64,000 nucleotides of DNA. It comes from Bradyrhizobium oligotrophicum S58. Its GTDB lineage: Bacteria > Pseudomonadota > Alphaproteobacteria > Rhizobiales > Xanthobacteraceae. A program made the translations under genes and the position numbers. Of the stretch, positions 1-64,000 are shown piece after piece; position 1 is the first letter of the stretch; every line of letters starts with the position of its first letter. The notes under the pieces were generated by a model. It did not search any database, was not told the origin of the DNA, and saw nothing but the letters and a program-made list of their open reading frames with translations. The stretch covers positions 62,001-126,000 of the forward strand of contig NC_020453.1 of NCBI RefSeq assembly GCF_000344805.1. Direction: 5' to 3'.

Positions 1-460
1 AGGCTTCAACGCGGCGATCATCGGCTTCTCGGTGCGAGCCAACAAGGAAGCGGCTGCGCTCGCCAAGCGCAACGGCATCGAGATCCGCTACTACAACATC
101 ATCTACGACCTCGTGGATGACGTGAAGAAGGCGATGAGCGGCCTGTTGGCCCCGACGCTGCGCGAGACCATGCTCGGCAATGCGCAGATCCTGGAGGTGT
201 TCAACATCTCCAAGGTCGGCAAGGTCGCCGGCTGCCGCGTCACCGACGGCACCGTCGAGCGCGGCGCCAATGTCCGCCTGATCCGCGACAACGTCGTGGT
301 TCACGAGGGCAAGCTGTCGACGTTGAAGCGCTTCAAGGACGAAGTGAAGGAAGTCCAGGCCGGCCAGGAATGCGGCATGGCCTTCGAGAACTACGGCGAC
401 ATGCGTGTCGGCGACGTCATCGAATGTTATCGCGTGGAGACCATCCAGCGCTCGCTGTAA
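1..460 (+). CDS. infB: Translation initiation factor IF-2, C-terminal part (cut by window start)
   Basis: The reading frame is open from base 2 ([11 protein letters not shown]...) to the TAA at 458-460, so only about the last 152 residues are present. The fragment matches the end of IF-2: domain III/IV with the [12 protein letters not shown] stretch, and the C-terminal beta-barrel that binds the formyl-methionyl end of initiator tRNA ([15 protein letters not shown], then GDVIECY near the end). IF-2 is the GTPase that places fMet-tRNA on the 30S subunit; its GTPase domain lies outside the window. It heads the conserved series infB-rbfA-truB-rpsO-pnp on the same strand. There is a 170-bp gap before rbfA in which I see no gene. 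Confidence 0.96.
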
Positions 461-630
461 GTCCGAATCCTACAGAGCGCTGTCTTTTGATTGAGCTGCG
501 AGCCCGTCCATCGACGGGTCTCGCAAGTCTCATTTGAACGAATCGAAGCGTCGTCGAACTCAACCAGAATGACCTCCATCACCCGCGCCACGCCGGGCGA
601 TGATTCATTGGATTTTGGGATTTTGAAACA

Positions 631-1047
631 ATGCCTCGCCATCACCAGAGGGGAAGCTCGGCTTCCGGCGGCTCGCAGCGCCAGCTGCGCGTGGCCGAGA
701 CCGTGCGTCACGCTGTCGCCGACATTCTCGGCCAGGGTCACGTGCACGATCCGGACCTCGAGGGACACATCATCACGGTGCCCGAAGTCCGCATGTCGCC
801 CGACCTGAAGCTCGCAACGATCTACATCATGCCGCTCGGCGGACAGGACACGGACGTCGTGCTCGCTGCGCTGGAGCGCAACAAGAAGTTTCTGCGCGGC
901 GAACTCGCGCACCGCGTTAACCTGAAATTTGCACCCGACATCCGCTTCCGCGTCGACGAACGATTCGACGAAGCGGAACGGATCGAGAAATTACTGCGAA
1001 CACCCGCGGTGCAGAGAGACCTCAATTCGGATTCGGAAGAGAGCTGA
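631..1047 (+). CDS. rbfA: 30S ribosome-binding factor A
   Basis: A 138-residue protein, the usual RbfA length. Family features are visible: [14 protein letters not shown] near the N-terminus, then [19 protein letters not shown], and the [18 protein letters not shown]-terminal helix of the KH-like fold. RbfA binds 16S rRNA near the 5' helix and helps late 30S maturation, including cold adaptation. It lies between infB and truB as in most proteobacteria, and its TGA overlaps the truB ATG by one base (TGATG at 1045-1049), which suggests translational coupling. The N-terminal 15 residues are Ser/Gly/Gln/His rich and less conserved. The start at 631 is the only ATG before the conserved region. Confidence 0.96.
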
Positions 1048-2156
1048 TGACCATCCCCCCCGAAACCGGCACTGTCGAATCGCCCCACGCCGATACGATC
1101 GCCGCCAACGCGAAAAAAAATCACGCCGCCGACGGACGCCCGCGCGACAACAATGATCCGCGCAACAAGCAGCGCCAGGGAAACAATCAGGGCAACCAGC
1201 CGCGCCGCGACCGCCGCGACATCCATGGCTGGGTGGTGCTCGACAAGCCGATCGGCATGACCTCGACCCAGGCCGTCGCCGTCGCCAAGCGCCTGTTCCA
1301 GGCCAAGCGAGCCGGCCACGCCGGTACGCTCGATCCGCTCGCCTCCGGCGGCCTGCCGATCGCGCTCGGCGAAGCCACCAAGACCGTGCCGTTCGTGATG
1401 GACGGCCGCAAGCGCTACCGTTTCACGGTGTGCTGGGGTGAGGAGCGGGATACCGACGACACCGAAGGCCGCGTCGTTCACACCAGCGAGAACAGGCCGG
1501 ACGTCGCGGCGATCAGCGCCCTGCTGCCGCAATTTACCGGCCGCATCGAGCAGACGCCGCCGCGCTATTCCGCCATCAAGATCCAGGGCGAGCGCGCCTA
1601 TGACCTCGCCCGTGACGGCGAGGTCGTCGAGCTCCAGCCGCGCCCGGTCGAGATCCACGAACTGACCCTCGTCGACCAGCCCGATCCGGACCATTCGGTG
1701 TTCGAGGCCGAATGCGGCAAGGGAACCTATGTCCGGGCGCTGGCCCGCGACATGGGCCGAATCCTCGGCTGTTACGGCCATATCAGCGCGCTCCGGCGGA
1801 CCCTGGTGGGTCCGTTTACCGAGAACGACATGATTCCGCTGGAACAGTTGGAGGCTTTGTGCAATAGAGCCGCGTCCGGTGAGGGAAGCCTCGCCGACGC
1901 ACTCCTGCCCGTTGAGACCGCGCTGGACGACATCCCGGCACTGGCCGTCACTCGGGCTGATGCGGCAAGGCTCCATAGGGGCCAGGCCGTTTTGTTGCGC
2001 GGACGGGATGCGCCCAATAGTAGCGGCACAGTCTATGTCACGGTCGCAGGCCGCCTTCTGGCGCTTGCCGAAATTGGCAATGGCGAACTCATCCCCAAGC
2101 GCGTGTTCAACCTGACCGGACTGACTGCCAGCTCCGGTCGCAACGAAAGAGACTGA
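1047..2156 (+). CDS. truB: tRNA pseudouridine-55 synthase
   Basis: TruB makes pseudouridine at position 55 in the T-loop of tRNAs. The 369-residue product has an N-terminal hydrophilic extension (about residues 1-58, rich in Asn/Arg/Gln) before the start of the catalytic domain at [13 protein letters not shown]. The catalytic Asp lies in [11 protein letters not shown] (Asp96). [19 protein letters not shown] and [12 protein letters not shown] are further family motifs. A PUA-like C-terminal region follows from about residue 290. The extension is longer than in E. coli TruB (314 residues). Its start overlaps the rbfA stop and rpsO begins 2 bases after its stop, so the three genes read as one operon. 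Confidence 0.96.
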
Positions 2157-2158
2157 CG

Positions 2159-2428
2159 ATGTCGGTGACCGCAGAGCGCAAGGCGGAAATCATCAAGGCG
2201 AACGCCACCAAGGCCGGTGATACCGGTTCTCCCGAGGTGCAGGTTGCGATCCTGTCGGAACGCATCAACAACCTGACCGGCCATTTCAAGACCCACGGCA
2301 AGGACAACCACTCCCGCCGCGGCCTCCTGAAGCTGGTCTCCACCCGCCGTTCGCTGCTGGACTATCTGAAGAAGAACGACGAGGCGCGCTACAAGGCGCT
2401 GCTCGAGAAGCACAACATTCGTCGTTGA
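2159..2428 (+). CDS. rpsO: 30S ribosomal protein S15
   Basis: An 89-residue protein, exactly the standard S15 length. The conserved core is clear: [17 protein letters not shown], the [16 protein letters not shown] loop that contacts 16S rRNA, and the [18 protein letters not shown] tail. S15 is a primary binding protein of the 30S platform. The ATG sits 2 bases after the truB stop. In the common rpsO-pnp arrangement S15 and PNPase share a transcript; here a 359-bp structured intercistronic region separates them. Confidence 0.98.
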
Positions 2429-2787
2429 GCTTCGCTATGGAATGAGCGCGCGCGGTCTTGCGCGCGTTGACGACATGATCCCGAGGACGCCGCACGCGCG
2501 GCGTTCGCTCATCCGGGATCATGCGGTCTGGCCGGATCTGGAAAGAAGCGGATACGCTCTTCGACTGATCCTATCAGGACCATGCAGTACGCTTCAGCAG
2601 CAATCCGGCCGCTGGGCGTGACGGGCAAGGTGCCCGTTATTTACGAGAAGGATGGACGCCATCCGAAATAAGAAAACCATGGCAGGATCGCAGGCCGCTG
2701 ATCGCATTCCAGCGCCCTGCAATCTTGCGCATGGTTTTTTTGTTTCTGGGGAGTCTGCCTTCGATCATCTCATGAAAGAAGATACCC
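2429..2787 (+). promoter_or_regulatory. Structured rpsO-pnp intercistronic leader
   Basis: No gene is visible in these 359 bases. The sequence contains three hairpins: 2447-2466 (arms CGCGCGC/GCGCGCG, loop ggtctt); a nested palindrome at 2474-2523 (see repeat entry); and a long stem whose arms AAAACCATG (2673-2681) and CATGGTTTT (2730-2738) are followed by further Ts to 2741, so it could act as an intrinsic terminator or attenuator just upstream of pnp. In E. coli the pnp leader folds into hairpins cut by RNase III and then by PNPase itself for autoregulation. A similar role here is inference from position and structure only. The pnp ribosome-binding site is GAAAGAAGA, just upstream of 2788. 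Confidence 0.5.
2474..2523. repeat. Nested palindrome between rpsO and pnp
   Basis: Outer arms CATGATCCC (2474-2482) and GGGATCATG (2515-2523) are perfectly complementary. Inside them ACGCCGC (2487-2493) pairs with GCGGCGT (2498-2504). The two-level hairpin resembles the short intergenic palindromes scattered in rhizobial genomes. It may be a mobile palindromic unit or part of the pnp leader structure. Confidence 0.55.
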
Positions 2788-4947
<2,160 letters not shown>

Positions 4948-4976
4948 GCTGCGTTGAACGTCGAATGAGATATCAA

Positions 4977-5002
4977 GGGCGGCTTTCGGGCCGCCCTTTT
5001 TT
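4977..5002 (+). terminator. Rho-independent terminator after pnp
   Basis: Stem GGGCGGC (4977-4983) pairs with GCCGCCC (4990-4996) across the loop tttcgg and is followed by six Ts (4997-5002). It lies 30 bases after the pnp stop and ends the infB-pnp block. Confidence 0.9.
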
Positions 5003-5205
5003 GTTGACCGACCGTATCTGCACCGTGAGAACCATGGCGAGCCCGGAGGCCCCACGGATGCGCGGCCCGACGATGAGATCGCAATCCGCATCGTCTTGCC
5101 TTGCGCGGATTTGGATCGCGATGTCGCGTCGCTCTCGCCAAAGGCGGGTGATAGCGTAGCAGCGGCAGCCGCACGACTTCACGACGCGCGCCGGAGGTCA
5201 CCGCC

Positions 5206-5673
5206 ATGCCTGAGTCCGTCATCCGCCCCGCCCGCCCCAACGAATACGACGCCATCGCCAGGCTCTGGATGGAGAGCTGGTGTTCGACCGGGTTGGAGAC
5301 ACCGAGCGACAAGCTGCTCGAACTCCTGCAGGAGCGCGTGCCCCGTGAGGTTGCCGGCGGCTGGAGCCTCTACGTCGCGGATGACGACGGCCGGCTCGCC
5401 GCGATGCTCGCGATCAACCTCCCCAGGCTCTACCTCGACCAGTTGATGATCGCGCCCGCCTATCAGGGCCGCTCGCTCGGCCGCCGCCTGCTCGCCTTCA
5501 CCCACGAGCTTCTGCCCGACGAGGTCTGGCTGCGCTGCGCCGAAGGCAACGAGAAGGCGTGGCGCTGGTACGAGCGCGAAGGCTTCGTCCTGGAGAAGAA
5601 AGAGGCCGATCCGCTGCATGGCCGGATCATGAAATATTATCGCTGGAAGCGCGAAAGCCACGACACCCGCTGA
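5206..5673 (+). CDS. GNAT-family N-acetyltransferase
   Basis: A 155-residue single-domain GNAT protein. Motif A, which binds the acetyl-CoA pyrophosphate, is visible as LMIAPAYQGRSLGRRLL; the preceding strand is LYLDQL. Motif B is in WLRCAEGNEKAWRWYEREGF, the usual NxxAxxFYexxGF pattern. The N-terminus (IRPARPNEYDAIARLWMES) matches the first helix of the fold. The substrate cannot be read from the sequence. It stands alone: a terminator precedes it and the next gene on the strand begins over 100 bases later. Confidence 0.85.
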   Translation: MPESVIRPARPNEYDAIARLWMESWCSTGLETPSDKLLELLQERVPREVAGGWSLYVADDDGRLAAMLAINLPRLYLDQLMIAPAYQGRSLGRRLLAFTHELLPDEVWLRCAEGNEKAWRWYEREGFVLEKKEADPLHGRIMKYYRWKRESHDTR

Positions 5674-5836
5674 TCGCGTGCACCAGCGACATGTCTCGCG
5701 TGTTGCCTGAAAGGCATTGCGTGCGCCATTCGAGGGGAACTAATTTTGGGTTCCCGACGGCCTAACTGTTCTCGAACCGCACCGATGTCCGTATTTCCCA
5801 TGCTGATCCGCCGTTGCTCTCGCCGCCACGGCTCTC

Positions 5837-6622
5837 GTGCTGTTGCACCCGTCTTGGGCCCAGGCGCCCTCGACCCCTGCTCCCGCTGCAAAGCCGCCGG
5901 CTGCCGCCAAGAAGCCATCCGGAAAGAAGCCGGCCGCAAAGTCGGCCGCGGCCGTGGACAGCGGCCCCTGCGACATGGGCGTCATTACTGCCACGCACGA
6001 TCTATTCACCGTCCAGAAGATCGGCCTCACCGTCTTCAACAACGAGTTCGCCGAGATGCCCGTGAGCTGGGGGCTGGACGATCTGATCTATGCGCGCGTC
6101 AAGGCCGCGGGTGGGGCGGGCGTCCGTCGCATCACCTACGACAAGCAGCTGTTCGACAATCTGGAGAAGCCGAAGCTGTTCTTCCTGCGCGAGGAGGGCG
6201 AGACGCTGACCGGCGTCGTCAAGCAGATCGTGGCGAAAGCGGCATGCCGTCGCTATCTCGTGGTCCAGCGCCAGACCACCCGCATCGGCAACACCAATCA
6301 GAACGCCACGGGATTTGGCATCCTCCAGTTCGGCCCCCTGATCACACGGACCTTCATCTTCGCCTATCTCGACATTCGGTTGCTCGATGGCCAGACGTTC
6401 GAGACGCTGCGCAACCCCAACTTCACCGTCCAGCGTGTCGTCGAAAACCTCGGTGAGGGCTTGATCAAGATCCCCGGCATGTTCGACGTCGATCAGTCGC
6501 TATATCCCGCCGTCGCGGCGGATGCCGCCAACAATGCCAGCCTGCGCGACGCCGTTCGGCGTCTCGTCACCGGTCAGCTCGATCGCGATATGCCTGCCTA
6601 TTTCAAGGCGGAAGAGCAATGA
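5837..6622 (+). CDS. Secreted protein of unknown function, first of a tandem paralogous pair; 5' end frameshifted
   Basis: I do not recognise a named family. From the GTG at 5837 the frame gives 261 residues, starting inside what looks like a signal peptide and passing WAQA, then an Ala/Pro/Lys-rich linker, then a folded region with DSGPCDMGVITATHDLFTVQK, MPVSWGLDDLIYARVKAAGG and a C-terminal DAANNASLRDAVRRL. The adjacent gene (6619-7503) shares these blocks, so this is a local duplication. The frame is open back to 5807; an ATG at 5785 is one frame off. If one base near 5809 is skipped, translation from 5785 gives MSVFPMLIAVALAATA..., a complete signal peptide ending WAQA. So the gene carries a one-base shift, real or a sequencing error. 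It overlaps the next gene by four bases (ATGA). Confidence 0.65.
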   Translation: MLLHPSWAQAPSTPAPAAKPPAAAKKPSGKKPAAKSAAAVDSGPCDMGVITATHDLFTVQKIGLTVFNNEFAEMPVSWGLDDLIYARVKAAGGAGVRRITYDKQLFDNLEKPKLFFLREEGETLTGVVKQIVAKAACRRYLVVQRQTTRIGNTNQNATGFGILQFGPLITRTFIFAYLDIRLLDGQTFETLRNPNFTVQRVVENLGEGLIKIPGMFDVDQSLYPAVAADAANNASLRDAVRRLVTGQLDRDMPAYFKAEEQ

Positions 6623-7503
6623 CGGCGGCAGCGATGCCCAACATGAGTGTTTCGATGCGTCCTTCACGACGACGAACTTCCACCGCCACCATCACGCGCC
6701 GGCTCGTCCTGCTGATGCTCGCCGTTGCGTTCCCGTGGACCGGAGCCTCGGCGCAATCGCTGCCGCCGGCAACACCTACAGCCAAGGCAGCGCCGAAGAC
6801 CACGGGGACGAAAGCCAAGGTAGCCAAGACTGCAACGGCCGTCCGCGAAAGCGGACCTTGCGCCGTCGGCGTCATCACCGCGCTCGGCGATATCTTCACC
6901 GTGCAGAAGAACGGCATGACCCGGCTGGGAGACGAATACGCCGAAGTGCCTGTGTCCTGGGGCTTCGACGATCTCGTCTACGCGCGCGTGAAAGCGGCCA
7001 CGGGTGATACCGGCGTTCGCCGTATCGCTGTCCCCAAGGGAGCATTCGATCCCTTCTATCAGTCCCCGCCGATCAAAGCCGAGAACGGAAAACTCACGCC
7101 CATCGTCAGGAAGGTGGCCGGCGCATCGGGATGCGCGAGTTATCTCGTCGTCACCCGCCGGACCGACAGCGAGCCGTCGGTACTGGACGAGGTCACCGGA
7201 ATCGGCGTGATCAACCGCGGCATCGGATTTGGCCGATACTCACACGTGTTCATCATGATGGACATCCAGCTCTATGACGGGACAACCTTCGAGAAGCGGG
7301 AGCCCGCCACGAGCTCCAAGGCACTGCTCTCCCGTCTGACGTCCGGCGTCGGGCCGGCGTCCCACGCCGGTGACGTCGACAACTCGGCATTTCCCGCCTC
7401 GCCGGCAGATGCCGCCAACAACAATGTGCTGCGTGACATGGCGCGCTCGATGCTCAAATTCAGGCTCGACCAGCGATTGCCGGCCTATTTCGGTCGCGAA
7501 TAG
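6619..7503 (+). CDS. Secreted protein of unknown function, second of the tandem paralogous pair
   Basis: 294 residues, paralogous to the preceding gene: ESGPCAVGVITALGDIFTVQK, VPVSWGFDDLVYARVKAATG, GVRRIAVPK, and the C-terminal DAANNNVLRDMARSML with a final LPAYFGRE (the first copy ends MPAYFKAEEQ). The N-terminus has a twin-Arg-free basic region followed by LVLLMLAVAFPWTGASAQ, a signal peptide with a likely cut after ASAQ, then a Thr/Lys/Ala-rich linker. Two conserved Cys (SGPC and ASGC) could form a disulfide in the periplasm. SD GGAAGAG precedes the ATG at 6619, which overlaps the upstream stop. No enzyme motif is visible, so the function is unknown; envelope or surface role is inferred from the export signal only. 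Confidence 0.75.
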   Translation: MTAAAMPNMSVSMRPSRRRTSTATITRRLVLLMLAVAFPWTGASAQSLPPATPTAKAAPKTTGTKAKVAKTATAVRESGPCAVGVITALGDIFTVQKNGMTRLGDEYAEVPVSWGFDDLVYARVKAATGDTGVRRIAVPKGAFDPFYQSPPIKAENGKLTPIVRKVAGASGCASYLVVTRRTDSEPSVLDEVTGIGVINRGIGFGRYSHVFIMMDIQLYDGTTFEKREPATSSKALLSRLTSGVGPASHAGDVDNSAFPASPADAANNNVLRDMARSMLKFRLDQRLPAYFGRE

Positions 7504-7543
7504 ACGAGCACGTCAGATGGCGCCGCGAGGATGAGTCCGCCGA

Positions 7544-9529
7544 TCACAATCTGATCTTCAGCACGGCACGGCCCGACTGCTGAACGAGACCTGACGGCAC
7601 CACGTCGATGCCATAGCGAAGACTGAGGTCGAGCCGGTCGTTGCCGGCGGCCGCGAGCCCGAGGCCGGCCGAGTAGGTCCAGGGCGACAGGCCGAGGCCA
7701 TGGGTGACGAAGCTGTCCCCACCGCCCGAGAAGGCCGCGCCGATCTGCAGCTTCTGGTTCAACCCGTTGTAGCCGGCGCCGATATCGCCGGTGAGACGGA
7801 TCTGCCTGGTGAGGGCGTAGACGGCTTTCAGCCCGGCCGTCGTCGTCAATTCCTGATAGGTCTGCGGATCGACATCGAGGCTGAAGCCGCCGGCGCCGTT
7901 CTCGCGGTAGGAATTGCTCCGCACCGTGCCGTAGTCGAGGCGCAGCGACGGGACGAGCGCGAAACCATCCTGAAGCGGAATGCGCGCCTTGAGGCCCACG
8001 CCGGCATGTCCGGAATAGGAACGATAGCTTCCGCCCGCGGATGCACTCATGAAGCTCAACGACCGGCTCTCGCCGTTATCGCTCAATCCGCCATCCAGCT
8101 GATAGTCGAGCATGACATCGCGGCTGATGGCGTAGGCACCGTAGAGTCCCAACTGATAGGACGCGAGACCGAGACGGTTCGGCACGGCGTCGTCGCCGCC
8201 AGTGATCGTCTGATGGGAATAGGCGAATACGCCGCCGATGATGGCGCGTGACGAGACTGCCGTGTCCGCGCCGAACGCCAGACCGCCCCCGGACGCGCCA
8301 TAGCCCGGAACACCATCGCGCCCCGCCTGCTGCGCGACCCCGCCGAGGGGCTGCATCCAGACATTGCGGCCCGCGGCCGCACCGATGCTGCTGACATCGT
8401 CGAGCCTGCTCGTCATCGTCTGCCGGAAGGCGCGCTGGGTGACGTAGGTCGCCTGCGAGGCCGCGCCGGTCAGCACGGGCAGCGTCTGCTTCATCGCATT
8501 GCCGAGCGAAGCGCCGGTCAGATTGTCGAGCGCAGCGAACCCCGAGACCATCGATCCGCTCCAGCCCGCCGGCGTCATCGACAGCCGGTACAGCACGTCG
8601 GCAGCTTCCAGACCGACGCGACCGCCCGCGGACCGCAGCGTATCGCGATAAGGCTGGACCAGGGACATGGCCGCGAGATCGCCGGTCAGGGCCCCCGTGA
8701 GATCATAGGTCGACGTGACCATCTGCGCGCTCGAGGCGTTGCCGCTCGCCGTGCCGTACAGGCTCGTCAGGCTGCCGCGCGACAGCGTGTTGAACAGCAC
8801 CCTGCCCTCCGGCGTCACCGAGCCAAGCAAGGTGAAGCCGCCTGCGGCGCTGCCGGCCGGCGCGATGCCGGCACCCCAGAAATAGCCGTTCTGATAGTTG
8901 GTGATGACGAAGCGCCCCGGCGCCTGGGTGCCGAACAGGGCCGGGCTGACGATCCGCCACGGCGTGCCGGCGGTCCATGCCCACTGCGGCACCGAATTGG
9001 CGGGCACCGGCGCCGGCGGCGGCGGCGTGAACGTCGCGGGATCGTAGGGCAGCATGTAGGCCCAATGCGTCACCAGCAGGCTGTCGCCGGTGATCATCTG
9101 CATTTCCATGCTGGTGACGCCGTTGAGCGTACGCATGGCGCCGAGCCCGACCGTGACCGTGCCGCCGCCGGTCGGCGTGAACAGCATGGTGATCTGACCG
9201 CTGGCCGTGACGAAGCCCTGGATGGTCGAGGTGTCGGTCAGCAGCGCCGGGCCGATCCTGAGCTGCGCGATGCTGGTCCCGGTGAAGAAGCCGTTCGTTG
9301 CGGTGCCCAAGGTCCAAAGCGTCTGATCACCGATCGGGATCGGATTCGAGAATCCCGTCTTCGGCGACATGTAGGCCAGCAGCTGCGCCACCGGCACGTA
9401 CCAATTCGTGTTGGAGATCGTGGAATCCCAGACGCTCGACTGCGCCCACGCGGGCCCGCAGCAGCCTATGCCGCACGCAGCGCTGGTCATCGCCCACAGG
9501 ACGACAGCCCGGACCTTTGAACGCAGCAT
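7544..9529 (-). CDS. Autotransporter (type V secretion) outer-membrane protein
   Basis: The start at 9529 gives 661 residues beginning MLRSKVRAVVLWAMTSAACG and a signal peptide ending PAWAQ; an upstream in-frame start at 9637 would put 36 extra residues before the signal peptide and is less likely. The passenger (to about residue 360) is Ser/Thr/Gly/Pro rich, with a PPPPAPVPAN linker. The last roughly 280 residues look like an autotransporter beta-barrel: VWMQPLGGVAQQAG at its start, alternating aromatic/Gly strands, and the C-terminal VLKIRL. Such proteins insert a 12-strand barrel in the outer membrane and export the passenger. It is convergent with the paralogous secreted pair, with only 40 bases between stops. 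No protease or adhesin motif is obvious in the passenger. Confidence 0.85.
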   Translation of the reverse strand: MLRSKVRAVVLWAMTSAACGIGCCGPAWAQSSVWDSTISNTNWYVPVAQLLAYMSPKTGFSNPIPIGDQTLWTLGTATNGFFTGTSIAQLRIGPALLTDTSTIQGFVTASGQITMLFTPTGGGTVTVGLGAMRTLNGVTSMEMQMITGDSLLVTHWAYMLPYDPATFTPPPPAPVPANSVPQWAWTAGTPWRIVSPALFGTQAPGRFVITNYQNGYFWGAGIAPAGSAAGGFTLLGSVTPEGRVLFNTLSRGSLTSLYGTASGNASSAQMVTSTYDLTGALTGDLAAMSLVQPYRDTLRSAGGRVGLEAADVLYRLSMTPAGWSGSMVSGFAALDNLTGASLGNAMKQTLPVLTGAASQATYVTQRAFRQTMTSRLDDVSSIGAAAGRNVWMQPLGGVAQQAGRDGVPGYGASGGGLAFGADTAVSSRAIIGGVFAYSHQTITGGDDAVPNRLGLASYQLGLYGAYAISRDVMLDYQLDGGLSDNGESRSLSFMSASAGGSYRSYSGHAGVGLKARIPLQDGFALVPSLRLDYGTVRSNSYRENGAGGFSLDVDPQTYQELTTTAGLKAVYALTRQIRLTGDIGAGYNGLNQKLQIGAAFSGGGDSFVTHGLGLSPWTYSAGLGLAAAGNDRLDLSLRYGIDVVPSGLVQQSGRAVLKIRL

Positions 9530-9774
9530 TGCAGATCGCCCCCACGGCTGTCTTGCTGCCGACGCGGCGGGCTGGCTGAATTGGCCGTAGCCCGGGCTTG
9601 ATCGCCCTGTGCCGTAGCCGCAGCAGAACTCAGCCACCTGAGTTGCGCAAGTCCCCCTGATTACCGAGAAGGGGCGCCTGGGCTCAACTGGGACAAATTA
9701 GGTGGATCGCAACGATCATGGTGACGCGAAGCGGTCGGTCCAGTCCGTGGCGACCTTGCTTTGCGCGGGCCGGA

Positions 9775-10575
9775 CTACTCCGCCTTGAGATCCTCGGGCC
9801 GCGGCATCGAGATCACGTTGTAGCCGGAATCCACGTAATGGAGTTCGCCGGTGACGCCGCCGGAGAGGTCCGACAGCAGATAGAGCGCGGAGCCACCGAG
9901 TTCCTCCAGGGTGACTCCGCGGCCGAGCGGCGAGTGCTTCTGCTGGAACGCGAACATGAAGCGGGCATCGCCGATGCCGGAGCCCGCCAGCGTGCGCACC
10001 GGGCCTGCGGAGATCGCGTTGACGCGGATGGCGCGGCGGCCGTAATCGGCGGCGAGGTAGCGCACCGAGGCTTCGAGCGCGGCCTTGGCGACGCCCATCA
10101 CGTTGTAGTTCGGCATCACGCGATTCGAGCCGTCGAAGGTCAGCGTGATCATGCTGCCGCCGCTCTCCGGCATCAGCTCGGCGGCGCGCTTGGCGATCTC
10201 GGTAAAAGAGAAGCACGAGATCAGCATGGTGCGCGAGAAGTTCTCGCGCGAGGTGTCGGCATAACGGCCCTTGAGCTCGTTCTTGTCGGAGAAGGCAACG
10301 GCATGAACGATGAAGTCGAGGCCGCCCCAGGCGTCGCGCAACGCTGAGAACACGCTGTCGACGCTGGCGATGTCCTCGACGTCGCAGGGCAGCACATGCT
10401 TGACGCCGAGTTCGTCGGCGAGCGGACGCACGCGCTTGCCGAGCGCATCGCCCTGATAGGTGAAGGCCATCTCGGCGCCATGCGCGGCGAGCGTCCTGGC
10501 GATGCCCCAGGCGATCGAATGGTCGTTGGCGATGCCCATCACCAGACCGCGCTTGCCTGCCATCAGACCCTGCAT
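9775..10575 (-). CDS. fabI: Enoyl-[acyl-carrier-protein] reductase (NADH), FabI type
   Basis: FabI reduces the trans-2-enoyl-ACP in the last step of each fatty-acid elongation cycle. The protein (266 residues from the ATG at 10575) has the FabI-type nucleotide loop GIANDHSIAWGIA, and the catalytic Tyr-x6-Lys pair in NYNVMGVAK (Tyr157, Lys164), then SAGPVRTLAGSGI. The ATG is preferred over an in-frame GTG at 10581 because the SD AAGGAG lies seven bases before it. It follows fabB on the same strand after a gap of about 150 bases, giving the order fabA-fabB-fabI, which suggests one fatty-acid operon. Confidence 0.96.
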   Translation of the reverse strand: MQGLMAGKRGLVMGIANDHSIAWGIARTLAAHGAEMAFTYQGDALGKRVRPLADELGVKHVLPCDVEDIASVDSVFSALRDAWGGLDFIVHAVAFSDKNELKGRYADTSRENFSRTMLISCFSFTEIAKRAAELMPESGGSMITLTFDGSNRVMPNYNVMGVAKAALEASVRYLAADYGRRAIRVNAISAGPVRTLAGSGIGDARFMFAFQQKHSPLGRGVTLEELGGSALYLLSDLSGGVTGELHYVDSGYNVISMPRPEDLKAE

Positions 10576-10722
10576 GCTCACTCTCCTTCGTCATGCCGGG
10601 ACCGACCCAGCCAAGATGATCGTCCCGCCTTCAAGACGCCAATGGCCGGACATCTGTGCGAAGAGCTTGGCTTCGCGCGCTGCCCGGCCATGATGCCGAC
10701 GAGACCAGTCCTGTTGAAAATC

Positions 10723-11946
10723 CTAGGCGTCGAGCTGCTTGAACACCAGCGTCGCGTTGGTGCCGCCGAAGCCGAACGAGTTCGACAGCACGGTGCCGAG
10801 CTTGGCGTTGTCGATACGCTTGCGCACGATCGGCATGTCGGCAAACACGGGATCGAGCTCGGTGATATTCGCGCTCTCGCAGATGAAGCCGTTCTTCATC
10901 ATCAGGAGCGAGTAGATCGCCTCCTGGACGCCGGTGGCGCCGAGCGAGTGGCCGGTCAGCGCCTTGGTGGCGGCGATTGGCGGGCACTTCTCGCCGCGAC
11001 CAAAGACCTTGCGGATGGCTTCCATCTCCGGCGGATCACCGGCCGGCGTCGAGGTCGCATGCGGATTGATGTAGTCGATCTTCGTCTTCACCGTCGACAG
11101 CGCCATCTGCATGCAGCGCTCGGCGCCTTCGCCCGACGGCGCCACCATGTCGTAGCCGTCCGAGGTCGCGCCATAGCCGACGATTTCGCCGTAGATCTTG
11201 GCGCCGCGCGCCTTGGCATGCTCGAGTTCTTCCAGCACGAGGACGCCGGCGCCGCCGGCGATGACGAAGCCGTCGCGCGTGATGTCGTAGGGCCGCGAAG
11301 CGGTGGCGGGCGTCTCATTGTGCTTGGACGACATCGCACCCATGGCGTCGAACAGCACCGAGAGTGTCCAGTCCAGCTCCTCGCAGCCGCCGGCGAACAT
11401 CACGTCCTGCTTGCCGTACTGGATCATCTCGTAGGAATTGCCGATGCAATGATTGGAGGTCGCGCAGGCCGAGGAGATCGAGTAGTTGACGCCCTTGATC
11501 TTGAACCAGGTCGCCAGCGTCGCAGATGCCGTGGACGACATCGCCTTGGGCACTGCGAAAGGCCCGACGCGCTTCGGTCCCTTGGTGCGGGTGATGTCGG
11601 CAGCTTCGACCAGCGTCCGCGTCGACGGCCCGCCGGAGCCCATGATGATGCCGGTTCTGACGTTGGAGACGTCGGTCGGCTCGAGCCCTGAATCGAGGAT
11701 CGCCTGCTCCATCGCGACATGATTCCACGCCGCACCCTCGCCGAGGAAGCGCATCGCGCGGCGGTCGACGACCTCGGCCGGATTCAGCGTCGGCGCACCT
11801 TGCACCTGCGAACGGAAACCAAGCTCGGCATATTTCTCAGCACGGGAGATGCCGGATTTCGCCTCGTACAGGCTGGCCAACACCTCCTGGGTGTTGTTGC
11901 CGATCGATGAGACGATGCCCATGCCCGTGATGACGACCCGCCTCAT
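10723..11946 (-). CDS. fabB: 3-oxoacyl-[acyl-carrier-protein] synthase I
   Basis: Condensing enzyme needed, with FabA, for unsaturated fatty-acid synthesis. The start at 11946 ([16 protein letters not shown]) gives 407 residues; longer in-frame extensions upstream are not family-like. The catalytic Cys is in [12 protein letters not shown] (Cys161). The two active-site His are in [12 protein letters not shown] and in [11 protein letters not shown], and the C-terminus [14 protein letters not shown] is canonical. The CATSNHCIG sequence and its pairing with fabA distinguish it from FabF. fabA lies 76 bases upstream. Confidence 0.97.
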
Positions 11947-12022
11947 GATGTCCGCCTCGCCTTGCTCGTGTGTTCTGTCGCAGTCACGTCTGCTGCACTG
12001 TCTGTGGTCGCAGCCCGCCGGT

Positions 12023-12544
12023 TCAAGCCGGCGCTGCACCCTGCTTGAACAGGCCGACCTTCAGGTCCTTGGCGCGATAGATAATCTCGCCATCCATCGA
12101 AAGCCACCCGTCGGCAATACCGAGCACCAGCTTTGAGCGCATCACGCGTTTGATGTCGATGTTGTACACAACCTTGCGGGCGGTCGGCAGAACCTGGCCG
12201 GAGAATTTCAGGTCGCCGAGACCGAGCGCGCGGCCGCGGCCTTCGCCACCGGTCCAGCCGAGGAAGAAGCCGACCATCTGCCACATCGCGTCGAGACCGA
12301 GGCAGCCCGGCATCACCGGGTCGTTCTTGAAATGGCAGCCGAAGAACCAGAGATCCGGCTTCACGTCGAGTTCGGCGCGCACCAGGCCCTTGCCATACTC
12401 GCCGCCGGTGTCGGCGATCTCGACGATGCGATCGAACATCAGCATCGGCGGCAGCGGCAGCTGCGCATTGCCCGGGCCGAACAGCTCTCCGCGGCCGCAG
12501 GCTAGCAGATCTTCGTATTCATAACTGCTGCGCCGATCCAGCAT
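12023..12544 (-). CDS. fabA: 3-hydroxydecanoyl-ACP dehydratase/isomerase
   Basis: FabA dehydrates 3-hydroxydecanoyl-ACP and isomerises the product to the cis-3 enoyl form, the branch point to unsaturated fatty acids. The 173-residue length is typical. Active-site His71 and Asp85 are in [31 protein letters not shown] near the N-terminus and a C-terminal hot-dog strand set ([16 protein letters not shown]) agree. It is the first gene of fabA-fabB-fabI and its 5' end faces the divergent irr gene across 411 bases, so its promoter is in that shared region. Confidence 0.97.
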
Positions 12545-12878
12545 GACTGATGAGCCTTTCTCAACGATTCCCGATGGAAAATGTGCCGCGCGACCCGATT
12601 CCTTCGCGCATCGACCCGTTCACGCGCAGCTCGCCTTTCGGCCATCCCGCCAGCGCGCGTCTTCGACGCTCACGCCCAACGATGATGACCGCGGCCGAGC
12701 GGCCCCGGGCCAAGACGTCTGGACGGCGGAGACGACCATGACGGCCAGCCGCGCCCGCCAAGACAGGTCAAATCACGTCCGCGCGCTCTCTAACATAGGG
12801 GATTGCGGCGTCAATGCGCGTGTCCTGGTAAATCCACGCGGCAGAGGGACGCGCAACCGGGCCGGGCAGCAATTGCAT

Positions 12879-12895
12879 TTTAGGGGCGTTCTAGA
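12879..12895. promoter_or_regulatory. Candidate iron control element (Irr box) upstream of irr
   Basis: TTTAGGGGCGTTCTAGA at 12879-12895 fits the palindromic pattern TTTAGAA-N3-TTCTAAA at 11 of 14 fixed positions (consensus recalled from rhizobial ICE motifs). It is 60 bases upstream of the irr ATG and on the fabA side of the irr promoter. It could allow Irr autocontrol or iron control of fabA. This is inference from motif similarity; the left half is imperfect. Confidence 0.35.
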
Positions 12896-12914
12896 TACGT
12901 TAGTTGCGATAAGC

Positions 12915-12943
12915 TTGCATCTGAACGGGTTTCTTCCTATATC
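12915..12943 (+). promoter_or_regulatory. Candidate irr promoter
   Basis: TTGCAT (12915-12920) and TATATC (12938-12943) are separated by 17 bases. Transcription would start about six to eight bases before the irr ATG, leaving almost no leader; no SD is visible before the ATG, which fits a short-leader mRNA. Confidence 0.4.
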
Positions 12944-12955
12944 AAAGTCGGTGTT

Positions 12956-13474
12956 ATGAATTCTGCGGTGCTTGAAGTGGATGTCAGCAACAACGCTTCG
13001 ATGAGTGGTCATGACCGGGCCAGTCCGGAAGGGCTGGGGACCGGGCGGCAGCCTGCGCTGAACGGCTGCCCTTGGCACGACGTCAACGAAATGCTGCAGA
13101 CGGCGGGCTTGCGCCCGACCCGTCAGCGCATGGCGCTGGGCTGGCTGCTGTTCGGCAAGGGCGCACGGCATCTGACGGCCGAAATGCTCTACGAGGAAGC
13201 GACGCTGGCCAAGGTTCCGGTGTCGCTGGCCACCGTCTACAATACGCTGAATCAGCTCACCGACGCAGGTCTGCTGCGCCAGGTCAGCGTCGACGGCACC
13301 AAGACGTACTTCGATACCAACGTCACCGCCCATCACCACTTCTATCTCGAGAACAACCACGAGCTGGTCGACATTCCGGATCAGCATCTGGCGCTGTCGA
13401 AGCTGCCGGAGGCGCCGGAAGGTTACGAGATCGCCCGGATCGACATGGTGGTCCGGCTGCGCAAGAAGCGCTGA
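12956..13474 (+). CDS. irr: Fur-family heme-dependent iron response regulator Irr
   Basis: Irr represses or activates iron and heme genes in rhizobia under iron limitation and is degraded when it meets heme at ferrochelatase. The 172-residue protein has a Fur fold: winged helix from GLRPTRQRMALGWLLF to ATVYNTLNQLTDAGLL, then a dimer domain. The heme regulatory motif GCPWHD (Cys38-Pro39), characteristic of Bradyrhizobium Irr, and the second heme site HHH (126-128) are both present, so heme-triggered degradation is expected. The first 30 residues are variable; a shorter start at Met16 is possible. It is divergent from fabA and ends at a hairpin 25 bases downstream. Confidence 0.96.
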   Translation: MNSAVLEVDVSNNASMSGHDRASPEGLGTGRQPALNGCPWHDVNEMLQTAGLRPTRQRMALGWLLFGKGARHLTAEMLYEEATLAKVPVSLATVYNTLNQLTDAGLLRQVSVDGTKTYFDTNVTAHHHFYLENNHELVDIPDQHLALSKLPEAPEGYEIARIDMVVRLRKKR

Positions 13475-13499
13475 GCCGAAAAAAATTTGCGCCGGATGG

Positions 13500-13520
13500 T
13501 GCCCGCGTCTCCCGCGGGCA
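13500..13520 (+). terminator. Hairpin terminator after irr
   Basis: Arms TGCCCGCG (13500-13507) and CGCGGGCA (13513-13520) with a five-base loop, followed by TTTTC. The stem is strong but the T-tract is short. The hairpin may serve irr and, being convergent, the SH3 gene ending at 13580. Confidence 0.65.
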
Positions 13521-13579
13521 TTTTCATGTCGGCAGCACGTCAGCATCGCGGCTCACGCCGCCTTCACGGACCTACGGCG

Positions 13580-14116
13580 TCAGTTGACCTGCTCGTCGGA
13601 ATAGACGCCCCACAGCCGCTGCTGCTCGATCCAGCCCTCGAAGCCATTGCCGAGCACGCGGCACCAGCCGCCGCTGCACTTCTTGACCTGGGCAATCACC
13701 CCGGCCTGCAGCCGCGCCGTGACGGCGCTGGACGGACTGGCGCCCTCATAGACCGCGGCGAGATCGTCCTTGTTCTTCATCGTCACGACCGCGGTGCGGC
13801 GTCCGGACAGCAGCGAGTGATAGACCCAGCCCTCGGACCCTTCGGAATCGCGCACCCGGCGCCAGTTCTCATATTCGGCCGTGATTTCGACAGGCAGGCC
13901 CGAGCGCGTATAGACCCAGGCCACGTCATTGTCCTTGGTCGGACCGGCGCGGACGTTCACATGGTCGGATTTCAGGCTGACATAGCGCGGCACCGGCAGG
14001 CCGCTGGTGGTGAGAACCGAATCCTTCGCCGCAACGCCCCTGCCGACGGCAACGTCGAACAGACAGACCAGCAGCACCACGATTGCACCGAAACGCCCCA
14101 ACGCCAATGTACTCAA
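13580..14116 (-). CDS. Secreted bacterial SH3-domain protein
   Basis: The product has a signal peptide (GRFGAIVVLLVCLFDVAVGRG, cut near VAA) and two SH3-like repeats: RYVSLKSDHVNVRAGPTKDND with WVYHSLLSG, and ARLQAGVIAQVKKCSGGWCRV with GWIEQQRLWGVY. SH3b domains of this type bind cell-wall or envelope ligands; no enzyme domain is present. I place the start at a TTG at 14116 because GAGGGAG lies just upstream and it makes a compact signal peptide of a 178-residue protein. A longer frame reaches 14311 (243 residues) but its first 65 residues do not look like coding sequence. Convergent with irr. Confidence 0.75.
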   Translation of the reverse strand: MSTLALGRFGAIVVLLVCLFDVAVGRGVAAKDSVLTTSGLPVPRYVSLKSDHVNVRAGPTKDNDVAWVYTRSGLPVEITAEYENWRRVRDSEGSEGWVYHSLLSGRRTAVVTMKNKDDLAAVYEGASPSSAVTARLQAGVIAQVKKCSGGWCRVLGNGFEGWIEQQRLWGVYSDEQVN

Positions 14117-14477
14117 CTCACTCTCCCTCGAAAGGATCGACGCGCCCCCGGTCTGCTTTGCGGATTGCGTTGCGATCCTTCGCCCGATCCCCATCGAACC
14201 GCCCGGCTGCCCCCCTTCGTGCACAGAGAGAGCTTGCCGAAAGCGCCAGTCCACACCCGCCGCTGGCTTCTTGTCTTGGCCCGGCCTTCTGCTAGACAGG
14301 ACCCAACACAAGCGGCCAGGAAGCGCCTGAGAATCGCTCGCGTAACCCTGTCAGGGACGGATCGGCCCCACCGCGAGATCCGACACGACCAGTCCAGGGA
14401 AGCGCCCGGCTCAGGCGACGACGGTAGTTTCGGCGAACCCGGTTAATGAGGTCTGAAGGATCTCATGAGAGCAGCAC
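14117..14477. other. Intergenic region between SH3 gene and 2-hydroxyacid dehydrogenase gene
   Basis: About 360 bases between two divergent genes. I see no RNA gene, repeat or convincing promoter. It must hold both promoters unless the SH3 gene starts further upstream than assumed. Confidence 0.4.
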
Positions 14478-15479
14478 ATGTCAGGTAGGAAAAAGCCCCT
14501 CGTCGTGGTGACACGCAAGCTGCCGGACTCGGTCGAGACCCGGATGCGCGAGCTGTTCGACGCCAGGCTCAATCTCGACGACGAGCCGTTGAGTCAGGAG
14601 CAACTCGCGGATGCGGTCCGCACCGCGGAGGTGCTGGTTCCGACGGTCACCGACCACATCACCGCCGACATCCTCAATCAGCCCGACTGCAAGCTGCGCA
14701 TGATCGCCAACTTCGGCAACGGCGTCGACAATATCGACGTCGCGGCGGCGGTGGCGCGCGGCATCACCGTCACCAACACGCCGAAGGTCCTGACCGAGGA
14801 CACCGCCGACATGACGATGGCGCTGATCCTCGCCGTGCCGCGGCGGCTGATCGAGGGCGCCTCTGTTCTCACCGAGGGTAAGAACTGGGCGGGCTGGTCG
14901 CCGACATGGATGCTCGGCCACCGCATCGGCGGCAAGCGCCTCGGCATCATCGGCATGGGCCGCATCGGCCAGGCGGTGGCGCGGCGCGCCCGCGCCTTCG
15001 GCCTGCAGATCCACTATCACAACCGCCGCCCCGTCGCCCCGGTCATCGCCGATGAGCTCGGCGCCACCTACTGGGAAAGCCTCGACCAGATGCTGGCGCG
15101 GATGGACATCATCTCGGTGAACTGTCCGCACACGCCGGCGACGTTCCATCTCTTGTCGGCGCGCCGCCTCAAGCTGATCCGGAAGGATGCCTACATCGTC
15201 AACACCGCGCGCGGCGAGGTGATCGACGAGGAGACGTTGACGCGGCTGATCGAAGCCGGCGACGTCGCCGGCGCCGGCCTCGACGTGTTCGAGCATGAGC
15301 CGGCGGTCAATCCGCGCCTGGTGCGGCTTGCGAAAGCCGGCAAGGTGACCTTGCTGCCGCACATGGGCTCGGCCACGATCGAGGGGCGCGTCGAGATGGG
15401 CGAGAAGGTCATCATCAACATCAAGACCTTCCTCGACAACCACCGTCCGCCGGACCGCGTGCTGCCGAGTATGCTGTAG
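14478..15479 (+). CDS. D-isomer specific 2-hydroxyacid dehydrogenase (glyoxylate/hydroxypyruvate reductase type)
   Basis: An NAD(P)-dependent oxidoreductase of 333 residues. The Rossmann loop is GMGRIGQAVARRARAFG. The catalytic set is present: Arg in VNTARGEVID, Glu in DVFEHEP and His in LLPHMGSAT. FGNGVDNIDVAAAVARGITVTNTP is the family's substrate/cofactor interface motif. The sequence is closest to glyoxylate reductase/D-glycerate dehydrogenase (GyaR-like), which interconverts glyoxylate and glycolate or hydroxypyruvate and glycerate, but exact substrate cannot be fixed. No neighbour clarifies the pathway; the gene is followed 24 bases later by a palindromic repeat now split by an IS element. 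Confidence 0.9.
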   Translation: MSGRKKPLVVVTRKLPDSVETRMRELFDARLNLDDEPLSQEQLADAVRTAEVLVPTVTDHITADILNQPDCKLRMIANFGNGVDNIDVAAAVARGITVTNTPKVLTEDTADMTMALILAVPRRLIEGASVLTEGKNWAGWSPTWMLGHRIGGKRLGIIGMGRIGQAVARRARAFGLQIHYHNRRPVAPVIADELGATYWESLDQMLARMDIISVNCPHTPATFHLLSARRLKLIRKDAYIVNTARGEVIDEETLTRLIEAGDVAGAGLDVFEHEPAVNPRLVRLAKAGKVTLLPHMGSATIEGRVEMGEKVIINIKTFLDNHRPPDRVLPSML

Positions 15480-15502
15480 GCCGAGCCCTTAGCTTTGCAA
15501 AA

Positions 15503-15523
15503 GGTATCGTCCCTGCGAACGCA
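15503..15523. repeat. Left half of a palindromic repeat interrupted by the IS element
   Basis: GGTATCGTCCCTGCG (15503-15517) pairs with CGCAGGGACCGATACC (17017-17032) on the far side of the IS with a single-base bulge. Removing the IS and one target copy restores a 33-base hairpin. The core CGTCCCTGCGAACGCA recurs in the perfect palindrome at 19222-19259. Confidence 0.75.
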
Positions 15524-17010
15524 CTAAGGTTTCTACACGTCTGGCGCGACAGATTGACTCGGGAAGTCATGATGTTGTGCCGTCTTTGCGGGTTGTATGA
15601 TTCCATCTCCGATGCTTGATTCAAGGGAGCATCGGAGATGGAGCGAGAGCCGGATCTGTCACTGGGGGAGTTTGGCGACGTTCGCCTCGATAAAAGGGGG
15701 CAGCGTTCGTCCAGGCTATGCTTTGCACGCGCAGCGTCTGCCTGCGCCGGATGGCGCAGGGTGACTGGGCCGCGTACATGGCGTACTGGCGGTTTGTGAA
15801 CAATCCGCAAGTCACGATCGATCGGCTGATTGAAGGCTGGAGCCGGCAGACGGCGACTGTGGTCGCGGGGCGGCATGTGCTGGCGATCCAGGACACCAGC
15901 GAGGTCAAGTTCCAGACGCGGAAGGGGCGGCGGCGCGGACTGGGCGAGGTCGGCAAAGGCAATGCCCGTGGCGTGCTGTTGCATGCGATGTTGGCGGTCG
16001 ATGCCGACAGCGGCGCCTGCCTCGGTCTCACCGGCGGCAAGGTGTGGACGCGCCGGGGCAAGGTGAAGGTGCCTCACGACCAGCGGGAGTTGGCCGACAA
16101 GGAATCGGCGCGCTGGGTGACGACCGCCGAACAGGCCTGTGACGTTCTCGCTGCCGCACGCATGATCACCGTCGTCAATGATCGCGAAGGGGAGTTCTTT
16201 GCGCATTGGGCTTTGACGCCGGGAGACAACGTCCACCTGCTGACGCGAGCCATGCACGATCATGCGCTGGCCGATGGCAGCACACTCTACCAGGCGGTGG
16301 AGCGAGCGCGCTTCTGCGACAAGGCGATGATCGACCTGCCGCAGCGCATGGATCGCCGCGCCCGCCAAGCTCAGCTCTCGCTGCGGTTCGGAACGGCCGA
16401 GCTCAAGCGGCCGGCGCGCCCCGGCGTGAAGGGCCTGCCGGAGCGCGTCGAAGTCAGCTTCGTGGAAGTCGTCGAATTGCATCCTCCGAAAGGGGCTGAG
16501 GCCGTTCATTGGCTGCTCTTGACCACTCATTCGATCGCCAAGGCGTCCGACGCTTGGCAGATCGTCTCCTGGTACAAGCAGCGCTGGATCATCGAACAGC
16601 TCTTCCGCTCGCTGAAGACCCAAGGGTTGCAGATCGAGGACAGCCAGCTCGAAAGCGCCCAGGCCCTGATCAAGCTCGTGGCCATCGCCACCAAAGCAGC
16701 CTGCATCGTCATTCAGCTCGTTCAGGCTCGCAACGGCGGTCAACAACTGCCGATCGAATGCGCCTTCACTCCGGAAGAAATGAAGGCCCTGGCGGCCATC
16801 AACAAGACGATGAAGGGCAGGACCAAGCTTCAGGAAAACCCTCATCCTGCCCAAACACTCGCGTGGGCGGCATGGATCATCGCCAAACTCGGCGGATGGA
16901 CCGGCTACGCCTCCCATCGGCCTCCCGGGCCCATCACCTTCCACAACGGAATGAGTCGCTTCCAAATCCTCGTCGCCGGCAGAGCCCTCCAAACCGTGTA
17001 GAAACCCTAG
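15524..17010 (+). mobile_element. IS4-family insertion sequence, 1487 bp
   Basis: The ends are terminal inverted repeats of 16 bases, CTAAGGTTTCTACACG (15524-15539) and CGTGTAGAAACCCTAG (16995-17010), with one mismatch. The element is flanked by a perfect 10-base target duplication TGCGAACGCA (15514-15523 and 17011-17020). It holds one transposase gene with a DDE domain and the Y-x2-R-x3-E-x6-K signature, as in IS4-family elements. The intact duplication points to a recent insertion. The target is the centre of a palindromic repeat. The transposase 5' end is frameshifted (see CDS), so autonomy is uncertain. Confidence 0.92.
15718..17001 (+). CDS. IS4-family transposase (5' part in another frame)
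   Basis: 427 residues are read from the ATG at 15718. DDE catalytic residues: first Asp in LAIQDTSEVKF, second Asp in VVNDREGEFF, and the IS4 signature YKQRWIIEQLFRSLK carrying the Glu. The true N-terminus appears to begin at ATG 15638, one frame away, with MEREPDLSLGEFGDVRLDKRG; the two frames meet at the run AAAAGGGGG (15692-15700). A sixth G would fuse them as ...RLDKRGAAFVQAM. So this copy has either lost one G or uses -1 slippage on the run to make the full enzyme (about 454 residues). The stop codon lies inside the right inverted repeat. Confidence 0.88.
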   Translation: MLCTRSVCLRRMAQGDWAAYMAYWRFVNNPQVTIDRLIEGWSRQTATVVAGRHVLAIQDTSEVKFQTRKGRRRGLGEVGKGNARGVLLHAMLAVDADSGACLGLTGGKVWTRRGKVKVPHDQRELADKESARWVTTAEQACDVLAAARMITVVNDREGEFFAHWALTPGDNVHLLTRAMHDHALADGSTLYQAVERARFCDKAMIDLPQRMDRRARQAQLSLRFGTAELKRPARPGVKGLPERVEVSFVEVVELHPPKGAEAVHWLLLTTHSIAKASDAWQIVSWYKQRWIIEQLFRSLKTQGLQIEDSQLESAQALIKLVAIATKAACIVIQLVQARNGGQQLPIECAFTPEEMKALAAINKTMKGRTKLQENPHPAQTLAWAAWIIAKLGGWTGYASHRPPGPITFHNGMSRFQILVAGRALQTV

Positions 17011-17121
17011 TGCGAACGCAGGGACCGATACCGCGTGATGTCCGGAATGGGCAGACGGCTCGTTCCGTGCACCTCATTGAAATCCGGGATGACAGCCGAG
17101 TTTGTGGCGGGCCCGCACCCA

Positions 17122-18039
17122 TCAAAGCGTGACCGCTGTACCCGCCCGCCTCCGCCACTCGCCGACGAACGCCACGAACGCCGCCAGCGCTGGCGGCGGG
17201 TGGCGACGGCTCGGGTAATACAGATAGGGCCCCGGGAATGGTGGGCACCAGTCTTCCAACACGCTGACGAGACGGCCTGCAGCCACGTCCTCGCGCACAT
17301 GCCCTTCGAAGGTCGCCCAGTAGCCGAGCCCGTCACAGGCGGCGCGGAGTGCCAGTCCGAGTTGGACCGCGATCAGGCGGGCCGGCGGCGCGATCATGAC
17401 CACCTGCCCGTCTTTCTCGAATTCCCAATCCAGCATCGCCCCAGAGGAGAAGCGGGTGCGGATGCAGGCGTGGCGCAGCAAGTCGCGCGGATGAATCGGG
17501 CGGCCATGCTGCGCAACATATTGCGGCGAGGCGACGATGGCGTAGCGCTGGGCCTCGCCCAAGGGCACCGCGATCATGTCCTGCGCCAGATGCTCGCCAT
17601 AGCGCACCCCGGCATCGAAGCCGCCCTGCACGATGTCGACGAAGCCGCTGTCGGCGACGATCTCGAGCTCGATCCGCGGATGGGCGCTGAGGAACGGCGC
17701 CACCATCGGGGCCAGCACCAGGTCGACCGCAGGCGGCGGCGCGTTGATGCGCAGGCGCCCCGCCGCGACCTGCTGCAGGCCGCGCACCTGATCGATCGCC
17801 GCTGCGATTTCGGCCAGCGCAGGCTCGAGCCGCGCCAGCAGCACCTCGCCCGCTTGTGTCAGGCCGACGCTCCTGGTGGTCCGGTTGAGCAGCCGTACAC
17901 CGAGCCGCTGCTCCAGCTCCTTCAGCCGCTGACTGAGGCTGGACACCGCGAGCCCCTGCTCGCGCGCAGCACGGCGGAAATTGCCGCTGCGGGCCACGGC
18001 GGCGAAGGCCTGGAAATCGCGGAGGTCTGGCTCGTTCAT
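17122..18039 (-). CDS. LysR-family transcriptional regulator
   Basis: 305 residues from the ATG at 18039 ([20 protein letters not shown]). The N-terminal winged helix is typical: [48 protein letters not shown], given here as its recognisable span at about residues 20-67. The effector domain follows, with [18 protein letters not shown] and [16 protein letters not shown], of the subgroup often paired with oxidoreductases. It is divergent from the aldo/keto reductase with 119 bases between starts, so that gene is the likely target. The effector is unknown. An in-frame start at 18063 would add eight residues. Confidence 0.9.
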
Positions 18040-18158
18040 TGTTCGATATGTTGAACAGTCCATTCGGAATTGTCCAGCTTATCGAATTGCGGAAACGAAC
18101 CGATATCCGCGTTGTTCGGGCGGTCTGGAGGCCGCCGTGCCAGCAAAGGAGATCGATC

Positions 18159-19163
18159 ATGGAAACCCGTCAACTCGGCTCGACCGGCCCCGGCGTCTCG
18201 GTCCTCGGATTGGGCTGCATGGGGATGTCGGACTTCTATGGCCCGACCGACCGGTCCGAGAGCATCGCCACCATCCATGCCGCGCTCGACGCCGGCATCA
18301 CGCTGCTCGACACCGGCGATTTCTACGGCATGGGCCACAACGAGATGCTGATCCGCGAGGCGCTCGCCTCGGCCGGTCCGCGCAACGTCCAGATCTCGGT
18401 GAAATTCGGCGCGTTGCGCGGGCCGGACAAAAGCTGGCTGGGCTATGACAGCCGGCCGGCTGCCGTCAGAACCTTCCTGTCCTACTCGCTGCAGCGGCTC
18501 GGCGTCGACGCCATCGACATCTACCGTCCCGCCCGGCTCGATCCGAGCGTGCCGATCGAGGAGACCATCGGCGCCATGGCCGAGCTGAAGCAGGCCGGCT
18601 ACATCAGGCATATCGGCCTGTCCGAAGTGGGTTCGGAAACGATCCGCCGGGCGCACAAGGTGCACCCGATCGCGGATCTGCAGATCGAATATTCGCTGAT
18701 CTCGCGCGGCATCGAGAGCGACATCCTGAAGACCTGCCGCGAGCTCGGCATCGGCATCACCGCCTATGGCGTGCTGTCGCGCGGGCTGATCAGCGGGCAC
18801 TGGTCGAAAGACCGCGCCAATGCGGCAGACTTTCGCGGCCACGCGCCACGTTTTCAGGGCGACAATCTCGACCGCAATCTCACTCTCGTGGATGCGCTAC
18901 GCAGCATTGCCGAGAATGTCGGCGCCACGCCGGCACAGGTCGCGATCGCCTGGGTGGCCGCGCAAGGCAACGACATCGTACCCCTGGTCGGCGCCCGCCG
19001 CCGCGATCGCCTCGACGAGGCGCTGGGCGCGCTCCATGTGAAGCTCACCGAGGTGCAGCTCGCCGCGCTCGACAAGGCGTTTCCGCCCGGCGTCGCCGCA
19101 GGTGAGCGCTATGCGGACGCGCAGCTCGCGCACATGGACAGCGAGCGAAGGTCGCGGGCTTGA
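18159..19163 (+). CDS. Aldo/keto reductase with altered active-site tetrad
   Basis: 334 residues from ATG 18159, preceded by AAAGGAGA. The AKR barrel is clear: [32 protein letters not shown] (tetrad Asp and Tyr), [11 protein letters not shown] (Lys), [15 protein letters not shown], and the C-terminal NADPH site [18 protein letters not shown]. The tetrad His normally found in a Q-H-R-x-D stretch is replaced: the sequence reads [10 protein letters not shown], so Ala sits where His is expected. Such enzymes reduce aldehydes or ketones with NADPH; loss of His may change the pH profile or substrate. Probably controlled by the divergent LysR protein. Confidence 0.88.
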
Positions 19164-19221
19164 GAGCGGCCTGAAGCGGGGCGCAGTACGCGGTAGAGTA
19201 TGTAGCGAGCCTCACCCACAG

Positions 19222-19259
19222 TGTCGTCCCTGCGAACGCATGCGTTCGCAGGGACGACA
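19222..19259. repeat. 38-base perfect palindrome
   Basis: TGTCGTCCCTGCGAACGCA followed immediately by its exact reverse complement, ending TTCGCAGGGACGACA. It has no loop. The half-site core CGTCCCTGCGAACGCA is shared with the repeat that received the IS at 15514. It lies between the convergent aldo/keto reductase and moeB-like genes, so a bidirectional terminator or REP-type mobile palindrome is likely. Confidence 0.85.
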
Positions 19260-19288
19260 GCGGAGGATCTGGCGCGGTACTCGCCACA

Positions 19289-20095
19289 TCACTGCTTTTT
19301 GTGTGCGCCCAGATCCGCAATCACCGGCCCGTCGCCATTGAGCGGATTGGCCGGATCCCGGCCATAGCGCAGCGTCTCGAAGCGCATCGTGCGCGCGTCC
19401 AGCATCAGCAGCCGGCCGACCAGACTCTCGCCGAAGCCGACGATCTCGCGGATGGCCTCCAGCGCCATCATCGAGCCGAGCATGCCGGCGAGCGCGCCCA
19501 TCACGCCGGCCTCTGCACAAGCCGGCACCGTGCCGGGCGGCGGCGGCTCGGGGAACAGGCAGCGATAGGTCGGATTGAATTCGCCCTTCTCGTTGGTCTC
19601 ATGCGCGCGGATCGTCGTCAGCGACGCATCGAAGGTGCCGAGCGCGCCTGATATCAGCGGCCTCGCGGCCAGGAAGCAGGCATCGGAGACGAGATAGCGG
19701 GTGTCGAAATTGTCGGAGCCATCGAGCACGAGATCATAGCCGCCGATCAGATCGAGCGCGTTGTCGGCATTGAGCCATGTCCGATGCGTAACGACCGAAA
19801 CGTGCGGATTGAGCGCGTTGATGCGCTCGGCCGCGCTGTCGACCTTGGGCCTGCCGATATCAGGCGTCGCGTGGATGATCTGGCGCTGCAGATTCGACAG
19901 CGACACCACGTCATCGTCGACCACGCCGATCGTGCCGACACCGGCGGCGGCGAGATACATCAACACCGGCGCCCCGAGCCCGCCTGCGCCGATCACCAGC
20001 ACCGACGCGCGCTTCAGTGCCGCCTGACCGGGGCCGCCGACATCGCGCAGCACGATGTGGCGGGCATAGCGCTCCAGTTCCTCGTCGCTCAGCAT
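19289..20095 (-). CDS. MoeB/ThiF-family adenylyltransferase (E1-like)
   Basis: 268 residues from ATG 20095 (MLSDEELERYARHIVL). E1-like ATPase: nucleotide loop VIGAGGLGAPVLMYLAAAGVG, VDDDVVSLSNLQRQIIH with the conserved Asp and Arg, DGSDNFDTRYLVSD, and the putative catalytic Cys in PACAEAGVMG. Such enzymes activate the C-terminal Gly of MoaD or ThiS for sulfur transfer in molybdopterin or thiamine synthesis. Oddly the two CxxC zinc motifs of E. coli MoeB are missing: TYRC keeps only one Cys and the C-terminal pair is gone (RDPANPLNG). No moa or thi gene is adjacent, so the partner is unknown. Confidence 0.85.
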   Translation of the reverse strand: MLSDEELERYARHIVLRDVGGPGQAALKRASVLVIGAGGLGAPVLMYLAAAGVGTIGVVDDDVVSLSNLQRQIIHATPDIGRPKVDSAAERINALNPHVSVVTHRTWLNADNALDLIGGYDLVLDGSDNFDTRYLVSDACFLAARPLISGALGTFDASLTTIRAHETNEKGEFNPTYRCLFPEPPPPGTVPACAEAGVMGALAGMLGSMMALEAIREIVGFGESLVGRLLMLDARTMRFETLRYGRDPANPLNGDGPVIADLGAHKKQ

Positions 20096-20233
20096 CGTTA
20101 CAGACGTCCTTCTGCCGCATCGCTGTCGGCCCCTCATGGAGACCGCGTCTCTCCACACTGAACCCTCGCCGGATTGTGACCGACCAAGCAGATGTGCTTA
20201 TTTATGTCAGCGGCAAGAGCATCGGGATTTGTC

Positions 20234-21601
20234 ATGAGACGGCTGGGCACGGCAACCTTCATCTGCGCGATCGCCGCGTGCGCGTCGGCGCAGGCACAGA
20301 CGTCACAAGCGACACAGGGCGTCTTGCCCGGCGCCAAGCCCAAGCCCGTCGCGACCCAGACCGTGCGCCCGGGCGTGCAGGCCCCGGCCGATACCGCCAA
20401 CGCGATGGGACAGGTCGAGCGGCTGACGCTGCAATCCGATCTCGCATGGGTCGGCCAGTACAACGGCGCGATCACCGGTGACGTCAGCGAGCGCATGGTC
20501 AATGCGATCAAGGAATACCAGAAGCTCATAGGCGGCAAGCCGACCGGCGTGCTGAATCCGCAGGAGCGCGCCACGCTCGCCGACACCGCGCGCCGCAAGC
20601 AGGAGGGCGTCGGCTGGAAGCTCGTGACCGAACCGGTCAGCGGCGCACGGCTCGGCATCCCCACCAAGCTGGTGCCGCAACAGACAAGCGACGGCAACGG
20701 CTCGAAATGGACATCGCCGACGGGCACGGTGCAGGTCGTGCTGTCACGCCGCAAGGAGGTTAATCCGACCACCGCGGCGCTGGCCGACCGCGAGAAGAAG
20801 GAGCCCGGCCGCACCGTCGACTACAGCGTGGTGAAGCCCGACTTCTTCGTGCTGTCCGGGCTGCAGAACCTGAAGAAATTCTACATCCGCGGCACCTTTC
20901 GGGGCGACGAGGTGCGCATCCTGACCATCCTCTACGATCAGGCCACCGAGAACACGGTCGAGCCGGTTGTGATCGCGATGTCGAGCGCCTTCACGGCCTT
21001 TCCCGCGGCATTGGCCGCGCAGCCGGCGCCACGGCGCAGCGTCGACTACGGCACCGGAATCATCGTGAGCCAGGACGGCGCCATCATCGGGGATCGCGAG
21101 GTCACCGATGGCTGCGTGGCGATCACCGTTCCCGGCTTCGGTCATGCCGAGCGCGTGGCCGAGGACAAGGAACACGGGCTGGCGCTGCTGCGCATCTATG
21201 GCGCACGCGGCCTGAAGCCGCTGGCGCTCTCGGGCGGCAGTGCGAAATCGTCGGTCGACATCATCGGCATCGCCGATCCGCAGAGCCAGGGCGGCGGTGC
21301 TGCGATCAGCACCGTCAAGGCGCAGCTCGCCGCCGGAGGCCAGGGCGACGCCTCGCTGGCGCCGGCTCCCGGACTCGGCTTCTCCGGCGCTGCGGCGCTC
21401 GACGGCGAGGGCAGGTTCGTCGGCGTCACTCTGCTCAAGCCGGGAGTTCTCGCCGGCTCGGCCTTCGTCCCGTCGTCACAGGTGGTGATGGTCAGCGCCG
21501 AAAACACCCGCGCCTTCCTCGCGGCGAACGGCGTCAAGCCCGACGGCAGCTCGCTCGACGCCAAGACCGCGGCCGTTCGCGTGATCTGCGTGCGCAAGTA
21601 G
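20234..21601 (+). CDS. Secreted peptidoglycan-binding-like protein with inactive trypsin-like protease domain
   Basis: 455 residues from ATG 20234; signal peptide MRRLGTATFICAIAACASAQ. Residues about 60-115 resemble a peptidoglycan-binding helix set (RLTLQSDLAWVGQYNGAITG, MVNAIKEYQK, GVLNPQERATL). The C-terminal half (from about 275) follows the HtrA/DegP-like fold: YGTGIIVSQDGAIIGDREV, HGLALLRI and GLGFSGAAALDGEG. Against DegP the His aligns with Glu289 and the Asp with Gly315, while Ser384 stays. So it is probably not a protease; binding or scaffold function is inferred. A start at 20192 is possible but spoils the signal peptide. Divergent from the MoeB-like gene. Confidence 0.75.
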   Translation: MRRLGTATFICAIAACASAQAQTSQATQGVLPGAKPKPVATQTVRPGVQAPADTANAMGQVERLTLQSDLAWVGQYNGAITGDVSERMVNAIKEYQKLIGGKPTGVLNPQERATLADTARRKQEGVGWKLVTEPVSGARLGIPTKLVPQQTSDGNGSKWTSPTGTVQVVLSRRKEVNPTTAALADREKKEPGRTVDYSVVKPDFFVLSGLQNLKKFYIRGTFRGDEVRILTILYDQATENTVEPVVIAMSSAFTAFPAALAAQPAPRRSVDYGTGIIVSQDGAIIGDREVTDGCVAITVPGFGHAERVAEDKEHGLALLRIYGARGLKPLALSGGSAKSSVDIIGIADPQSQGGGAAISTVKAQLAAGGQGDASLAPAPGLGFSGAAALDGEGRFVGVTLLKPGVLAGSAFVPSSQVVMVSAENTRAFLAANGVKPDGSSLDAKTAAVRVICVRK

Positions 21602-22057
21602 CGCGCGACGCCGACGATCTCTGCCAAATGCCGGAACGTTGCGCACGTTGCGGCGCGGCGACCGTTTACGCAAAATTAAGCATGTCATTTTACAAAAAAT
21701 TAAGGGCCCGACGACGGCCGGCGAGGATCTGACGTGCAGCATCGCGACTGCATGGGATGATGCTCGACGATGCCGAGCGCTCGCCCGCGGCTCGCTGCCG
21801 CTCAACTTCCTAGCACCTTGCTATCAACTCGGAACGGCTCCCGCCGTAGTCAACCGGTCTGTGCAAGCACAGGCCGAGCGTGGGATAGTTCGAACAGTTT
21901 CTGTCGGCGTGCTGATTCGGACCACCGCGATCCCTCTTCGTTAGTTGGATCGGGCCGGGACTGTCCTGAGCGAGAATAGCTCTGCACCGCGTAATCGCGA
22001 TGCACTCAGCTTTGGCGTTCTCATAAGTTCCGTCAACATCCGAAGGACTGTCTCCCG
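21602..22057. promoter_or_regulatory. Upstream region of first ParA-like gene
   Basis: 456 bases without a supportable gene. An A/T-rich patch at about 21665-21706 has two copies of AAAATTAAG. A palindromic octamer GTTCGAAC at 21898-21905 recurs inside a larger palindrome before the second ParA-like gene. Promoter or binding site is possible; nothing is proven. Confidence 0.35.
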
Positions 22058-22861
22058 ATGTACACGATCGTTTTGGCCACGCAGAAGGGCGGCAGCGGCA
22101 AGAGCACGCTGGCTATTGGTCTGGCCGTGGCGGCCCAGCAGGCCGGCCACAAGGTGCGCGTGATCGAGACCGACCGTCAGGGTACGCTGTCAAAATGGCA
22201 GGCGCGCCGCACGACCGGCGAGCCGATCGTCGAAGCCATCTATGACGCGAAGATGATCGAGCCGCGACTCGAAGCGCTGGCCATCGATGGCGTGACCGTC
22301 TGCGTGATCGACACCGGGAGCGGCATCACGGCATCCACCACCGCCGCGATCCGTTATTGCGACCTTTGCCTGATCCCGGCGCGTCCGAGCGTTGCCGACA
22401 TCGAGGCCACGGCGCCGACGCTGAGCGTCATCAAAGCCTGGCGCAAGCCATTCGCATTCGTGCTCAATCAGGCGCCGATCCGTGGCGGCCACCGCATCAC
22501 CGATGCGACCACCGCGCTCGACAGCGATGCGCCGCGCGACATCGCTGAGGTGCTGGCGCAGCCCTTCATCATGATGCGCAACGACCACCAGGACGCGCTC
22601 GCCGCCGGCCTCGGCGTCTGCGAGTTCGATACCGACGGCAAGTCCGCGCAGGAGATCCGCAGCCTGTGGCGCTGGACCGCCGGCAAGCTCGCCGGTGACC
22701 ACGTCATGCACGAGGCCGGCGAACTCAAGGAAGCCGGCGAGCACGCCGAGGTCGAATTCCCGATCATGCTGACGCCATCAGCCGAAGACGCCAAGCTGCC
22801 GACGACCCGAGCCTATCCGACCTGGGCCGACAACGGCATCAACTGGAAGGCGGGGTTGTAG
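22058..22861 (+). CDS. Orphan ParA/MinD-family ATPase, first of two tandem copies
   Basis: 267 residues. Deviant Walker A QKGGSGKSTLAIGLAVAAQQ with the signature Lys, switch I region ETDRQGTLSKW, Walker B VCVIDTGSG, and FVLNQAPIRGG near the base-binding site. These ATPases dimerise on ATP and often bind DNA nonspecifically to position plasmids, chromosomes or protein clusters. No ParB gene or helix-turn-helix is present, and the protein is small, so it is the orphan type. The second copy 358 bases downstream is strongly similar, even in DNA around the Walker A. Residue DRQG replaces the usual DPQG of the family. The C-terminal tail of about 40 residues differs from copy two. Cargo unknown. 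Confidence 0.85.
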   Translation: MYTIVLATQKGGSGKSTLAIGLAVAAQQAGHKVRVIETDRQGTLSKWQARRTTGEPIVEAIYDAKMIEPRLEALAIDGVTVCVIDTGSGITASTTAAIRYCDLCLIPARPSVADIEATAPTLSVIKAWRKPFAFVLNQAPIRGGHRITDATTALDSDAPRDIAEVLAQPFIMMRNDHQDALAAGLGVCEFDTDGKSAQEIRSLWRWTAGKLAGDHVMHEAGELKEAGEHAEVEFPIMLTPSAEDAKLPTTRAYPTWADNGINWKAGL

Positions 22862-23219
22862 CCGCTGCCTGCTCGGCCGCCGGCGCGCTCGGAGCTCACG
22901 CAAATCATTCGCTGCCGAACGGCTGCTCGCCAAGCGAGTGGCCGTTTGCGTTAGGCGTGTGCGTCGGCGAACGCCATGCGTCGATATGACCAATTCGGCA
23001 CAACTATCAGCTTTGCTGCGCTACGCCCGCTATCCGACATTTACAATCGTCGCACGAATGTCATAGTCGCTCGTGGACGTAAAAGCTTGCGATTCGAGCG
23101 ACGGCGCTCGATTCGATCCGCTCACAGGCGGCCGATCGGCAGCAATTCCGCCGACCGTTCGAACGGTGCTCCCGTTGCGGTGGTCTGCAGTCGGCTTTTG
23201 CGGACGAGCAAGGGGTCGC
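22862..23219. promoter_or_regulatory. Spacer between the two ParA-like genes, with a 14-base palindrome
   Basis: 358 bases with no gene I can support. ACCGTTCGAACGGT (23154-23167) is a perfect palindrome 53 bases before the second ParA-like start and contains the GTTCGAAC found upstream of the first. It could be an operator or a parS-like site. Confidence 0.4.
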
Positions 23220-23969
23220 ATGATACGCACGATCGTATTGGCCACGCAGAAGGGCGGCAGCGGCAAGAGTACGCTGGCGATGAGCCTCGCGGTTGCCGCG
23301 CAGCAGGCCGGCGAGACGGTGCGCGTGATCGAGACCGATCCGCAGGGCACGCTGTCCTATTGGCAGAGCCGGCGCGGACTGGCCGAGCCCCTCGTCGAAC
23401 CGATCCATCAGCCCTCGGATCTCGGCCGCCGCCTGGATGCTCTCGCCCGCGGCGGCGTCACGCTTGCCGTCATCGACACATCGAGCGGCATCAACGCGCT
23501 GATGCGCGCCGCGATCGATCAGGCCGATCTGTGCCTCGTGCCGGCGCGTCCGTGCGTTGCGGACATCGTTGCTGCTGCGCCCACGGTGAAGATCATCCGC
23601 AGCAGCGGCCGCCGCTTCGCCTTCGTGCTCAACCAGGCGCCGCATCGGGGGCAGCGCGCGAGCGAGGCGGCGAATGCGCTGAGCCAGGGCGATCGCGATC
23701 TCGCCGACATCATCGCCAAGCCGCTGATCACCCTGCGCAACGATCATCAGGATGCCCTCGCCGCGGGATTGGGCGTCACGGAATTCAATGATGACGGCAA
23801 ATCGGCCGAGGAGATCCGGCTGCTTTGGCAATGGATCGAACAGCGGCTGGCCCAAGGCGACACATGCCATGCACTGCGCACGGCAGGAGCCGAGGCGCAT
23901 TCCCAGATGACCAACGCCGGCGCGCCGCCGCTGAACGAGATGAGTCTCTCCTGGGACGCCTGCCTGTAG
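23220..23969 (+). CDS. Orphan ParA/MinD-family ATPase, second tandem copy
   Basis: 249 residues from ATG 23220 (MIRTIVLATQKGGSGKSTLA), preceded by GAGCAAGGGG; a longer frame to 23073 is not protein-like. Walker A KGGSGKST, ETDPQGTLSYW, Walker B LAVIDTSSG and FVLNQAPHRGQ match copy one block by block (about half of residues identical by eye), and NDHQDALAAGLGVTEFNDDGKSA is nearly identical to NDHQDALAAGLGVCEFDTDGKSA of copy one. The C-terminal 35 residues diverge. The pair arose by tandem duplication and may form heterodimers or serve two cargos; this is inference. No ParB or partition site of known type. Confidence 0.85.
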   Translation: MIRTIVLATQKGGSGKSTLAMSLAVAAQQAGETVRVIETDPQGTLSYWQSRRGLAEPLVEPIHQPSDLGRRLDALARGGVTLAVIDTSSGINALMRAAIDQADLCLVPARPCVADIVAAAPTVKIIRSSGRRFAFVLNQAPHRGQRASEAANALSQGDRDLADIIAKPLITLRNDHQDALAAGLGVTEFNDDGKSAEEIRLLWQWIEQRLAQGDTCHALRTAGAEAHSQMTNAGAPPLNEMSLSWDACL

Positions 23970-24060
23970 CGCGATCGGCGTCACCGCGGGCGCAAAAATC
24001 GAGCACCGATTCTGTTTGCCGGATCGCGCGGCCGCGCGAGGCCACTCATGACCTGCAAGC

Positions 24061-24543
24061 CTACCGCGGCCCGGCCTCCCGCACCTCCAGCCGCTTGATG
24101 CGCGCGTCGGCGCGGCGCAGGCGCCGGCATAGCTCGCGATTGATGTTCTGCAGCACGATCACATAGGCGTGGATGTCCGCCTTGTAGAAGGCATACAGCT
24201 TCTGCGCGGTCAGCTCGTACAGCAGGGTCGGCGTCTGCGCGACCACCGTGGCCGATCGGTTCTGCATGTCGAGCAAGGTCATCTCGCCGAAGAAATCTCC
24301 GGACTCGAGACCAGACATATGGATCGCGGCCCCGGTCTCCAGGCGCTCGCTGACCTCCAGCGTGCCGCTGTGCACGACGAACATCGAGCGGCCCGACTCG
24401 CCTTCCGCGACGACAATGGCGCCGCTGTCGAAGTGGCGCTCGACCAGCATCGAGATCAGCAGATCGAGGCTCGCGTCCGACAAGCCGCCGAAGAACGGCG
24501 TGGCGAGCAGGAATGCTTTCAGATCGGGCGAGCTGACAGCCAT
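24061..24543 (-). CDS. Stand-alone cyclic nucleotide-binding domain protein
   Basis: 160 residues from ATG 24543 (MAVSSPDLKAFLLATPFF). A CRP-like sensor fold: GGLSDASLDLLISMLVERHF, GESGRSMFVVHSGTLEV, and the phosphate-binding cassette GDFFGEMTLLDMQNRSATVVA with the Arg that holds the cyclic phosphate. There is no helix-turn-helix; a basic C-terminal helix (NINRELCRRLRRADARIKRLEV) follows, perhaps a coiled coil for dimerisation or partner binding. It likely transmits cAMP or cGMP signals through a protein partner, not DNA. It is 76 bases from mutM on the same strand but appears unrelated. Confidence 0.85.
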   Translation of the reverse strand: MAVSSPDLKAFLLATPFFGGLSDASLDLLISMLVERHFDSGAIVVAEGESGRSMFVVHSGTLEVSERLETGAAIHMSGLESGDFFGEMTLLDMQNRSATVVAQTPTLLYELTAQKLYAFYKADIHAYVIVLQNINRELCRRLRRADARIKRLEVREAGPR

Positions 24544-24619
24544 GGCGGCAGTATACGCCCACCCCCGTCCGTCACAAGCAGACCGGGCGGCCGGCCGGAC
24601 CGGCTCGTCGGCCACTCCA

Positions 24620-25501
24620 TCACTTCTGGCACTTCGGACACCAGAAGGTCGACCGCCCGTTCTGCACGAAGCGCTTCACCACGCCCTCGCAGCCATCCGT
24701 CCGGCACGGCTCGCCCTCGCGGTCATAGACCTGAAACGAATGCTGAAAATAGCCGAGTTCGCCTGATGTCTGGCGGTGATCGCGCAACGACGAGCCGCCG
24801 GCGCGGATGGCCTCGTTGAGCACGGTGTGGATCGCCTCCACCAGCCGCCTGGCATGATCCGTGGGCTCACCCTTTTTGGTCGCCAGCGTCGCGGCCAGAC
24901 GTCGCGGCGACAGATGCGCGCGGAACAGCGCCTCGCAGACATAGATGTTGCCGAGGCCGGCGACGACGCGCTGGTCGAGCAGCGCCGCCTTCAGGCTGGT
25001 CTTCTTGTTGGCGCAGGCGCGCGCCAGCATCCCTGCATCGAATTCATTGCCGAGCGGCTCGGGTCCGAGGCCCCTGAGATGCGGCTCGGCCTCGATGTCG
25101 CCGCGCGCGATGATCTTCATGAAGCCGAAGCGGCGCGGATCGTTGAACACGATGTCGGCGCCGGACGACATGTGAAACACGACATGGTCGTGCACGCTGT
25201 CCTTGCCGCGCGGGTAGTGAAACTCGCCTGGCGTCTCCTCGTGCTCAGGCTTGATCACCCGGAACGAGCCTGACATGCCCAGATGCATCAGCAGCACGTC
25301 GCCGGAGCCGAGATCGGCCAGCAGATATTTCGCGCGCCGACCGAGCCCGGTGACGGTCTGGCCCTGCAGGCGCTTCGCAAAATCGGGCTGGAACGGAAAC
25401 CTCAAATCGCCGCGCCGAGTCTCGGCGATGACGATCTTGGCCCCCTCCATGACCGGCTGCAACCCGCGCCGGACGGTCTCGACTTCGGGCAGCTCAGGCA
25501 T
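24620..25501 (-). CDS. mutM: Formamidopyrimidine-DNA glycosylase
   Basis: Fpg/MutM removes 8-oxoguanine and ring-opened purines and cuts the abasic strand. 293 residues. N-terminal [13 protein letters not shown] gives the catalytic Pro2 and Glu3; the conserved Lys is in GRRAKYLL; H2TH region [19 protein letters not shown]; zinc finger at the C-terminus with CRTDGC and CPKCQ (four Cys). Length is slightly above E. coli Fpg (269) owing to an insert around 85-105. It is divergent from ubiE with 106 bases between starts. Confidence 0.97.
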
Positions 25502-25607
25502 GCCTGTTCATTTCACCTTTTGCGTCCTGCGACCATTCACCTTGTCCGGCTGACGTGATAGCGCCTTGGCCGCACCGGCGCTATGGTGCCGTATCGGAGT
25601 AAGGGTG

Positions 25608-26369
25608 ATGGATCAGCCGGACCAAACCACTCATTTCGGCTTCAGAGATGTGCCTCTGGGCGAAAAGCAGACGCTGGTGAACGACGTGTTTCACAGCGTG
25701 GCCTCGCGCTACGACCTGATGAACGACCTGATGTCCGGCGGACTGCACCGCGTCTGGAAGGACATCATGATCAACACGCTGAACCCGCCGAAGAGCGATG
25801 CGCCGTTCGCGCTGCTCGACGTCGCGGGCGGCACCGGCGACATCTCCTTCCGCGCCGCGAAGAGGGCCGGCTCAGGCTTTCACGCGACCGTCTGCGACAT
25901 CAATGGCGACATGCTCGAGGTCGGCCGCCAGCGCGCGCTGAAGCAATATCTCGATGACAAGGTCTCGTTCGTCGAGGGCAATGCCGAAAAGCTCGCCTTC
26001 CCCGACCGCTCGTTCGACGCCTACACCATCGCGTTCGGCATCCGCAACGTGCCGCAGATCGAGCTCGCGCTCGCCGAGGCGCACCGCGTGCTCAAGCATG
26101 GCGGCCGGTTTCTGTGCCTGGAGTTCTCCACCGTCGAGATGCCCGGGCTCGACAAGCTCTACGACCTGTTCTCCTTCAACGTGATCCCGCAGCTCGGCCG
26201 CGCCGTCACCGGCGACGCCGAGTCCTACCGCTATCTCGTCGAATCGATCCGCCAGTTTCCGCGGCCCAGCGCCTACGCCGAGATGATTTCGGCCGCCGGC
26301 TTCTCCCGCGTGTCCTGGCAGACCCTCTCCGGCGGCATCGTCGCGCTTCATTCCGGCTGGCGTTTGTGA
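25608..26369 (+). CDS. ubiE: Ubiquinone/menaquinone biosynthesis C-methyltransferase
   Basis: SAM-dependent C-methylation of 2-methoxy-6-polyprenyl-benzoquinol in ubiquinone synthesis. 253 residues from ATG 25608 ([15 protein letters not shown]). Motif [37 protein letters not shown] is the UbiE family signature at the N-terminus, and [22 protein letters not shown] and the C-terminal [11 protein letters not shown] are further signatures. The start is supported by GGAGTAAGGG upstream. It overlaps ubiB by four bases (GTGA), so the two quinone genes are coupled. Confidence 0.96.
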
Positions 26370-27940
26370 TCTCTGCACTCACTCATATTACGCGGCTCGC
26401 CCGGGCCGCCTTCGTGTTCGCGCGCGAGGGCGTGTTCGGCGCCGTCGATCCGAGCCTGGCGCCACCGCCGGGCCAACTCGCGCTAAAGTTGGCGCGACTG
26501 GTCGAACGTCCCGGCGCCAAGTCCGGACCCAGATTATCGCGCGCACTGGAACGGATGGGACCGGCCTATCTCAAGCTCGGCCAGTTCCTGGCGACCCGGC
26601 CGGACGTCGTCGGCGTCATCATGGCGCGCGATCTCGAATCCCTGCAGGACCGGCTGCCGCCGTTCCCGCAGGCCGAGGCCGAAGCGGTCATCGCGACCGC
26701 GCTCGAACGTCCGATCAGCCAGCTGTTCACGCACCTCGGACCGCCGGTCGCCGCCGCCTCGATCGCACAGGTGCATCGCGGCGAGGTCGAGCGCGACGGC
26801 ATCCGTACGGCCGTCGCAGTCAAGGTGCTCCGGCCGAACGTCGCCGCGCGCTTCCGTCGTGACCTCTCCGATTTCTTCTTCGTCGCCGAGAATGCCGAGG
26901 CGCATTCGTCGGAGGCGCGTCGCTTGCGCCTGGTCGAGGTCATCAACACGATGTCGCGCTCGGTCGCGATGGAGATGGACCTCCGGCTGGAGGCCGCGGC
27001 GCTCTCCGAGATGGCGGAGAACATCAAGGACGACCCGGACTTCCGCGTCCCCACGGTGGACTGGGATCGCACCGCCAACACCGTGCTGACGATGGAGTGG
27101 ATCGACGGCATCGCGCTGAACGACCACGCCCGGCTCGCCGAGGCCAATGTCGATCTGCCCGAGGTCGGCCGCAAGGTGATCCAGAGCTTCCTGCGCCACG
27201 CTTTGCGCGACGGCTTCTTCCACGCCGACATGCATCCGGGCAATCTGTTCCTGGACAAGCAGGGACGGCTGGTTGCGGTCGATTTCGGCATCATGGGCCG
27301 GCTCGGCATGAAGGAGCGGCGCTTCCTGGCCGAGATCCTGCTCGGCTTCATCACCCGCGATTATCGCCGCGTCGCCGAAGTGCATTTCGAGGCCGGCTAC
27401 GTGCCGCCGCATCATTCGGTGGAGAATTTCGCGCAAGCCATCCGCGCCATAGGCGAGCCGATCCACAACCGCACGGCCGAAGAAATCTCCATGGCCAAGC
27501 TGCTGACCCTGCTGCTCGAGGTCACCGGCCTGTTCGACATGCGCACCCGGCCCGAGCTGATCCTGCTGCAGAAGACCATGGTGGTGGTCGAAGGCGTCGC
27601 GCGCGGCTTCGACCCCAAGCTCGACATCTGGAAGGTCGCCGACCCCGTGGTGCGCGAATGGATCGAGCGCAATCTCGGGCCGATCGGCCGGATCGAGGGT
27701 GCCGTCACCGGCATCGGCGAGCTGGCCCGGCTGACCGCGACCCTGCCGCTGCTCGCCGCCCGCGCGGCCGCCGTGCTCGAGCACATGGAGACCATGACCC
27801 GCGACGGCCTCCGTCTGTCACCCGAAACCATTGCCGCCATGGGCCGCACCGAAGGCAAAAAGAGCCGCTGGCGCGCCATCGCCCTCTGGGTGATCGCGCT
27901 GACGTTCATCGGGATCCTGTTTGCGGTGCTCAGGCTGTGA
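26366..27940 (+). CDS. ubiB: Ubiquinone biosynthesis kinase-like ATPase UbiB
   Basis: UbiB is an atypical membrane kinase-like ATPase needed for coenzyme Q assembly. The GTG at 26366 overlaps the ubiE TGA and gives about 524 residues; the frame stays open further upstream but there it is only the shadow of ubiE. Hallmarks: the KxGQ motif in [18 protein letters not shown], Ala-rich nucleotide loop [28 protein letters not shown] (catalytic loop) and [12 protein letters not shown] (DFG). A C-terminal hydrophobic helix ([20 protein letters not shown]) anchors it to the inner membrane. Confidence 0.96.
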
Positions 27941-27981
27941 CGTAGCAGCCATCAACAAGCAGCGCCGCCACAGCCCCGGCT

Positions 27982-28080
27982 GTCATCGCCCGGCTTGACC
28001 GGGCGATCCAGTACGCCGCGGCCGTTGTGGACGAATCGATGGGCCTCGGCGGACTGGATGCCCGCCTTCGCGGGCATGAC
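27982..28080. repeat. About 100-bp composite palindromic repeat (copy 1)
   Basis: Outer arms GTCAT (27982-27986) and ATGAC (28076-28080). Within are two stem-loops, CGCCCGGCTTGACCGGGCG and GCCCGCCTTCGCGGGC, and inner arms CCAGT/ACTGG. The same plan and much of the sequence recur at 36268-36368. It sits between ubiB and coaBC. Known in rhizobia as intergenic palindromic elements; here no coding function. Confidence 0.8.
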
Positions 28081-28201
28081 GGCGGTAGTTGCAGCAACAT
28101 CGGCGGGCAGGCGGCGTCTGGTCTGCGGGCGGTAGAGTGATTGCACTGCATTCATTTTGTGCTAGCATTGCCTTCACAACGACAATGCCGGGGAGGCGGT
28201 C

Positions 28202-29653
28202 ATGGCGAGCCTGACCATCCGCAAGCTGGACGACTCGCTGAAGACCTATCTCCGGCTGCGCTCGGCGCAGAACAAGCGTTCCGTCGAGGAGGAAGTCCGG
28301 GTCATCCTGCGGGCGCTCATTGAGCCAGTCGATCCGTCCGAGCCGCCAGCAACAGCCCCACCTCCGGCCGCTCTGCCTGAGCCCGGCTTCCCTCAGCCCG
28401 GCGCCGCCCGCGAAGCCCGTGTCACCCTGATCATCGGCGGCGGCATTGCGGCCTACAAGTCGCTCGACCTGATCCGGCGGCTCAAGGAGCGCCATATCCA
28501 CGTCCGCTGCGTGCTGACCAAGGCGGCGACGCAGTTCGTGACCGAACTCGCCGCGTCAGCGTTGTCGGGCGACCGCGTCTTCACCGACCTGTTCGACGCG
28601 CGCAGCGAGTTCGACGTCGGCCACATCCGCCTCGCGCGCGACTGCGACCTCATCGTCGTCGCGCCGGCGACCGCCGACCTGATGTCGAAGATGGCCCATG
28701 GCGCCGCCGACGACCTCGCCAGCGCCATCCTGCTCGCCGCGAGCCGACCGATCCTGCTGGCGCCGGCGATGAACCCTATGATGTGGAGCAACCCGGCGAC
28801 CCGCCGCAACGCTGCGACGTTGCAGCGCGATGGCGTCCACATGATCGGCCCCAATGCCGGCGAGATGGCCGAGAGGGGCGAGGCCGGAATCGGCCGCATG
28901 GCCGAGGCCATCGAGATCGCGGACGCCGTGGTCGCGATGCTGAAGCCGCCTGTGCCGCGCCCGCTCGCCGGCCGCCGCGTGCTGATCACCGCAGGGCCGA
29001 CGCATGAGCCGATCGACCCGGTGCGCTACATCGCCAACCGCTCCTCCGGCAAGCAGGGCTTTGCGATCGCAGCCGCAGCGCAAGCCGTCGGCGCCGACGT
29101 GCGACTGATCGCTGGACCGGTCGAGCTTGCCGACCCCAAGGGCGTCAGCGTCACCCATGTCGAGTCGGCGCGGCAGATGCTGGAGGCCGTCGAGGCCGAG
29201 CTGCCCGCCGACGTCGCGATCTTCGCCGCGGCGGTCGCCGACTGGCGCGTCGCCCATGAAGGTGGCCAGAAGCTGAAGAAGACGGGCAAGGCGATCCCGC
29301 CGCTGCAGCTGACCGAGAATCCCGACATCCTCGCCACCATCTCCAAGCTCGGGGAGAAACGGCCAGGACTCGTGATCGGCTTCGCCGCCGAGACCGAACA
29401 TCTGATCGACAACGCCAAGGCCAAATTCGCGCGCAAGGGCTGCGACTGGATCGTCGCCAACGACGTCTCGCCCGCGACCGGCGTGATGGGCGGCGACCGC
29501 AACACCGTGCATCTCTTGACCAAGGGCGCCGACGGCGTCCATGTCGCGTCCTGGCCGATCATGACCAAGGACGAGGTCGCGACCGCTCTGGTCGCCGAGA
29601 TCGCCAAGAAACTCAACAAGGAACTCACCAAGCCAATGGGACCGCCCGCGTGA
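28202..29653 (+). CDS. coaBC: RHH antitoxin-like domain fused to bifunctional CoaBC (phosphopantothenoylcysteine decarboxylase / phosphopantothenate-cysteine ligase)
   Basis: 483 residues. Residues 1-42 ([14 protein letters not shown] then a helix to [10 protein letters not shown]) match the FitA-type ribbon-helix-helix DNA-binding domain of VapBC/FitAB antitoxins. A Pro/Ala linker (43-70) leads to Coa[17 protein letters not shown], catalytic His in FDVGHIRLA, and [10 protein letters not shown]. CoaB follows from [16 protein letters not shown] with [27 protein letters not shown] and ENPDILATI. The enzyme makes 4'-phosphopantetheine for CoA. The first 70 residues are extra relative to E. coli Dfp. 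GGGGAGG precedes the ATG. dut overlaps by four bases. No FitB-like toxin gene is near. Confidence 0.93.
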
Positions 29654-30108
29654 CACAGACGATCAGCATCGACGTTCAGATCCTTCCGCATGGCGAAGGC
29701 CTGCCGCTGCCGGCCTATCAGACCGCCCATGCTGCCGGAATGGATCTGCTCGCCGCGGTTCCCGCCGAGGCACCGCTCGTCCTTGCGTCAGGCCGCCACG
29801 CGATGGTGCCGACGGGACTGTCGATCGCACTGCCCGACGGCTACGAGGCCCAGGTGCGGCCGCGCTCCGGGCTCGCCGCGCGCCATGGCGTCACCGTGTT
29901 GAATGCGCCGGGCACGGTCGATGCGGACTATCGCGGCGAGATCTGCGTGCTGCTGATCAATCACGGCATGGCACCGTTCACCATCAACCGCGGTGAGCGC
30001 ATCGCGCAGTTGGTGATCGCCTCCGTCGTGCGCGCCGAGCTGCGTGCTGCAACGACGCTGTCGACCACTGTGCGCGGCAGCGGCGGCTTCGGCTCCACGG
30101 GCCGTTGA
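29650..30108 (+). CDS. dut: Deoxyuridine 5'-triphosphate nucleotidohydrolase
   Basis: dUTPase hydrolyses dUTP to dUMP, feeding dTMP and preventing uracil in DNA. 152 residues, trimeric family. All five motifs are visible: [22 protein letters not shown] with the catalytic Asp, RIAQLVI, and the C-terminal [11 protein letters not shown]-loop-like motif. The GTG start at 29650 overlaps the coaBC stop (GTGA), the same coaBC-dut pairing seen in many proteobacteria. Confidence 0.97.
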
Positions 30109-30298
30109 ACTACGGGGCCTGCCATTGTTCCGACTCGAAAGAGTCGATCGGCAGACGCATTTTACTGGAGGGCAACCATCGTTCACGGTCTGGACTCTTA
30201 CCGCTGGAGTCCCGAAGCGGTTATGGTTGATTGATTCGTGAAACGGCGCGGTCGATGCGATCGGCGCGGCGCGGAACTTCGTGCGGTTTGGGGCAAAT

Positions 30299-32806
30299 AT
30301 GTCGGGCGTGATCGTGGTGATGCGTCAGACGCTGCTGTCGTGCACGTCACTCGCGCGCAAGGGCCTGTTAGGTCTCGCTGCGACCGCGCTTGCGCCGGCA
30401 ACACCGGGCTTCGCAGGCGACGGCGTGCCGGCGGATGCGATCACGACGCTGTTCGAGCTGAGCCGTCAGGACATCGCCGAGGTCACGGCGATGCTGGCGT
30501 TGCTCGGCTTCTCCGTGGTCGCCGCCATTGCATTGGTGCGCACACGGCTCGCGGCCGGCCGCAGGCAAGCGCGGCTGCGCGCCGATGTCGCCGAGCTGCA
30601 ATTGCAGGCCGATCGCTATCGCGCGTTGTTGTTTGCCGAGCCGCAGATCCTGATCGCCTGGCCGGCCGGCGGTCACCGCCCGCAGATCTCCGGCGACACC
30701 GCACTGCTGGTGCCACAGGACCAGCCGCACCGCATCCTCGCCTTTGGAACCTGGCTGCCGCCAGAGCCGGCGCTACAGCTCGACCGTGCCGTGGACGGCC
30801 TGCGCGAAGCCGGCGAAGGCTTCAGCATGCACCTCACCACCTCGCATGGCCATGCGATCGAGGCGATGGGCCGCGCCATCGGCGGCCAGGCCATCGTGCG
30901 CATCCGTGAGCTGTCCGGGCTGCGCCGCGAGCTCGCCGAGACGCAGCTGCGGTTCAAGGCGCTCGGCGAGGAGACGGAGTCGCTGCGCGCGCTCGCCTCC
31001 GCGCTGCCATGGCCGATCTGGGCCCGCCAGGCCAATGGTGCGCTCACCTACGTCAACCCCGCCTACGCCCGCGCCGCCGATGCGCGCGACGTGCCGGATG
31101 CGATCAGCCGCAATCTCGAGCTGCTCGACTCCGCCGACCGCACCGATCTTCAGCGCGCGCTCGGTGCCGGCGGCCGCTTCGAGGGCCGGCTGCCGATCGT
31201 GACCGGCGGCGAGCGCCGCATGCACGACGTCCGCGCCTTCGCGCTCGGCAATGGCAGCGCCGGGGTCGCCATCGATGCCAGCGAGGCGGCGGCGCTCGAC
31301 GCGGCCGTGGTGCGGATGCGGGAAGCACACCGGCGCACGCTCGACCAGCTGTCCTCGGGCGTCGCCGTGTTCGACGGCCAGCGGCGGCTCGCCTTCTACA
31401 ACGACTCCTATCGCCGCCTCTGGGATCTCGACCCGGCGTTTCTCGACGGCCAGCCCGACGACTCTTCGGTGCTCGATCGTCTCCGCGCCTCGCGCAAGCT
31501 GCCGGAGCAGGCCGATTTCCGCGCCTGGAAGGTCAAGCTGCACGAGGCCTATCGCGCCGTCGAGGCCGCCAAGGACACCTGGTTCCTGCCCGACGGCCGC
31601 GCCCTGTCGGTGGTCACGACGCCCAATCCCGAAGGCGGCGTCACCTATCTGTTCGACGACGTCACCGAGAGCTTCGCGCTCGCCCGCCGCTATGACGGCC
31701 TGATCCGGGTCCAGCGCGAGACGCTCGACAGCCTCGCCGAGGGCGTCGCGGTGTTCGGCTCGAACGGCCGCGTCGAGCTGTTCAATCCGGCCTTCGCGCG
31801 GATGTGGCGGTTGTCGCCGGAGTCCTTGCGCGAGCATCCGCACATCGACGCCGTCGAATCCTGGTGCCGTGCCATTTACGACGACGCGGTCGCCTGGCGC
31901 ACCATCCGCGAGGCCATCACCTCGATCGAGAACCGGCTCGACATTGCGCTGAAGCTGGAGCGCAAGGACGGCAGCGTGCTGGACTGCCTCAGCCGTCCCT
32001 TGCCCGACGGTGCCACCATGCTCACCTTCCAGGACATCACCGACACCGAGAATGTCGAGCGTGCGCTGCGCGAAAGCAACGACGCGCTCGAAGCCGCCGG
32101 ACAGATGAAGATCGACTTCGTCCATCACGTGTCCTACGAGCTGCGCGCCCCACTGACGACGATCATCGGCTTCGCGCATTTCCTGTCCGATCCGTCGACG
32201 GGCCCGCTGACGCCGAAACAGGCCGAATATCTTGACTACGTCACCAAATCGACCAACGCACTGCTGGCGCTGACCAACAACATTCTCGACCTCGCCACCA
32301 TCGATGCCGGCGCGATGAAGCTCGAGCTCGGCCCGGTCGATGCCGCCAAGGCGATCGAGGCCGCGGCCGAAGGGGTGCAGGACCGCCTCGCCACCGACCG
32401 CATCCGGCTGAAGGTGGCGGTCGATGCCAATGTCGGCACCTTCGTCGGCGACGAGCGTCGCGTCGTGCAGGTGCTCTACAATCTGCTCGCCAATGCCGTC
32501 GGCTTCTCGCCGCAGGATTCGACGGTCGTGGTCAGCGCCCGCCGCACCGATCACAGCGTCGCCTTCTCGGTCACCGATTCCGGCCCCGGCATTCCGCCCG
32601 ACCTGAAGGACCAGATGTTCGACTGGTTCGTCAGCCGCTCGCAAGGCTCGCGCCATCGCGGCGCCGGGCTTGGCCTGTCATTGGTACGCTCCTTCGTCGA
32701 GCTGCATGGCGGCAAGGTGCGGATGGATTCGGTGGTCGGCAAGGGCACCACCGTCACCTGTGATTTCCCGACCGACCACGTCGCGCAACGCACCGCCGCG
32801 GAATGA
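30299..32806 (+). CDS. divL: DivL-like PAS-domain histidine-kinase homologue with Tyr at the phospho-acceptor site
   Basis: 835 residues from ATG 30299 (an in-frame GTG at 30281 would add six). One N-terminal membrane helix (about residues 65-85, ALLGFSVVAAIALV), then several PAS-like regions (around 240, 360 and 480), then a DHp domain and HATPase domain (NLLANAVGFSP, VTDSGPGIPPDLKDQMF, GAGLGLSLVRSFVELHGG). The H-box reads VSYELRAPLTTI: the phospho-accepting His is Tyr613, as in Caulobacter DivL, where Tyr replaces His. DivL controls the CckA-CtrA cell-cycle relay in alphaproteobacteria. It overlaps the downstream tsaE fusion by four bases (ATGA). Confidence 0.88.
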   Translation: MSGVIVVMRQTLLSCTSLARKGLLGLAATALAPATPGFAGDGVPADAITTLFELSRQDIAEVTAMLALLGFSVVAAIALVRTRLAAGRRQARLRADVAELQLQADRYRALLFAEPQILIAWPAGGHRPQISGDTALLVPQDQPHRILAFGTWLPPEPALQLDRAVDGLREAGEGFSMHLTTSHGHAIEAMGRAIGGQAIVRIRELSGLRRELAETQLRFKALGEETESLRALASALPWPIWARQANGALTYVNPAYARAADARDVPDAISRNLELLDSADRTDLQRALGAGGRFEGRLPIVTGGERRMHDVRAFALGNGSAGVAIDASEAAALDAAVVRMREAHRRTLDQLSSGVAVFDGQRRLAFYNDSYRRLWDLDPAFLDGQPDDSSVLDRLRASRKLPEQADFRAWKVKLHEAYRAVEAAKDTWFLPDGRALSVVTTPNPEGGVTYLFDDVTESFALARRYDGLIRVQRETLDSLAEGVAVFGSNGRVELFNPAFARMWRLSPESLREHPHIDAVESWCRAIYDDAVAWRTIREAITSIENRLDIALKLERKDGSVLDCLSRPLPDGATMLTFQDITDTENVERALRESNDALEAAGQMKIDFVHHVSYELRAPLTTIIGFAHFLSDPSTGPLTPKQAEYLDYVTKSTNALLALTNNILDLATIDAGAMKLELGPVDAAKAIEAAAEGVQDRLATDRIRLKVAVDANVGTFVGDERRVVQVLYNLLANAVGFSPQDSTVVVSARRTDHSVAFSVTDSGPGIPPDLKDQMFDWFVSRSQGSRHRGAGLGLSLVRSFVELHGGKVRMDSVVGKGTTVTCDFPTDHVAQRTAAE

Positions 32807-34332
32807 CGGACCAGCTGACATTCACCACGACGCTCGCGGACGAGACCGCAACCGCCGCTTTGATGGCCGACCTCGCGCTCCTGATCGGCCCGGGCGCGCT
32901 GATCACGCTCACGGGCGATCTCGGCGCCGGCAAGACCGCGGCGGCGCGGGCCATGATCCGCTACCTCGCCGACGACGCCGAGCTGGAGGTGCCGAGCCCG
33001 ACCTTCACCCTGGCGCAGAGCTACGATCTGCCGAGCTTCCCGCTGGTGCATGCCGATCTCTACCGCATCAGCGATGCCTCCGAGCTGGAGGAGATCGGGC
33101 TGTCGCCATTGCCCGAGGCGACCGTCGTGCTGATCGAATGGCCGGAGCGCGCCGGCAACGCCCTGCCGCACGACCGCATCGACATCGCGCTGCGCCACGA
33201 TGCATCCGACGGCGACACGGCGCGCAGCGCGGAGATCACCGGCATCGGCAAGGCCCGCGCGGTCGTCGCCCGGCTGAAGGCCTTGCGCGAATTCCTCGCT
33301 GAAGCCGGCCACACGAAATCGCGCCGCGAGCGCATGGCCGGCGACGCCTCGACCCGCTCCTATGCGCGCCTCTACAAGGGCGAGCGCGTCTTCATCCTGA
33401 TGAACTCGCCGAAGCGGCCCGACGGCCCGGCGATCTACAACGGCAAGCCTTATAGCGGCGCCGTCCATCTGGCGGAGGACGTCCGTCCCTTCGTCGCGAT
33501 CGCCGCTGCCTTGCGCGCGCGCGGCATCTCGGCGCCGAAGATCAACGATGCCGATCTTGACCACGGCTTTCTCGTCACCGAGGATCTCGGCCGCGAGGGC
33601 GTGATCGAAGGCGAGCCGCCGCAGCCGATCGTGGAGCGCTACGAGGCCGCGACGGACCTCCTGGCGGCGCTGCATGCGCAGGACGTACCATCCGTGCTGC
33701 CGTTGGCGCCACAGGTCACCTACGAGGTCCCGACCTTCGACGTCGACGCGATGCTGATCGAGATCGGCCTGATGCTCGAATGGTACCTGCCCGATCGCGG
33801 CGTGCAGCCGTCACAGGTGCTGCGCGGCGAATTCCTGGAGCTGTGGCGCGAGCTGCTGGAGGCGCCGCTGGCCGCCAAACCGACCTGGGTGATCCGCGAC
33901 TATCATTCGCCGAATCTGCTGTGGCTGCCGGCGCGCGCCGGCATCGCGCGCGTGGGCGTGATCGATTTCCAGGATGCGGTGATGGGACCACCGGCCTACG
34001 ACGTCGTCTCACTGGCGCAGGACGCCCGCATCGACGTCGCAGCGGAGATCGAGCAGGCGCTGCGAGAGCGCTACATCGCCGCACGGCAGGCTGCGTCGAC
34101 GGAGTTCGACGCGGATGAATTCAGCGCGCACTACGCCATCATGTCGGCCCAGCGCAACACCCGCCTGCTCGGCACCTTCGCCCGCCTCAACCGCCGCGAC
34201 GGCAAGCCGCACTACCTCAAGCACCAGCCCCGCATCTGGGACTATTTGCACCGGTCGCTGGCGCACGCGGCGCTCGACCCGATCCGCGACTGGTACGCCG
34301 CCAACGTGCCGCCGCCAATCGGCGTAGCTTGA
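32803..34332 (+). CDS. TsaE (t6A synthesis ATPase) fused to AmgK-type sugar kinase
   Basis: 509 residues with two enzymes. Residues 1-150 are TsaE: Walker A GDLGAGKTAAARA (Lys44), PSPTFTLAQSYD, HADLYRISDASELEEIG and LIEWPERA; TsaE supports the threonylcarbamoyl modification t6A37 of tRNA. From about 175 the protein is an aminoglycoside-phosphotransferase-fold kinase: AGDASTRSYARLYKG, catalytic RDYHSPNLLWL (Asp366) and metal-binding VIDFQDAVMGPPAYDV. This matches AmgK, which phosphorylates anomeric N-acetylmuramate or N-acetylglucosamine in peptidoglycan recycling. The murU gene two genes on supports that. Fusion is known in alphaproteobacteria. Overlaps divL by ATGA. Confidence 0.9.
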   Translation: MTDQLTFTTTLADETATAALMADLALLIGPGALITLTGDLGAGKTAAARAMIRYLADDAELEVPSPTFTLAQSYDLPSFPLVHADLYRISDASELEEIGLSPLPEATVVLIEWPERAGNALPHDRIDIALRHDASDGDTARSAEITGIGKARAVVARLKALREFLAEAGHTKSRRERMAGDASTRSYARLYKGERVFILMNSPKRPDGPAIYNGKPYSGAVHLAEDVRPFVAIAAALRARGISAPKINDADLDHGFLVTEDLGREGVIEGEPPQPIVERYEAATDLLAALHAQDVPSVLPLAPQVTYEVPTFDVDAMLIEIGLMLEWYLPDRGVQPSQVLRGEFLELWRELLEAPLAAKPTWVIRDYHSPNLLWLPARAGIARVGVIDFQDAVMGPPAYDVVSLAQDARIDVAAEIEQALRERYIAARQAASTEFDADEFSAHYAIMSAQRNTRLLGTFARLNRRDGKPHYLKHQPRIWDYLHRSLAHAALDPIRDWYAANVPPPIGVA

Positions 34333-34357
34333 CGCACCCTCTCCGCGCCGACGGTGC

Positions 34358-34557
34358 GCTCCCCTCCCCCTTGCTGGGAGGGGTCGGGGGCGGGGGTCCC
34401 CGGGCGATACTTTCAGGGATGAGAACGGACTCCGCTGCGCATCGTCGGTAGATCGTGATCGCTGATATCTCAGCGCTGGCAGACCAAGTAACCCAACGAC
34501 ATTCTGCGTCCGCGGACCCCCACCCCCAACCCCTCCCCGCAAGAGGGGGAGGGGAGC
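34358..34557. repeat. 200-bp inverted repeat element with C/G-rich arms
   Basis: The left arm (34358-34400, starting GCTCCCCTCCCCC) is the near-perfect inverse of the right arm (34514-34557, ending GGGGAGGGGAGC), with about 113 bases of unrelated sequence between. A similar architecture occurs at 53085-53226. It occupies the whole gap between the kinase and PilZ genes apart from about 120 bases. Confidence 0.75.
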
Positions 34558-34681
34558 CGACCGCCGCCGTGGAGAGAGTCTACACAATTGCTCTTCCCCC
34601 GTAGCTTTACCGCTTCTTAGCCATCCCCCTTTACCTTGCGCCCGCCACGCTACGCTGCGTCGCGCGGGAATGGAGGTCGAG

Positions 34682-34987
34682 ATGGCAGAGCGGATGAAGG
34701 GCGAGCGCGTCGTCTTCGAGCGCGGCATCCCGGCTTTCATGATGGGCATCGACGGCACCTGGCGGCGCAACTGCACCATCGAGGACGTCTCCGAGACCGG
34801 CGCCAAGCTGACGGTGGAGGGCTCGGTCGAGGGCCTGCATCTGAAGGAATTCTTCCTGCTGCTGTCGTCGACCGGCCTCGCCTATCGCCGCTGCGAGCTG
34901 GCCTGGGTCAATGGCGACCAGATCGGCGTCACCTTCCTGAAGCAGGGCAAGAAGAAGACCAACAAGCGCGCGCCCGCCGAGGCCTAG
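34682..34987 (+). CDS. PilZ-domain protein
   Basis: 101 residues from ATG 34682, with GGAGG at 34672-34676; an in-frame ATG at 34670 would use up that SD. The domain has the PilZ plan: a basic N-terminal segment (MKGERVVFERG, FRR-like WRRNC), then IEDVSETGAKLTVEGS (the D/N-x-S-x-x-G motif), and VNGDQIGVTFLKQGKKK at the end. PilZ proteins bind cyclic di-GMP through RxxxR and DxSxxG; the RxxxR here (R-V-V-F-E-R) is off by one, so binding is uncertain. It separates amgK from murU but points the same way. Confidence 0.8.
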   Translation: MAERMKGERVVFERGIPAFMMGIDGTWRRNCTIEDVSETGAKLTVEGSVEGLHLKEFFLLLSSTGLAYRRCELAWVNGDQIGVTFLKQGKKKTNKRAPAEA

Positions 34988-35136
34988 CGGGGCGCCTCTG
35001 CGGCATCTTGCATCACGACGGCGGCGCCGCCGTCGCATATTCGTCATCGGGTCCGGCTATCGCAACCGACCGAGACGATAGATGTTTTTGCGTGGTATGA
35101 TTCGCCCATACCACCTTTGATCGAGATGCTTCGAAG

Positions 35137-35859
35137 ATGCCCGTCAAGCCGCACAAAGCCATGGTCCTCGCCGCCGGCCTCGGACTACGCATGCGCCCGC
35201 TGACTGAGACGATGCCCAAACCGCTGGTGCGCGTCGCCGGACGCCCGCTGCTCGACCACGTGCTCGACCGCCTGGCCGATGCCGGCGTCGCCGAGGCAGT
35301 GGTCAACGTGCACTATCTGGCCGACCAGATCATCGCGCACACCGCGACGCGCAGGACACCTCGCGTGATCATCTCCGACGAGCGCGACCAGGTGCTCGGC
35401 ACCGGCGGCGGCGTCGTCAAGGCGCTGCCGCTGCTCGGGCACGAGCCGTTCTTCCACCTCAACTCCGATACGATGTGGATCGAGGGCGTGCGCCAGAACC
35501 TCGCCCGCCTCGCCGACGCGTTCGATCCGGAACGCATGGACATCATGCTGCTGATGGCGCCCACCGCGACCTCGATCGGCTATTCCGGCCTCGGCGACTA
35601 CGCCATGCTCGCCGACGGGACTTTGCGCAAACGCCGGGAGCACCAGGTGGTGCCGTTCGTCTATGCCGGCGCCGCCATCATCTCGCCCGCGATCTTCGAC
35701 GGCGCGCCGTCAGGCGAGTTTTCGCTGACGAAGATGTTCGACAAGGCGAACGAGCAGGACCGCCTGTTCGGGCTGCGTCTCGAAGGCGTGTGGATGCATG
35801 TCGGCACGCCGGACGCAGTGACCGAAGCCGAAGAGGCGCTGATGGAGAGTGCGGCGTAA
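35137..35859 (+). CDS. murU: MurU-type nucleotidyltransferase (MurNAc-1-phosphate uridylyltransferase)
   Basis: 240 residues. Sugar-nucleotide pyrophosphorylase fold: MVLAAGLGLRMRPLTETMPKPLV (N-terminal G-x-G-x-R and the PKPL motif), LGTGGGVVKALPLL, LNSDTMW (metal-binding Asp), and the C-terminal WMHVGTPDAVTEAE. Often annotated as mannose-1-phosphate guanylyltransferase, but its proximity to the AmgK kinase domain supports MurU, which makes UDP-MurNAc from MurNAc-1-phosphate in the recycling route that bypasses MurA. Exact sugar and nucleotide are not proven by sequence. Confidence 0.85.
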   Translation: MPVKPHKAMVLAAGLGLRMRPLTETMPKPLVRVAGRPLLDHVLDRLADAGVAEAVVNVHYLADQIIAHTATRRTPRVIISDERDQVLGTGGGVVKALPLLGHEPFFHLNSDTMWIEGVRQNLARLADAFDPERMDIMLLMAPTATSIGYSGLGDYAMLADGTLRKRREHQVVPFVYAGAAIISPAIFDGAPSGEFSLTKMFDKANEQDRLFGLRLEGVWMHVGTPDAVTEAEEALMESAA

Positions 35860-35940
35860 GACTTTGGCCGACCTGCCTCCTGCAATTCGGTCTCGTCCTG
35901 GCCAAGCCCAGGCATCGCGCAGCGAGGCCGGGGCGCAGAG

Positions 35941-36028
35941 CCGGGATCCATAGCCACCGGCGGGCGTGTGGCAAAGACAGGTCATGGCCATCCCACAACA
36001 AATAACCGCCTGTGGCTATGGGTCCCGG
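35941..36028. repeat. Palindromic intergenic repeat
   Basis: Arms CCGGGATCCATAGCCAC (35941-35957) and GTGGCTATGGGTCCCGG (36012-36028), 16 of 17 bases complementary. First of three different roughly 100-bp palindromes arranged in series in the murU-addB gap (35860-36527), which holds no gene. Confidence 0.75.
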
Positions 36029-36130
36029 GTCGGCGCCTCCGACAGCGCTGGCGCGCTGCCGATGGCTTGCCCGGGACGACAGCGAGATTTGATCTGAGCG
36101 TCAACCGGAACGCAGCGGCTTTTTCTCCGT

Positions 36131-36231
36131 CATTGCGAGCGTTGCGCGCTGCGAAGCAATCCACGGCTTCGGGCGTGGCTCTGGATTGCTTCGCAGCCAT
36201 GTCCCCGGGGCTGAACGCTTCGCTCACAATG
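36131..36231. repeat. Palindromic intergenic repeat
   Basis: Outer arms CATTGCGAGCG (36131-36141) and CGCTCACAATG (36221-36231, one mismatch); inner arms TGCGAAGCAATCCA and TGGATTGCTTCGCA. Second palindrome of the series. Confidence 0.75.
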
Positions 36232-36267
36232 ATGATGGGGTGGGTAGCTCGTTCCACAAACTCCGTT

Positions 36268-36368
36268 GTCATCGCCCGCGAAAGCGGGCGATCCAGTACG
36301 CCGCGGCTTCTCGGTTCAAGCCGAACCGTCTCGGAGTACTGGATCGCCCGGTTGAACCGGGCGATGAC
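36268..36368. repeat. About 100-bp composite palindromic repeat (copy 2)
   Basis: Starts GTCATCGCCCGCGAAAGCGGGCG (arms around 36268-36290) and ends with CGCCCGGTTGAACCGGGCGATGAC; CCAGTACGCCGCGGC is shared with the copy at 27982-28080. Outer arms GTCAT/ATGAC and inner CCAGTA/TACTGG pair. Confidence 0.8.
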
Positions 36369-36527
36369 AGCGGAGGAGGTGGCTGCAGCTGGGGCTCCAT
36401 GCGCGCCGGGGCAACTGACATCGAGCACGCCCCCCGCATCTATCAACACCCATCCACACCCCAGATATGACCTTCGGCCCGCCGCTCCCTATATAGACGC
36501 CCAGAGTTCACCCGCGAATCGCAGGCC

Positions 36528-39500
36528 ATGCGCGTCTTCACCGTTCCCATCTCGGCCCCGTTCCTGCGCAGCGTGATCGCGGCGCTGGTCGATGGCCGGC
36601 TGGTCGACGGCTTCGAGGCGCGCAGCGATCCGGCCAGGCTCGCGACCGCGACGCTGTATCTGCCGACGCGGCGCTCGCTCCGTGTCGCGCGTGAAATGTT
36701 CCTCGACGAGCTCAAGACCGACGCTGCGGTGCTGCCGCGGCTGGTCGCGCTCGGCGACATCGACGAGGACGAGCTCGCCTTCGCGGAGGATCGCGACGCC
36801 TTCCTCGGACCCGCGCCGCTGGAGATCCCCGAGCGGCTCGACGACCTGCAGCGCCGGCTCACGCTGGCGCGGCTGGTGGCGGCCTGGGCCAAGACGCCGG
36901 TGTCGGCGCCGCTGGTCGTCGGCGGCCCCGCCTCGACGCTTGCATTGGCCGGCGACCTGGCGCGGCTGATCGACGACATGGTGACGCGCGGCGTCTCGTG
37001 GGATGCGCTCGATGATCTCGTGCCGGATCAGCTCGACCGCTATTGGCAGCATTCGCTCGAATTCCTGCGCATCGCGCGCACGGCGTGGCCGGCCTATCTT
37101 GCGGAGATCGAACGCATCGAGCCGGCAGCGCGGCGCGATCTGCTCATAGCCGCCGAAGCCGCGCGGCTGTCGGCGCATCCCGATGGTCCCGTGATTGCGG
37201 CGGGCTCGACCGGCTCGATGCCGGCGACCGCAAAATTCCTGCTCGCGGTCGCCAAGCTGCCGCATGGCGCCGTGGTGCTGCCGGGACTCGACACCGATCT
37301 CGACGAACCCGCCTGGTCCTCGATCGGCGGCGCGAGGGATCGCGGCGGGCGCGTGCTGGCGCCACCAGCGGTCAACCATCCGCAATATGCGATGCACCTC
37401 CTGCTCAAGCGCTTCGGCCTGGAGCGGCGCGACGTGGTGCGGCTCGCGCCCACGGGGCGCGGCGGCCGCGAGGTGCTGATATCAGAGGCGATGCGGCCGT
37501 CCGAGGCGACCGCCATTTGGCACGAGCGGCTGCGCCAGTTCGACATCGCCGCCAACATCGCCGAAGCGATGGACAATCTCGCCGTGGTCGCCGCGCCCAA
37601 TCCGGAGATGGAGGCGCTGGCAATTGCGATCGCGATGCGCGAGGCGCGTCATCTCGGCAAGTCGGCTGCGCTGGTGACGCCCGACCGCGCCCTGGCGCGG
37701 CGGGTGATGGCGGCGCTGACGCGCTGGCACCTCACCTTCGACGATTCCGGCGGTGACGCGCTGCTGGAGACACCGGCCGGCATCTTCGCGCGCCTCGCCG
37801 CGGAAGCCGCGGCCCGCGGCCTGGAGCCGCCGACATTGTTGGCGCTGCTCAAGCATCCGCTGTGCCGCCTTGGCCGCGCCGCCCATGGCTGGAAGAATGC
37901 GATCGAAACGCTGGAGCTCGCTTTGCTTCGCGGCACCCGACCGCAAGCCGGAACGAACGGGCTCGCGCGCGACTTCGCGCGCTTCCGCGACGAGCACGGC
38001 AAGCTGCACCAGGGCGAGGCGTCGTCGCTGCACCGTGCCGAACCGCGCGCGCGGCTCAGGCCCGAGCAGCTCGACCAGGCCGGCGCGCTGATCGCACAGC
38101 TGCAGACAGCGCTGGCGCCGCTGGAAAATCTCGCCTCGCCGCGCCCGCAGGATTTCGCCGAGCTGGCGGCACGCCACCGCGAGGTGCTGATCGCGCTGTC
38201 TTCAGACGATGTCGGCCTCAGCACCGCGTTCGCCGATCGCGACGGCGCGGCGCTGGCGCGCTGCTTCGATGATCTCCTCGCTCCCGGCGAGCGCTGCGGC
38301 CTGATGGCGCCGCTGTCGGACTATCCGGACCTGTTCCACACCGCCTTCTCTGACCGCGCCGTGCGCCGCCCCGAGCGGCATGGCGCGCAACTGCAGATCT
38401 ATGGCCCGCTCGAAGCGCGCTTGATGCAAGCCGACCGCATCATCGTCGGCGGCCTGATCGAGGGCACATGGCCGCCGGCACCGCGGATCGATCCCTGGCT
38501 CAGCCGCCCGATGCGGCACCAGCTCGGCCTCGATCTTCCCGAGCGCCGCATCGGCCTGTCGGCGCATGACTTCGCGCAGCTGCTCGGCGCGCCCGAGGTG
38601 ATCCTGACTCACGCTGCGAAATCCGGCGGCGCGCCGGCCGTGGCCTCGCGCTTCCTGCACCGGCTCCAGGCGGTGGCCGGCACCGAGCGCTGGAAAGCCG
38701 CCACGGCCCGTGGCGATACCTACGTCCGCTATGCCGAGGTGCTCGACCAGCCTCCCGCGGTGAAGCCGATCGAGCAGCCGGCGCCGAAGCCGCCGCTCTC
38801 GGCACGACCGCTGCGGATGTCGGTCACAGCCATCGAGGACTGGCTGCGCGATCCCTACACCATCTTCGCCCGCTACATCCTGCGCCTCGAAGCGCTCGAT
38901 CCCGTCGATATGCCGCTGTCGGCGGCCGATCGCGGCTCGGCCATTCACGAGGCGATCGGCGAGTTCACGCAAACCTATGCCGAGGCGCTGCCGCTGCACC
39001 CGGCGCATGCGCTGCGCGTGATCGGCGAGAAGCACTTTGCGCCGTTGATGGAGCGCCCAGAGGCGCGCGCGCTGTGGTGGCCGCGCTTCCAGCGCATCGC
39101 CGGCTGGTTCGCCGCCTGGGAGAGCGCGCGCCGCGAGCAGATCGGTGCGATCACTGCGGAGATCCGCGGCGAGATCGGCATTCCTCTCGACCAGGGCCGC
39201 ACCTTCACGCTGTCGGCGCGCGCCGACCGTATCGAGCAGCGCGCCGAGGGCACCTACGCCATCCTCGACTACAAGACCGGCCAGCCGCCGACGGGCAAGC
39301 AGGTGCGCATGGGGCTGTCGCCACAGCTGACATTGGAGGCCGCGATCCTGCGCGAGGGCGGCTTCGAGGGCATCCCGGCCGGCAGCCTGATCAGCCAGCT
39401 GGTCTATGTCAGGCTGTCTGGCAACAATCCGCCGGGCGAAGAGCGCATTCTCGAATTGAAGATCAACAAGAGCGATACGCCGCAGCACCCGGACCAGGCC

Positions 39501-39674
39501 GCGCAGGAAGCGCGCGCCAAGCTCGAAGCGCTGATCCGCAGCTTCGAGGACGTCAATCAAGGCTACACCTCGCTGAACCTGTCGATGTGGGCAAACCGCT
39601 ACGGCAGCTATGACGATCTCGCCCGCATCAAGGAGTGGTCGGCGGCAGGCGGCCTGGGAGTCGAGGAATGGTGA
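36528..39674 (+). CDS. addB: Double-strand break repair protein AddB (alphaproteobacterial type)
   Basis: AddB is the partner of AddA in the helicase-nuclease that resects double-strand DNA ends for RecA. 1048 residues, the usual alpha-type length. N-terminus: LYLPTRRSLRVAREMFL and LPRLVALGDID; middle: AAGSTGSMPATAKFL, VVLPGLDTDLDEPAW, IVGGLIEGTWPPAPRIDPWLSR; C-terminal RecB-type nuclease with LSARADRIEQ and AILDYKTGQPP (Asp and Lys). It lacks a working Walker A, as expected of this type. addA overlaps it by seven bases. Confidence 0.96.
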   Translation: MRVFTVPISAPFLRSVIAALVDGRLVDGFEARSDPARLATATLYLPTRRSLRVAREMFLDELKTDAAVLPRLVALGDIDEDELAFAEDRDAFLGPAPLEIPERLDDLQRRLTLARLVAAWAKTPVSAPLVVGGPASTLALAGDLARLIDDMVTRGVSWDALDDLVPDQLDRYWQHSLEFLRIARTAWPAYLAEIERIEPAARRDLLIAAEAARLSAHPDGPVIAAGSTGSMPATAKFLLAVAKLPHGAVVLPGLDTDLDEPAWSSIGGARDRGGRVLAPPAVNHPQYAMHLLLKRFGLERRDVVRLAPTGRGGREVLISEAMRPSEATAIWHERLRQFDIAANIAEAMDNLAVVAAPNPEMEALAIAIAMREARHLGKSAALVTPDRALARRVMAALTRWHLTFDDSGGDALLETPAGIFARLAAEAAARGLEPPTLLALLKHPLCRLGRAAHGWKNAIETLELALLRGTRPQAGTNGLARDFARFRDEHGKLHQGEASSLHRAEPRARLRPEQLDQAGALIAQLQTALAPLENLASPRPQDFAELAARHREVLIALSSDDVGLSTAFADRDGAALARCFDDLLAPGERCGLMAPLSDYPDLFHTAFSDRAVRRPERHGAQLQIYGPLEARLMQADRIIVGGLIEGTWPPAPRIDPWLSRPMRHQLGLDLPERRIGLSAHDFAQLLGAPEVILTHAAKSGGAPAVASRFLHRLQAVAGTERWKAATARGDTYVRYAEVLDQPPAVKPIEQPAPKPPLSARPLRMSVTAIEDWLRDPYTIFARYILRLEALDPVDMPLSAADRGSAIHEAIGEFTQTYAEALPLHPAHALRVIGEKHFAPLMERPEARALWWPRFQRIAGWFAAWESARREQIGAITAEIRGEIGIPLDQGRTFTLSARADRIEQRAEGTYAILDYKTGQPPTGKQVRMGLSPQLTLEAAILREGGFEGIPAGSLISQLVYVRLSGNNPPGEERILELKINKSDTPQHPDQAAQEARAKLEALIRSFEDVNQGYTSLNLSMWANRYGSYDDLARIKEWSAAGGLGVEEW

Positions 39675-42600
39675 AGGCGCCCCGCCCCATTCCCGCAGCC
39701 GTGAGCGAGGCGCAGACGCGCGCGTCGAACCCGGCGGCGTCAGCGTTCGTGTCCGCCAATGCCGGCTCGGGCAAGACGCATGTGCTGGTGCAGCGCGTGA
39801 TCCGGCTGCTGCTCGACGGCGTGCCGCCGGAGAAGATCCTCTGCATCACCTTCACCAAGGCCGCCGCCGCCAACATGGCCGAGCGCGTGTTCTCGACGCT
39901 CGGCCATTGGGTGACGCTCGACGACGACGCACTCGACGGCGCCATCAGATCGACGGGCATTCTACAGTCCGACAAGAAGCTGCGCGCGGCGGCGCGCAAG
40001 CTGTTTGCCAGCGCGCTGGAGACGCCGGGCGGGCTGAAGGTGCAGACCATCCACGCGCTGTGCACACGGTTGCTGCAGCAGTTTCCGTTCGAGGCCAACG
40101 TACCGGCACGGTTCTCGGTGCTCGACGACCGCGACCAGACCGAGATGATGGAGCGCGCCAATCTCAAGGTGATGCTCGACGCGGCGCGCGCGCCGGACAG
40201 CGCGGTCGGCCGCGCGCTGCAGGTGGCGATGGCCAATGCGGCCGATTCGACCTTCAAGGAGGTCGTGCGCGAGGCCTGTCTCAGCCGTGATCACTTCATG
40301 GCCTGGACAGACGGCGCCGGCCGTGTCGAAGTCGCCGCGCAGCATCTCGGCGAGGTGCTCGGCATCGGCGCCGATGAGACGCTGGAGGCGATCGAGCGCG
40401 ACATCCTCGATGGTCCCAATCTGCCCCGCGCGGATTGGACCGAGATTGCCGCGCGGCTCGACGGCGGCGCCAAGACCGACCAGAAGCAGGCCGATCAGTT
40501 GCGCGCGGCGCTCGCGTTCTCGGGCAGCGATCAGGTCGACGAATATCTTCGCGTGTTCCTCACCGATGACAAGGAGCCGCGCAAATCGGTGCTGACCAAG
40601 AAGTTCGCCGAGAGCAATCCAGGCCTCGCCGGGCTGTTCGACTCGGAGGCACGCCGGCTCGATCGTCTGATCGAGAAGCGCCGCGCCGCCGTCGTGCGCG
40701 ACCGCACCGAGGCGCTGTTGCAGATCGCGACCGCCGCGGCCGCGAACTATCGCCGCGAGAAGCAGGAGCGCGGGCTGCTCGACTATGACGACCTGATCGA
40801 CAAGACGCTGGCGATGCTCAACCGCGTCTCGGCCGGCTGGGTGCACTACAAGCTCGACCGCGGCGTCGATCACGTGCTGATCGACGAGGCGCAGGACACC
40901 AGCCCGCGGCAATGGGACATCGTCGCCCACATCATCGAGGAGTTCACCGCCGGCGCCGGCGCGCGCGACGGGCTGACGCGCACGATCTTCGCGGTCGGCG
41001 ACGAGAAGCAGTCGATCTTCTCGTTCCAGGGCGCCGATCCGCACGAGTTCGATGCGCGCCGTCGCCAGCTGCAGCAGCGCTTCACCGATGCCGGGCTGCT
41101 GTTCGATCCGGTGTCCTTCACCTATTCGTTCCGCTCCGGCCCGACGGTGCTGCACGCGGTCGATCACGTATTCCGCGAGCGCGAGGTCTACAGCAGCATC
41201 CATTCGCCCGATATCGGCTACCCCATCCACAACGCGTTGACCGATGCCGGGCCGAGCCTGGTCGAGCTGTGGAGTCTCAGCGAGCGCGACGACCGCAAGG
41301 AGATCGAGGGCTGGCGCGCGCCGTTCGACGGCGTCTCGGTGACGAGTCCCGAGGTGAAGCTGTCGCGCCGCATCCAGGCCGAGATCAAGCGGCTGATCCA
41401 GACGGGCACGATGACCGGTCATGATCGTGCGCGGCGGCGGCTGAGCTATGGCGACATGCTGATCCTGGTGCGCCGGCGCGGCAATGCGTTCGACGCGGTG
41501 ATCCAGGCGCTGAAGCATGCCGGCATCCCCGTGGCCGGCGCCGACCGGCTGAAGCTGACCGAGCACATCGCCATCATCGACCTCATGAACCTTGCCGACG
41601 CGCTGCTGCTGCCGCAGGACGATCTGGCGTTGGCCACCGCGCTGAAGAGCCCGCTGTTCGGGCTCGACGATGACGACCTGTTCAAGCTGGCTTGGCAGCG
41701 CCGCGGGTCTCTGCGCGAGGCGCTCGCCGCGCAGGCCGCTGGTGACGAGCGGCTGCAGGCGGTGGTGCGCCGACTGCAGCAATGCGAGCGTCGCGCCGCC
41801 GAGGATACGCCGTTCGCGTTCTATGCCTGGCTGCTCGGCGGCGACGGCGGACGGCGCCGCATCCTGGCGCGGCTCGGCCACGAGGCCAACGACGCGCTCG
41901 ACGAATTTCTCGAGTTGGCGCTGTCCTATGAGCGCAAGGCGCCGGCCTCGCTGCAGGGCTTCGTCGCGTGGCTGCGCGCGGCCGATACCGAGGTGAAGCG
42001 CGACATGGAGATTTCGCGCGACGAGATCCGAGTGATGACCGTGCACGGCGCCAAGGGCCTCGAGGCCTCGGTCGTGTTCCTGGTCGACACGACCTCCTCG
42101 CCTTCGGATTCGCAGCGGCTGCGGCTGATCCACGTGCCGCATGGCGAGCAGGAGATCGTGGTCTGGGCCGGACGCAAGGCCGACGATCCGCAAGCCGTGG
42201 TCGCGGCGCGCGCGGCAATGCTCAAGGACACCGAGGACGAGTATCGCCGGCTGCTGTACGTCGCGATGACCCGCGCCGCCGACCGGCTCGTGATCGGCGG
42301 CTGCATGCCGGGCAACATGAACAATGTCCGCGGCGGCAGCTGGTACGACCTGATGGCACGCGGGCTAGAAGCCGCGGGCCTCGAGGTCGAGGTGATCGAA
42401 ACCGAGGACGGTCCCGTGAAGCGCTATGCGCGGGCCGAGGATATCGCCGAGACCGCGAAAGACGAGGCGCGGCGCATGGTGGAGACGGCAGTCGCGCTGC
42501 CGGCCTGGCTGCGGACGGCGGCAGCGGAGAGCCCCGCTGATGTCGCTGTGCTGAGGCCGTCCGATCCCTCCGGCGAGGAGCGTCCGGTGCGCACGGGCGA

Positions 42601-43141
42601 ATCACTGGCGGCGCGCAGTCTTGCGATGCAGCGCGGTACATTGGTGCACCGCCTGCTGCAGTCGCTGCCGGATGTGCTGCCGGAGCGGCGCCGCGACGCG
42701 GCGTTGCGGTATCTGTTGCGCAATGCCCCCGATTGGCCGGAGGACGAGCGGGAGCGGCTCGCGGCGCGCGTCCTCGGCGTGATCGAAGACACGCGCTTTG
42801 CCGCGGTGTTCGCGGCCGGCAGCCGCGCGGAGGTGTCGATCGTCGGCCGGCTCGCGCTGGCGGGGCAACCGCCGGCGCTGGTGTCGGGTCAGATCGACCG
42901 CCTGGTCGTGACCGAGGCCGCGGTGCTGATCGTCGACTTCAAGACCAATCAGCAGCCGGCTTCGACTCTCGCCGAGGTGCCACCAGCCTATGTCCGCCAG
43001 CTCGCGCTGTACCGCGCCGTGCTCGGCCAATTGTACCCCGGCAGGACCGTCCGCGCCGCCCTGCTCTGGACCGAAACCGCTGAATTCATGGAGCTTCCCG
43101 TCTCCGCGCTGGACGCCATGCTGCCATCCCAGCACGTCTGA
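39668..43141 (+). CDS. addA: Double-strand break repair helicase AddA
   Basis: 1157 residues from ATG 39668 (MVKAPRPIPAAVSEAQ). UvrD/Rep-type helicase: Walker A SANAGSGKTHVLVQR (Lys36), motif Ia ITFTKAAAANMAERV, Walker B VLIDEAQDTSPRQWD, motif III AVGDEKQSIFSFQGADP, motif V VMTVHGAKGLEASVVFLVD and VI RLLYVAMTRAADRLVIGG. A C-terminal RecB-type nuclease has GQIDRLVVTEAAVLIVDFKT. Both AddA and AddB keep a nuclease core, as in the dual-nuclease AddAB enzymes. It follows addB with a short overlap, so the two subunits are co-translated. Confidence 0.96.
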   Translation: MVKAPRPIPAAVSEAQTRASNPAASAFVSANAGSGKTHVLVQRVIRLLLDGVPPEKILCITFTKAAAANMAERVFSTLGHWVTLDDDALDGAIRSTGILQSDKKLRAAARKLFASALETPGGLKVQTIHALCTRLLQQFPFEANVPARFSVLDDRDQTEMMERANLKVMLDAARAPDSAVGRALQVAMANAADSTFKEVVREACLSRDHFMAWTDGAGRVEVAAQHLGEVLGIGADETLEAIERDILDGPNLPRADWTEIAARLDGGAKTDQKQADQLRAALAFSGSDQVDEYLRVFLTDDKEPRKSVLTKKFAESNPGLAGLFDSEARRLDRLIEKRRAAVVRDRTEALLQIATAAAANYRREKQERGLLDYDDLIDKTLAMLNRVSAGWVHYKLDRGVDHVLIDEAQDTSPRQWDIVAHIIEEFTAGAGARDGLTRTIFAVGDEKQSIFSFQGADPHEFDARRRQLQQRFTDAGLLFDPVSFTYSFRSGPTVLHAVDHVFREREVYSSIHSPDIGYPIHNALTDAGPSLVELWSLSERDDRKEIEGWRAPFDGVSVTSPEVKLSRRIQAEIKRLIQTGTMTGHDRARRRLSYGDMLILVRRRGNAFDAVIQALKHAGIPVAGADRLKLTEHIAIIDLMNLADALLLPQDDLALATALKSPLFGLDDDDLFKLAWQRRGSLREALAAQAAGDERLQAVVRRLQQCERRAAEDTPFAFYAWLLGGDGGRRRILARLGHEANDALDEFLELALSYERKAPASLQGFVAWLRAADTEVKRDMEISRDEIRVMTVHGAKGLEASVVFLVDTTSSPSDSQRLRLIHVPHGEQEIVVWAGRKADDPQAVVAARAAMLKDTEDEYRRLLYVAMTRAADRLVIGGCMPGNMNNVRGGSWYDLMARGLEAAGLEVEVIETEDGPVKRYARAEDIAETAKDEARRMVETAVALPAWLRTAAAESPADVAVLRPSDPSGEERPVRTGESLAARSLAMQRGTLVHRLLQSLPDVLPERRRDAALRYLLRNAPDWPEDERERLAARVLGVIEDTRFAAVFAAGSRAEVSIVGRLALAGQPPALVSGQIDRLVVTEAAVLIVDFKTNQQPASTLAEVPPAYVRQLALYRAVLGQLYPGRTVRAALLWTETAEFMELPVSALDAMLPSQHV

Positions 43142-43242
43142 GTGAGCCCGCTTGACCCGGCATCACGCCATTCATACTTTGACACCCACGCAGAGGCGGC
43201 GCGACATCCACGCCGCTCCCTCCAACCGAACGAGGTAATCCC

Positions 43243-43563
43243 ATGGCCGTTGGCAAGGTTTCCGACGCCGATTTCGAAAGCGAAGTGTTGAAGGCGGACG
43301 GCCCGGTCGTGGTCGACTTCTGGGCCGAGTGGTGCGGCCCTTGCCGCATGATCGCGCCCGCCCTCGACGAGATCTCGAGCGCGATGGGCGACAAGGTCAA
43401 GATCGTCAAGCTGAACGTCGACGAGAGCCCGAAGACCGCCTCGAAATACGGCGTGATGTCGATCCCGACCCTGATGGTGTTCAAGGGCGGCGAGATGGCC
43501 TCCCGCCAGGTCGGCGCCGCGCCCAAGGCCAAGCTTCAGCAGTGGATCTCGTCGGCGGTATGA
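43243..43563 (+). CDS. trxA: Thioredoxin
   Basis: 106-residue cytosolic thioredoxin, a general dithiol reductant. Active site WCGPC (Trp30, Cys31, Cys34) within [15 protein letters not shown], the cis-Pro in [13 protein letters not shown], and no signal peptide. It lies about 100 bases after addA, in the addB-addA-trxA order common in alphaproteobacteria. SD ACGAGGT precedes the ATG. A strong hairpin follows. Confidence 0.97.
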
Positions 43564-43634
43564 TCCTGTAGGGGATCACCGTCCCCGCATATCGCTCTGC
43601 TCGTGCAGGCTACAGGCACAGGACATTTTTCTCG

Positions 43635-43660
43635 AACGGCCGGCGGAATCGCCGGCCGTT
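43635..43660 (+). terminator. Hairpin after trxA
   Basis: Perfect 11-base arms AACGGCCGGCG (43635-43645) and CGCCGGCCGTT (43650-43660) with loop GAAT. There is no T-tract beyond TT, so it is a strong stem of terminator type without a proper tail. Confidence 0.7.
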
Positions 43661-43700
43661 TGCGTTGAGAGGGGTGTTTGCAGCGTTTTCGGATTTCGCC

Positions 43701-44762
43701 ATGCCCGCCCGCCCCCGCCGCTCCCCCTCCCGCAGATCCAGCCTTCTCGCCATGGAGGCGCGCTCGGTGGACGACATCCCGCGGGGCGAGGAGTGGCAGT
43801 ACGAGCCGAAATGGGATGGCTTCCGCTGCCTGCTGTCACGCGAAGGGGCTGGTGTGACGATGCAGTCCAAGGCCGGTGAGGATCTCGCGCGCTACTTCCC
43901 GGAGGTCGTCGCCGCCGCGCGCGAGCTGAAGGCGACCAGCTTCACGCTCGACGGCGAGCTGGTGGTGCCGCAGGCAAAGTCGTTCTCCTTCGACGCGCTG
44001 TTGCAGCGGATCCATCCCGCTGCCAGCCGGGTGAAGAAACTGTCCGCTGAGACGCCGGCGCTGTTCCTCGCCTTCGACCTGCTGGCGAGCGGAAAGACGG
44101 AGCTGATGGTGCAGCCGCTGCAGGAACGGCGGCCGGTGCTGGAGGCATTCGCGAAGGCGAACTTCGCGGGACATGCGACGTTCCGGCTGTCGCCTGCGAC
44201 GACGCGCTTCGCGACGGCTCAAGACTGGCTGGCGCAGTCCGGCGGCGGCTCGGATGGCGTCATCGCCAAGCGCATCGACCTGCCCTACCAGGCGGGAAAC
44301 CGCGACGGCATGCAGAAGATCAAGCGCTACCGCTCCGCCGATTGCGTCATCGGCGGCTTCCGCTACGCCACTAACAAAGGCGCGAGCGGAAAGAAGCTGG
44401 TCGGCTCGCTGCTGCTCGGCCTCTACGACGATGACGGCCTGCTGCATCACGTGGGCTTCACCTCGGCAATCAAGAGGGACGAGAAGCCCGCGCTGACCGA
44501 CAGGCTGGAGCCGCTGATTGCTCCGCCCGGCTTCACCGGCAATGCGCCGGGCGGGCCGAGCCGCTGGTCGACCGAGCGCTCGGCGGAATGGTGTCCGCTC
44601 AAACCGAAGCTGGTGATCGAGGTCAGCTACGACCATTTCTCCGGCGAGCGTTTTCGCCACGGCACCTCGATCCTGCGCTGGCGTCCCGACAAGCCGGCGA
44701 AGCAATGCACCTTCGAGCAGCTCGAGCAGAAAGTCGCCGATCCCTTGAAGCTGCTCGCGTAA
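43701..44762 (+). CDS. ATP-dependent DNA ligase (LigC-like)
   Basis: 353 residues from ATG 43701; an in-frame start at 43665 is less likely. Adenylation domain: catalytic Lys in EPKWDGFRCLL (Lys37), TLDGELVV (motif III), FLAFDLLA, DGVIAKRIDLPYQ (motif IV) and KIKRYRSADCVIGGF (motif V). OB domain follows with KPKLVIEVSYDHFSGERFRHG. This is the short bacterial ligase type LigC, without polymerase or nuclease domains (unlike LigD); it can act in repair besides NAD-dependent LigA. It is convergent with the phosphoesterase gene, stops two bases apart. Confidence 0.9.
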   Translation: MPARPRRSPSRRSSLLAMEARSVDDIPRGEEWQYEPKWDGFRCLLSREGAGVTMQSKAGEDLARYFPEVVAAARELKATSFTLDGELVVPQAKSFSFDALLQRIHPAASRVKKLSAETPALFLAFDLLASGKTELMVQPLQERRPVLEAFAKANFAGHATFRLSPATTRFATAQDWLAQSGGGSDGVIAKRIDLPYQAGNRDGMQKIKRYRSADCVIGGFRYATNKGASGKKLVGSLLLGLYDDDGLLHHVGFTSAIKRDEKPALTDRLEPLIAPPGFTGNAPGGPSRWSTERSAEWCPLKPKLVIEVSYDHFSGERFRHGTSILRWRPDKPAKQCTFEQLEQKVADPLKLLA

Positions 44763-44764
44763 TC

Positions 44765-45505
44765 TCAGCGGATCCAGCCGGTCGCGAGCGCCGATGCGAA
44801 CTCGGCATCGCCATTGGCACGCGCCAGCGCGGCCATGGTTTCATGATCATAGGGGACGTGGCGGAAGCTCACGCTCCAACCAGCCGATTGCTGCTCCAGG
44901 ATCGCGTAGCGGGCATCCGGTGTGCCGGCTTCCATCACGTGCGGATGCGGCACGTTATAGGAATAGCCCGGGCTGCCGACGCTGCCGGGGTTGACGATCA
45001 GCCGCCCATCGCGAAGCCGCACCGCACGCGCGGTGTGGGTATGGCCGCACAGGATCAGCGACTGCGCAATGCCTGCGGCAATTGTCTCAATCGCATCGAG
45101 CGGCGCGCAGGTGACGGCGCCATCCGGCGCCACGTTCTCGAGCCAGTAGACGTTGTCGTCCGCGGGCGTAGCGTGACAGAGGAAGACCTTGTCGCGATAC
45201 ACAGCGGTCGCCGGGATCGTTCGCAGCCAGTCGAGATGAGCAGCTTCAAGCTGGGCATAGGCCGGACGCTCCCATGCGCCCATCTTCTCGGGCGGGCGGT
45301 CGATCAGCCAGCGATCGTGATTGCCGCGCACATGGACCGCATCGAGCGGCATCAGCAGGTCCATCGTGCGCCGCGCATCGAGCGGTCCGCTCGCCATGTC
45401 GCCGAGATTGACGATCTCATCAACACCTTGCGCGCGGATGTCAGCCAGCACGGCTTCGAGCGCGAGATGGTTGCCGTGGACGTCTGCGATCGCGGCAAAG
45501 CGCAT
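44765..45505 (-). CDS. Metallophosphoesterase (calcineurin-like, YfcE/MJ0936 type)
   Basis: 246 residues. Metal-binding motifs in order: FAAIADVHGNHLAL (Asp, His), IVNLGDMASGP (Asp), VHVRGNHDRWL (Asn, His), FLCHATP (His) and LILCGHTHTARAV (His-x-His). NPGSVGSPGYSYN is the family's usual serine/glycine stretch. Such enzymes hydrolyse phosphodiesters or phosphomonoesters; the substrate is unknown. It follows folC by 12 bases on the same strand and may end the trp-accD-folC transcript. Confidence 0.88.
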   Translation of the reverse strand: MRFAAIADVHGNHLALEAVLADIRAQGVDEIVNLGDMASGPLDARRTMDLLMPLDAVHVRGNHDRWLIDRPPEKMGAWERPAYAQLEAAHLDWLRTIPATAVYRDKVFLCHATPADDNVYWLENVAPDGAVTCAPLDAIETIAAGIAQSLILCGHTHTARAVRLRDGRLIVNPGSVGSPGYSYNVPHPHVMEAGTPDARYAILEQQSAGWSVSFRHVPYDHETMAALARANGDAEFASALATGWIR

Positions 45506-45517
45506 GCGCTATTCCCC

Positions 45518-46861
45518 TCAGGTCGGCGGCGTGCCGTTGAGGTCGAGCACGTGACCCGCGAGATAGAGCGACCCCGTGATCAGGATACGCGGCGGCACCT
45601 CATAGGCAAGACGCGCGATGCCGGCGAGCGCGGACGCCACGCCGTCGGCGATCTCGACGCGCATGCCGAGTGTGCGCGCGGCCGCCGCGAGATCCGTCGG
45701 CGCCATCGCCTTGCTCTCGTTGGGAATGGGCACGACGATGATGTGGCGCGTCAGTCCGGAGAAATTGGCGAGGAAGGCCGCCGCATCCTTGTTGCCCATC
45801 ATCCCGACGATCATGACCAGTTGCCGCGAGACGCGCTCTTCGAGGTCACCGAGCGCCGCCGCGACGACGCGGCCGCCTTCGGCATTGTGGCCCCCGTCGA
45901 GCCATATCTCCGCGCCCTGCGGCGCGAGCGTGGTGAGCGCGCCGCTCGACAGGCGCTGCATGCGCGCCGGCCATTCGGCGCCGACGATGCCGTCCTCGAA
46001 TGCCTTCGTGGTGAGCTTGAACTGATCGATGGCGCGCAAGGTCGCGATCGCAAGACCTGCATTATCGAACTGATGCCGGCCAAACAACTTTGGTGCTGGT
46101 AGATCGAGAAGCCCGCGATCGTCCTGATACACGAGACGATTGCGCTCGACGCTGACGTGCCAGCTCTCGCCGGCGGCAAACAGCGGCGCACGCTGGCGCC
46201 TGGCCCCGGCCTCGATCACCGCCATCGCGTCAGGCTCCTGCGCCGCGGATATGACCGGGCAACCGCGCTTGATGATCGCAGCCTTCTCGGCCGCGATCAG
46301 CGCCCTGGTGTCGCCGAGAAATTCCATGTGGTCCATGCTGATCGGCGTCAGCACCGACGCCGCGACCTGCTCGACCACATTGGTGGAATCCAGCCGGCCA
46401 CCGAGCCCGACCTCGAGCAGCACGACGTCGGCAGGATGCCTGGCGAACAGCACGAACGCCGCCACGGTCTTGACTTCGAAGAAGGTGATCGGCGCACCGG
46501 CGTTGACCCGCTCGCATTCCAGGAGCGCGGAGATCAGCTCCTCGTCCTCGACCAGAACGCCGCCGCCGACCTTGCCGAGGCGATAGCTCTCATTGATGCG
46601 CACCAGCCAGGGCGAGGTGAAGACGTGGACGCGCAGGCCTGCGGCTTCGAGCATCGCCCTGAGATAGGCGACCGTGGAGCCCTTGCCGTTGGTGCCGGCG
46701 ACATGAATCACCGGCGGCAGCTTGCGCTCGGGATGATCGAGCTGGCCGAGCAGCCGGTGCATCCGCTCGAGCCCGAGCGAGATCCGGCTTGGATGCAGCG
46801 CGGAGAGACGGGCGATCAGCTCGTCGAGCGAAGGTTGCTGCGGGGCGTCCGGTTGGCTCAC
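45518..46861 (-). CDS. folC: Bifunctional folylpolyglutamate/dihydrofolate synthase
   Basis: Mur-ligase family enzyme that makes dihydrofolate and adds glutamates. 447 residues. ATP loop [31 protein letters not shown] (folate site); [58 protein letters not shown]; and [11 protein letters not shown]. Its ATG overlaps the accD stop by four bases (ATGA), the accD-folC pairing found in many proteobacteria. Confidence 0.97.
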
Positions 46862-47796
46862 GCTGTGGGCGCGACCGCCGGCGCATCGGCCGCTTCGACA
46901 GCCTTGGCCGGCGGCGGCAGCTGCGGCGCGGGCTTGGCCTGTTCGACGGCCGGCGCCTTGGTCAGCAGGCGGCAGAGCCGCGCCAGGGTCGGACGCAGAT
47001 CATGACGATGCACGACCATGTCGACCATGCCGTGGTCGAGCAGATACTCGGCGCGCTGGAAGCCTTCCGGCAGCTTCTCGCGGATGGTCTGCTCGATCAC
47101 GCGCGCGCCGGCGAAGCCGATCAGCGCACCGGGCTCGGCAATGTGGACGTCGCCCAGCATCGCGTAGGAGGCCGTGACACCGCCGGTGGTCGGATTGGTC
47201 TGCACCACGATGTAGGGCAGCTTCGCTTCGCGCAGCATCTGCACGGCGACCGTGGTGCGCGGCATCTGCATCAGCGACAGGATGCCTTCCTGCATGCGGG
47301 CGCCGCCGGAGGCTGCAAAGACAATGAAAGGCGACTTCTTCTCGAGCGCAAGCTCCAGCCCGCGCACGATCGCCTCGCCGGCGGCCATGCCGAGCGAACC
47401 GCCCATGAAATCGAAATCCTGCACGGCAATGACGGCGCCCATGCCTTCGAGCTTGCCGTAGCCGACCTTGACGGCATCGTTCATGCCGGTGCGTGCCCGC
47501 GCGTCCTTGATGCGGTCGGCATAGCGGCGCTCGTCACGGAATTTCAGCGGGTCGGGCGTGACCTCGGGAAGCGCAACGTCGAACCAGGTCTCGTTGTCGA
47601 ACATCGACTTGAGCCGCGCCGACGCGCCCATGCGCATGTGGTAGTTGGAGCCGGGGATGACGAACTGGTTGGCCTCGACGTCCTTGTAGAACACGAGCTG
47701 TCCGGAATCCGGGCACTTGATCCAGAGATTCTCCGGCGTCTCGCGGCGGAGAATGTTGCGGATCTTCGGCCGGACCACGTTGGTAAGCCAGTTCAT
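46858..47796 (-). CDS. accD: Acetyl-CoA carboxylase carboxyltransferase subunit beta, zinc ribbon degenerate
   Basis: Transfers carboxyl from biotin to acetyl-CoA, the first step of fatty-acid synthesis. 312 residues: [71 protein letters not shown] and [28 protein letters not shown] stretch (read here as [16 protein letters not shown]). The E. coli zinc ribbon has four Cys; here the same stretch is [11 protein letters not shown]...[11 protein letters not shown] with a single Cys, so zinc binding at that site is lost. The C-terminal tail is Ala/Pro rich. It lies between trpA and folC. Confidence 0.95.
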
Positions 47797-47890
47797 GATA
47801 AGCTCCGTTTTGCGGTCGCCCGGATATATGGCGGGACGGCAGCGTCACGGCAAGCCGGCCGCGACACCCGGTCGAATGGTGGTTGACGGC

Positions 47891-48727
47891 CTATTCCGCG
47901 GCCTGCTGGGCGCCGCGCACACCCTGGGCCAGGGCCGCGGCCAGATCGGCGACGGCGCTGACTGTCTTGGGCGTCGCTCGTCCCTCAGGATCGAGACTGG
48001 CGCGCAAGGCGTCGACCAAGGCAGTGCCGACCACGGCCCCGTCGGAATTGGCGGCGATGGCGCGGGCAGTCTCCGGTGTCCGGATGCCGAAACCGACGCA
48101 GACGGGCAGCGCCGTGTGGCGCTTGATCCGCGCCACGGCGGCGCCCACGGCGGACGAATCCGCCGCCGCGGCGCCGGTAATGCCGGTGATCGACACGTAG
48201 TAGACGAAGCCGGAGGTGTTCGCGAGCACCGCCGGCAGCCGCTTGTCATCGGTCGTCGGCGTCGCCAGCCGGATGAAGTTGAGTCCCGCCTTCAGGGCGG
48301 GGATGCAGAGCTCGGTGTCCTCTTCCGGCGGCAGGTCGACGATGATCAGGCCGTCCACCCCGGCGCTCTTGGCATCTTCGAGAAACCTGTCGACGCCATA
48401 GATGTAGATCGGATTGTAGTAGCCCATCAGCACGATCGGCGTGGCCGCGTCGCTGTCGCGGAAGCTGCGCACCAGCTGCAAGGTCTTCTTCAAGGTCATG
48501 CCGGCCTTGAGCGCACGCAGGCCGGCCGCCTGAATCGACGGACCGTCGGCCATCGGATCGGTGAACGGCATGCCGATCTCGATGATGTCGGCGCCGGCCT
48601 GCGGCAGCGCCTTGACGATCGCGAGCGACGTCTCCGGATCGGGGTCGCCAGCCATCACGAAGGTGACGAACGCCGAGCGGCCTTCCTGCTTCAACTGCGC
48701 GAACCGCGCTTCCATCCGGCTGGTCAC
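47891..48727 (-). CDS. trpA: Tryptophan synthase alpha chain
   Basis: Cleaves indole-glycerol phosphate to indole, passed to TrpB. 278 residues. Catalytic Glu50 and Asp61 are in [58 protein letters not shown] and [11 protein letters not shown] are family motifs. Start overlaps the trpB stop by four bases. 94 bases separate its stop from accD. Confidence 0.97.
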
Positions 48728-49947
48728 TGTGCTCTGGCCCTTCCTCGCAGGATATCGCCGACTTGCGGCACGTCCTTGTCGCCGCGGCCGGACATGTTGA
48801 CCACCATGAGATGATCCCTCGGCTTCTTCGGCGCCAGTTCCATCACCTTGGCGATCGCATGCGCCGGCTCCAGCGCCGGGATGATACCTTCGAGGCGCGA
48901 CAGCAACTGGAACGCCGCCAGCGCCTCCTCATCGGTTGCGGAGAGGTAGTTCACGCGGCCGACGTCATGCAGCCAGGAATGCTCCGGCCCGATGCCGGGG
49001 TAGTCGAGGCCGGCCGAGATCGAATGCGCCTCTTCGATCTGCCCGTCTTCGTCCATCAGCAAATAGGTACGGTTGCCGTGCAGCACACCGGGACGACCGC
49101 CGGCGATCGAGGCCGCATGTAGCTGCGTCAGGCCGTGGCCCGCGGCTTCGACACCGTAGATCTCGACCGTGGGATCGTCCAGGAACGGGTGGAACAGGCC
49201 CATCGCATTGGAGCCGCCGCCGATGCAGGCGATCAGCGAATCCGGCAGGCGGCCTTCGGCCTCCTGCATCTGCGTGCGCGTCTCGCTGCCGATCACCGAC
49301 TGGAAGTCGCGCACCATCATCGGATAGGGGTGCGGGCCGGCGACGGTGCCGATGCAGTAGAACGTGTCGTGGACGTTGGTGACCCAGTCACGCAGCGCCT
49401 CGTTCATGGCGTCCTTGAGCGTCTTGGCGCCGGACTGCACCGGCACCACCTTGGCGCCGAGCATCTCCATGCGGATCACATTCGGCTGCTGCCGCTCGAC
49501 GTCGACGGCGCCCATGTAGACCACGCAGTCGAGCCCGAAGCGCGCGCACAGCGTCGCGGTGGCGACGCCATGCTGACCGGCGCCGGTCTCGGCGATGATG
49601 CGCTTCTTGCCCATGCGGCGCGCGACCATGATCTGGCCGAGCACGTTGTTGACCTTGTGCGAGCCGGTGTGATTGAGCTCCTCGCGCTTGAAGTAGATCT
49701 TGGCGCCGCCGAGATGCTCGGTCAGCCGCTCCGCGTAGTACAGCGGCGAGGGACGGCCGACATAGTGCTTGAGATAGCCCGTCATCTCGGCGTGGAACGC
49801 CGGATCGACCTTGGCCTCGGCGTACGCCTTTTCCAGGTCGAGGATCAGCGGCATCAGGGTTTCGGCGACGAAGCGGCCGCCGAAGATGCCGAAATGACCG
49901 CGGTCATCCGGACCGCTACGGTAGGAATTGGGAATGGCTGTCGTCAT
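48724..49947 (-). CDS. trpB: Tryptophan synthase beta chain
   Basis: PLP enzyme that joins indole and serine. 407 residues. PLP Lys98 lies in [59 protein letters not shown] (phosphate site) and [12 protein letters not shown] are typical. Overlaps trpA and trpF by four bases on each side, so the three genes are tightly coupled. Confidence 0.98.
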
Positions 49948-50603
49948 TGAACGCTCAACTCTTCAGCGGCCCGCGCCGCGCGAATGAAATTCCTGATCAG
50001 GTCGCAATCCTTCACACCCGGCGCCCGCTCGACGCCGGATGACACGTCGACGCCGCCGGCGCGCGTGATCCGCACGGCCTCGGCGATGTTGTCCGCGCTC
50101 AATCCACCCGACACCATGAACGGGCGGTCGAGCTTCAGCCCTTGGAGCAGATGCCAATCGAAAGTGGCACCGAGCCCGCCAGGCCGCGTCGCGTCCTTCG
50201 GCGCCCGCGCATCGAACAGGATGCGGTCGCAGACGTCGGCGTACCCCGCCAGCGGCGCGAGATCCGCTGATGTCTCGACCGGAATGGCCTTCATGACCGG
50301 CAGGCCGAAGCGCTGCTTGAGGTCGCGGATGCGCGCGATGCTTTCGCGGCCATGCAGCTGCAGCAGATCAGGCCGCAAGGTCTCGACGATGTTCTCGACT
50401 GTCGCGTCGTCGGCATCGACCGTCAGCGCGACCTTGAGCGCGCGGCCCTTGGCGGCACGGCCAAGCTCACGGGCGCCTGTGAGGTCGAGGTGGCGCGGGG
50501 ACGGCGGAAAGAACACGAAGCCCACCATGTCGGCGCCCGCGTCGAGCGCCGCTGACAGCGTGTCGGGCGTGGTCAGGCCGCAGATTTTGACGAGCAGGGA
50601 CAT
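49944..50603 (-). CDS. trpF: Phosphoribosylanthranilate isomerase
   Basis: Third-step enzyme of tryptophan synthesis after anthranilate. 219 residues from ATG 50603 ([10 protein letters not shown]); a longer frame to 50858 is not protein-like. [16 protein letters not shown] gives catalytic Cys8; [39 protein letters not shown] (catalytic Asp); [16 protein letters not shown]; and [15 protein letters not shown]. Head of trpF-trpB-trpA-accD-folC. No attenuator or leader peptide with Trp codons is apparent upstream. Confidence 0.96.
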
Positions 50604-50683
50604 CGATGAACAACGCACGTCCGGGCGGAAAGGATCACCAGAGTCCGACGGCTTCCGAGGGCCGTTCGGGCTTTGCGCGCCTT

Positions 50684-51076
50684 CTACAACGCGGCGCCCT
50701 GCTTGTCTCGCCCATAAGGGGCGAAAAGCCGGGCCGGCGCGGCCGGAACCAGGGATTGTGCCGAGCCCTGGTTCGCACGCGCTGCGGCGGTCAGCTGAGC
50801 CACCTGCGCCCGGGCCGCTTCGGCTTCTGCGAGGTGGTGGCGCGCGGCCCGGCGCCATCGGCGCTGGCCGATCCAGGTGGCGCAGCCGCCGGCGATCACG
50901 CCCAGGATCGCGACTGCGATGATCAATGCGAACAGCGGGATCGAGACGGCGAGCGCCGGATCCGTCGCATTGAAGGGATCAAACGATACGGTAACGAAAT
51001 GCCGGTTGGCGACCGCGAACACGACGAACAGCACCAGCAGCGGAAGGATGATCACGACGGTGAGGAATCTGCGCAT
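50684..51076 (-). CDS. LapA-domain (DUF1049) inner-membrane protein
   Basis: 130 residues with two membrane helices (FLTVVIILPLLVLFVVFAVA, and PLFALIIAVAILGVIAGG) flanking NRHFVTVSFDPFNATDPALAV, the LapA family plan, and a cytosolic basic/Ala-rich tail with a short coiled coil (HHLAEAEAARAQVAQLTAAA). In E. coli the similar LapA works with LapB in LPS assembly; no lapB is here. The position next to ihfB resembles the ihfB-lapA order of E. coli and other bacteria. Confidence 0.85.
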   Translation of the reverse strand: MRRFLTVVIILPLLVLFVVFAVANRHFVTVSFDPFNATDPALAVSIPLFALIIAVAILGVIAGGCATWIGQRRWRRAARHHLAEAEAARAQVAQLTAAARANQGSAQSLVPAAPARLFAPYGRDKQGAAL

Positions 51077-51154
51077 GCGCTCGCTCGTATCGGTCAGGGC
51101 GGATTCGCCTCGAAATCAGCCGTCAAATGGCTGGCACGTCCGGCGCGAGACGCG

Positions 51155-51478
51155 TCACTCGTCCGTATCGTCAGCGTCAGAACCAGCGCCGTCGGGATGG
51201 TCCCGGTTCAGCCGCTCGCGCATTTCCTTGCCCGTCTTGAAGAACGGGACGCTTTTCTGGTCGACCGGGACATGGGCGCCAGTCCGCGGGTTGCGCCCGG
51301 CACGGGCGGGCCGATGCTTCACCGAGAAGGCACCAAAACCGCGTAGTTCGACGCGGTCGCCGCGCGCGAGCGCGGCCACGATTTCATCGAGGATCGCATT
51401 GACGATGTTCTCGACATCCCGCTGGTAGAGATGCGGGTTGTGCTCGGCGATACGCTGAACAAGCTCGGATTTAATCAT
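51155..51478 (-). CDS. ihfB: Integration host factor subunit beta
   Basis: HU/IHF-family DNA-bending protein; the beta half of the IHF heterodimer. 107 residues: [60 protein letters not shown] (DNA-binding arm and Pro for intercalation), and [16 protein letters not shown]. The acidic C-terminal tail ([10 protein letters not shown]) is longer than in E. coli. It lies next to lapA and sppA. Confidence 0.96.
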
Positions 51479-51648
51479 CGAGAAAATGTACCCGGGGAGA
51501 CGGATCCCATTTCCGTGAAAATATGCTGGACTGTCAAGACGCTAAATCATTCATCGCGGCCGTGAATCGGGTTTCGAGCCCCGACGCCGGACCCCGTCAA
51601 AGCACACGCGGAACGGGAAGATCGTCCTGAGGATGGTCTTGGCGAGTT
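51479..51648. other. Gap between ihfB and sppA
   Basis: 170 bases holding the ihfB promoter region. Nothing more can be supported. Confidence 0.3.
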
Positions 51649-52629
51649 TCAATTGCCCGACGCGGGCGTCCAGAGCGCGAGCATGCCGTCGAGGCCGATC
51701 CGATCGACCGCCTGGACGACGCCGGTGCGCTCGATCTGGCGGGCGATCCCGGAGAGGCCAACGGCATCGAGCGCCATCGAGGTCGCCGTTCGCAGGAAGG
51801 TGAGATCGCCGAACCGCGGCACGAGCTTGTAGTCGCGCACCGGCAGGTCCTTCTTGACGTTCTTGTTCGCCACGAGCCAGGCGACCGCCGTCTTCTCGTC
51901 GCCGAGCTCATCGATCAGCTTCAGCTCGATCGCCTGCCGTCCGGTGAAGACCCGGCCATCGGCGACCTTCTCCAGCAGCGCGTCGTCCATGCCGCGGCGA
52001 TCCTTCACGAGGCCGCGGAACCAGGCGTAAGAATCCTTTACCAGGGCATCGAGCGCCGCGCGCGCTTCCGGACTGGTCGGTTCGTAGCCGTTCGGCGCGG
52101 CCTTGAGCGGCGAGGATTTGACCTCCTCGATCTTGACGCCAACCGTCTTCAACAGCTCGCTGACATTGGGATACTGGAACAGCACGCCGATCGAGCCGAC
52201 CAGCGAGCTCTGCTGCGCGACGATGTGGTCGGCTGCGATCGCGCCGATATAGCCGCCGGAGGCGGCGAGGCCTTCCACCACCACGACCAGCGGCTTCTTC
52301 GCCTTCAGTCGCACCAGCGAATCGTAGAGCTGCTCGGAGCCGGCGGTGGTGCCCCCCGGCGAATTGATGTGAACGATGACAGCCTCGGCCGATGAATTCT
52401 CCAGCCGCTCCAGCGCCTCGACGCGCTCGTGATCGCTGCGGATCAGGCCCTCGATGTTGACGCGGGCGATCGACCCGGAGGTCGAGAGCGCGGTGCGCCC
52501 CTGCGGCGACATCGCCAGACCAACGGCGGAAAGCGCCGCGATCGCGATCAGCACCGCCACCACCCGCCAGAATGTCAGCTTGCGGCGCATCCTGCGGCGA
52601 TCGACGATCACATCCGAATCAAGCGACAT
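51649..52629 (-). CDS. sppA: Signal peptide peptidase SppA
   Basis: Membrane-bound Ser-Lys peptidase that degrades leftover signal peptides. 326 residues: a basic N-terminus (DRRRMRRKLTFWRV) then one helix (VAVLIAIAALSAVGLAM). Domain motifs: IARVNIEGLI, AVIVHINSPGGTTAGS, nucleophile Ser124 in GLAASGGYIGA, SLVGSIGVLFQYP, and the general-base Lys176 in SSPLKAAPN. Single-domain (short) type, unlike the 67-kDa E. coli enzyme. Followed by ihfB. Confidence 0.95.
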   Translation of the reverse strand: MSLDSDVIVDRRRMRRKLTFWRVVAVLIAIAALSAVGLAMSPQGRTALSTSGSIARVNIEGLIRSDHERVEALERLENSSAEAVIVHINSPGGTTAGSEQLYDSLVRLKAKKPLVVVVEGLAASGGYIGAIAADHIVAQQSSLVGSIGVLFQYPNVSELLKTVGVKIEEVKSSPLKAAPNGYEPTSPEARAALDALVKDSYAWFRGLVKDRRGMDDALLEKVADGRVFTGRQAIELKLIDELGDEKTAVAWLVANKNVKKDLPVRDYKLVPRFGDLTFLRTATSMALDAVGLSGIARQIERTGVVQAVDRIGLDGMLALWTPASGN

Positions 52630-52942
52630 GGGAAGCTCCTGGAAACCTCGGCGCGTTTTGCATCCGCAGCCTGAATATCTCGTTATCCGATGACATCAAT
52701 CACGACGCAATATGAAGAAAGCAAGGCTCGCCACGAAGCCGCCAAGGGTGAATGGACCCGAAGCAGGTCGCGGCGCCGGCGCATTTAGCGACCGTCATCT
52801 TAGTCTCGTCTCTCTCCACATCGTCATGGCCGTAACGGGTCGGAGTAACCGGAGTGAGATGCGTCGTCGAAACGCAAGACGTTCTCACTGGCGATGAGAC
52901 GAGGTTCGGCGCCGAAAGCTTGGTCTCACCCTCCCCTGGAGG

Positions 52943-53226
52943 GGCAGGGCAATCGCATGTGGAAATTTTCGATTCTTTTCGTGCTTCCAAAGAGCAGTTT
53001 GGATTCGAAAATTTCCTCCCCGCGGCCTTCGCGATTCCGATATTGCGTTTTGGTCGCGTTGGAGAGCCACATGCGATTGCCCTGCCTGGAGGGGGAGGGT
53101 CGATCGCGCGCGAAGCGGGCGAGCGGGGTGGGGTGACCTCTCGGCGGACGCCGGTGCGAGTGGAGAGATCACCCCACCCCGGCTCACACGCGCTTCGCGC
53201 CTATGAGCCGACCCTCCCCCTCCAGG
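52943..53226. repeat. Nested inverted-repeat block
   Basis: Three inverted repeats: perfect 20-base arms GGCAGGGCAATCGCATGTGG (52943-52962) and its inverse at 53067-53086; inside them GGAAATTTTCGA (52961-52972) and TCGAAAATTTCC (53006-53017); and adjoining, arms starting CCTGGAGGGGGAGGGTCG (53085) and ending CGACCCTCCCCCTCCAGG (53226), the C/G-rich design also at 34358-34557. Likely mobile non-coding elements inserted in one another. Confidence 0.75.
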
Positions 53227-53270
53227 GGCGGGTGACAGCGGGGCGGGTCGAAATAGCGGCCTCGCCGCAT

Positions 53271-53299
53271 AAAAAAGCCCCGGCCGGAGCCGGGGCTTT
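53271..53299 (-). terminator. Rho-independent terminator after rpsA
   Basis: On the minus strand AGCCCCGGC (53297-53289) pairs with GCCGGGGCT (53284-53276), loop four bases, followed by six Ts (A53276-A53271). It lies 24 bases after the rpsA stop. Confidence 0.9.
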
Positions 53300-53323
53300 G
53301 ATCTGTTCACACGAACCGAAGGC

Positions 53324-55033
53324 TTACTTCGAGTCGCGGTTCTTGAGCGCGGTGCCCAGGATGTCGCCCAGCGTCGCGCCCGAATCGGACGAGCCGTACT
53401 GGGCGATCGCTTCCTTCTCTTCCGCGACTTCCAGGGCCTTGATCGACACCTGGACCTTGCGGGCCTTCTTGTCGAACTGGATCACACGGGCATCGACCTT
53501 CTCGCCAACGGCGAACCGCTCGGTGCGCTGGTCGTTGCGATCACGCGCCAGCTCGGAGCGCTTGATGAAGGTCGAGAAGTCGGTGCCGACGATCTTGACG
53601 TCGATGCCGCCATCCTTGACGTCGAGCACTTCGCAAGTGACGACCGCGCCCTTCTTGACATCGCCCGGCTCGGCGAAGGGATCGCCTTCGAGCTGCTTGA
53701 TGCCGAGCGAGATGCGCTCCTTCTCCACGTCGACGTCGAGCACCACGGCCTTGACCATGTCGCCCTTCTTGTAGTTGTCGATGACCTGCTCGCCGGGCTG
53801 CTTCCAGTCGAGATCCGACAGGTGGACCATGCCGTCGACGTCGCCTTCGAGACCCAGGAACAGACCGAACTCGGTCTTGTTCTTGACCTCGCCCTCGACG
53901 GTCGAACCCGTCGGATGCTTCTCGACGAAGACCTCCCACGGATTGCGCATGGTCTGCTTGAGACCGAGCGAGATGCGGCGCTTGACGCTGTCGACTTCCA
54001 GCACCTGCACTTCGACTTCCTGCGAAGTCGAAACGATCTTGCCGGGGTGCATGTTCTTCTTGGTCCACGACATCTCGGAGACGTGGATCAGGCCTTCGAT
54101 GCCCGGCTCGAGCTCAACGAACGCACCGTAGTCGGTGATGTTGGTGACGCGGCCATGGAAGCGAGCCTGCAGCGGGTACTTCGCCTCGATGCCCTGCCAC
54201 GGATCGTCGAGCAGCTGCTTCATGCCCAGCGAGATGCGGTGCGTCTCGTGGTTGATCTTGATGATCTTGACCTTGACCGTCTGACCGATGCTGAGCACCT
54301 CGGTCGGATGGTTGACACGGCGCCAGGCAATGTCGGTGACGTGCAGCAGGCCGTCGATGCCGCCGAGGTCGACGAACGCACCGTAGTCGGTGATGTTCTT
54401 GACGACGCCGTCGATGACCTGACCCTCTTCGAGGTTCTGCACCAGCTCCTGGCGCTGCTCGGCCCGGGTCTCTTCCAGCACGGTGCGGCGCGACACGACG
54501 ATGTTGCCGCGGCGACGGTCCATCTTGAGGATCTGGAACGGCTGCGAGTTGTTCATCAGCGGCGCGACGTCGCGGATCGGACGGATGTCGACCTGCGAGC
54601 GCGGCAGGAAGGCCACGGCACCATCCAGGTCGACGGTGAAGCCGCCCTTGACCTGGTTGAAGATGACGCCGTTGACCTTTTCGTTGTTCTGGAACGCCTT
54701 CTCGAGCTTGCCCCAGCTCTCTTCGCGGCGCGCCTTGTCGCGCGACAGCACGGCTTCGCCGAGCGCGTTCTCGATCCGGTCGAGGAACACCTCGACCTCG
54801 TCCCCGACCTTCAATTCACTGTCACGGCCCGGGCCGGCGAATTCACGCAGCGCCACGCGGCCTTCGGTCTTCAGGCCGACGTCGATGACGGCCATGTCCT
54901 TCTCGATCGCGACGACCTTGCCCTTGACGACAGAGCTTTCCTGCAGGTTGCCCTTCGTGAAGGAGTCGTCCAGCATCGCGGCGAAATCATCGCGGCTGGG
55001 ATTGTAGGAGTTAGCAGAGATACTCGAAGCCAT
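53324..55033 (-). CDS. rpsA: 30S ribosomal protein S1
   Basis: mRNA-binding ribosomal protein of six S1 domains; 569 residues. Domain starts are visible at about 35 (GKVVAIEKDMAVIDVGLKT), 120, 205 (GVVKNITDYGAFVDLGG), 290 (GRVTNITDYGAFVELEPG), 375 (GEVKNKTEFGLFLGLEGD) and 460 (CEVLDVKDGGIDVKIVG). Repeats 3-5 carry the classic GxVxxxxxxGAFV and HVS/HLS loops and the RISLG ends. It follows cmk on the strand, the usual cmk-rpsA order, with about 250 bases between. Confidence 0.98.
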   Translation of the reverse strand: MASSISANSYNPSRDDFAAMLDDSFTKGNLQESSVVKGKVVAIEKDMAVIDVGLKTEGRVALREFAGPGRDSELKVGDEVEVFLDRIENALGEAVLSRDKARREESWGKLEKAFQNNEKVNGVIFNQVKGGFTVDLDGAVAFLPRSQVDIRPIRDVAPLMNNSQPFQILKMDRRRGNIVVSRRTVLEETRAEQRQELVQNLEEGQVIDGVVKNITDYGAFVDLGGIDGLLHVTDIAWRRVNHPTEVLSIGQTVKVKIIKINHETHRISLGMKQLLDDPWQGIEAKYPLQARFHGRVTNITDYGAFVELEPGIEGLIHVSEMSWTKKNMHPGKIVSTSQEVEVQVLEVDSVKRRISLGLKQTMRNPWEVFVEKHPTGSTVEGEVKNKTEFGLFLGLEGDVDGMVHLSDLDWKQPGEQVIDNYKKGDMVKAVVLDVDVEKERISLGIKQLEGDPFAEPGDVKKGAVVTCEVLDVKDGGIDVKIVGTDFSTFIKRSELARDRNDQRTERFAVGEKVDARVIQFDKKARKVQVSIKALEVAEEKEAIAQYGSSDSGATLGDILGTALKNRDSK

Positions 55034-55282
55034 TGGTTCTCCAGATGCGGACAGTCATGCCGGCGTTCGGTTGATCGGCGCATCGGATGTGCATTGCCTG
55101 GAGGTCCACAAATCCCCAGACGTCCGCGCGATGCGCCAAAGCGCAAACGACGCGGGCCGGCAGTGCCTGCACATGCGATACGTAGGAAGTGCGTCCGGAT
55201 GATCGGACCCGATTGGACTGCAATCGAGCTATCGACGGTCAAGGGCGGGAGCGGGCATTTCCTCCAATGACGCCGGCGGAAA
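55034..55282. promoter_or_regulatory. cmk-rpsA intercistronic region
   Basis: 249 bases, probably the rpsA promoter and leader on the minus strand. I see no clear hairpin or repeat. Confidence 0.35.
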
Positions 55283-55921
55283 TCAAACCCGCTGGCGGCC
55301 CGCTCGGACGGCCTCGACGATATCGATGGCGGCCCGGACGCCGCTCTCTATATCCAAATGGGAGTTGTCAAGCAAGATAGCATCCGGCGCTTGTTTCAAA
55401 GGGGCGATGGGCCGGTTCTGGTCGCGCTCGTCGCGCGCCAGGATGTCGGCCAGGACGGCCGCCTCGTCGGCCGGTTCCCCGCGCGAAAGCGCCTCCAGGG
55501 TACGCCGCTGCGCCCGGATGCGGGGGTCGGCGACGACGTAGATCTTCACGGCCGCATCGGGGCAGATCACGGTTCCGATGTCGCGGCCGTCGAGCACGGC
55601 ACCCGGCGGCTGGCTGGCGAACTGGCGCTGGAAGGCCACCAGCGCCTCGCGGACTTTCGGCAGCGCCGACACGACGGAGGCGGCTGAACCGACGGTCTGC
55701 GACTTCAGCGCCGGGTTGTCGAAGGTGGCGGAATCGAGCGTCAGCGCCACCTGCGCTGCCCGTGCCTCGTCCTTCAGGTCGACGCCCGTGGTCAGCAGCG
55801 CATGAGCGACCGCCCGGTAGATCACGCCTGTATCCAGGTGCCTGAAGCCGTAATGCGCCGCAAGGCGCTTGGCGAGCGTGCCCTTTCCCGAGGCGGCCGG
55901 ACCGTCGATGGCGATGATCAT
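55283..55921 (-). CDS. cmk: Cytidylate kinase
   Basis: Phosphorylates CMP and dCMP with ATP. 212 residues: Walker [68 protein letters not shown] (CMP site) and [14 protein letters not shown]. Its ATG overlaps the aroA stop by four bases, the aroA-cmk-rpsA order typical of alphaproteobacteria. Confidence 0.97.
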
Positions 55922-57252
55922 GCGAAATCCGCGCCCGCTTGGCGCATCAGCGGGATGAAGTCGGGGAAACTGGTGGCGATGAAGGCGGTGTCGTCGACGG
56001 TGACCGGCTTGTCGGAGGCGAGGCCCATCACCAAAGCGGACATCGCGATGCGGTGATCCATGTGGGTCGCGACGATGCCGCCGCCCGGGACGTGGCCGCG
56101 GCCCTCGACGATCAGGTCGTCGCCCGAAATCTCGACCTTGACGCCGTTGACGCGCAGCATCGCCGCGGTGGCTTCCAGGCGGTCGGATTCCTTGACGCGC
56201 AGCTCATGCAGGCCGCGCATCACCGTGGTGCCCTCGGCATAGGCCGCGGCGACGGCGAGGACGAGGTATTCGTCGATCATCGACGGCGCCCGCTCCGGTG
56301 GCACCACGACGCCGCGCAGCTTCGAGGCACGCACGCGCAACCGGGCCATCGGTTCACCGGCATCGCCGCGGGCATCCGTTTCCTCGATCGAGCCGCCCAT
56401 CTCGCGCAAGGTCGTGAACAGGCCAGTGCGCAGCGGATTGGTCATGACGTCGGACAGCACGAGGTCCGAGCCGTCGACGATCAGGGCGGCAACCAGCGGG
56501 AACGCGGCCGAGGACGGATCGGCGGGCACGATCACCGGCGCGCCGCGCAGTTCGGGCTGCCCCGTCAGCGCGATGCGGCGGCCATGGCTGCCCTCCGGCG
56601 TGGTGACGATGTCGGCGCCAAAATGCTTGAGCATCAGCTCGGTATGGTCGCGGCTTGCCTCCTGCTCGATCACCGTGGTGATCCCGGGCGCGGCGAGGCC
56701 GGCCAGCAGCACCGCCGACTTGATCTGGGCGGAAGCCACCGGCGTGCGGTATTCGATCGGAACCGGGTTGCTGGCGCCCTGCAGGGTCAGCGGCAGCTTG
56801 CCGTCGACGCTGCCGACCACCTTGGCGCCCATCAGCGCCAGCGGATCGAGAATGCGGCGCATCGGCCGGCTGCGCAGCGAGGCATCGCCGTCGAACACGG
56901 CCGTGATCGGGCAGCCTGCGACCGCGCCCATCACCAGCCGGCAGCCGGTGCCGGAGTTGCCGAAATCCAGCGTGGCCGCCGGCTGGGCAAAACCGCCGAC
57001 ACCGACGCCGTGCACGGTCCAGGCGAATTCGCCTGACCGGTCGACCTTGGCGCCGAGCGTTCGCATCGATTTCGCGGTGTTGAGGACGTCCTCGCCCTCG
57101 AGCAGGCCGAAAATCCGGGTTTCGCCGACTGAGAGCGCGCCGAGGATCAGGGCCCGGTGGGAGATCGACTTGTCGCCGGGGACGCGAATCGTGCCCGACA
57201 AGGGGCCGCTGGCGCGGGATTCGAGCGGAGTCGGGGCGGCTGACGTGCTCAC
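55918..57252 (-). CDS. aroA: 3-phosphoshikimate 1-carboxyvinyltransferase (EPSP synthase)
   Basis: Joins PEP and shikimate-3-phosphate in aromatic amino-acid synthesis. 444 residues. Motifs: [20 protein letters not shown] (substrate Lys/Ser/Arg), [15 protein letters not shown] (PEP loop), [63 protein letters not shown] and [13 protein letters not shown]. The frame and spacing resemble class II enzymes such as Agrobacterium CP4 EPSPS, but the residue at the CP4 Ala100 site is Gly. N-terminal 13 residues are variable. Confidence 0.97.
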
Positions 57253-57403
57253 GGCATGGTCCTCATGGTTCGGAGCCGGCAGGTATCACAGCCCCTGCCC
57301 GCCGTCACGAGCGGTGATTTTCCCGGTGAAAGCGCTATTGACAGCGGCGCGGCAACTAGCCAAGTGAGACACCGCTTTTCAGACATTGCCAGGACGCCTC
57401 CAC

Positions 57404-57808
57404 GTGGCCAAATCCGAGCTCGGAACCAAACGTATTTGCCCGACCACGGGCAAAAAGTTCTATGACCTCAACAAGAACCCGGTGATTTCGCCCTACACCG
57501 GCGAGGTGGTGCCGATTGCGCCCATCGCGCCGACCCGGGCGATGCGCGGCGAGGCGGCGCGTGCCGCAGCAACCGCCGATGTCGCGCAGGAGCCGGCCGA
57601 GGTCGAGGAGGTGTCGCTCGAGGAGGCCGATGCCGAGGAGAACAGCGGCAAGGTCAAGGCCGTCGTTCCTGAGTCGGAGGACGACATCGAGATCGACGAG
57701 ACGCTCGACGACGACGAGGATGACGACTCGACCTTCATCGCCGACGAGGAAGAAGGCGACGAGGACGTCACCGACATCATCGGCGACGTCGGCGGCGACG
57801 AAGAATAA
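57404..57808 (+). CDS. TIGR02300-family acidic protein with lost zinc-ribbon cysteines
   Basis: 134 residues from GTG 57404 (VAKSELGTKRICPTTGKK). The family starts with a short zinc-ribbon-like segment; here the region reads ICPTTGKKFYDLNKNPVISPYTGE, which keeps one Cys of the expected four. A hydrophobic Pro/Ala stretch (VPIAPIAPTRAM) and a long Asp/Glu-rich tail follow, with almost no basic residues after residue 80. Function is unknown; the acidic tail suggests binding to basic proteins or nucleic-acid machinery. Divergent from aroA with 151 bases between, and upstream of the tRNA gene. A start at 57386 would add six residues. Confidence 0.8.
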   Translation: MAKSELGTKRICPTTGKKFYDLNKNPVISPYTGEVVPIAPIAPTRAMRGEAARAAATADVAQEPAEVEEVSLEEADAEENSGKVKAVVPESEDDIEIDETLDDDEDDDSTFIADEEEGDEDVTDIIGDVGGDEE

Positions 57809-57889
57809 TCTTCGAAGAGACTTGAGATCAGCCGCGAACTGTGGTTCACGGTGCTCCCCGGCGGTCGCCCAGACCGCCGGTTCGGTTCA

Positions 57890-57962
<73 letters not shown>

Positions 57963-57965
<3 letters not shown>

Positions 57966-58395
57966 CGCTTCGCCCTTCGGGCTACGCGTGGCGCAGCCAC
58001 GACGGAGCCCGAAGGGCGAAGCGTGGTGCCCGGCGTAGCCCCTTGGCGAAGCCGGGCTGACAAACCCCCAGTCTGACTGCACAGCAAGTATCGCGCGGGG
58101 TTCTTTCCGACGAGCCCTATTGCTTCGGGCTACGCGTGGCACAGCCACGACGGAGCCCGACGGGCGAAGCGTGGTGCCCGGCGAAGCCTTTGGCGAAGCC
58201 GGGCTGACAAACCCCCAGTCTGACTGTACAGCAAGTATCGCGCGGGGTTCTTTCCGACGAGCCCCATTGCTTTGGGCTACGCGTGGCGCGGCCACGACGG
58301 AGCCCGAAGGGCGAAGCGTGGTGCCTGGCGCAGCCGGGCTGACAAATCCCCGTGCCGATTGCAGAATGCGCGCCCGCGATTCTTCGCGGCGAGCA
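57963..58395. repeat. About 147-bp tandem repeat directly after tRNA-Ala
   Basis: Unit A starts at 57975, unit B at 58123 (148 bases later) and unit C at 58270 (147 bases later; diverged and shorter, fading near 58395). A and B are almost identical. Each unit has a palindrome, for example CCACGCTTCGCCCTTCGGGCT (57963-57983) with its exact inverse at 58006-58026; another stem is CCGGC...GCCGG. The first arm begins on the CCA of the tRNA. No open reading frame or spacer is present, so it is not a CRISPR array. Confidence 0.85.
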
Positions 58396-58402
58396 CCGTC
58401 GC

Positions 58403-58654
58403 ATGTGGTACGTCTACATCATCCGTAGCGTCGCTTTTCCCGACCAGGAATATGTCGGCGCGACCGCAGATATCGGACAGCGCCTCAAAGATCACAACGC
58501 TGGCCGCTCAGCCCACACGTCCAAATTCATGCCGTGGACACTGGTCTGGTATTGCGCCTTCCCGGACAAGCTTCGCGCACTGGCCTTCGAAGCCTATCTG
58601 AAATCGCATTCCGGGCGGGCATTCTCGAAGAAGCGCCTGCTTGGCCCTGCGTGA
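58403..58654 (+). CDS. GIY-YIG nuclease-domain protein
   Basis: 83 residues from ATG 58403 (MWYVYIIRSVAFPDQEYVG). GIY-YIG single-domain family (UPF0213/YhbQ-like): WYVYIIRS and EYVGATADIGQRLKDHN, then KFMPWTLVWYCAF and FEAYLKSHSGRAFSKK. Such small proteins are DNA-repair-like or mobile nucleases; activity is uncertain, although the Tyr pairs and Arg are kept. A longer reading frame begins at a GTG (58352) inside the tandem repeat and adds 17 residues. Stop is just before the ohrR stop (convergent). Confidence 0.85.
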   Translation: MWYVYIIRSVAFPDQEYVGATADIGQRLKDHNAGRSAHTSKFMPWTLVWYCAFPDKLRALAFEAYLKSHSGRAFSKKRLLGPA

Positions 58655-58664
58655 CGAGCCCCCC

Positions 58665-59126
58665 TCACTCACCCGCCGCCGCATCCAGCTGCTCGCGCAG
58701 CCGGACCAGCCTGCCATGCAGATCCGCCAGCTCCGCGAGCGAGCAGCCCGTCGCATCGAGGATCGCCGGGGGAACGATCGCCTTCGCTTTCTCGCGCAGC
58801 CCGGCGCCCTGCGCGGTCAGCGCGACCAGCACCTGCCGCTCGTCGTCAGCGGAGCGGGTGCGCTTGACCAGATGGGCCGCTTCCATCCGCTTCAGCAACG
58901 GCGTCAGCGTGCCCGAATCCAGAAATAGGCGCGCACCGATCTCCTTCACCGACAACCCATCCCGCTCCCACAGCACCAGCATGACCAGATATTGCGGATA
59001 GGTCAGGCCGAGGCGGTCCAGCAGCGGCTTGTAGACGCGGTTGAAGGCGTGCGCGGTCGAATAGACTGCGAAGCAGAGCTGATTGCCGAGTTGGAGCGGC
59101 GCATCGGCCGCAATCTTCTTTCGCAT
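58665..59126 (-). CDS. ohrR: Organic hydroperoxide resistance regulator OhrR (MarR family)
   Basis: 153 residues from ATG 59126 (MRKKIAADAPLQLGNQ). MarR winged helix: YPQYLVMLVLWERDGLSVKEIGARLFLDSGTLTPLLKRME and RTRSADDERQVLVALTAQG (wing). The redox Cys lies in LGNQLCFAVYSTAHAFNR (Cys18), the OhrR sensor position; oxidation releases it from DNA. A second Cys is in DATGCSLAELADL. Divergent from ohr with a palindromic operator between. Confidence 0.93.
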   Translation of the reverse strand: MRKKIAADAPLQLGNQLCFAVYSTAHAFNRVYKPLLDRLGLTYPQYLVMLVLWERDGLSVKEIGARLFLDSGTLTPLLKRMEAAHLVKRTRSADDERQVLVALTAQGAGLREKAKAIVPPAILDATGCSLAELADLHGRLVRLREQLDAAAGE

Positions 59127-59223
59127 TGAGGTCACCACCGAAACGATCCGATCGGCATCTTGAGCCTGCGCTTCCCCGGTCCACAATGCGTGGGGCGTAC
59201 CGATCACGAATTTTCTACCGAAC

Positions 59224-59256
59224 AATTATATTGTGCACAATCTAATTTTGTGCAAC
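59224..59256. promoter_or_regulatory. Candidate OhrR operator
   Basis: AATTATATTGTGCACAAT contains the perfect 12-base palindrome ATTGTGCACAAT (59230-59241); a further half-like ATTTTGTGCAAC follows to 59256. It lies between ohrR and ohr starts, in an A/T-rich stretch. OhrR sites are A/T-rich palindromes of this kind, so control of both genes is likely. Confidence 0.7.
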
Positions 59257-59300
59257 ATGGCCTCGCTGAATTCGTCCACCAACCCCAGGAGACACCCCAG

Positions 59301-59726
59301 ATGTCCGTAAACGTGCTCTACAAGACCAGCGCCAAGGCCACCGGAGGCCGCGACGGCGAGGCCGCGACCCTCGACGGGTCGCTCAGCGTCAAGCTCTCCA
59401 CCCCGAAGGAGCTCGGCGGCGGCGGCGGCCCCGGCAACAATCCCGAGCAGCTGTTCGCTGCCGGCTATGCCGCCTGCTTCATCGGCGCGATGAAGTTCGT
59501 CGGCTCGCAGGGTGGACCGAAGGTCCCGGCCGATACGTCGGTGACCTCGACCGTCGGCATCGGGCCGCGCTCTGAAGGCGGCTTCGGCATCACCGTCGAA
59601 CTCGCCGTGTCGCTCCCCGGCCTCGCCAAGGCCGACGCCGAGGCGCTGGTCGCCAAGGCTCATGAAGTGTGCCCCTATTCCAACGCCACGCGCGGCAATG
59701 TCGACGTCAAGCTGACCGTCGTCTGA
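59301..59726 (+). CDS. ohr: Organic hydroperoxide resistance protein Ohr
   Basis: OsmC/Ohr-family thiol peroxidase that reduces organic hydroperoxides. 141 residues from ATG 59301 ([19 protein letters not shown]). Two catalytic Cys: Cys59 in [14 protein letters not shown] and Cys124 in [13 protein letters not shown]. The [13 protein letters not shown] region and [10 protein letters not shown] with the Arg/Glu partners are typical. An upstream frame back to 59160 is noncoding. Paired with divergent ohrR. Confidence 0.95.
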
Positions 59727-59878
59727 GGCTGAATTCCGCCATGCGGCAGGGGCGCTGTTCGCGCCTGCCGCATGGCAGCTCTCGTCCGGCCGCAAGGACT
59801 TCTTTTGCCGCGTGACCTTTGCGCCGGCGCCTGTGCAATGCTTAATGACCGCGAGTTCAACCAACCTCGCGACATCCG

Positions 59879-61081
59879 ATGACACCTCCATTTGCTCCCG
59901 GCGCCATGACCGGACTGCGCGTGATCGACCTGACGCGCGTGCTCGGCGGCCCCTATTGCACGCAGATCCTGGCCGATCACGGCGCCGACGTGATCAAGGT
60001 CGAGCCGCCCGCCGGGGACGAGGTCCGCGACTGGGGTCCTCCGTTCCACGATGAGGACGCCGCCTATTTCGTCGGGATCAACCGCAACAAGCGCTCGATC
60101 GGCCTCGACCTCGCCTCGGAAGGCGGCCGCGTGGTGCTGTTGAAGATGCTCGAGACCGCCGACGTGCTGATCGAGAACTTCAAGCCCGGCACCCTGGAGA
60201 AATGGGGCATCGGCAGCGATGTTCTTCGCGAGAAATACCCGCAGCTCGTGCACTGCCGGATCTGCGGCTTCGGCGCCGATGGGCCGCGCGGCGGCAATCC
60301 CGGCTATGACGCGATCATCCAGGCGATGACCGGCATGATCGCCGCAACCGGCTCGCCCGAAAGCGGCCCGATGCGGATCGGCGTTCCCCTGGTCGACATC
60401 ACCACCGGACTCTATGCCGCGATCGGCATCCTGATGGCGCTGTCGGAGCGTCAGCGTTCGGGGATCGGCCAGTTCCTCGAAGTCACCTTGTACGAAACCG
60501 GCCTTGCGATCATGCATCCGCACACCGCGAACTACTTCATGCATGGCAAGCCGCCGTCGCTGACCGGCAACGAGCATCCAAACCTCGTGCCTTACGCGAT
60601 CTTCCCGACCAGGACCGACGACATCTTCATCGGCGTCGGCAATGACGGCACGTTCCGCAAGCTCGCCAAGGAAATCGGCCGCCCGGAGCTCGGGACCGAT
60701 CCGCGCTTCGCCCGCAACCGGGACCGCATCGCCAACCGCGAAGCGCTGCGCGCGGAACTCGCAGCCGTGTTCAGTCAGTTCGAAGCCGAGCCCTTGTGCA
60801 ATCGCCTGCTCGCCGCCGGCCTGCCCGCCGGACCGGTGCAGAAGATCGATCAGGCGCTGACCAATCCGCACACGATCCACCGCGGCGATGTCATAGAGAA
60901 GGACTGGTACAAGGGCGTGGCGTCGCCGATCCGGCTCGAACGCACCAAGCCGACCCTGCGCGCGACGCCGCCGAAGTTCAGCCAGCACGCCCGCGACGTT
61001 CTCGGCGAGTTCGGCTACTCGGAGAGCGAGATCGACGACTTGTTTGCCCAGGGGACCGTTTGCGCCGAACGCAAGCGCTGA
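59879..61081 (+). CDS. Class III CoA-transferase (CaiB/BaiF family)
   Basis: 400 residues. N-terminal MTGLRVIDLTRVLGGPYCTQ and ADHGADVIKVEPPAGDE; INRNKRSIGLDL; DVLIENFKPGTLEKWG; catalytic Asp173 in GVPLVDITTGLYAAIG. The family moves CoA between carboxylic acids (formyl-CoA/oxalate, carnitine, bile acid and others); the substrate cannot be inferred. No operon partner is visible; ohr is 150 bases upstream and ugp is independent. The weak upstream SD leaves the start slightly open; a downstream Met (MTGLRV) is possible. Confidence 0.88.
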   Translation: MTPPFAPGAMTGLRVIDLTRVLGGPYCTQILADHGADVIKVEPPAGDEVRDWGPPFHDEDAAYFVGINRNKRSIGLDLASEGGRVVLLKMLETADVLIENFKPGTLEKWGIGSDVLREKYPQLVHCRICGFGADGPRGGNPGYDAIIQAMTGMIAATGSPESGPMRIGVPLVDITTGLYAAIGILMALSERQRSGIGQFLEVTLYETGLAIMHPHTANYFMHGKPPSLTGNEHPNLVPYAIFPTRTDDIFIGVGNDGTFRKLAKEIGRPELGTDPRFARNRDRIANREALRAELAAVFSQFEAEPLCNRLLAAGLPAGPVQKIDQALTNPHTIHRGDVIEKDWYKGVASPIRLERTKPTLRATPPKFSQHARDVLGEFGYSESEIDDLFAQGTVCAERKR

Positions 61082-61203
61082 TCATCCCGCAAGCCGCTCT
61101 GTCGCCGCGCCGCACCTTCGCAGCGCAGCGACGGAGCGCTTGATTTACCGCAGTTCTCCGCCCCACCCATCACGGCTTTCCCATGCGGGATCAGCCGTCT
61201 ATA

Positions 61204-61221
61204 CATTCACATAACTGTCAT
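61204..61221 (+). promoter_or_regulatory. Candidate Pho box upstream of ugpB
   Basis: CATTCAC-ATAA-CTGTCAT fits two 7-base PhoB direct repeats of the CTGTCAT type separated by four A/T bases: the second repeat is perfect and the first matches five of seven. A degraded third repeat follows. It lies 54 bases before the ugpB ATG. PhoB activation of ugp under phosphate shortage is known in other bacteria. Confidence 0.55.
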
Positions 61222-61274
61222 CTGGCGCTGTTAACGGCCGCAACGACGATGACGTTCCTGGGAGGATCTTTTTG

Positions 61275-62591
61275 ATGTCAGTTCGACAATTTGCTGCTGC
61301 CGCCGCGCTTGCAGCTACTTTTGGTTTTGCCGTTTCGCCCGCACACGCTGTGACTGAAATTCAGTGGTGGCACGCCATGACCGGCGGCAACAACGACATC
61401 GTCAACAAGCTCGCGGAGGACTTCAACGCCTCGCAGAGCGACTACAAAGTGGTGGCGACGTTCAAGGGATCCTATCCCGACACGATGAATGCCGGTATTG
61501 CGGCGTTCCGGGCCGGCACTTCGCCGCACATCCTGCAGGTGTTCGAGGTCGGCACCGCGACCATGATGAGCGCCAAGGGCGCCATCAAGCCGGTCTATCA
61601 ACTGATGAAGGACGCCGGCGAGCCGTTCGACCCGAAGGCCTATCTGCCGGCGATCACCGGCTACTACTCGACGTCGAAGGGCGACATGCTGTCGTTCCCC
61701 TTCAACTCGTCGTCGATGGTGATGTGGATCAACAAGGACGAACTGAAGAAGGCCGGAATCGCCGAGATTCCGAAGACCTGGCCCGAGGTATTCGACGCTG
61801 CCAAGAAGCTGAAGGCGGCCGGTCACGAGACCTGCGGCTTCTCCAACGCCTGGGCGACCTGGGCGCATATCGAGCAGTTCTCGGCCTGGCACAACGTGCC
61901 GATCGGAACCAAGGCCAACGGCCTCGACGGCTTCGACACGGTGCTGGAGTTCAACACGCCGCTCGCCGTCAAGCACCTGCAGAACCTGATCGACCTGCAG
62001 AAGGACAAGACCTACGACTATTCCGGCCGCGGCAATCAGAGCGAAAGCCGGTTCGGCACCGGCGAGTGCGCGATCTTCCTGACGTCGTCAGGTTACTACG
62101 CGAGCGCCAAGAGCACGGCCAAGTTCGACTTCACCTCGGCGCCGATGCCGTATTACCCCGACGTGCAGGGCGCGCCGCAGAACTCGATCATCGGCGGTGC
62201 GTCGCTGTGGGTGATGGGCGGCAAGACGGCCGACGAATACAAGGGCGTCGCCAAGTTCTTCACCTTCCTGTCCGACACCAACCGCCAGGCCAAGCTGCAT
62301 CAGGAATCCGGCTATCTGCCGATCACCAAGGCGGCCTATGAGAAGACCAAGGCCGACGGCTTCTACGAGAAGAATCCGACCTTGCAGACGCCGCTGAAGG
62401 AACTCACCAACAAGGAGCCGACCGAGAATTCGCGCGGCCTGCGCTTCGGCAACATGGTGCAGATGCGCGACGTCTGGGCCGAGGAGATCGAGGCGGCGCT
62501 CGCCGGCAAGAAGTCTGCCAAGGAGGCGCTCGACGCCGCGGTGGCCCGCGGCAACGCCATGTTGCGCACCTTCGAGAAAACGGCCAAGTAA
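61275..62591 (+). CDS. ugpB: sn-Glycerol-3-phosphate ABC transporter, periplasmic binding protein
   Basis: 438 residues from ATG 61275, preceded by GGGAGGAT. Signal peptide MSVRQFAAAAALAATFGFA ending PAHA. Mature part matches UgpB: VTEIQWWHAMTGGNNDIVNKLAEDFN, FKGSYPDTMNAGIAAFRAG, FEVGTATMMSAKGAIKPVYQLM, NKDELKKAGI, and FSNAWATWAHIEQFSAWHNVP. It collects glycerol-3-phosphate (or glycerophosphodiesters) for UgpAEC. Followed by a terminator-like hairpin and ugpA. Confidence 0.95.
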   Translation: MSVRQFAAAAALAATFGFAVSPAHAVTEIQWWHAMTGGNNDIVNKLAEDFNASQSDYKVVATFKGSYPDTMNAGIAAFRAGTSPHILQVFEVGTATMMSAKGAIKPVYQLMKDAGEPFDPKAYLPAITGYYSTSKGDMLSFPFNSSSMVMWINKDELKKAGIAEIPKTWPEVFDAAKKLKAAGHETCGFSNAWATWAHIEQFSAWHNVPIGTKANGLDGFDTVLEFNTPLAVKHLQNLIDLQKDKTYDYSGRGNQSESRFGTGECAIFLTSSGYYASAKSTAKFDFTSAPMPYYPDVQGAPQNSIIGGASLWVMGGKTADEYKGVAKFFTFLSDTNRQAKLHQESGYLPITKAAYEKTKADGFYEKNPTLQTPLKELTNKEPTENSRGLRFGNMVQMRDVWAEEIEAALAGKKSAKEALDAAVARGNAMLRTFEKTAK

Positions 62592-62607
62592 GACCTCACG
62601 GACGAAG

Positions 62608-62635
62608 CTCCCCCTCCCGCCGGAGGGGGAGTTTT
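62608..62635 (+). terminator. Intercistronic hairpin between ugpB and ugpA
   Basis: CTCCCCCTCC (62608-62617) pairs with GGAGGGGGAG (62622-62631), loop CGCC, then TTTTG. It can partly end transcription after ugpB so that more binding protein than permease is made. Confidence 0.7.
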
Positions 62636-62663
62636 GTCATCCGTCCCTCCCGCGGCATCCTCG

Positions 62664-63545
62664 ATGGAAAAATCAGTCGTCTTCAACGGCAAGCTGCTGC
62701 CCTATCTGCTGCTGGCGCCGCAGCTCGCGATCACGCTGATCTTCTTCTACTGGCCGGCCAGCCAGGCAATCCGGCAATCGTTCCTGCAGGAGGACGCGTT
62801 CGGCCTCAATTCCGAATTCGTCGGCCTCGAAAACTACCAGGCGCTGTTCGCGCAGCCGGAATATTACACCGCGATCGGCACCACGGTGGTGTTCTCGTCG
62901 CTCGTCACGGTGCTCTCGCTCGGCGTCGCACTGCTGTTCGCGACCCAGGCGGACAAGAACCTCAAGGGCGGCTCGATCTACAAGACGCTGATGGTGTGGC
63001 CCTATGCGGTGGCGCCCGCCGTTGCCGGCGTGCTGTGGTTCTTCATCTTCCATCCGACGCTGGGGACGCTCGCACGGCCGCTGCGCCTGATGGGCTTCGA
63101 CTGGAATCCGATGCTGAACGGCACCCACGCGATGATCCTCGTGGTGATGGCCGCGGTGTGGAAGCAGGTCGCCTATAATTTCCTGTTCTTCCTCGCCGGC
63201 CTGCAGGCGATCCCGAGAAGCGTGATCGAGGCCGGCGCGATCGACGGCGCCGGGCCGCTGCGGCGGTTCTGGACCATCATCTTCCCGCTGCTGTCGCCGA
63301 CCACGTTCTTCCTTCTGGTGGTCAACATCGTCTACGTGTTCTTCGAGACGTTCGGCATCATCGACGCCGTCACCTCGGGCGGCCCCGCCGGCTCGACCAC
63401 GACGATGGTCTACAAGGTGTTCGCCGATGGCCGGCTCGGCGGTGATCTCGGCGGCTCGGCGGCGCAATCCGTCGTCCTGATGGTGATCGTGATCGCACTG
63501 ACGGCGATCCAGTTCCGCTATGTCGAACGCAAGGTGCAGTACTGA
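62664..63545 (+). CDS. ugpA: sn-Glycerol-3-phosphate ABC transporter permease UgpA
   Basis: 293 residues from ATG 62664 ([17 protein letters not shown]). Six membrane helices: [100 protein letters not shown] and [15 protein letters not shown]. The EAA loop [15 protein letters not shown] contacts the ATPase. Overlaps the next gene by one base. A TTG start at 62634 would add ten residues without a signal. Confidence 0.93.
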
Positions 63546-64000
63546 TGGTCGAGCACCGCCCGCTGCGCGACTTCATCGCCTATGCCGTGCTCTCGTTCGG
63601 CATCGTCATCTTCGCCTTCCCGGTCTATGTCGCGTTCATCGCCTCGACCTACGACGCGGCGACCGTCGTCAGCGGCAACCTTCCCCTGACGCCGGGCCGT
63701 AACCTGCTCGAGAACTATTATCGCGCCGTGTTCGTCGGCGGCTCGCGCTTCATGAATCAGCCGGTCGGGGTGCTTCTCCTCAACTCCTTCATCTCCGCGA
63801 TCGGCATCGCCGTCGGCAAGATCTTCATCTCGATCCTGTCGGCGTTCGCGATCGTCTATTTCCGCTTTCCGTTCCGCAAGACCGCATTCTGGATCATCTT
63901 CGTCACCCTGATGCTGCCGGTCGAGGTCCGCATCTATCCGACCTACAAGATCGTCGCCGACCTGCACATGCTGGACACCTATGCCGGGCTGATCCTGCCG
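63545..64000 (+). CDS. ugpE: sn-Glycerol-3-phosphate ABC transporter permease UgpE (cut by window end)
   Basis: Starts at ATG 63545, overlapping the ugpA TGA by one base; 152 codons are present and the frame runs off the window. It begins [20 protein letters not shown], a first membrane helix, then LTPGRNLLENYYRAVF and LLNSFISAIGIAVGKIFIS, with MLPVEVRIYPTYKIVADL near the cut, as in UgpE and its relatives. Second permease of the UgpAE pair. ugpC (ATPase) would be expected beyond the window. Confidence 0.92.
   Translation, partial: MVEHRPLRDFIAYAVLSFGIVIFAFPVYVAFIASTYDAATVVSGNLPLTPGRNLLENYYRAVFVGGSRFMNQPVGVLLLNSFISAIGIAVGKIFISILSAFAIVYFRFPFRKTAFWIIFVTLMLPVEVRIYPTYKIVADLHMLDTYAGLILP

Follow-up and report, generated by a model that had tools for sequence, protein, structure and literature searches.

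CoaBC, an essential enzyme of coenzyme A biosynthesis, begins in Bradyrhizobium oligotrophicum S58 with a FitA-type ribbon-helix-helix (RHH) domain, and palindromes that accompany this domain among relatives lie in tandem upstream of its gene. We suggest that the protein is a PutA-like autoregulator, which would repress the coaBC-dut genes by binding these tandem operators through a captured antitoxin domain; on the comparison of related loci we put the probability of this reading at about 0.76. The gene lies in a stretch of 64,000 nucleotides (contig NC_020453.1, positions 62,001 to 126,000; hereafter the window), and the features of the locus are collected in Table 1.

Table 1. Features of the coaBC locus, in window coordinates.
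Feature	Position	Strand	Remarks
ubiB-type gene (ABC1, PF03109)	26384..27940	+	E 2.4e-77; start codon provisional; upstream neighbour
Operator 1 (candidate), TGATTGCACTGCATTCA	28138..28154	.	1 mismatch to TGATTGCA-N-TGCAATCA
Operator 2 (candidate), TGCTAGCATTGCCTTCA	28160..28176	.	site-matrix score 16.9; offset from operator 1 by 22 bp, start to start
coaBC ORF	28202-29653	+	ATG start, 483 aa
FitA-like RHH domain, CoaBC residues 1-38	28202..28315	+	PF22513 at residues 2-38
Pro/Ala linker, CoaBC residues 41-71	28322..28414	+	pLDDT <50 at residues 44-67
CoaC domain (Flavoprotein, PF02441), residues 73-244	28418..28933	+	Pfam E 3e-30
CoaB domain (DFP, PF04127), residues 255-439	28964..29518	+	Pfam E 1.3e-69
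dut (dUTPase, PF00692)	29650..30108	+	E 1.4e-30; overlaps the coaBC stop codon

Judged by its domains, the window CoaBC is a complete CoaC-CoaB enzyme: residues 72-467 match TIGR00521 (coaBC, NCBIfam) with 384 bits, and both domains are complete in Pfam, NCBIfam and structure prediction. The CoaC flap (28868-28900) differs from that of E. coli CoaC, which we take to have a cysteine at the matching position. A Shine-Dalgarno-like GGGGAGG, read from the sequence, stands on the forward strand at 28190-28196, and an in-frame stop precedes the start at 28163. Translation from about residue 70, a start considered in the preliminary description, is excluded: codons 2-103 hold no ATG, GTG or TTG, and the first in-frame start codon after 28202 is residue 104. 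Given this gap and the stop at 28163, any translation of the gene must include the RHH. Downstream, dut is a probable operon partner, the operon being inferred from the 4-bp overlap of the two genes. By Pfam, the neighbouring genes encode a formamidopyrimidine-DNA glycosylase, UbiE, an ABC1 (UbiB-type) kinase, the dUTPase and a PAS histidine kinase; no toxin gene stands next to coaBC, which is flanked by the UbiB-type kinase and the dUTPase. Synteny identifies the ubiB-type gene as the marker of the slot that holds fitA-fitB in relatives. No sigma-70-type promoter was recognised in a promoter scan across 27940-28260. A hairpin-like GGATGCCCGCCTTCGCGGGCATGACG occurs between ubiB and operator 1 (28056-28081); with up to 3 mismatches allowed, the window contains it once.

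The preliminary description had likened the N-terminus of the protein to FitA/VapB-type antitoxins, and profile comparison and structure prediction bear this out. The Pfam family FitA-like_RHH (PF22513) matches residues 2-38 at E 2.6e-14, scoring 53.3 bits where the curated cut-off is 27, and 146/146 genomes of the genus carry a match to this family. AlphaFold2 predicts an RHH monomer for residues 1-50 (helices 11-23 and 28-40, mean pLDDT 81), whose best PDB match by Foldseek is FitA in the FitAB-DNA complex 2bsq (rmsd 0.8 Å over 38 columns, probability 0.99, E only 0.14). A phmmer search of the PDB with the first 73 residues gave no match at E<=1; with a relative's adjacent FitA as query, FitA itself (2bsq/2h1o) was reached only at E 0.033. 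Among 122 distinct RHH domains R7 is kept in all 122 and T5 in 120; both are presumed to be DNA-facing strand residues, and we take R7 to contact DNA in FitA. This role of R7, like the gonococcal operator, is background to the analysis. Over 44 disjoint pairs, dN/dS is 0.137 for the RHH, 0.090 for the enzyme and 0.468 for the linker. We conclude from these comparisons that the fused RHH is an old and selected feature of CoaBC, since 67 of the 116 coaBC loci of the family carry the fusion and the dN/dS of the RHH is low.

The segment between RHH and enzyme is disordered by prediction, with pLDDT below 50 at residues 44-67, and has no significant similarity to the tails of adjacent FitAs. That such linkers are trimmed FitA tails in general is ruled out, as 3/67 linkers resemble these tails at p<=0.005, those of L289 and L176 convincingly; the third, from L159, seems to be a coincidental Ala/Pro match. 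In L289, from a Mesorhizobium-type genus, the FitA joined to CoaBC is nearly complete and retains its tail. In the window CoaBC, by the same comparison, the C-terminal toxin-binding tail of FitA is absent and a fast-evolving linker stands in its place.

The inverted sequences reported earlier upstream of 28202 exist, as two palindromes within 28138-28176, and belong to a 17-bp motif, TGATTGCA-N-TGCAATCA, found upstream of fused genes. At up to 4 mismatches in 16 positions and within 250 bp, the palindrome is present at 65/67 fused family loci, 24 of them exact, and at 0/42 RHH-less family loci (L138 was left out, having too little sequence); shuffled regions gave 23/1340. The exceptions among the fused loci are L051, with 8 mismatches at best, and L143, with 5, and in three further cases (L048, L053, L156) the palindrome lies more than 150 bp upstream. 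A motif-blind palindrome scan of the fused set ranked TGATAGCA and TGATTGCA, with spacer 1, at the top (58/67 and 56/67); the best word reached 4-5 in each of five shuffled sets, and that of the RHH-less loci was unrelated (16/42). G1, C6, G10 and C15 are invariant in 67 aligned sites, 65 from the family and two of Mesorhizobium type. Symmetric double changes, seen in 9/65 sites, give the palindrome modest support, only positions 3/13 and 4/12 exceeding shuffles (p about 0.02). Among 20 fetched loci of the order, the 16 without an RHH have no site under 6 mismatches.

Tandem copies recur. With a site matrix trained on the family set, a second site was found in 28/67 fused family loci, 23 of the 28 at 22-23 bp, and a second copy 22-23 bp away is present in 77/80 further related loci (score >=6 within 150 bp), five of the 80 sharing upstream sequence with a family locus; no site exceeds the matrix threshold in the 42 RHH-less loci. 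These operator and domain counts come from related sequences and are thus not independent, and the genome samples were drawn from larger groups. In the 8.26-Mb genome of the organism operator 1 is the only site within 2 mismatches, and 10 sites have 3 mismatches, against 1 for a reversed-pattern control. Among 31 genomes of the genus, 21 carry exactly one site within 1 mismatch and 10 carry none. By coordinates 15 of the 21 sites lie at the fused gene and two (G010, G025) elsewhere; four stay without an assigned location, the RHH position being absent from the matches listed. In G005, G014 and G021, which show no PF22513 match besides the fused RHH, the coaBC site is retained.

The FitB-like PIN toxin for which the preliminary description had proposed a search is present in the genome, beside its own FitA: G000:C1:10351 (L001), outside the window and the only other PF22513 match of the genome, is a FitA-like antitoxin followed by the toxin gene, with TGATATCA-N11-TGATATCA upstream. 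Stand-alone FitAs of the genus have a half-site TGCTATCA/TGATAGCA or TGATATCA upstream in at least 7/15 loci. About 11-12 bp separate the two half-sites there, against 1 bp in the coaBC palindrome.

Relatives preserve what may be stages of the fusion. Four family loci (L132, L133, L135, L136) hold an intact antitoxin and PIN toxin between ubiB and coaBC; L134 has a whole antitoxin and a toxin that lacks its middle but keeps its first and last residues, and in L137 the toxin is reduced to its first few codons and its last part. The operator precedes three of these six unfused antitoxins at up to 4 mismatches (L132 and L137 exact, L135 at 4), and L133, L134 and L136 lie above that limit. Fused RHHs are nearest to the L132 antitoxin (mean identity 0.70 across 38 residues); the remaining five adjacent antitoxins, at 0.52-0.59, are no higher than the best of 15 stand-alone genus antitoxins (0.41-0.58). 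A single PF22513 match is found in 117/146 genus genomes, and in at least one of them (G035) that match is a stand-alone antitoxin. The earlier suggestion that CoaBC captured an antitoxin and put it to a new use is well supported by the intact fitA-fitB and gutted fitB in the same slot of relatives and by the near-complete FitA fusion of L289; a fitA-fitB pair apparently once adjoined coaBC in an ancestor. On the CoaBC tree the fused state is clustered, with 12 changes against a shuffled mean of 45.3. Fused, separate and RHH-less loci nevertheless interleave in this tree, so that the family may have undergone several fusions or losses rather than a single fusion event. One locus of a Deltaproteobacteria MAG (L118, contig JAFEBC010000089.1) combines a Bradyrhizobium-like RHH, located near the contig end, with a distant CoaBC; with its CoaBC only 48% identical and its RHH so close to that end, we did not count it as a further origin, and it may be an assembly chimera or a domain transfer.

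Capture by CoaBC probably occurred at least twice. In a Mesorhizobium-type genus, a label taken from the name tags of close proteins, 30 of the 40 genomes with CoaBC have the fusion and 10 do not; eight of these 10 have an antitoxin and PIN-toxin pair directly before coaBC, and two have neither. The eight pairs (L237, L280-L286) are of at least two types. The operator is present at up to 3 mismatches in 25/25 fused loci examined, a count that leaves out four further fused genomes, with L289 at 4; three of the eight unfused antitoxins have it within 4 mismatches. A second origin is probable because these loci form a separate, starred branch of the CoaBC tree, with their own family, and toxin-antitoxin pairs neighbour coaBC there. 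We do not take RHH identity alone as proof of an independent lineage: the mean identity of 0.49-0.51 to the fused RHHs of the Bradyrhizobium family lies above the minimum within that family (0.45; mean 0.72).

In a sample of 140 genomes of the order (136 with matches), a match from residue 1 at coaBC outside the family appears, among the matches listed, only in G362 and G392, both of Mesorhizobium type; a class sample of 86 genomes (63 with matches, some of them fragments), blind to fusions with a very different RHH, gave no further CoaBC match from residue 1 among the matches listed. Most CoaBC matches in both samples begin near residue 70 of the window protein, and three fetched from those beginning at residues 36-60 (L241, L249, L253) have no RHH. 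Separately, CoaC and CoaB matched as separate pieces in one open frame in G289, G331 and G395 (f31), G310 and G346 (f52) and G275 (f17), which suggests insertions between or inside the two domains.

RHH folds dimerise, and the domain might do no more than add a dimerisation or stability module to the CoaBC oligomer, binding no DNA. Oligomeric CoaBC is documented, in passages of PMC7794376, by the dodecamer of M. smegmatis; dimerisation, however, needs neither the retention of T5 and R7 nor an antitoxin-type operator that tracks the domain, and we consider such a role unlikely. The fused RHH might also still be an antitoxin that sequesters a FitB-like toxin, as the preliminary description had proposed, and the fitAB pair elsewhere in the genome offers a candidate partner. 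Against this proposal stands the loss of the FitA tail, which is replaced by a linker evolving fast (dN/dS 0.47), the only convincing tail remnants among 67 linkers being those of L289 and L176 and not that of the window. The genome's FitB moreover has its own FitA, and most genus genomes (117/146) have a single PF22513 match, all of which makes sequestration extremely unlikely.

The remaining alternatives concern the operator. It could belong to another regulator, such as a stand-alone FitA, with RHH-CoaBC responding to it or competing with it, and stand-alone FitAs do use the same type of half-site; but they space their half-sites about 11-12 bp apart and not 1 bp, G005, G014 and G021 keep the coaBC site with no other PF22513 match, and none of the 42 RHH-less family loci tested has the site, so that we find this very improbable. 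Equally hard to credit is the view that RHH-CoaBC, instead of repressing locally, uses the operator for activation or regulates other genes more widely. No promoter could be placed in 27940-28260, and the 10 weak sites with 3 mismatches elsewhere in the genome would suit such a role; against it, the organism's own genome and the 31 genus genomes have at most one strong site each, and the nearest designs are PutA, an autogenous repressor (PMC5293562), and FitAB, which binds its own upstream region (PMC3920265).

We therefore return to autoregulation of coaBC-dut by RHH-CoaBC. The idea that CoaBC controls its own gene, raised in the preliminary description, is strongly supported, on comparative grounds, by the operator that tracks the RHH domain, by its tandem copies and by the kept strand residues. 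In the ancestor, as relatives with intermediate states suggest, fitA-fitB would have lain between ubiB and coaBC; the PIN toxin would then have been deleted and the antitoxin RHH fused in frame with CoaBC. On the oligomer of CoaBC, RHH dimers would bind the four half-sites of the tandem operators (28138-28176) and repress coaBC-dut, closing a feedback loop with CoaBC as a “trigger enzyme.” Passages of PMC3920265 describe FitAB as binding its own upstream region, with four antitoxin-toxin heterodimers on a 36-bp operator, and the FitB toxin as stabilising the FitAB-DNA complex without touching DNA. In RHH-CoaBC the enzyme oligomer, a dodecamer in M. smegmatis, may take over the scaffolding role of FitB, allowing RHH dimers to bind DNA cooperatively. 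Candidate release signals are the amount of CoaBC and the binding of CoA thioesters or substrates by the enzyme; M. tuberculosis CoaBC is inhibited by CoA and CoA thioesters (both mycobacterial enzymes as described in sections of PMC7794376).

The nearest known design is PutA, the trifunctional proline utilisation A of E. coli and an autogenous repressor according to part of PMC5293562, in which an RHH is likewise fused to a metabolic enzyme. RHH-CoaBC differs from it in enzyme and pathway, and in having a FitA-type RHH with a traceable toxin-antitoxin origin. An enzyme of the PutA type would have its operator in the promoter of its own gene; RHH-CoaBC has a conserved tandem palindrome upstream, with no sigma-70-type promoter recognised in 27940-28260. 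With type II systems such as FitAB and VapBC it shares PF22513, the FitA fold of 2bsq, the half-site type of the genus FitAs and, in relatives, the locus. Unlike them it has neither toxin nor toxin-binding tail, is fused to an enzyme, and has half-sites 1 bp apart in a duplicated 17-mer. With CoaBC (Dfp) of other bacteria it has the complete CoaC-CoaB and TIGR00521 in common, and the match from residue 1 sets it apart: among the matches listed, only the Mesorhizobium-type genus has one outside the family.

To our knowledge, control of bacterial CoaBC has been described mainly at the level of the enzyme. A literature search, with most subscription papers outside it, found no report of CoaBC with a ribbon-helix-helix or antitoxin fusion and nothing on Bradyrhizobium coaBC, and the main text of PMC2701414 contains no pantothenate or CoaBC term. 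Tentatively, and with somewhat more doubt than confidence, we propose that the coaBC slot in Hyphomicrobiales is one where PIN-type pairs settle repeatedly and are dismantled, the antitoxin being welded to CoaBC and its DNA binding switched by CoA thioesters; if true, a selfish element would here have been turned into a CoA sensor that acts on transcription. Candidate intermediates persist in relatives, as intact pair, gutted toxin, full-length fusion and trimmed fusion, and a defined protein, an operator of 39 bp and point mutants make the fate of chromosomal antitoxins directly testable here. Antitoxin capture appears to have given a central-pathway enzyme control over its own transcription.
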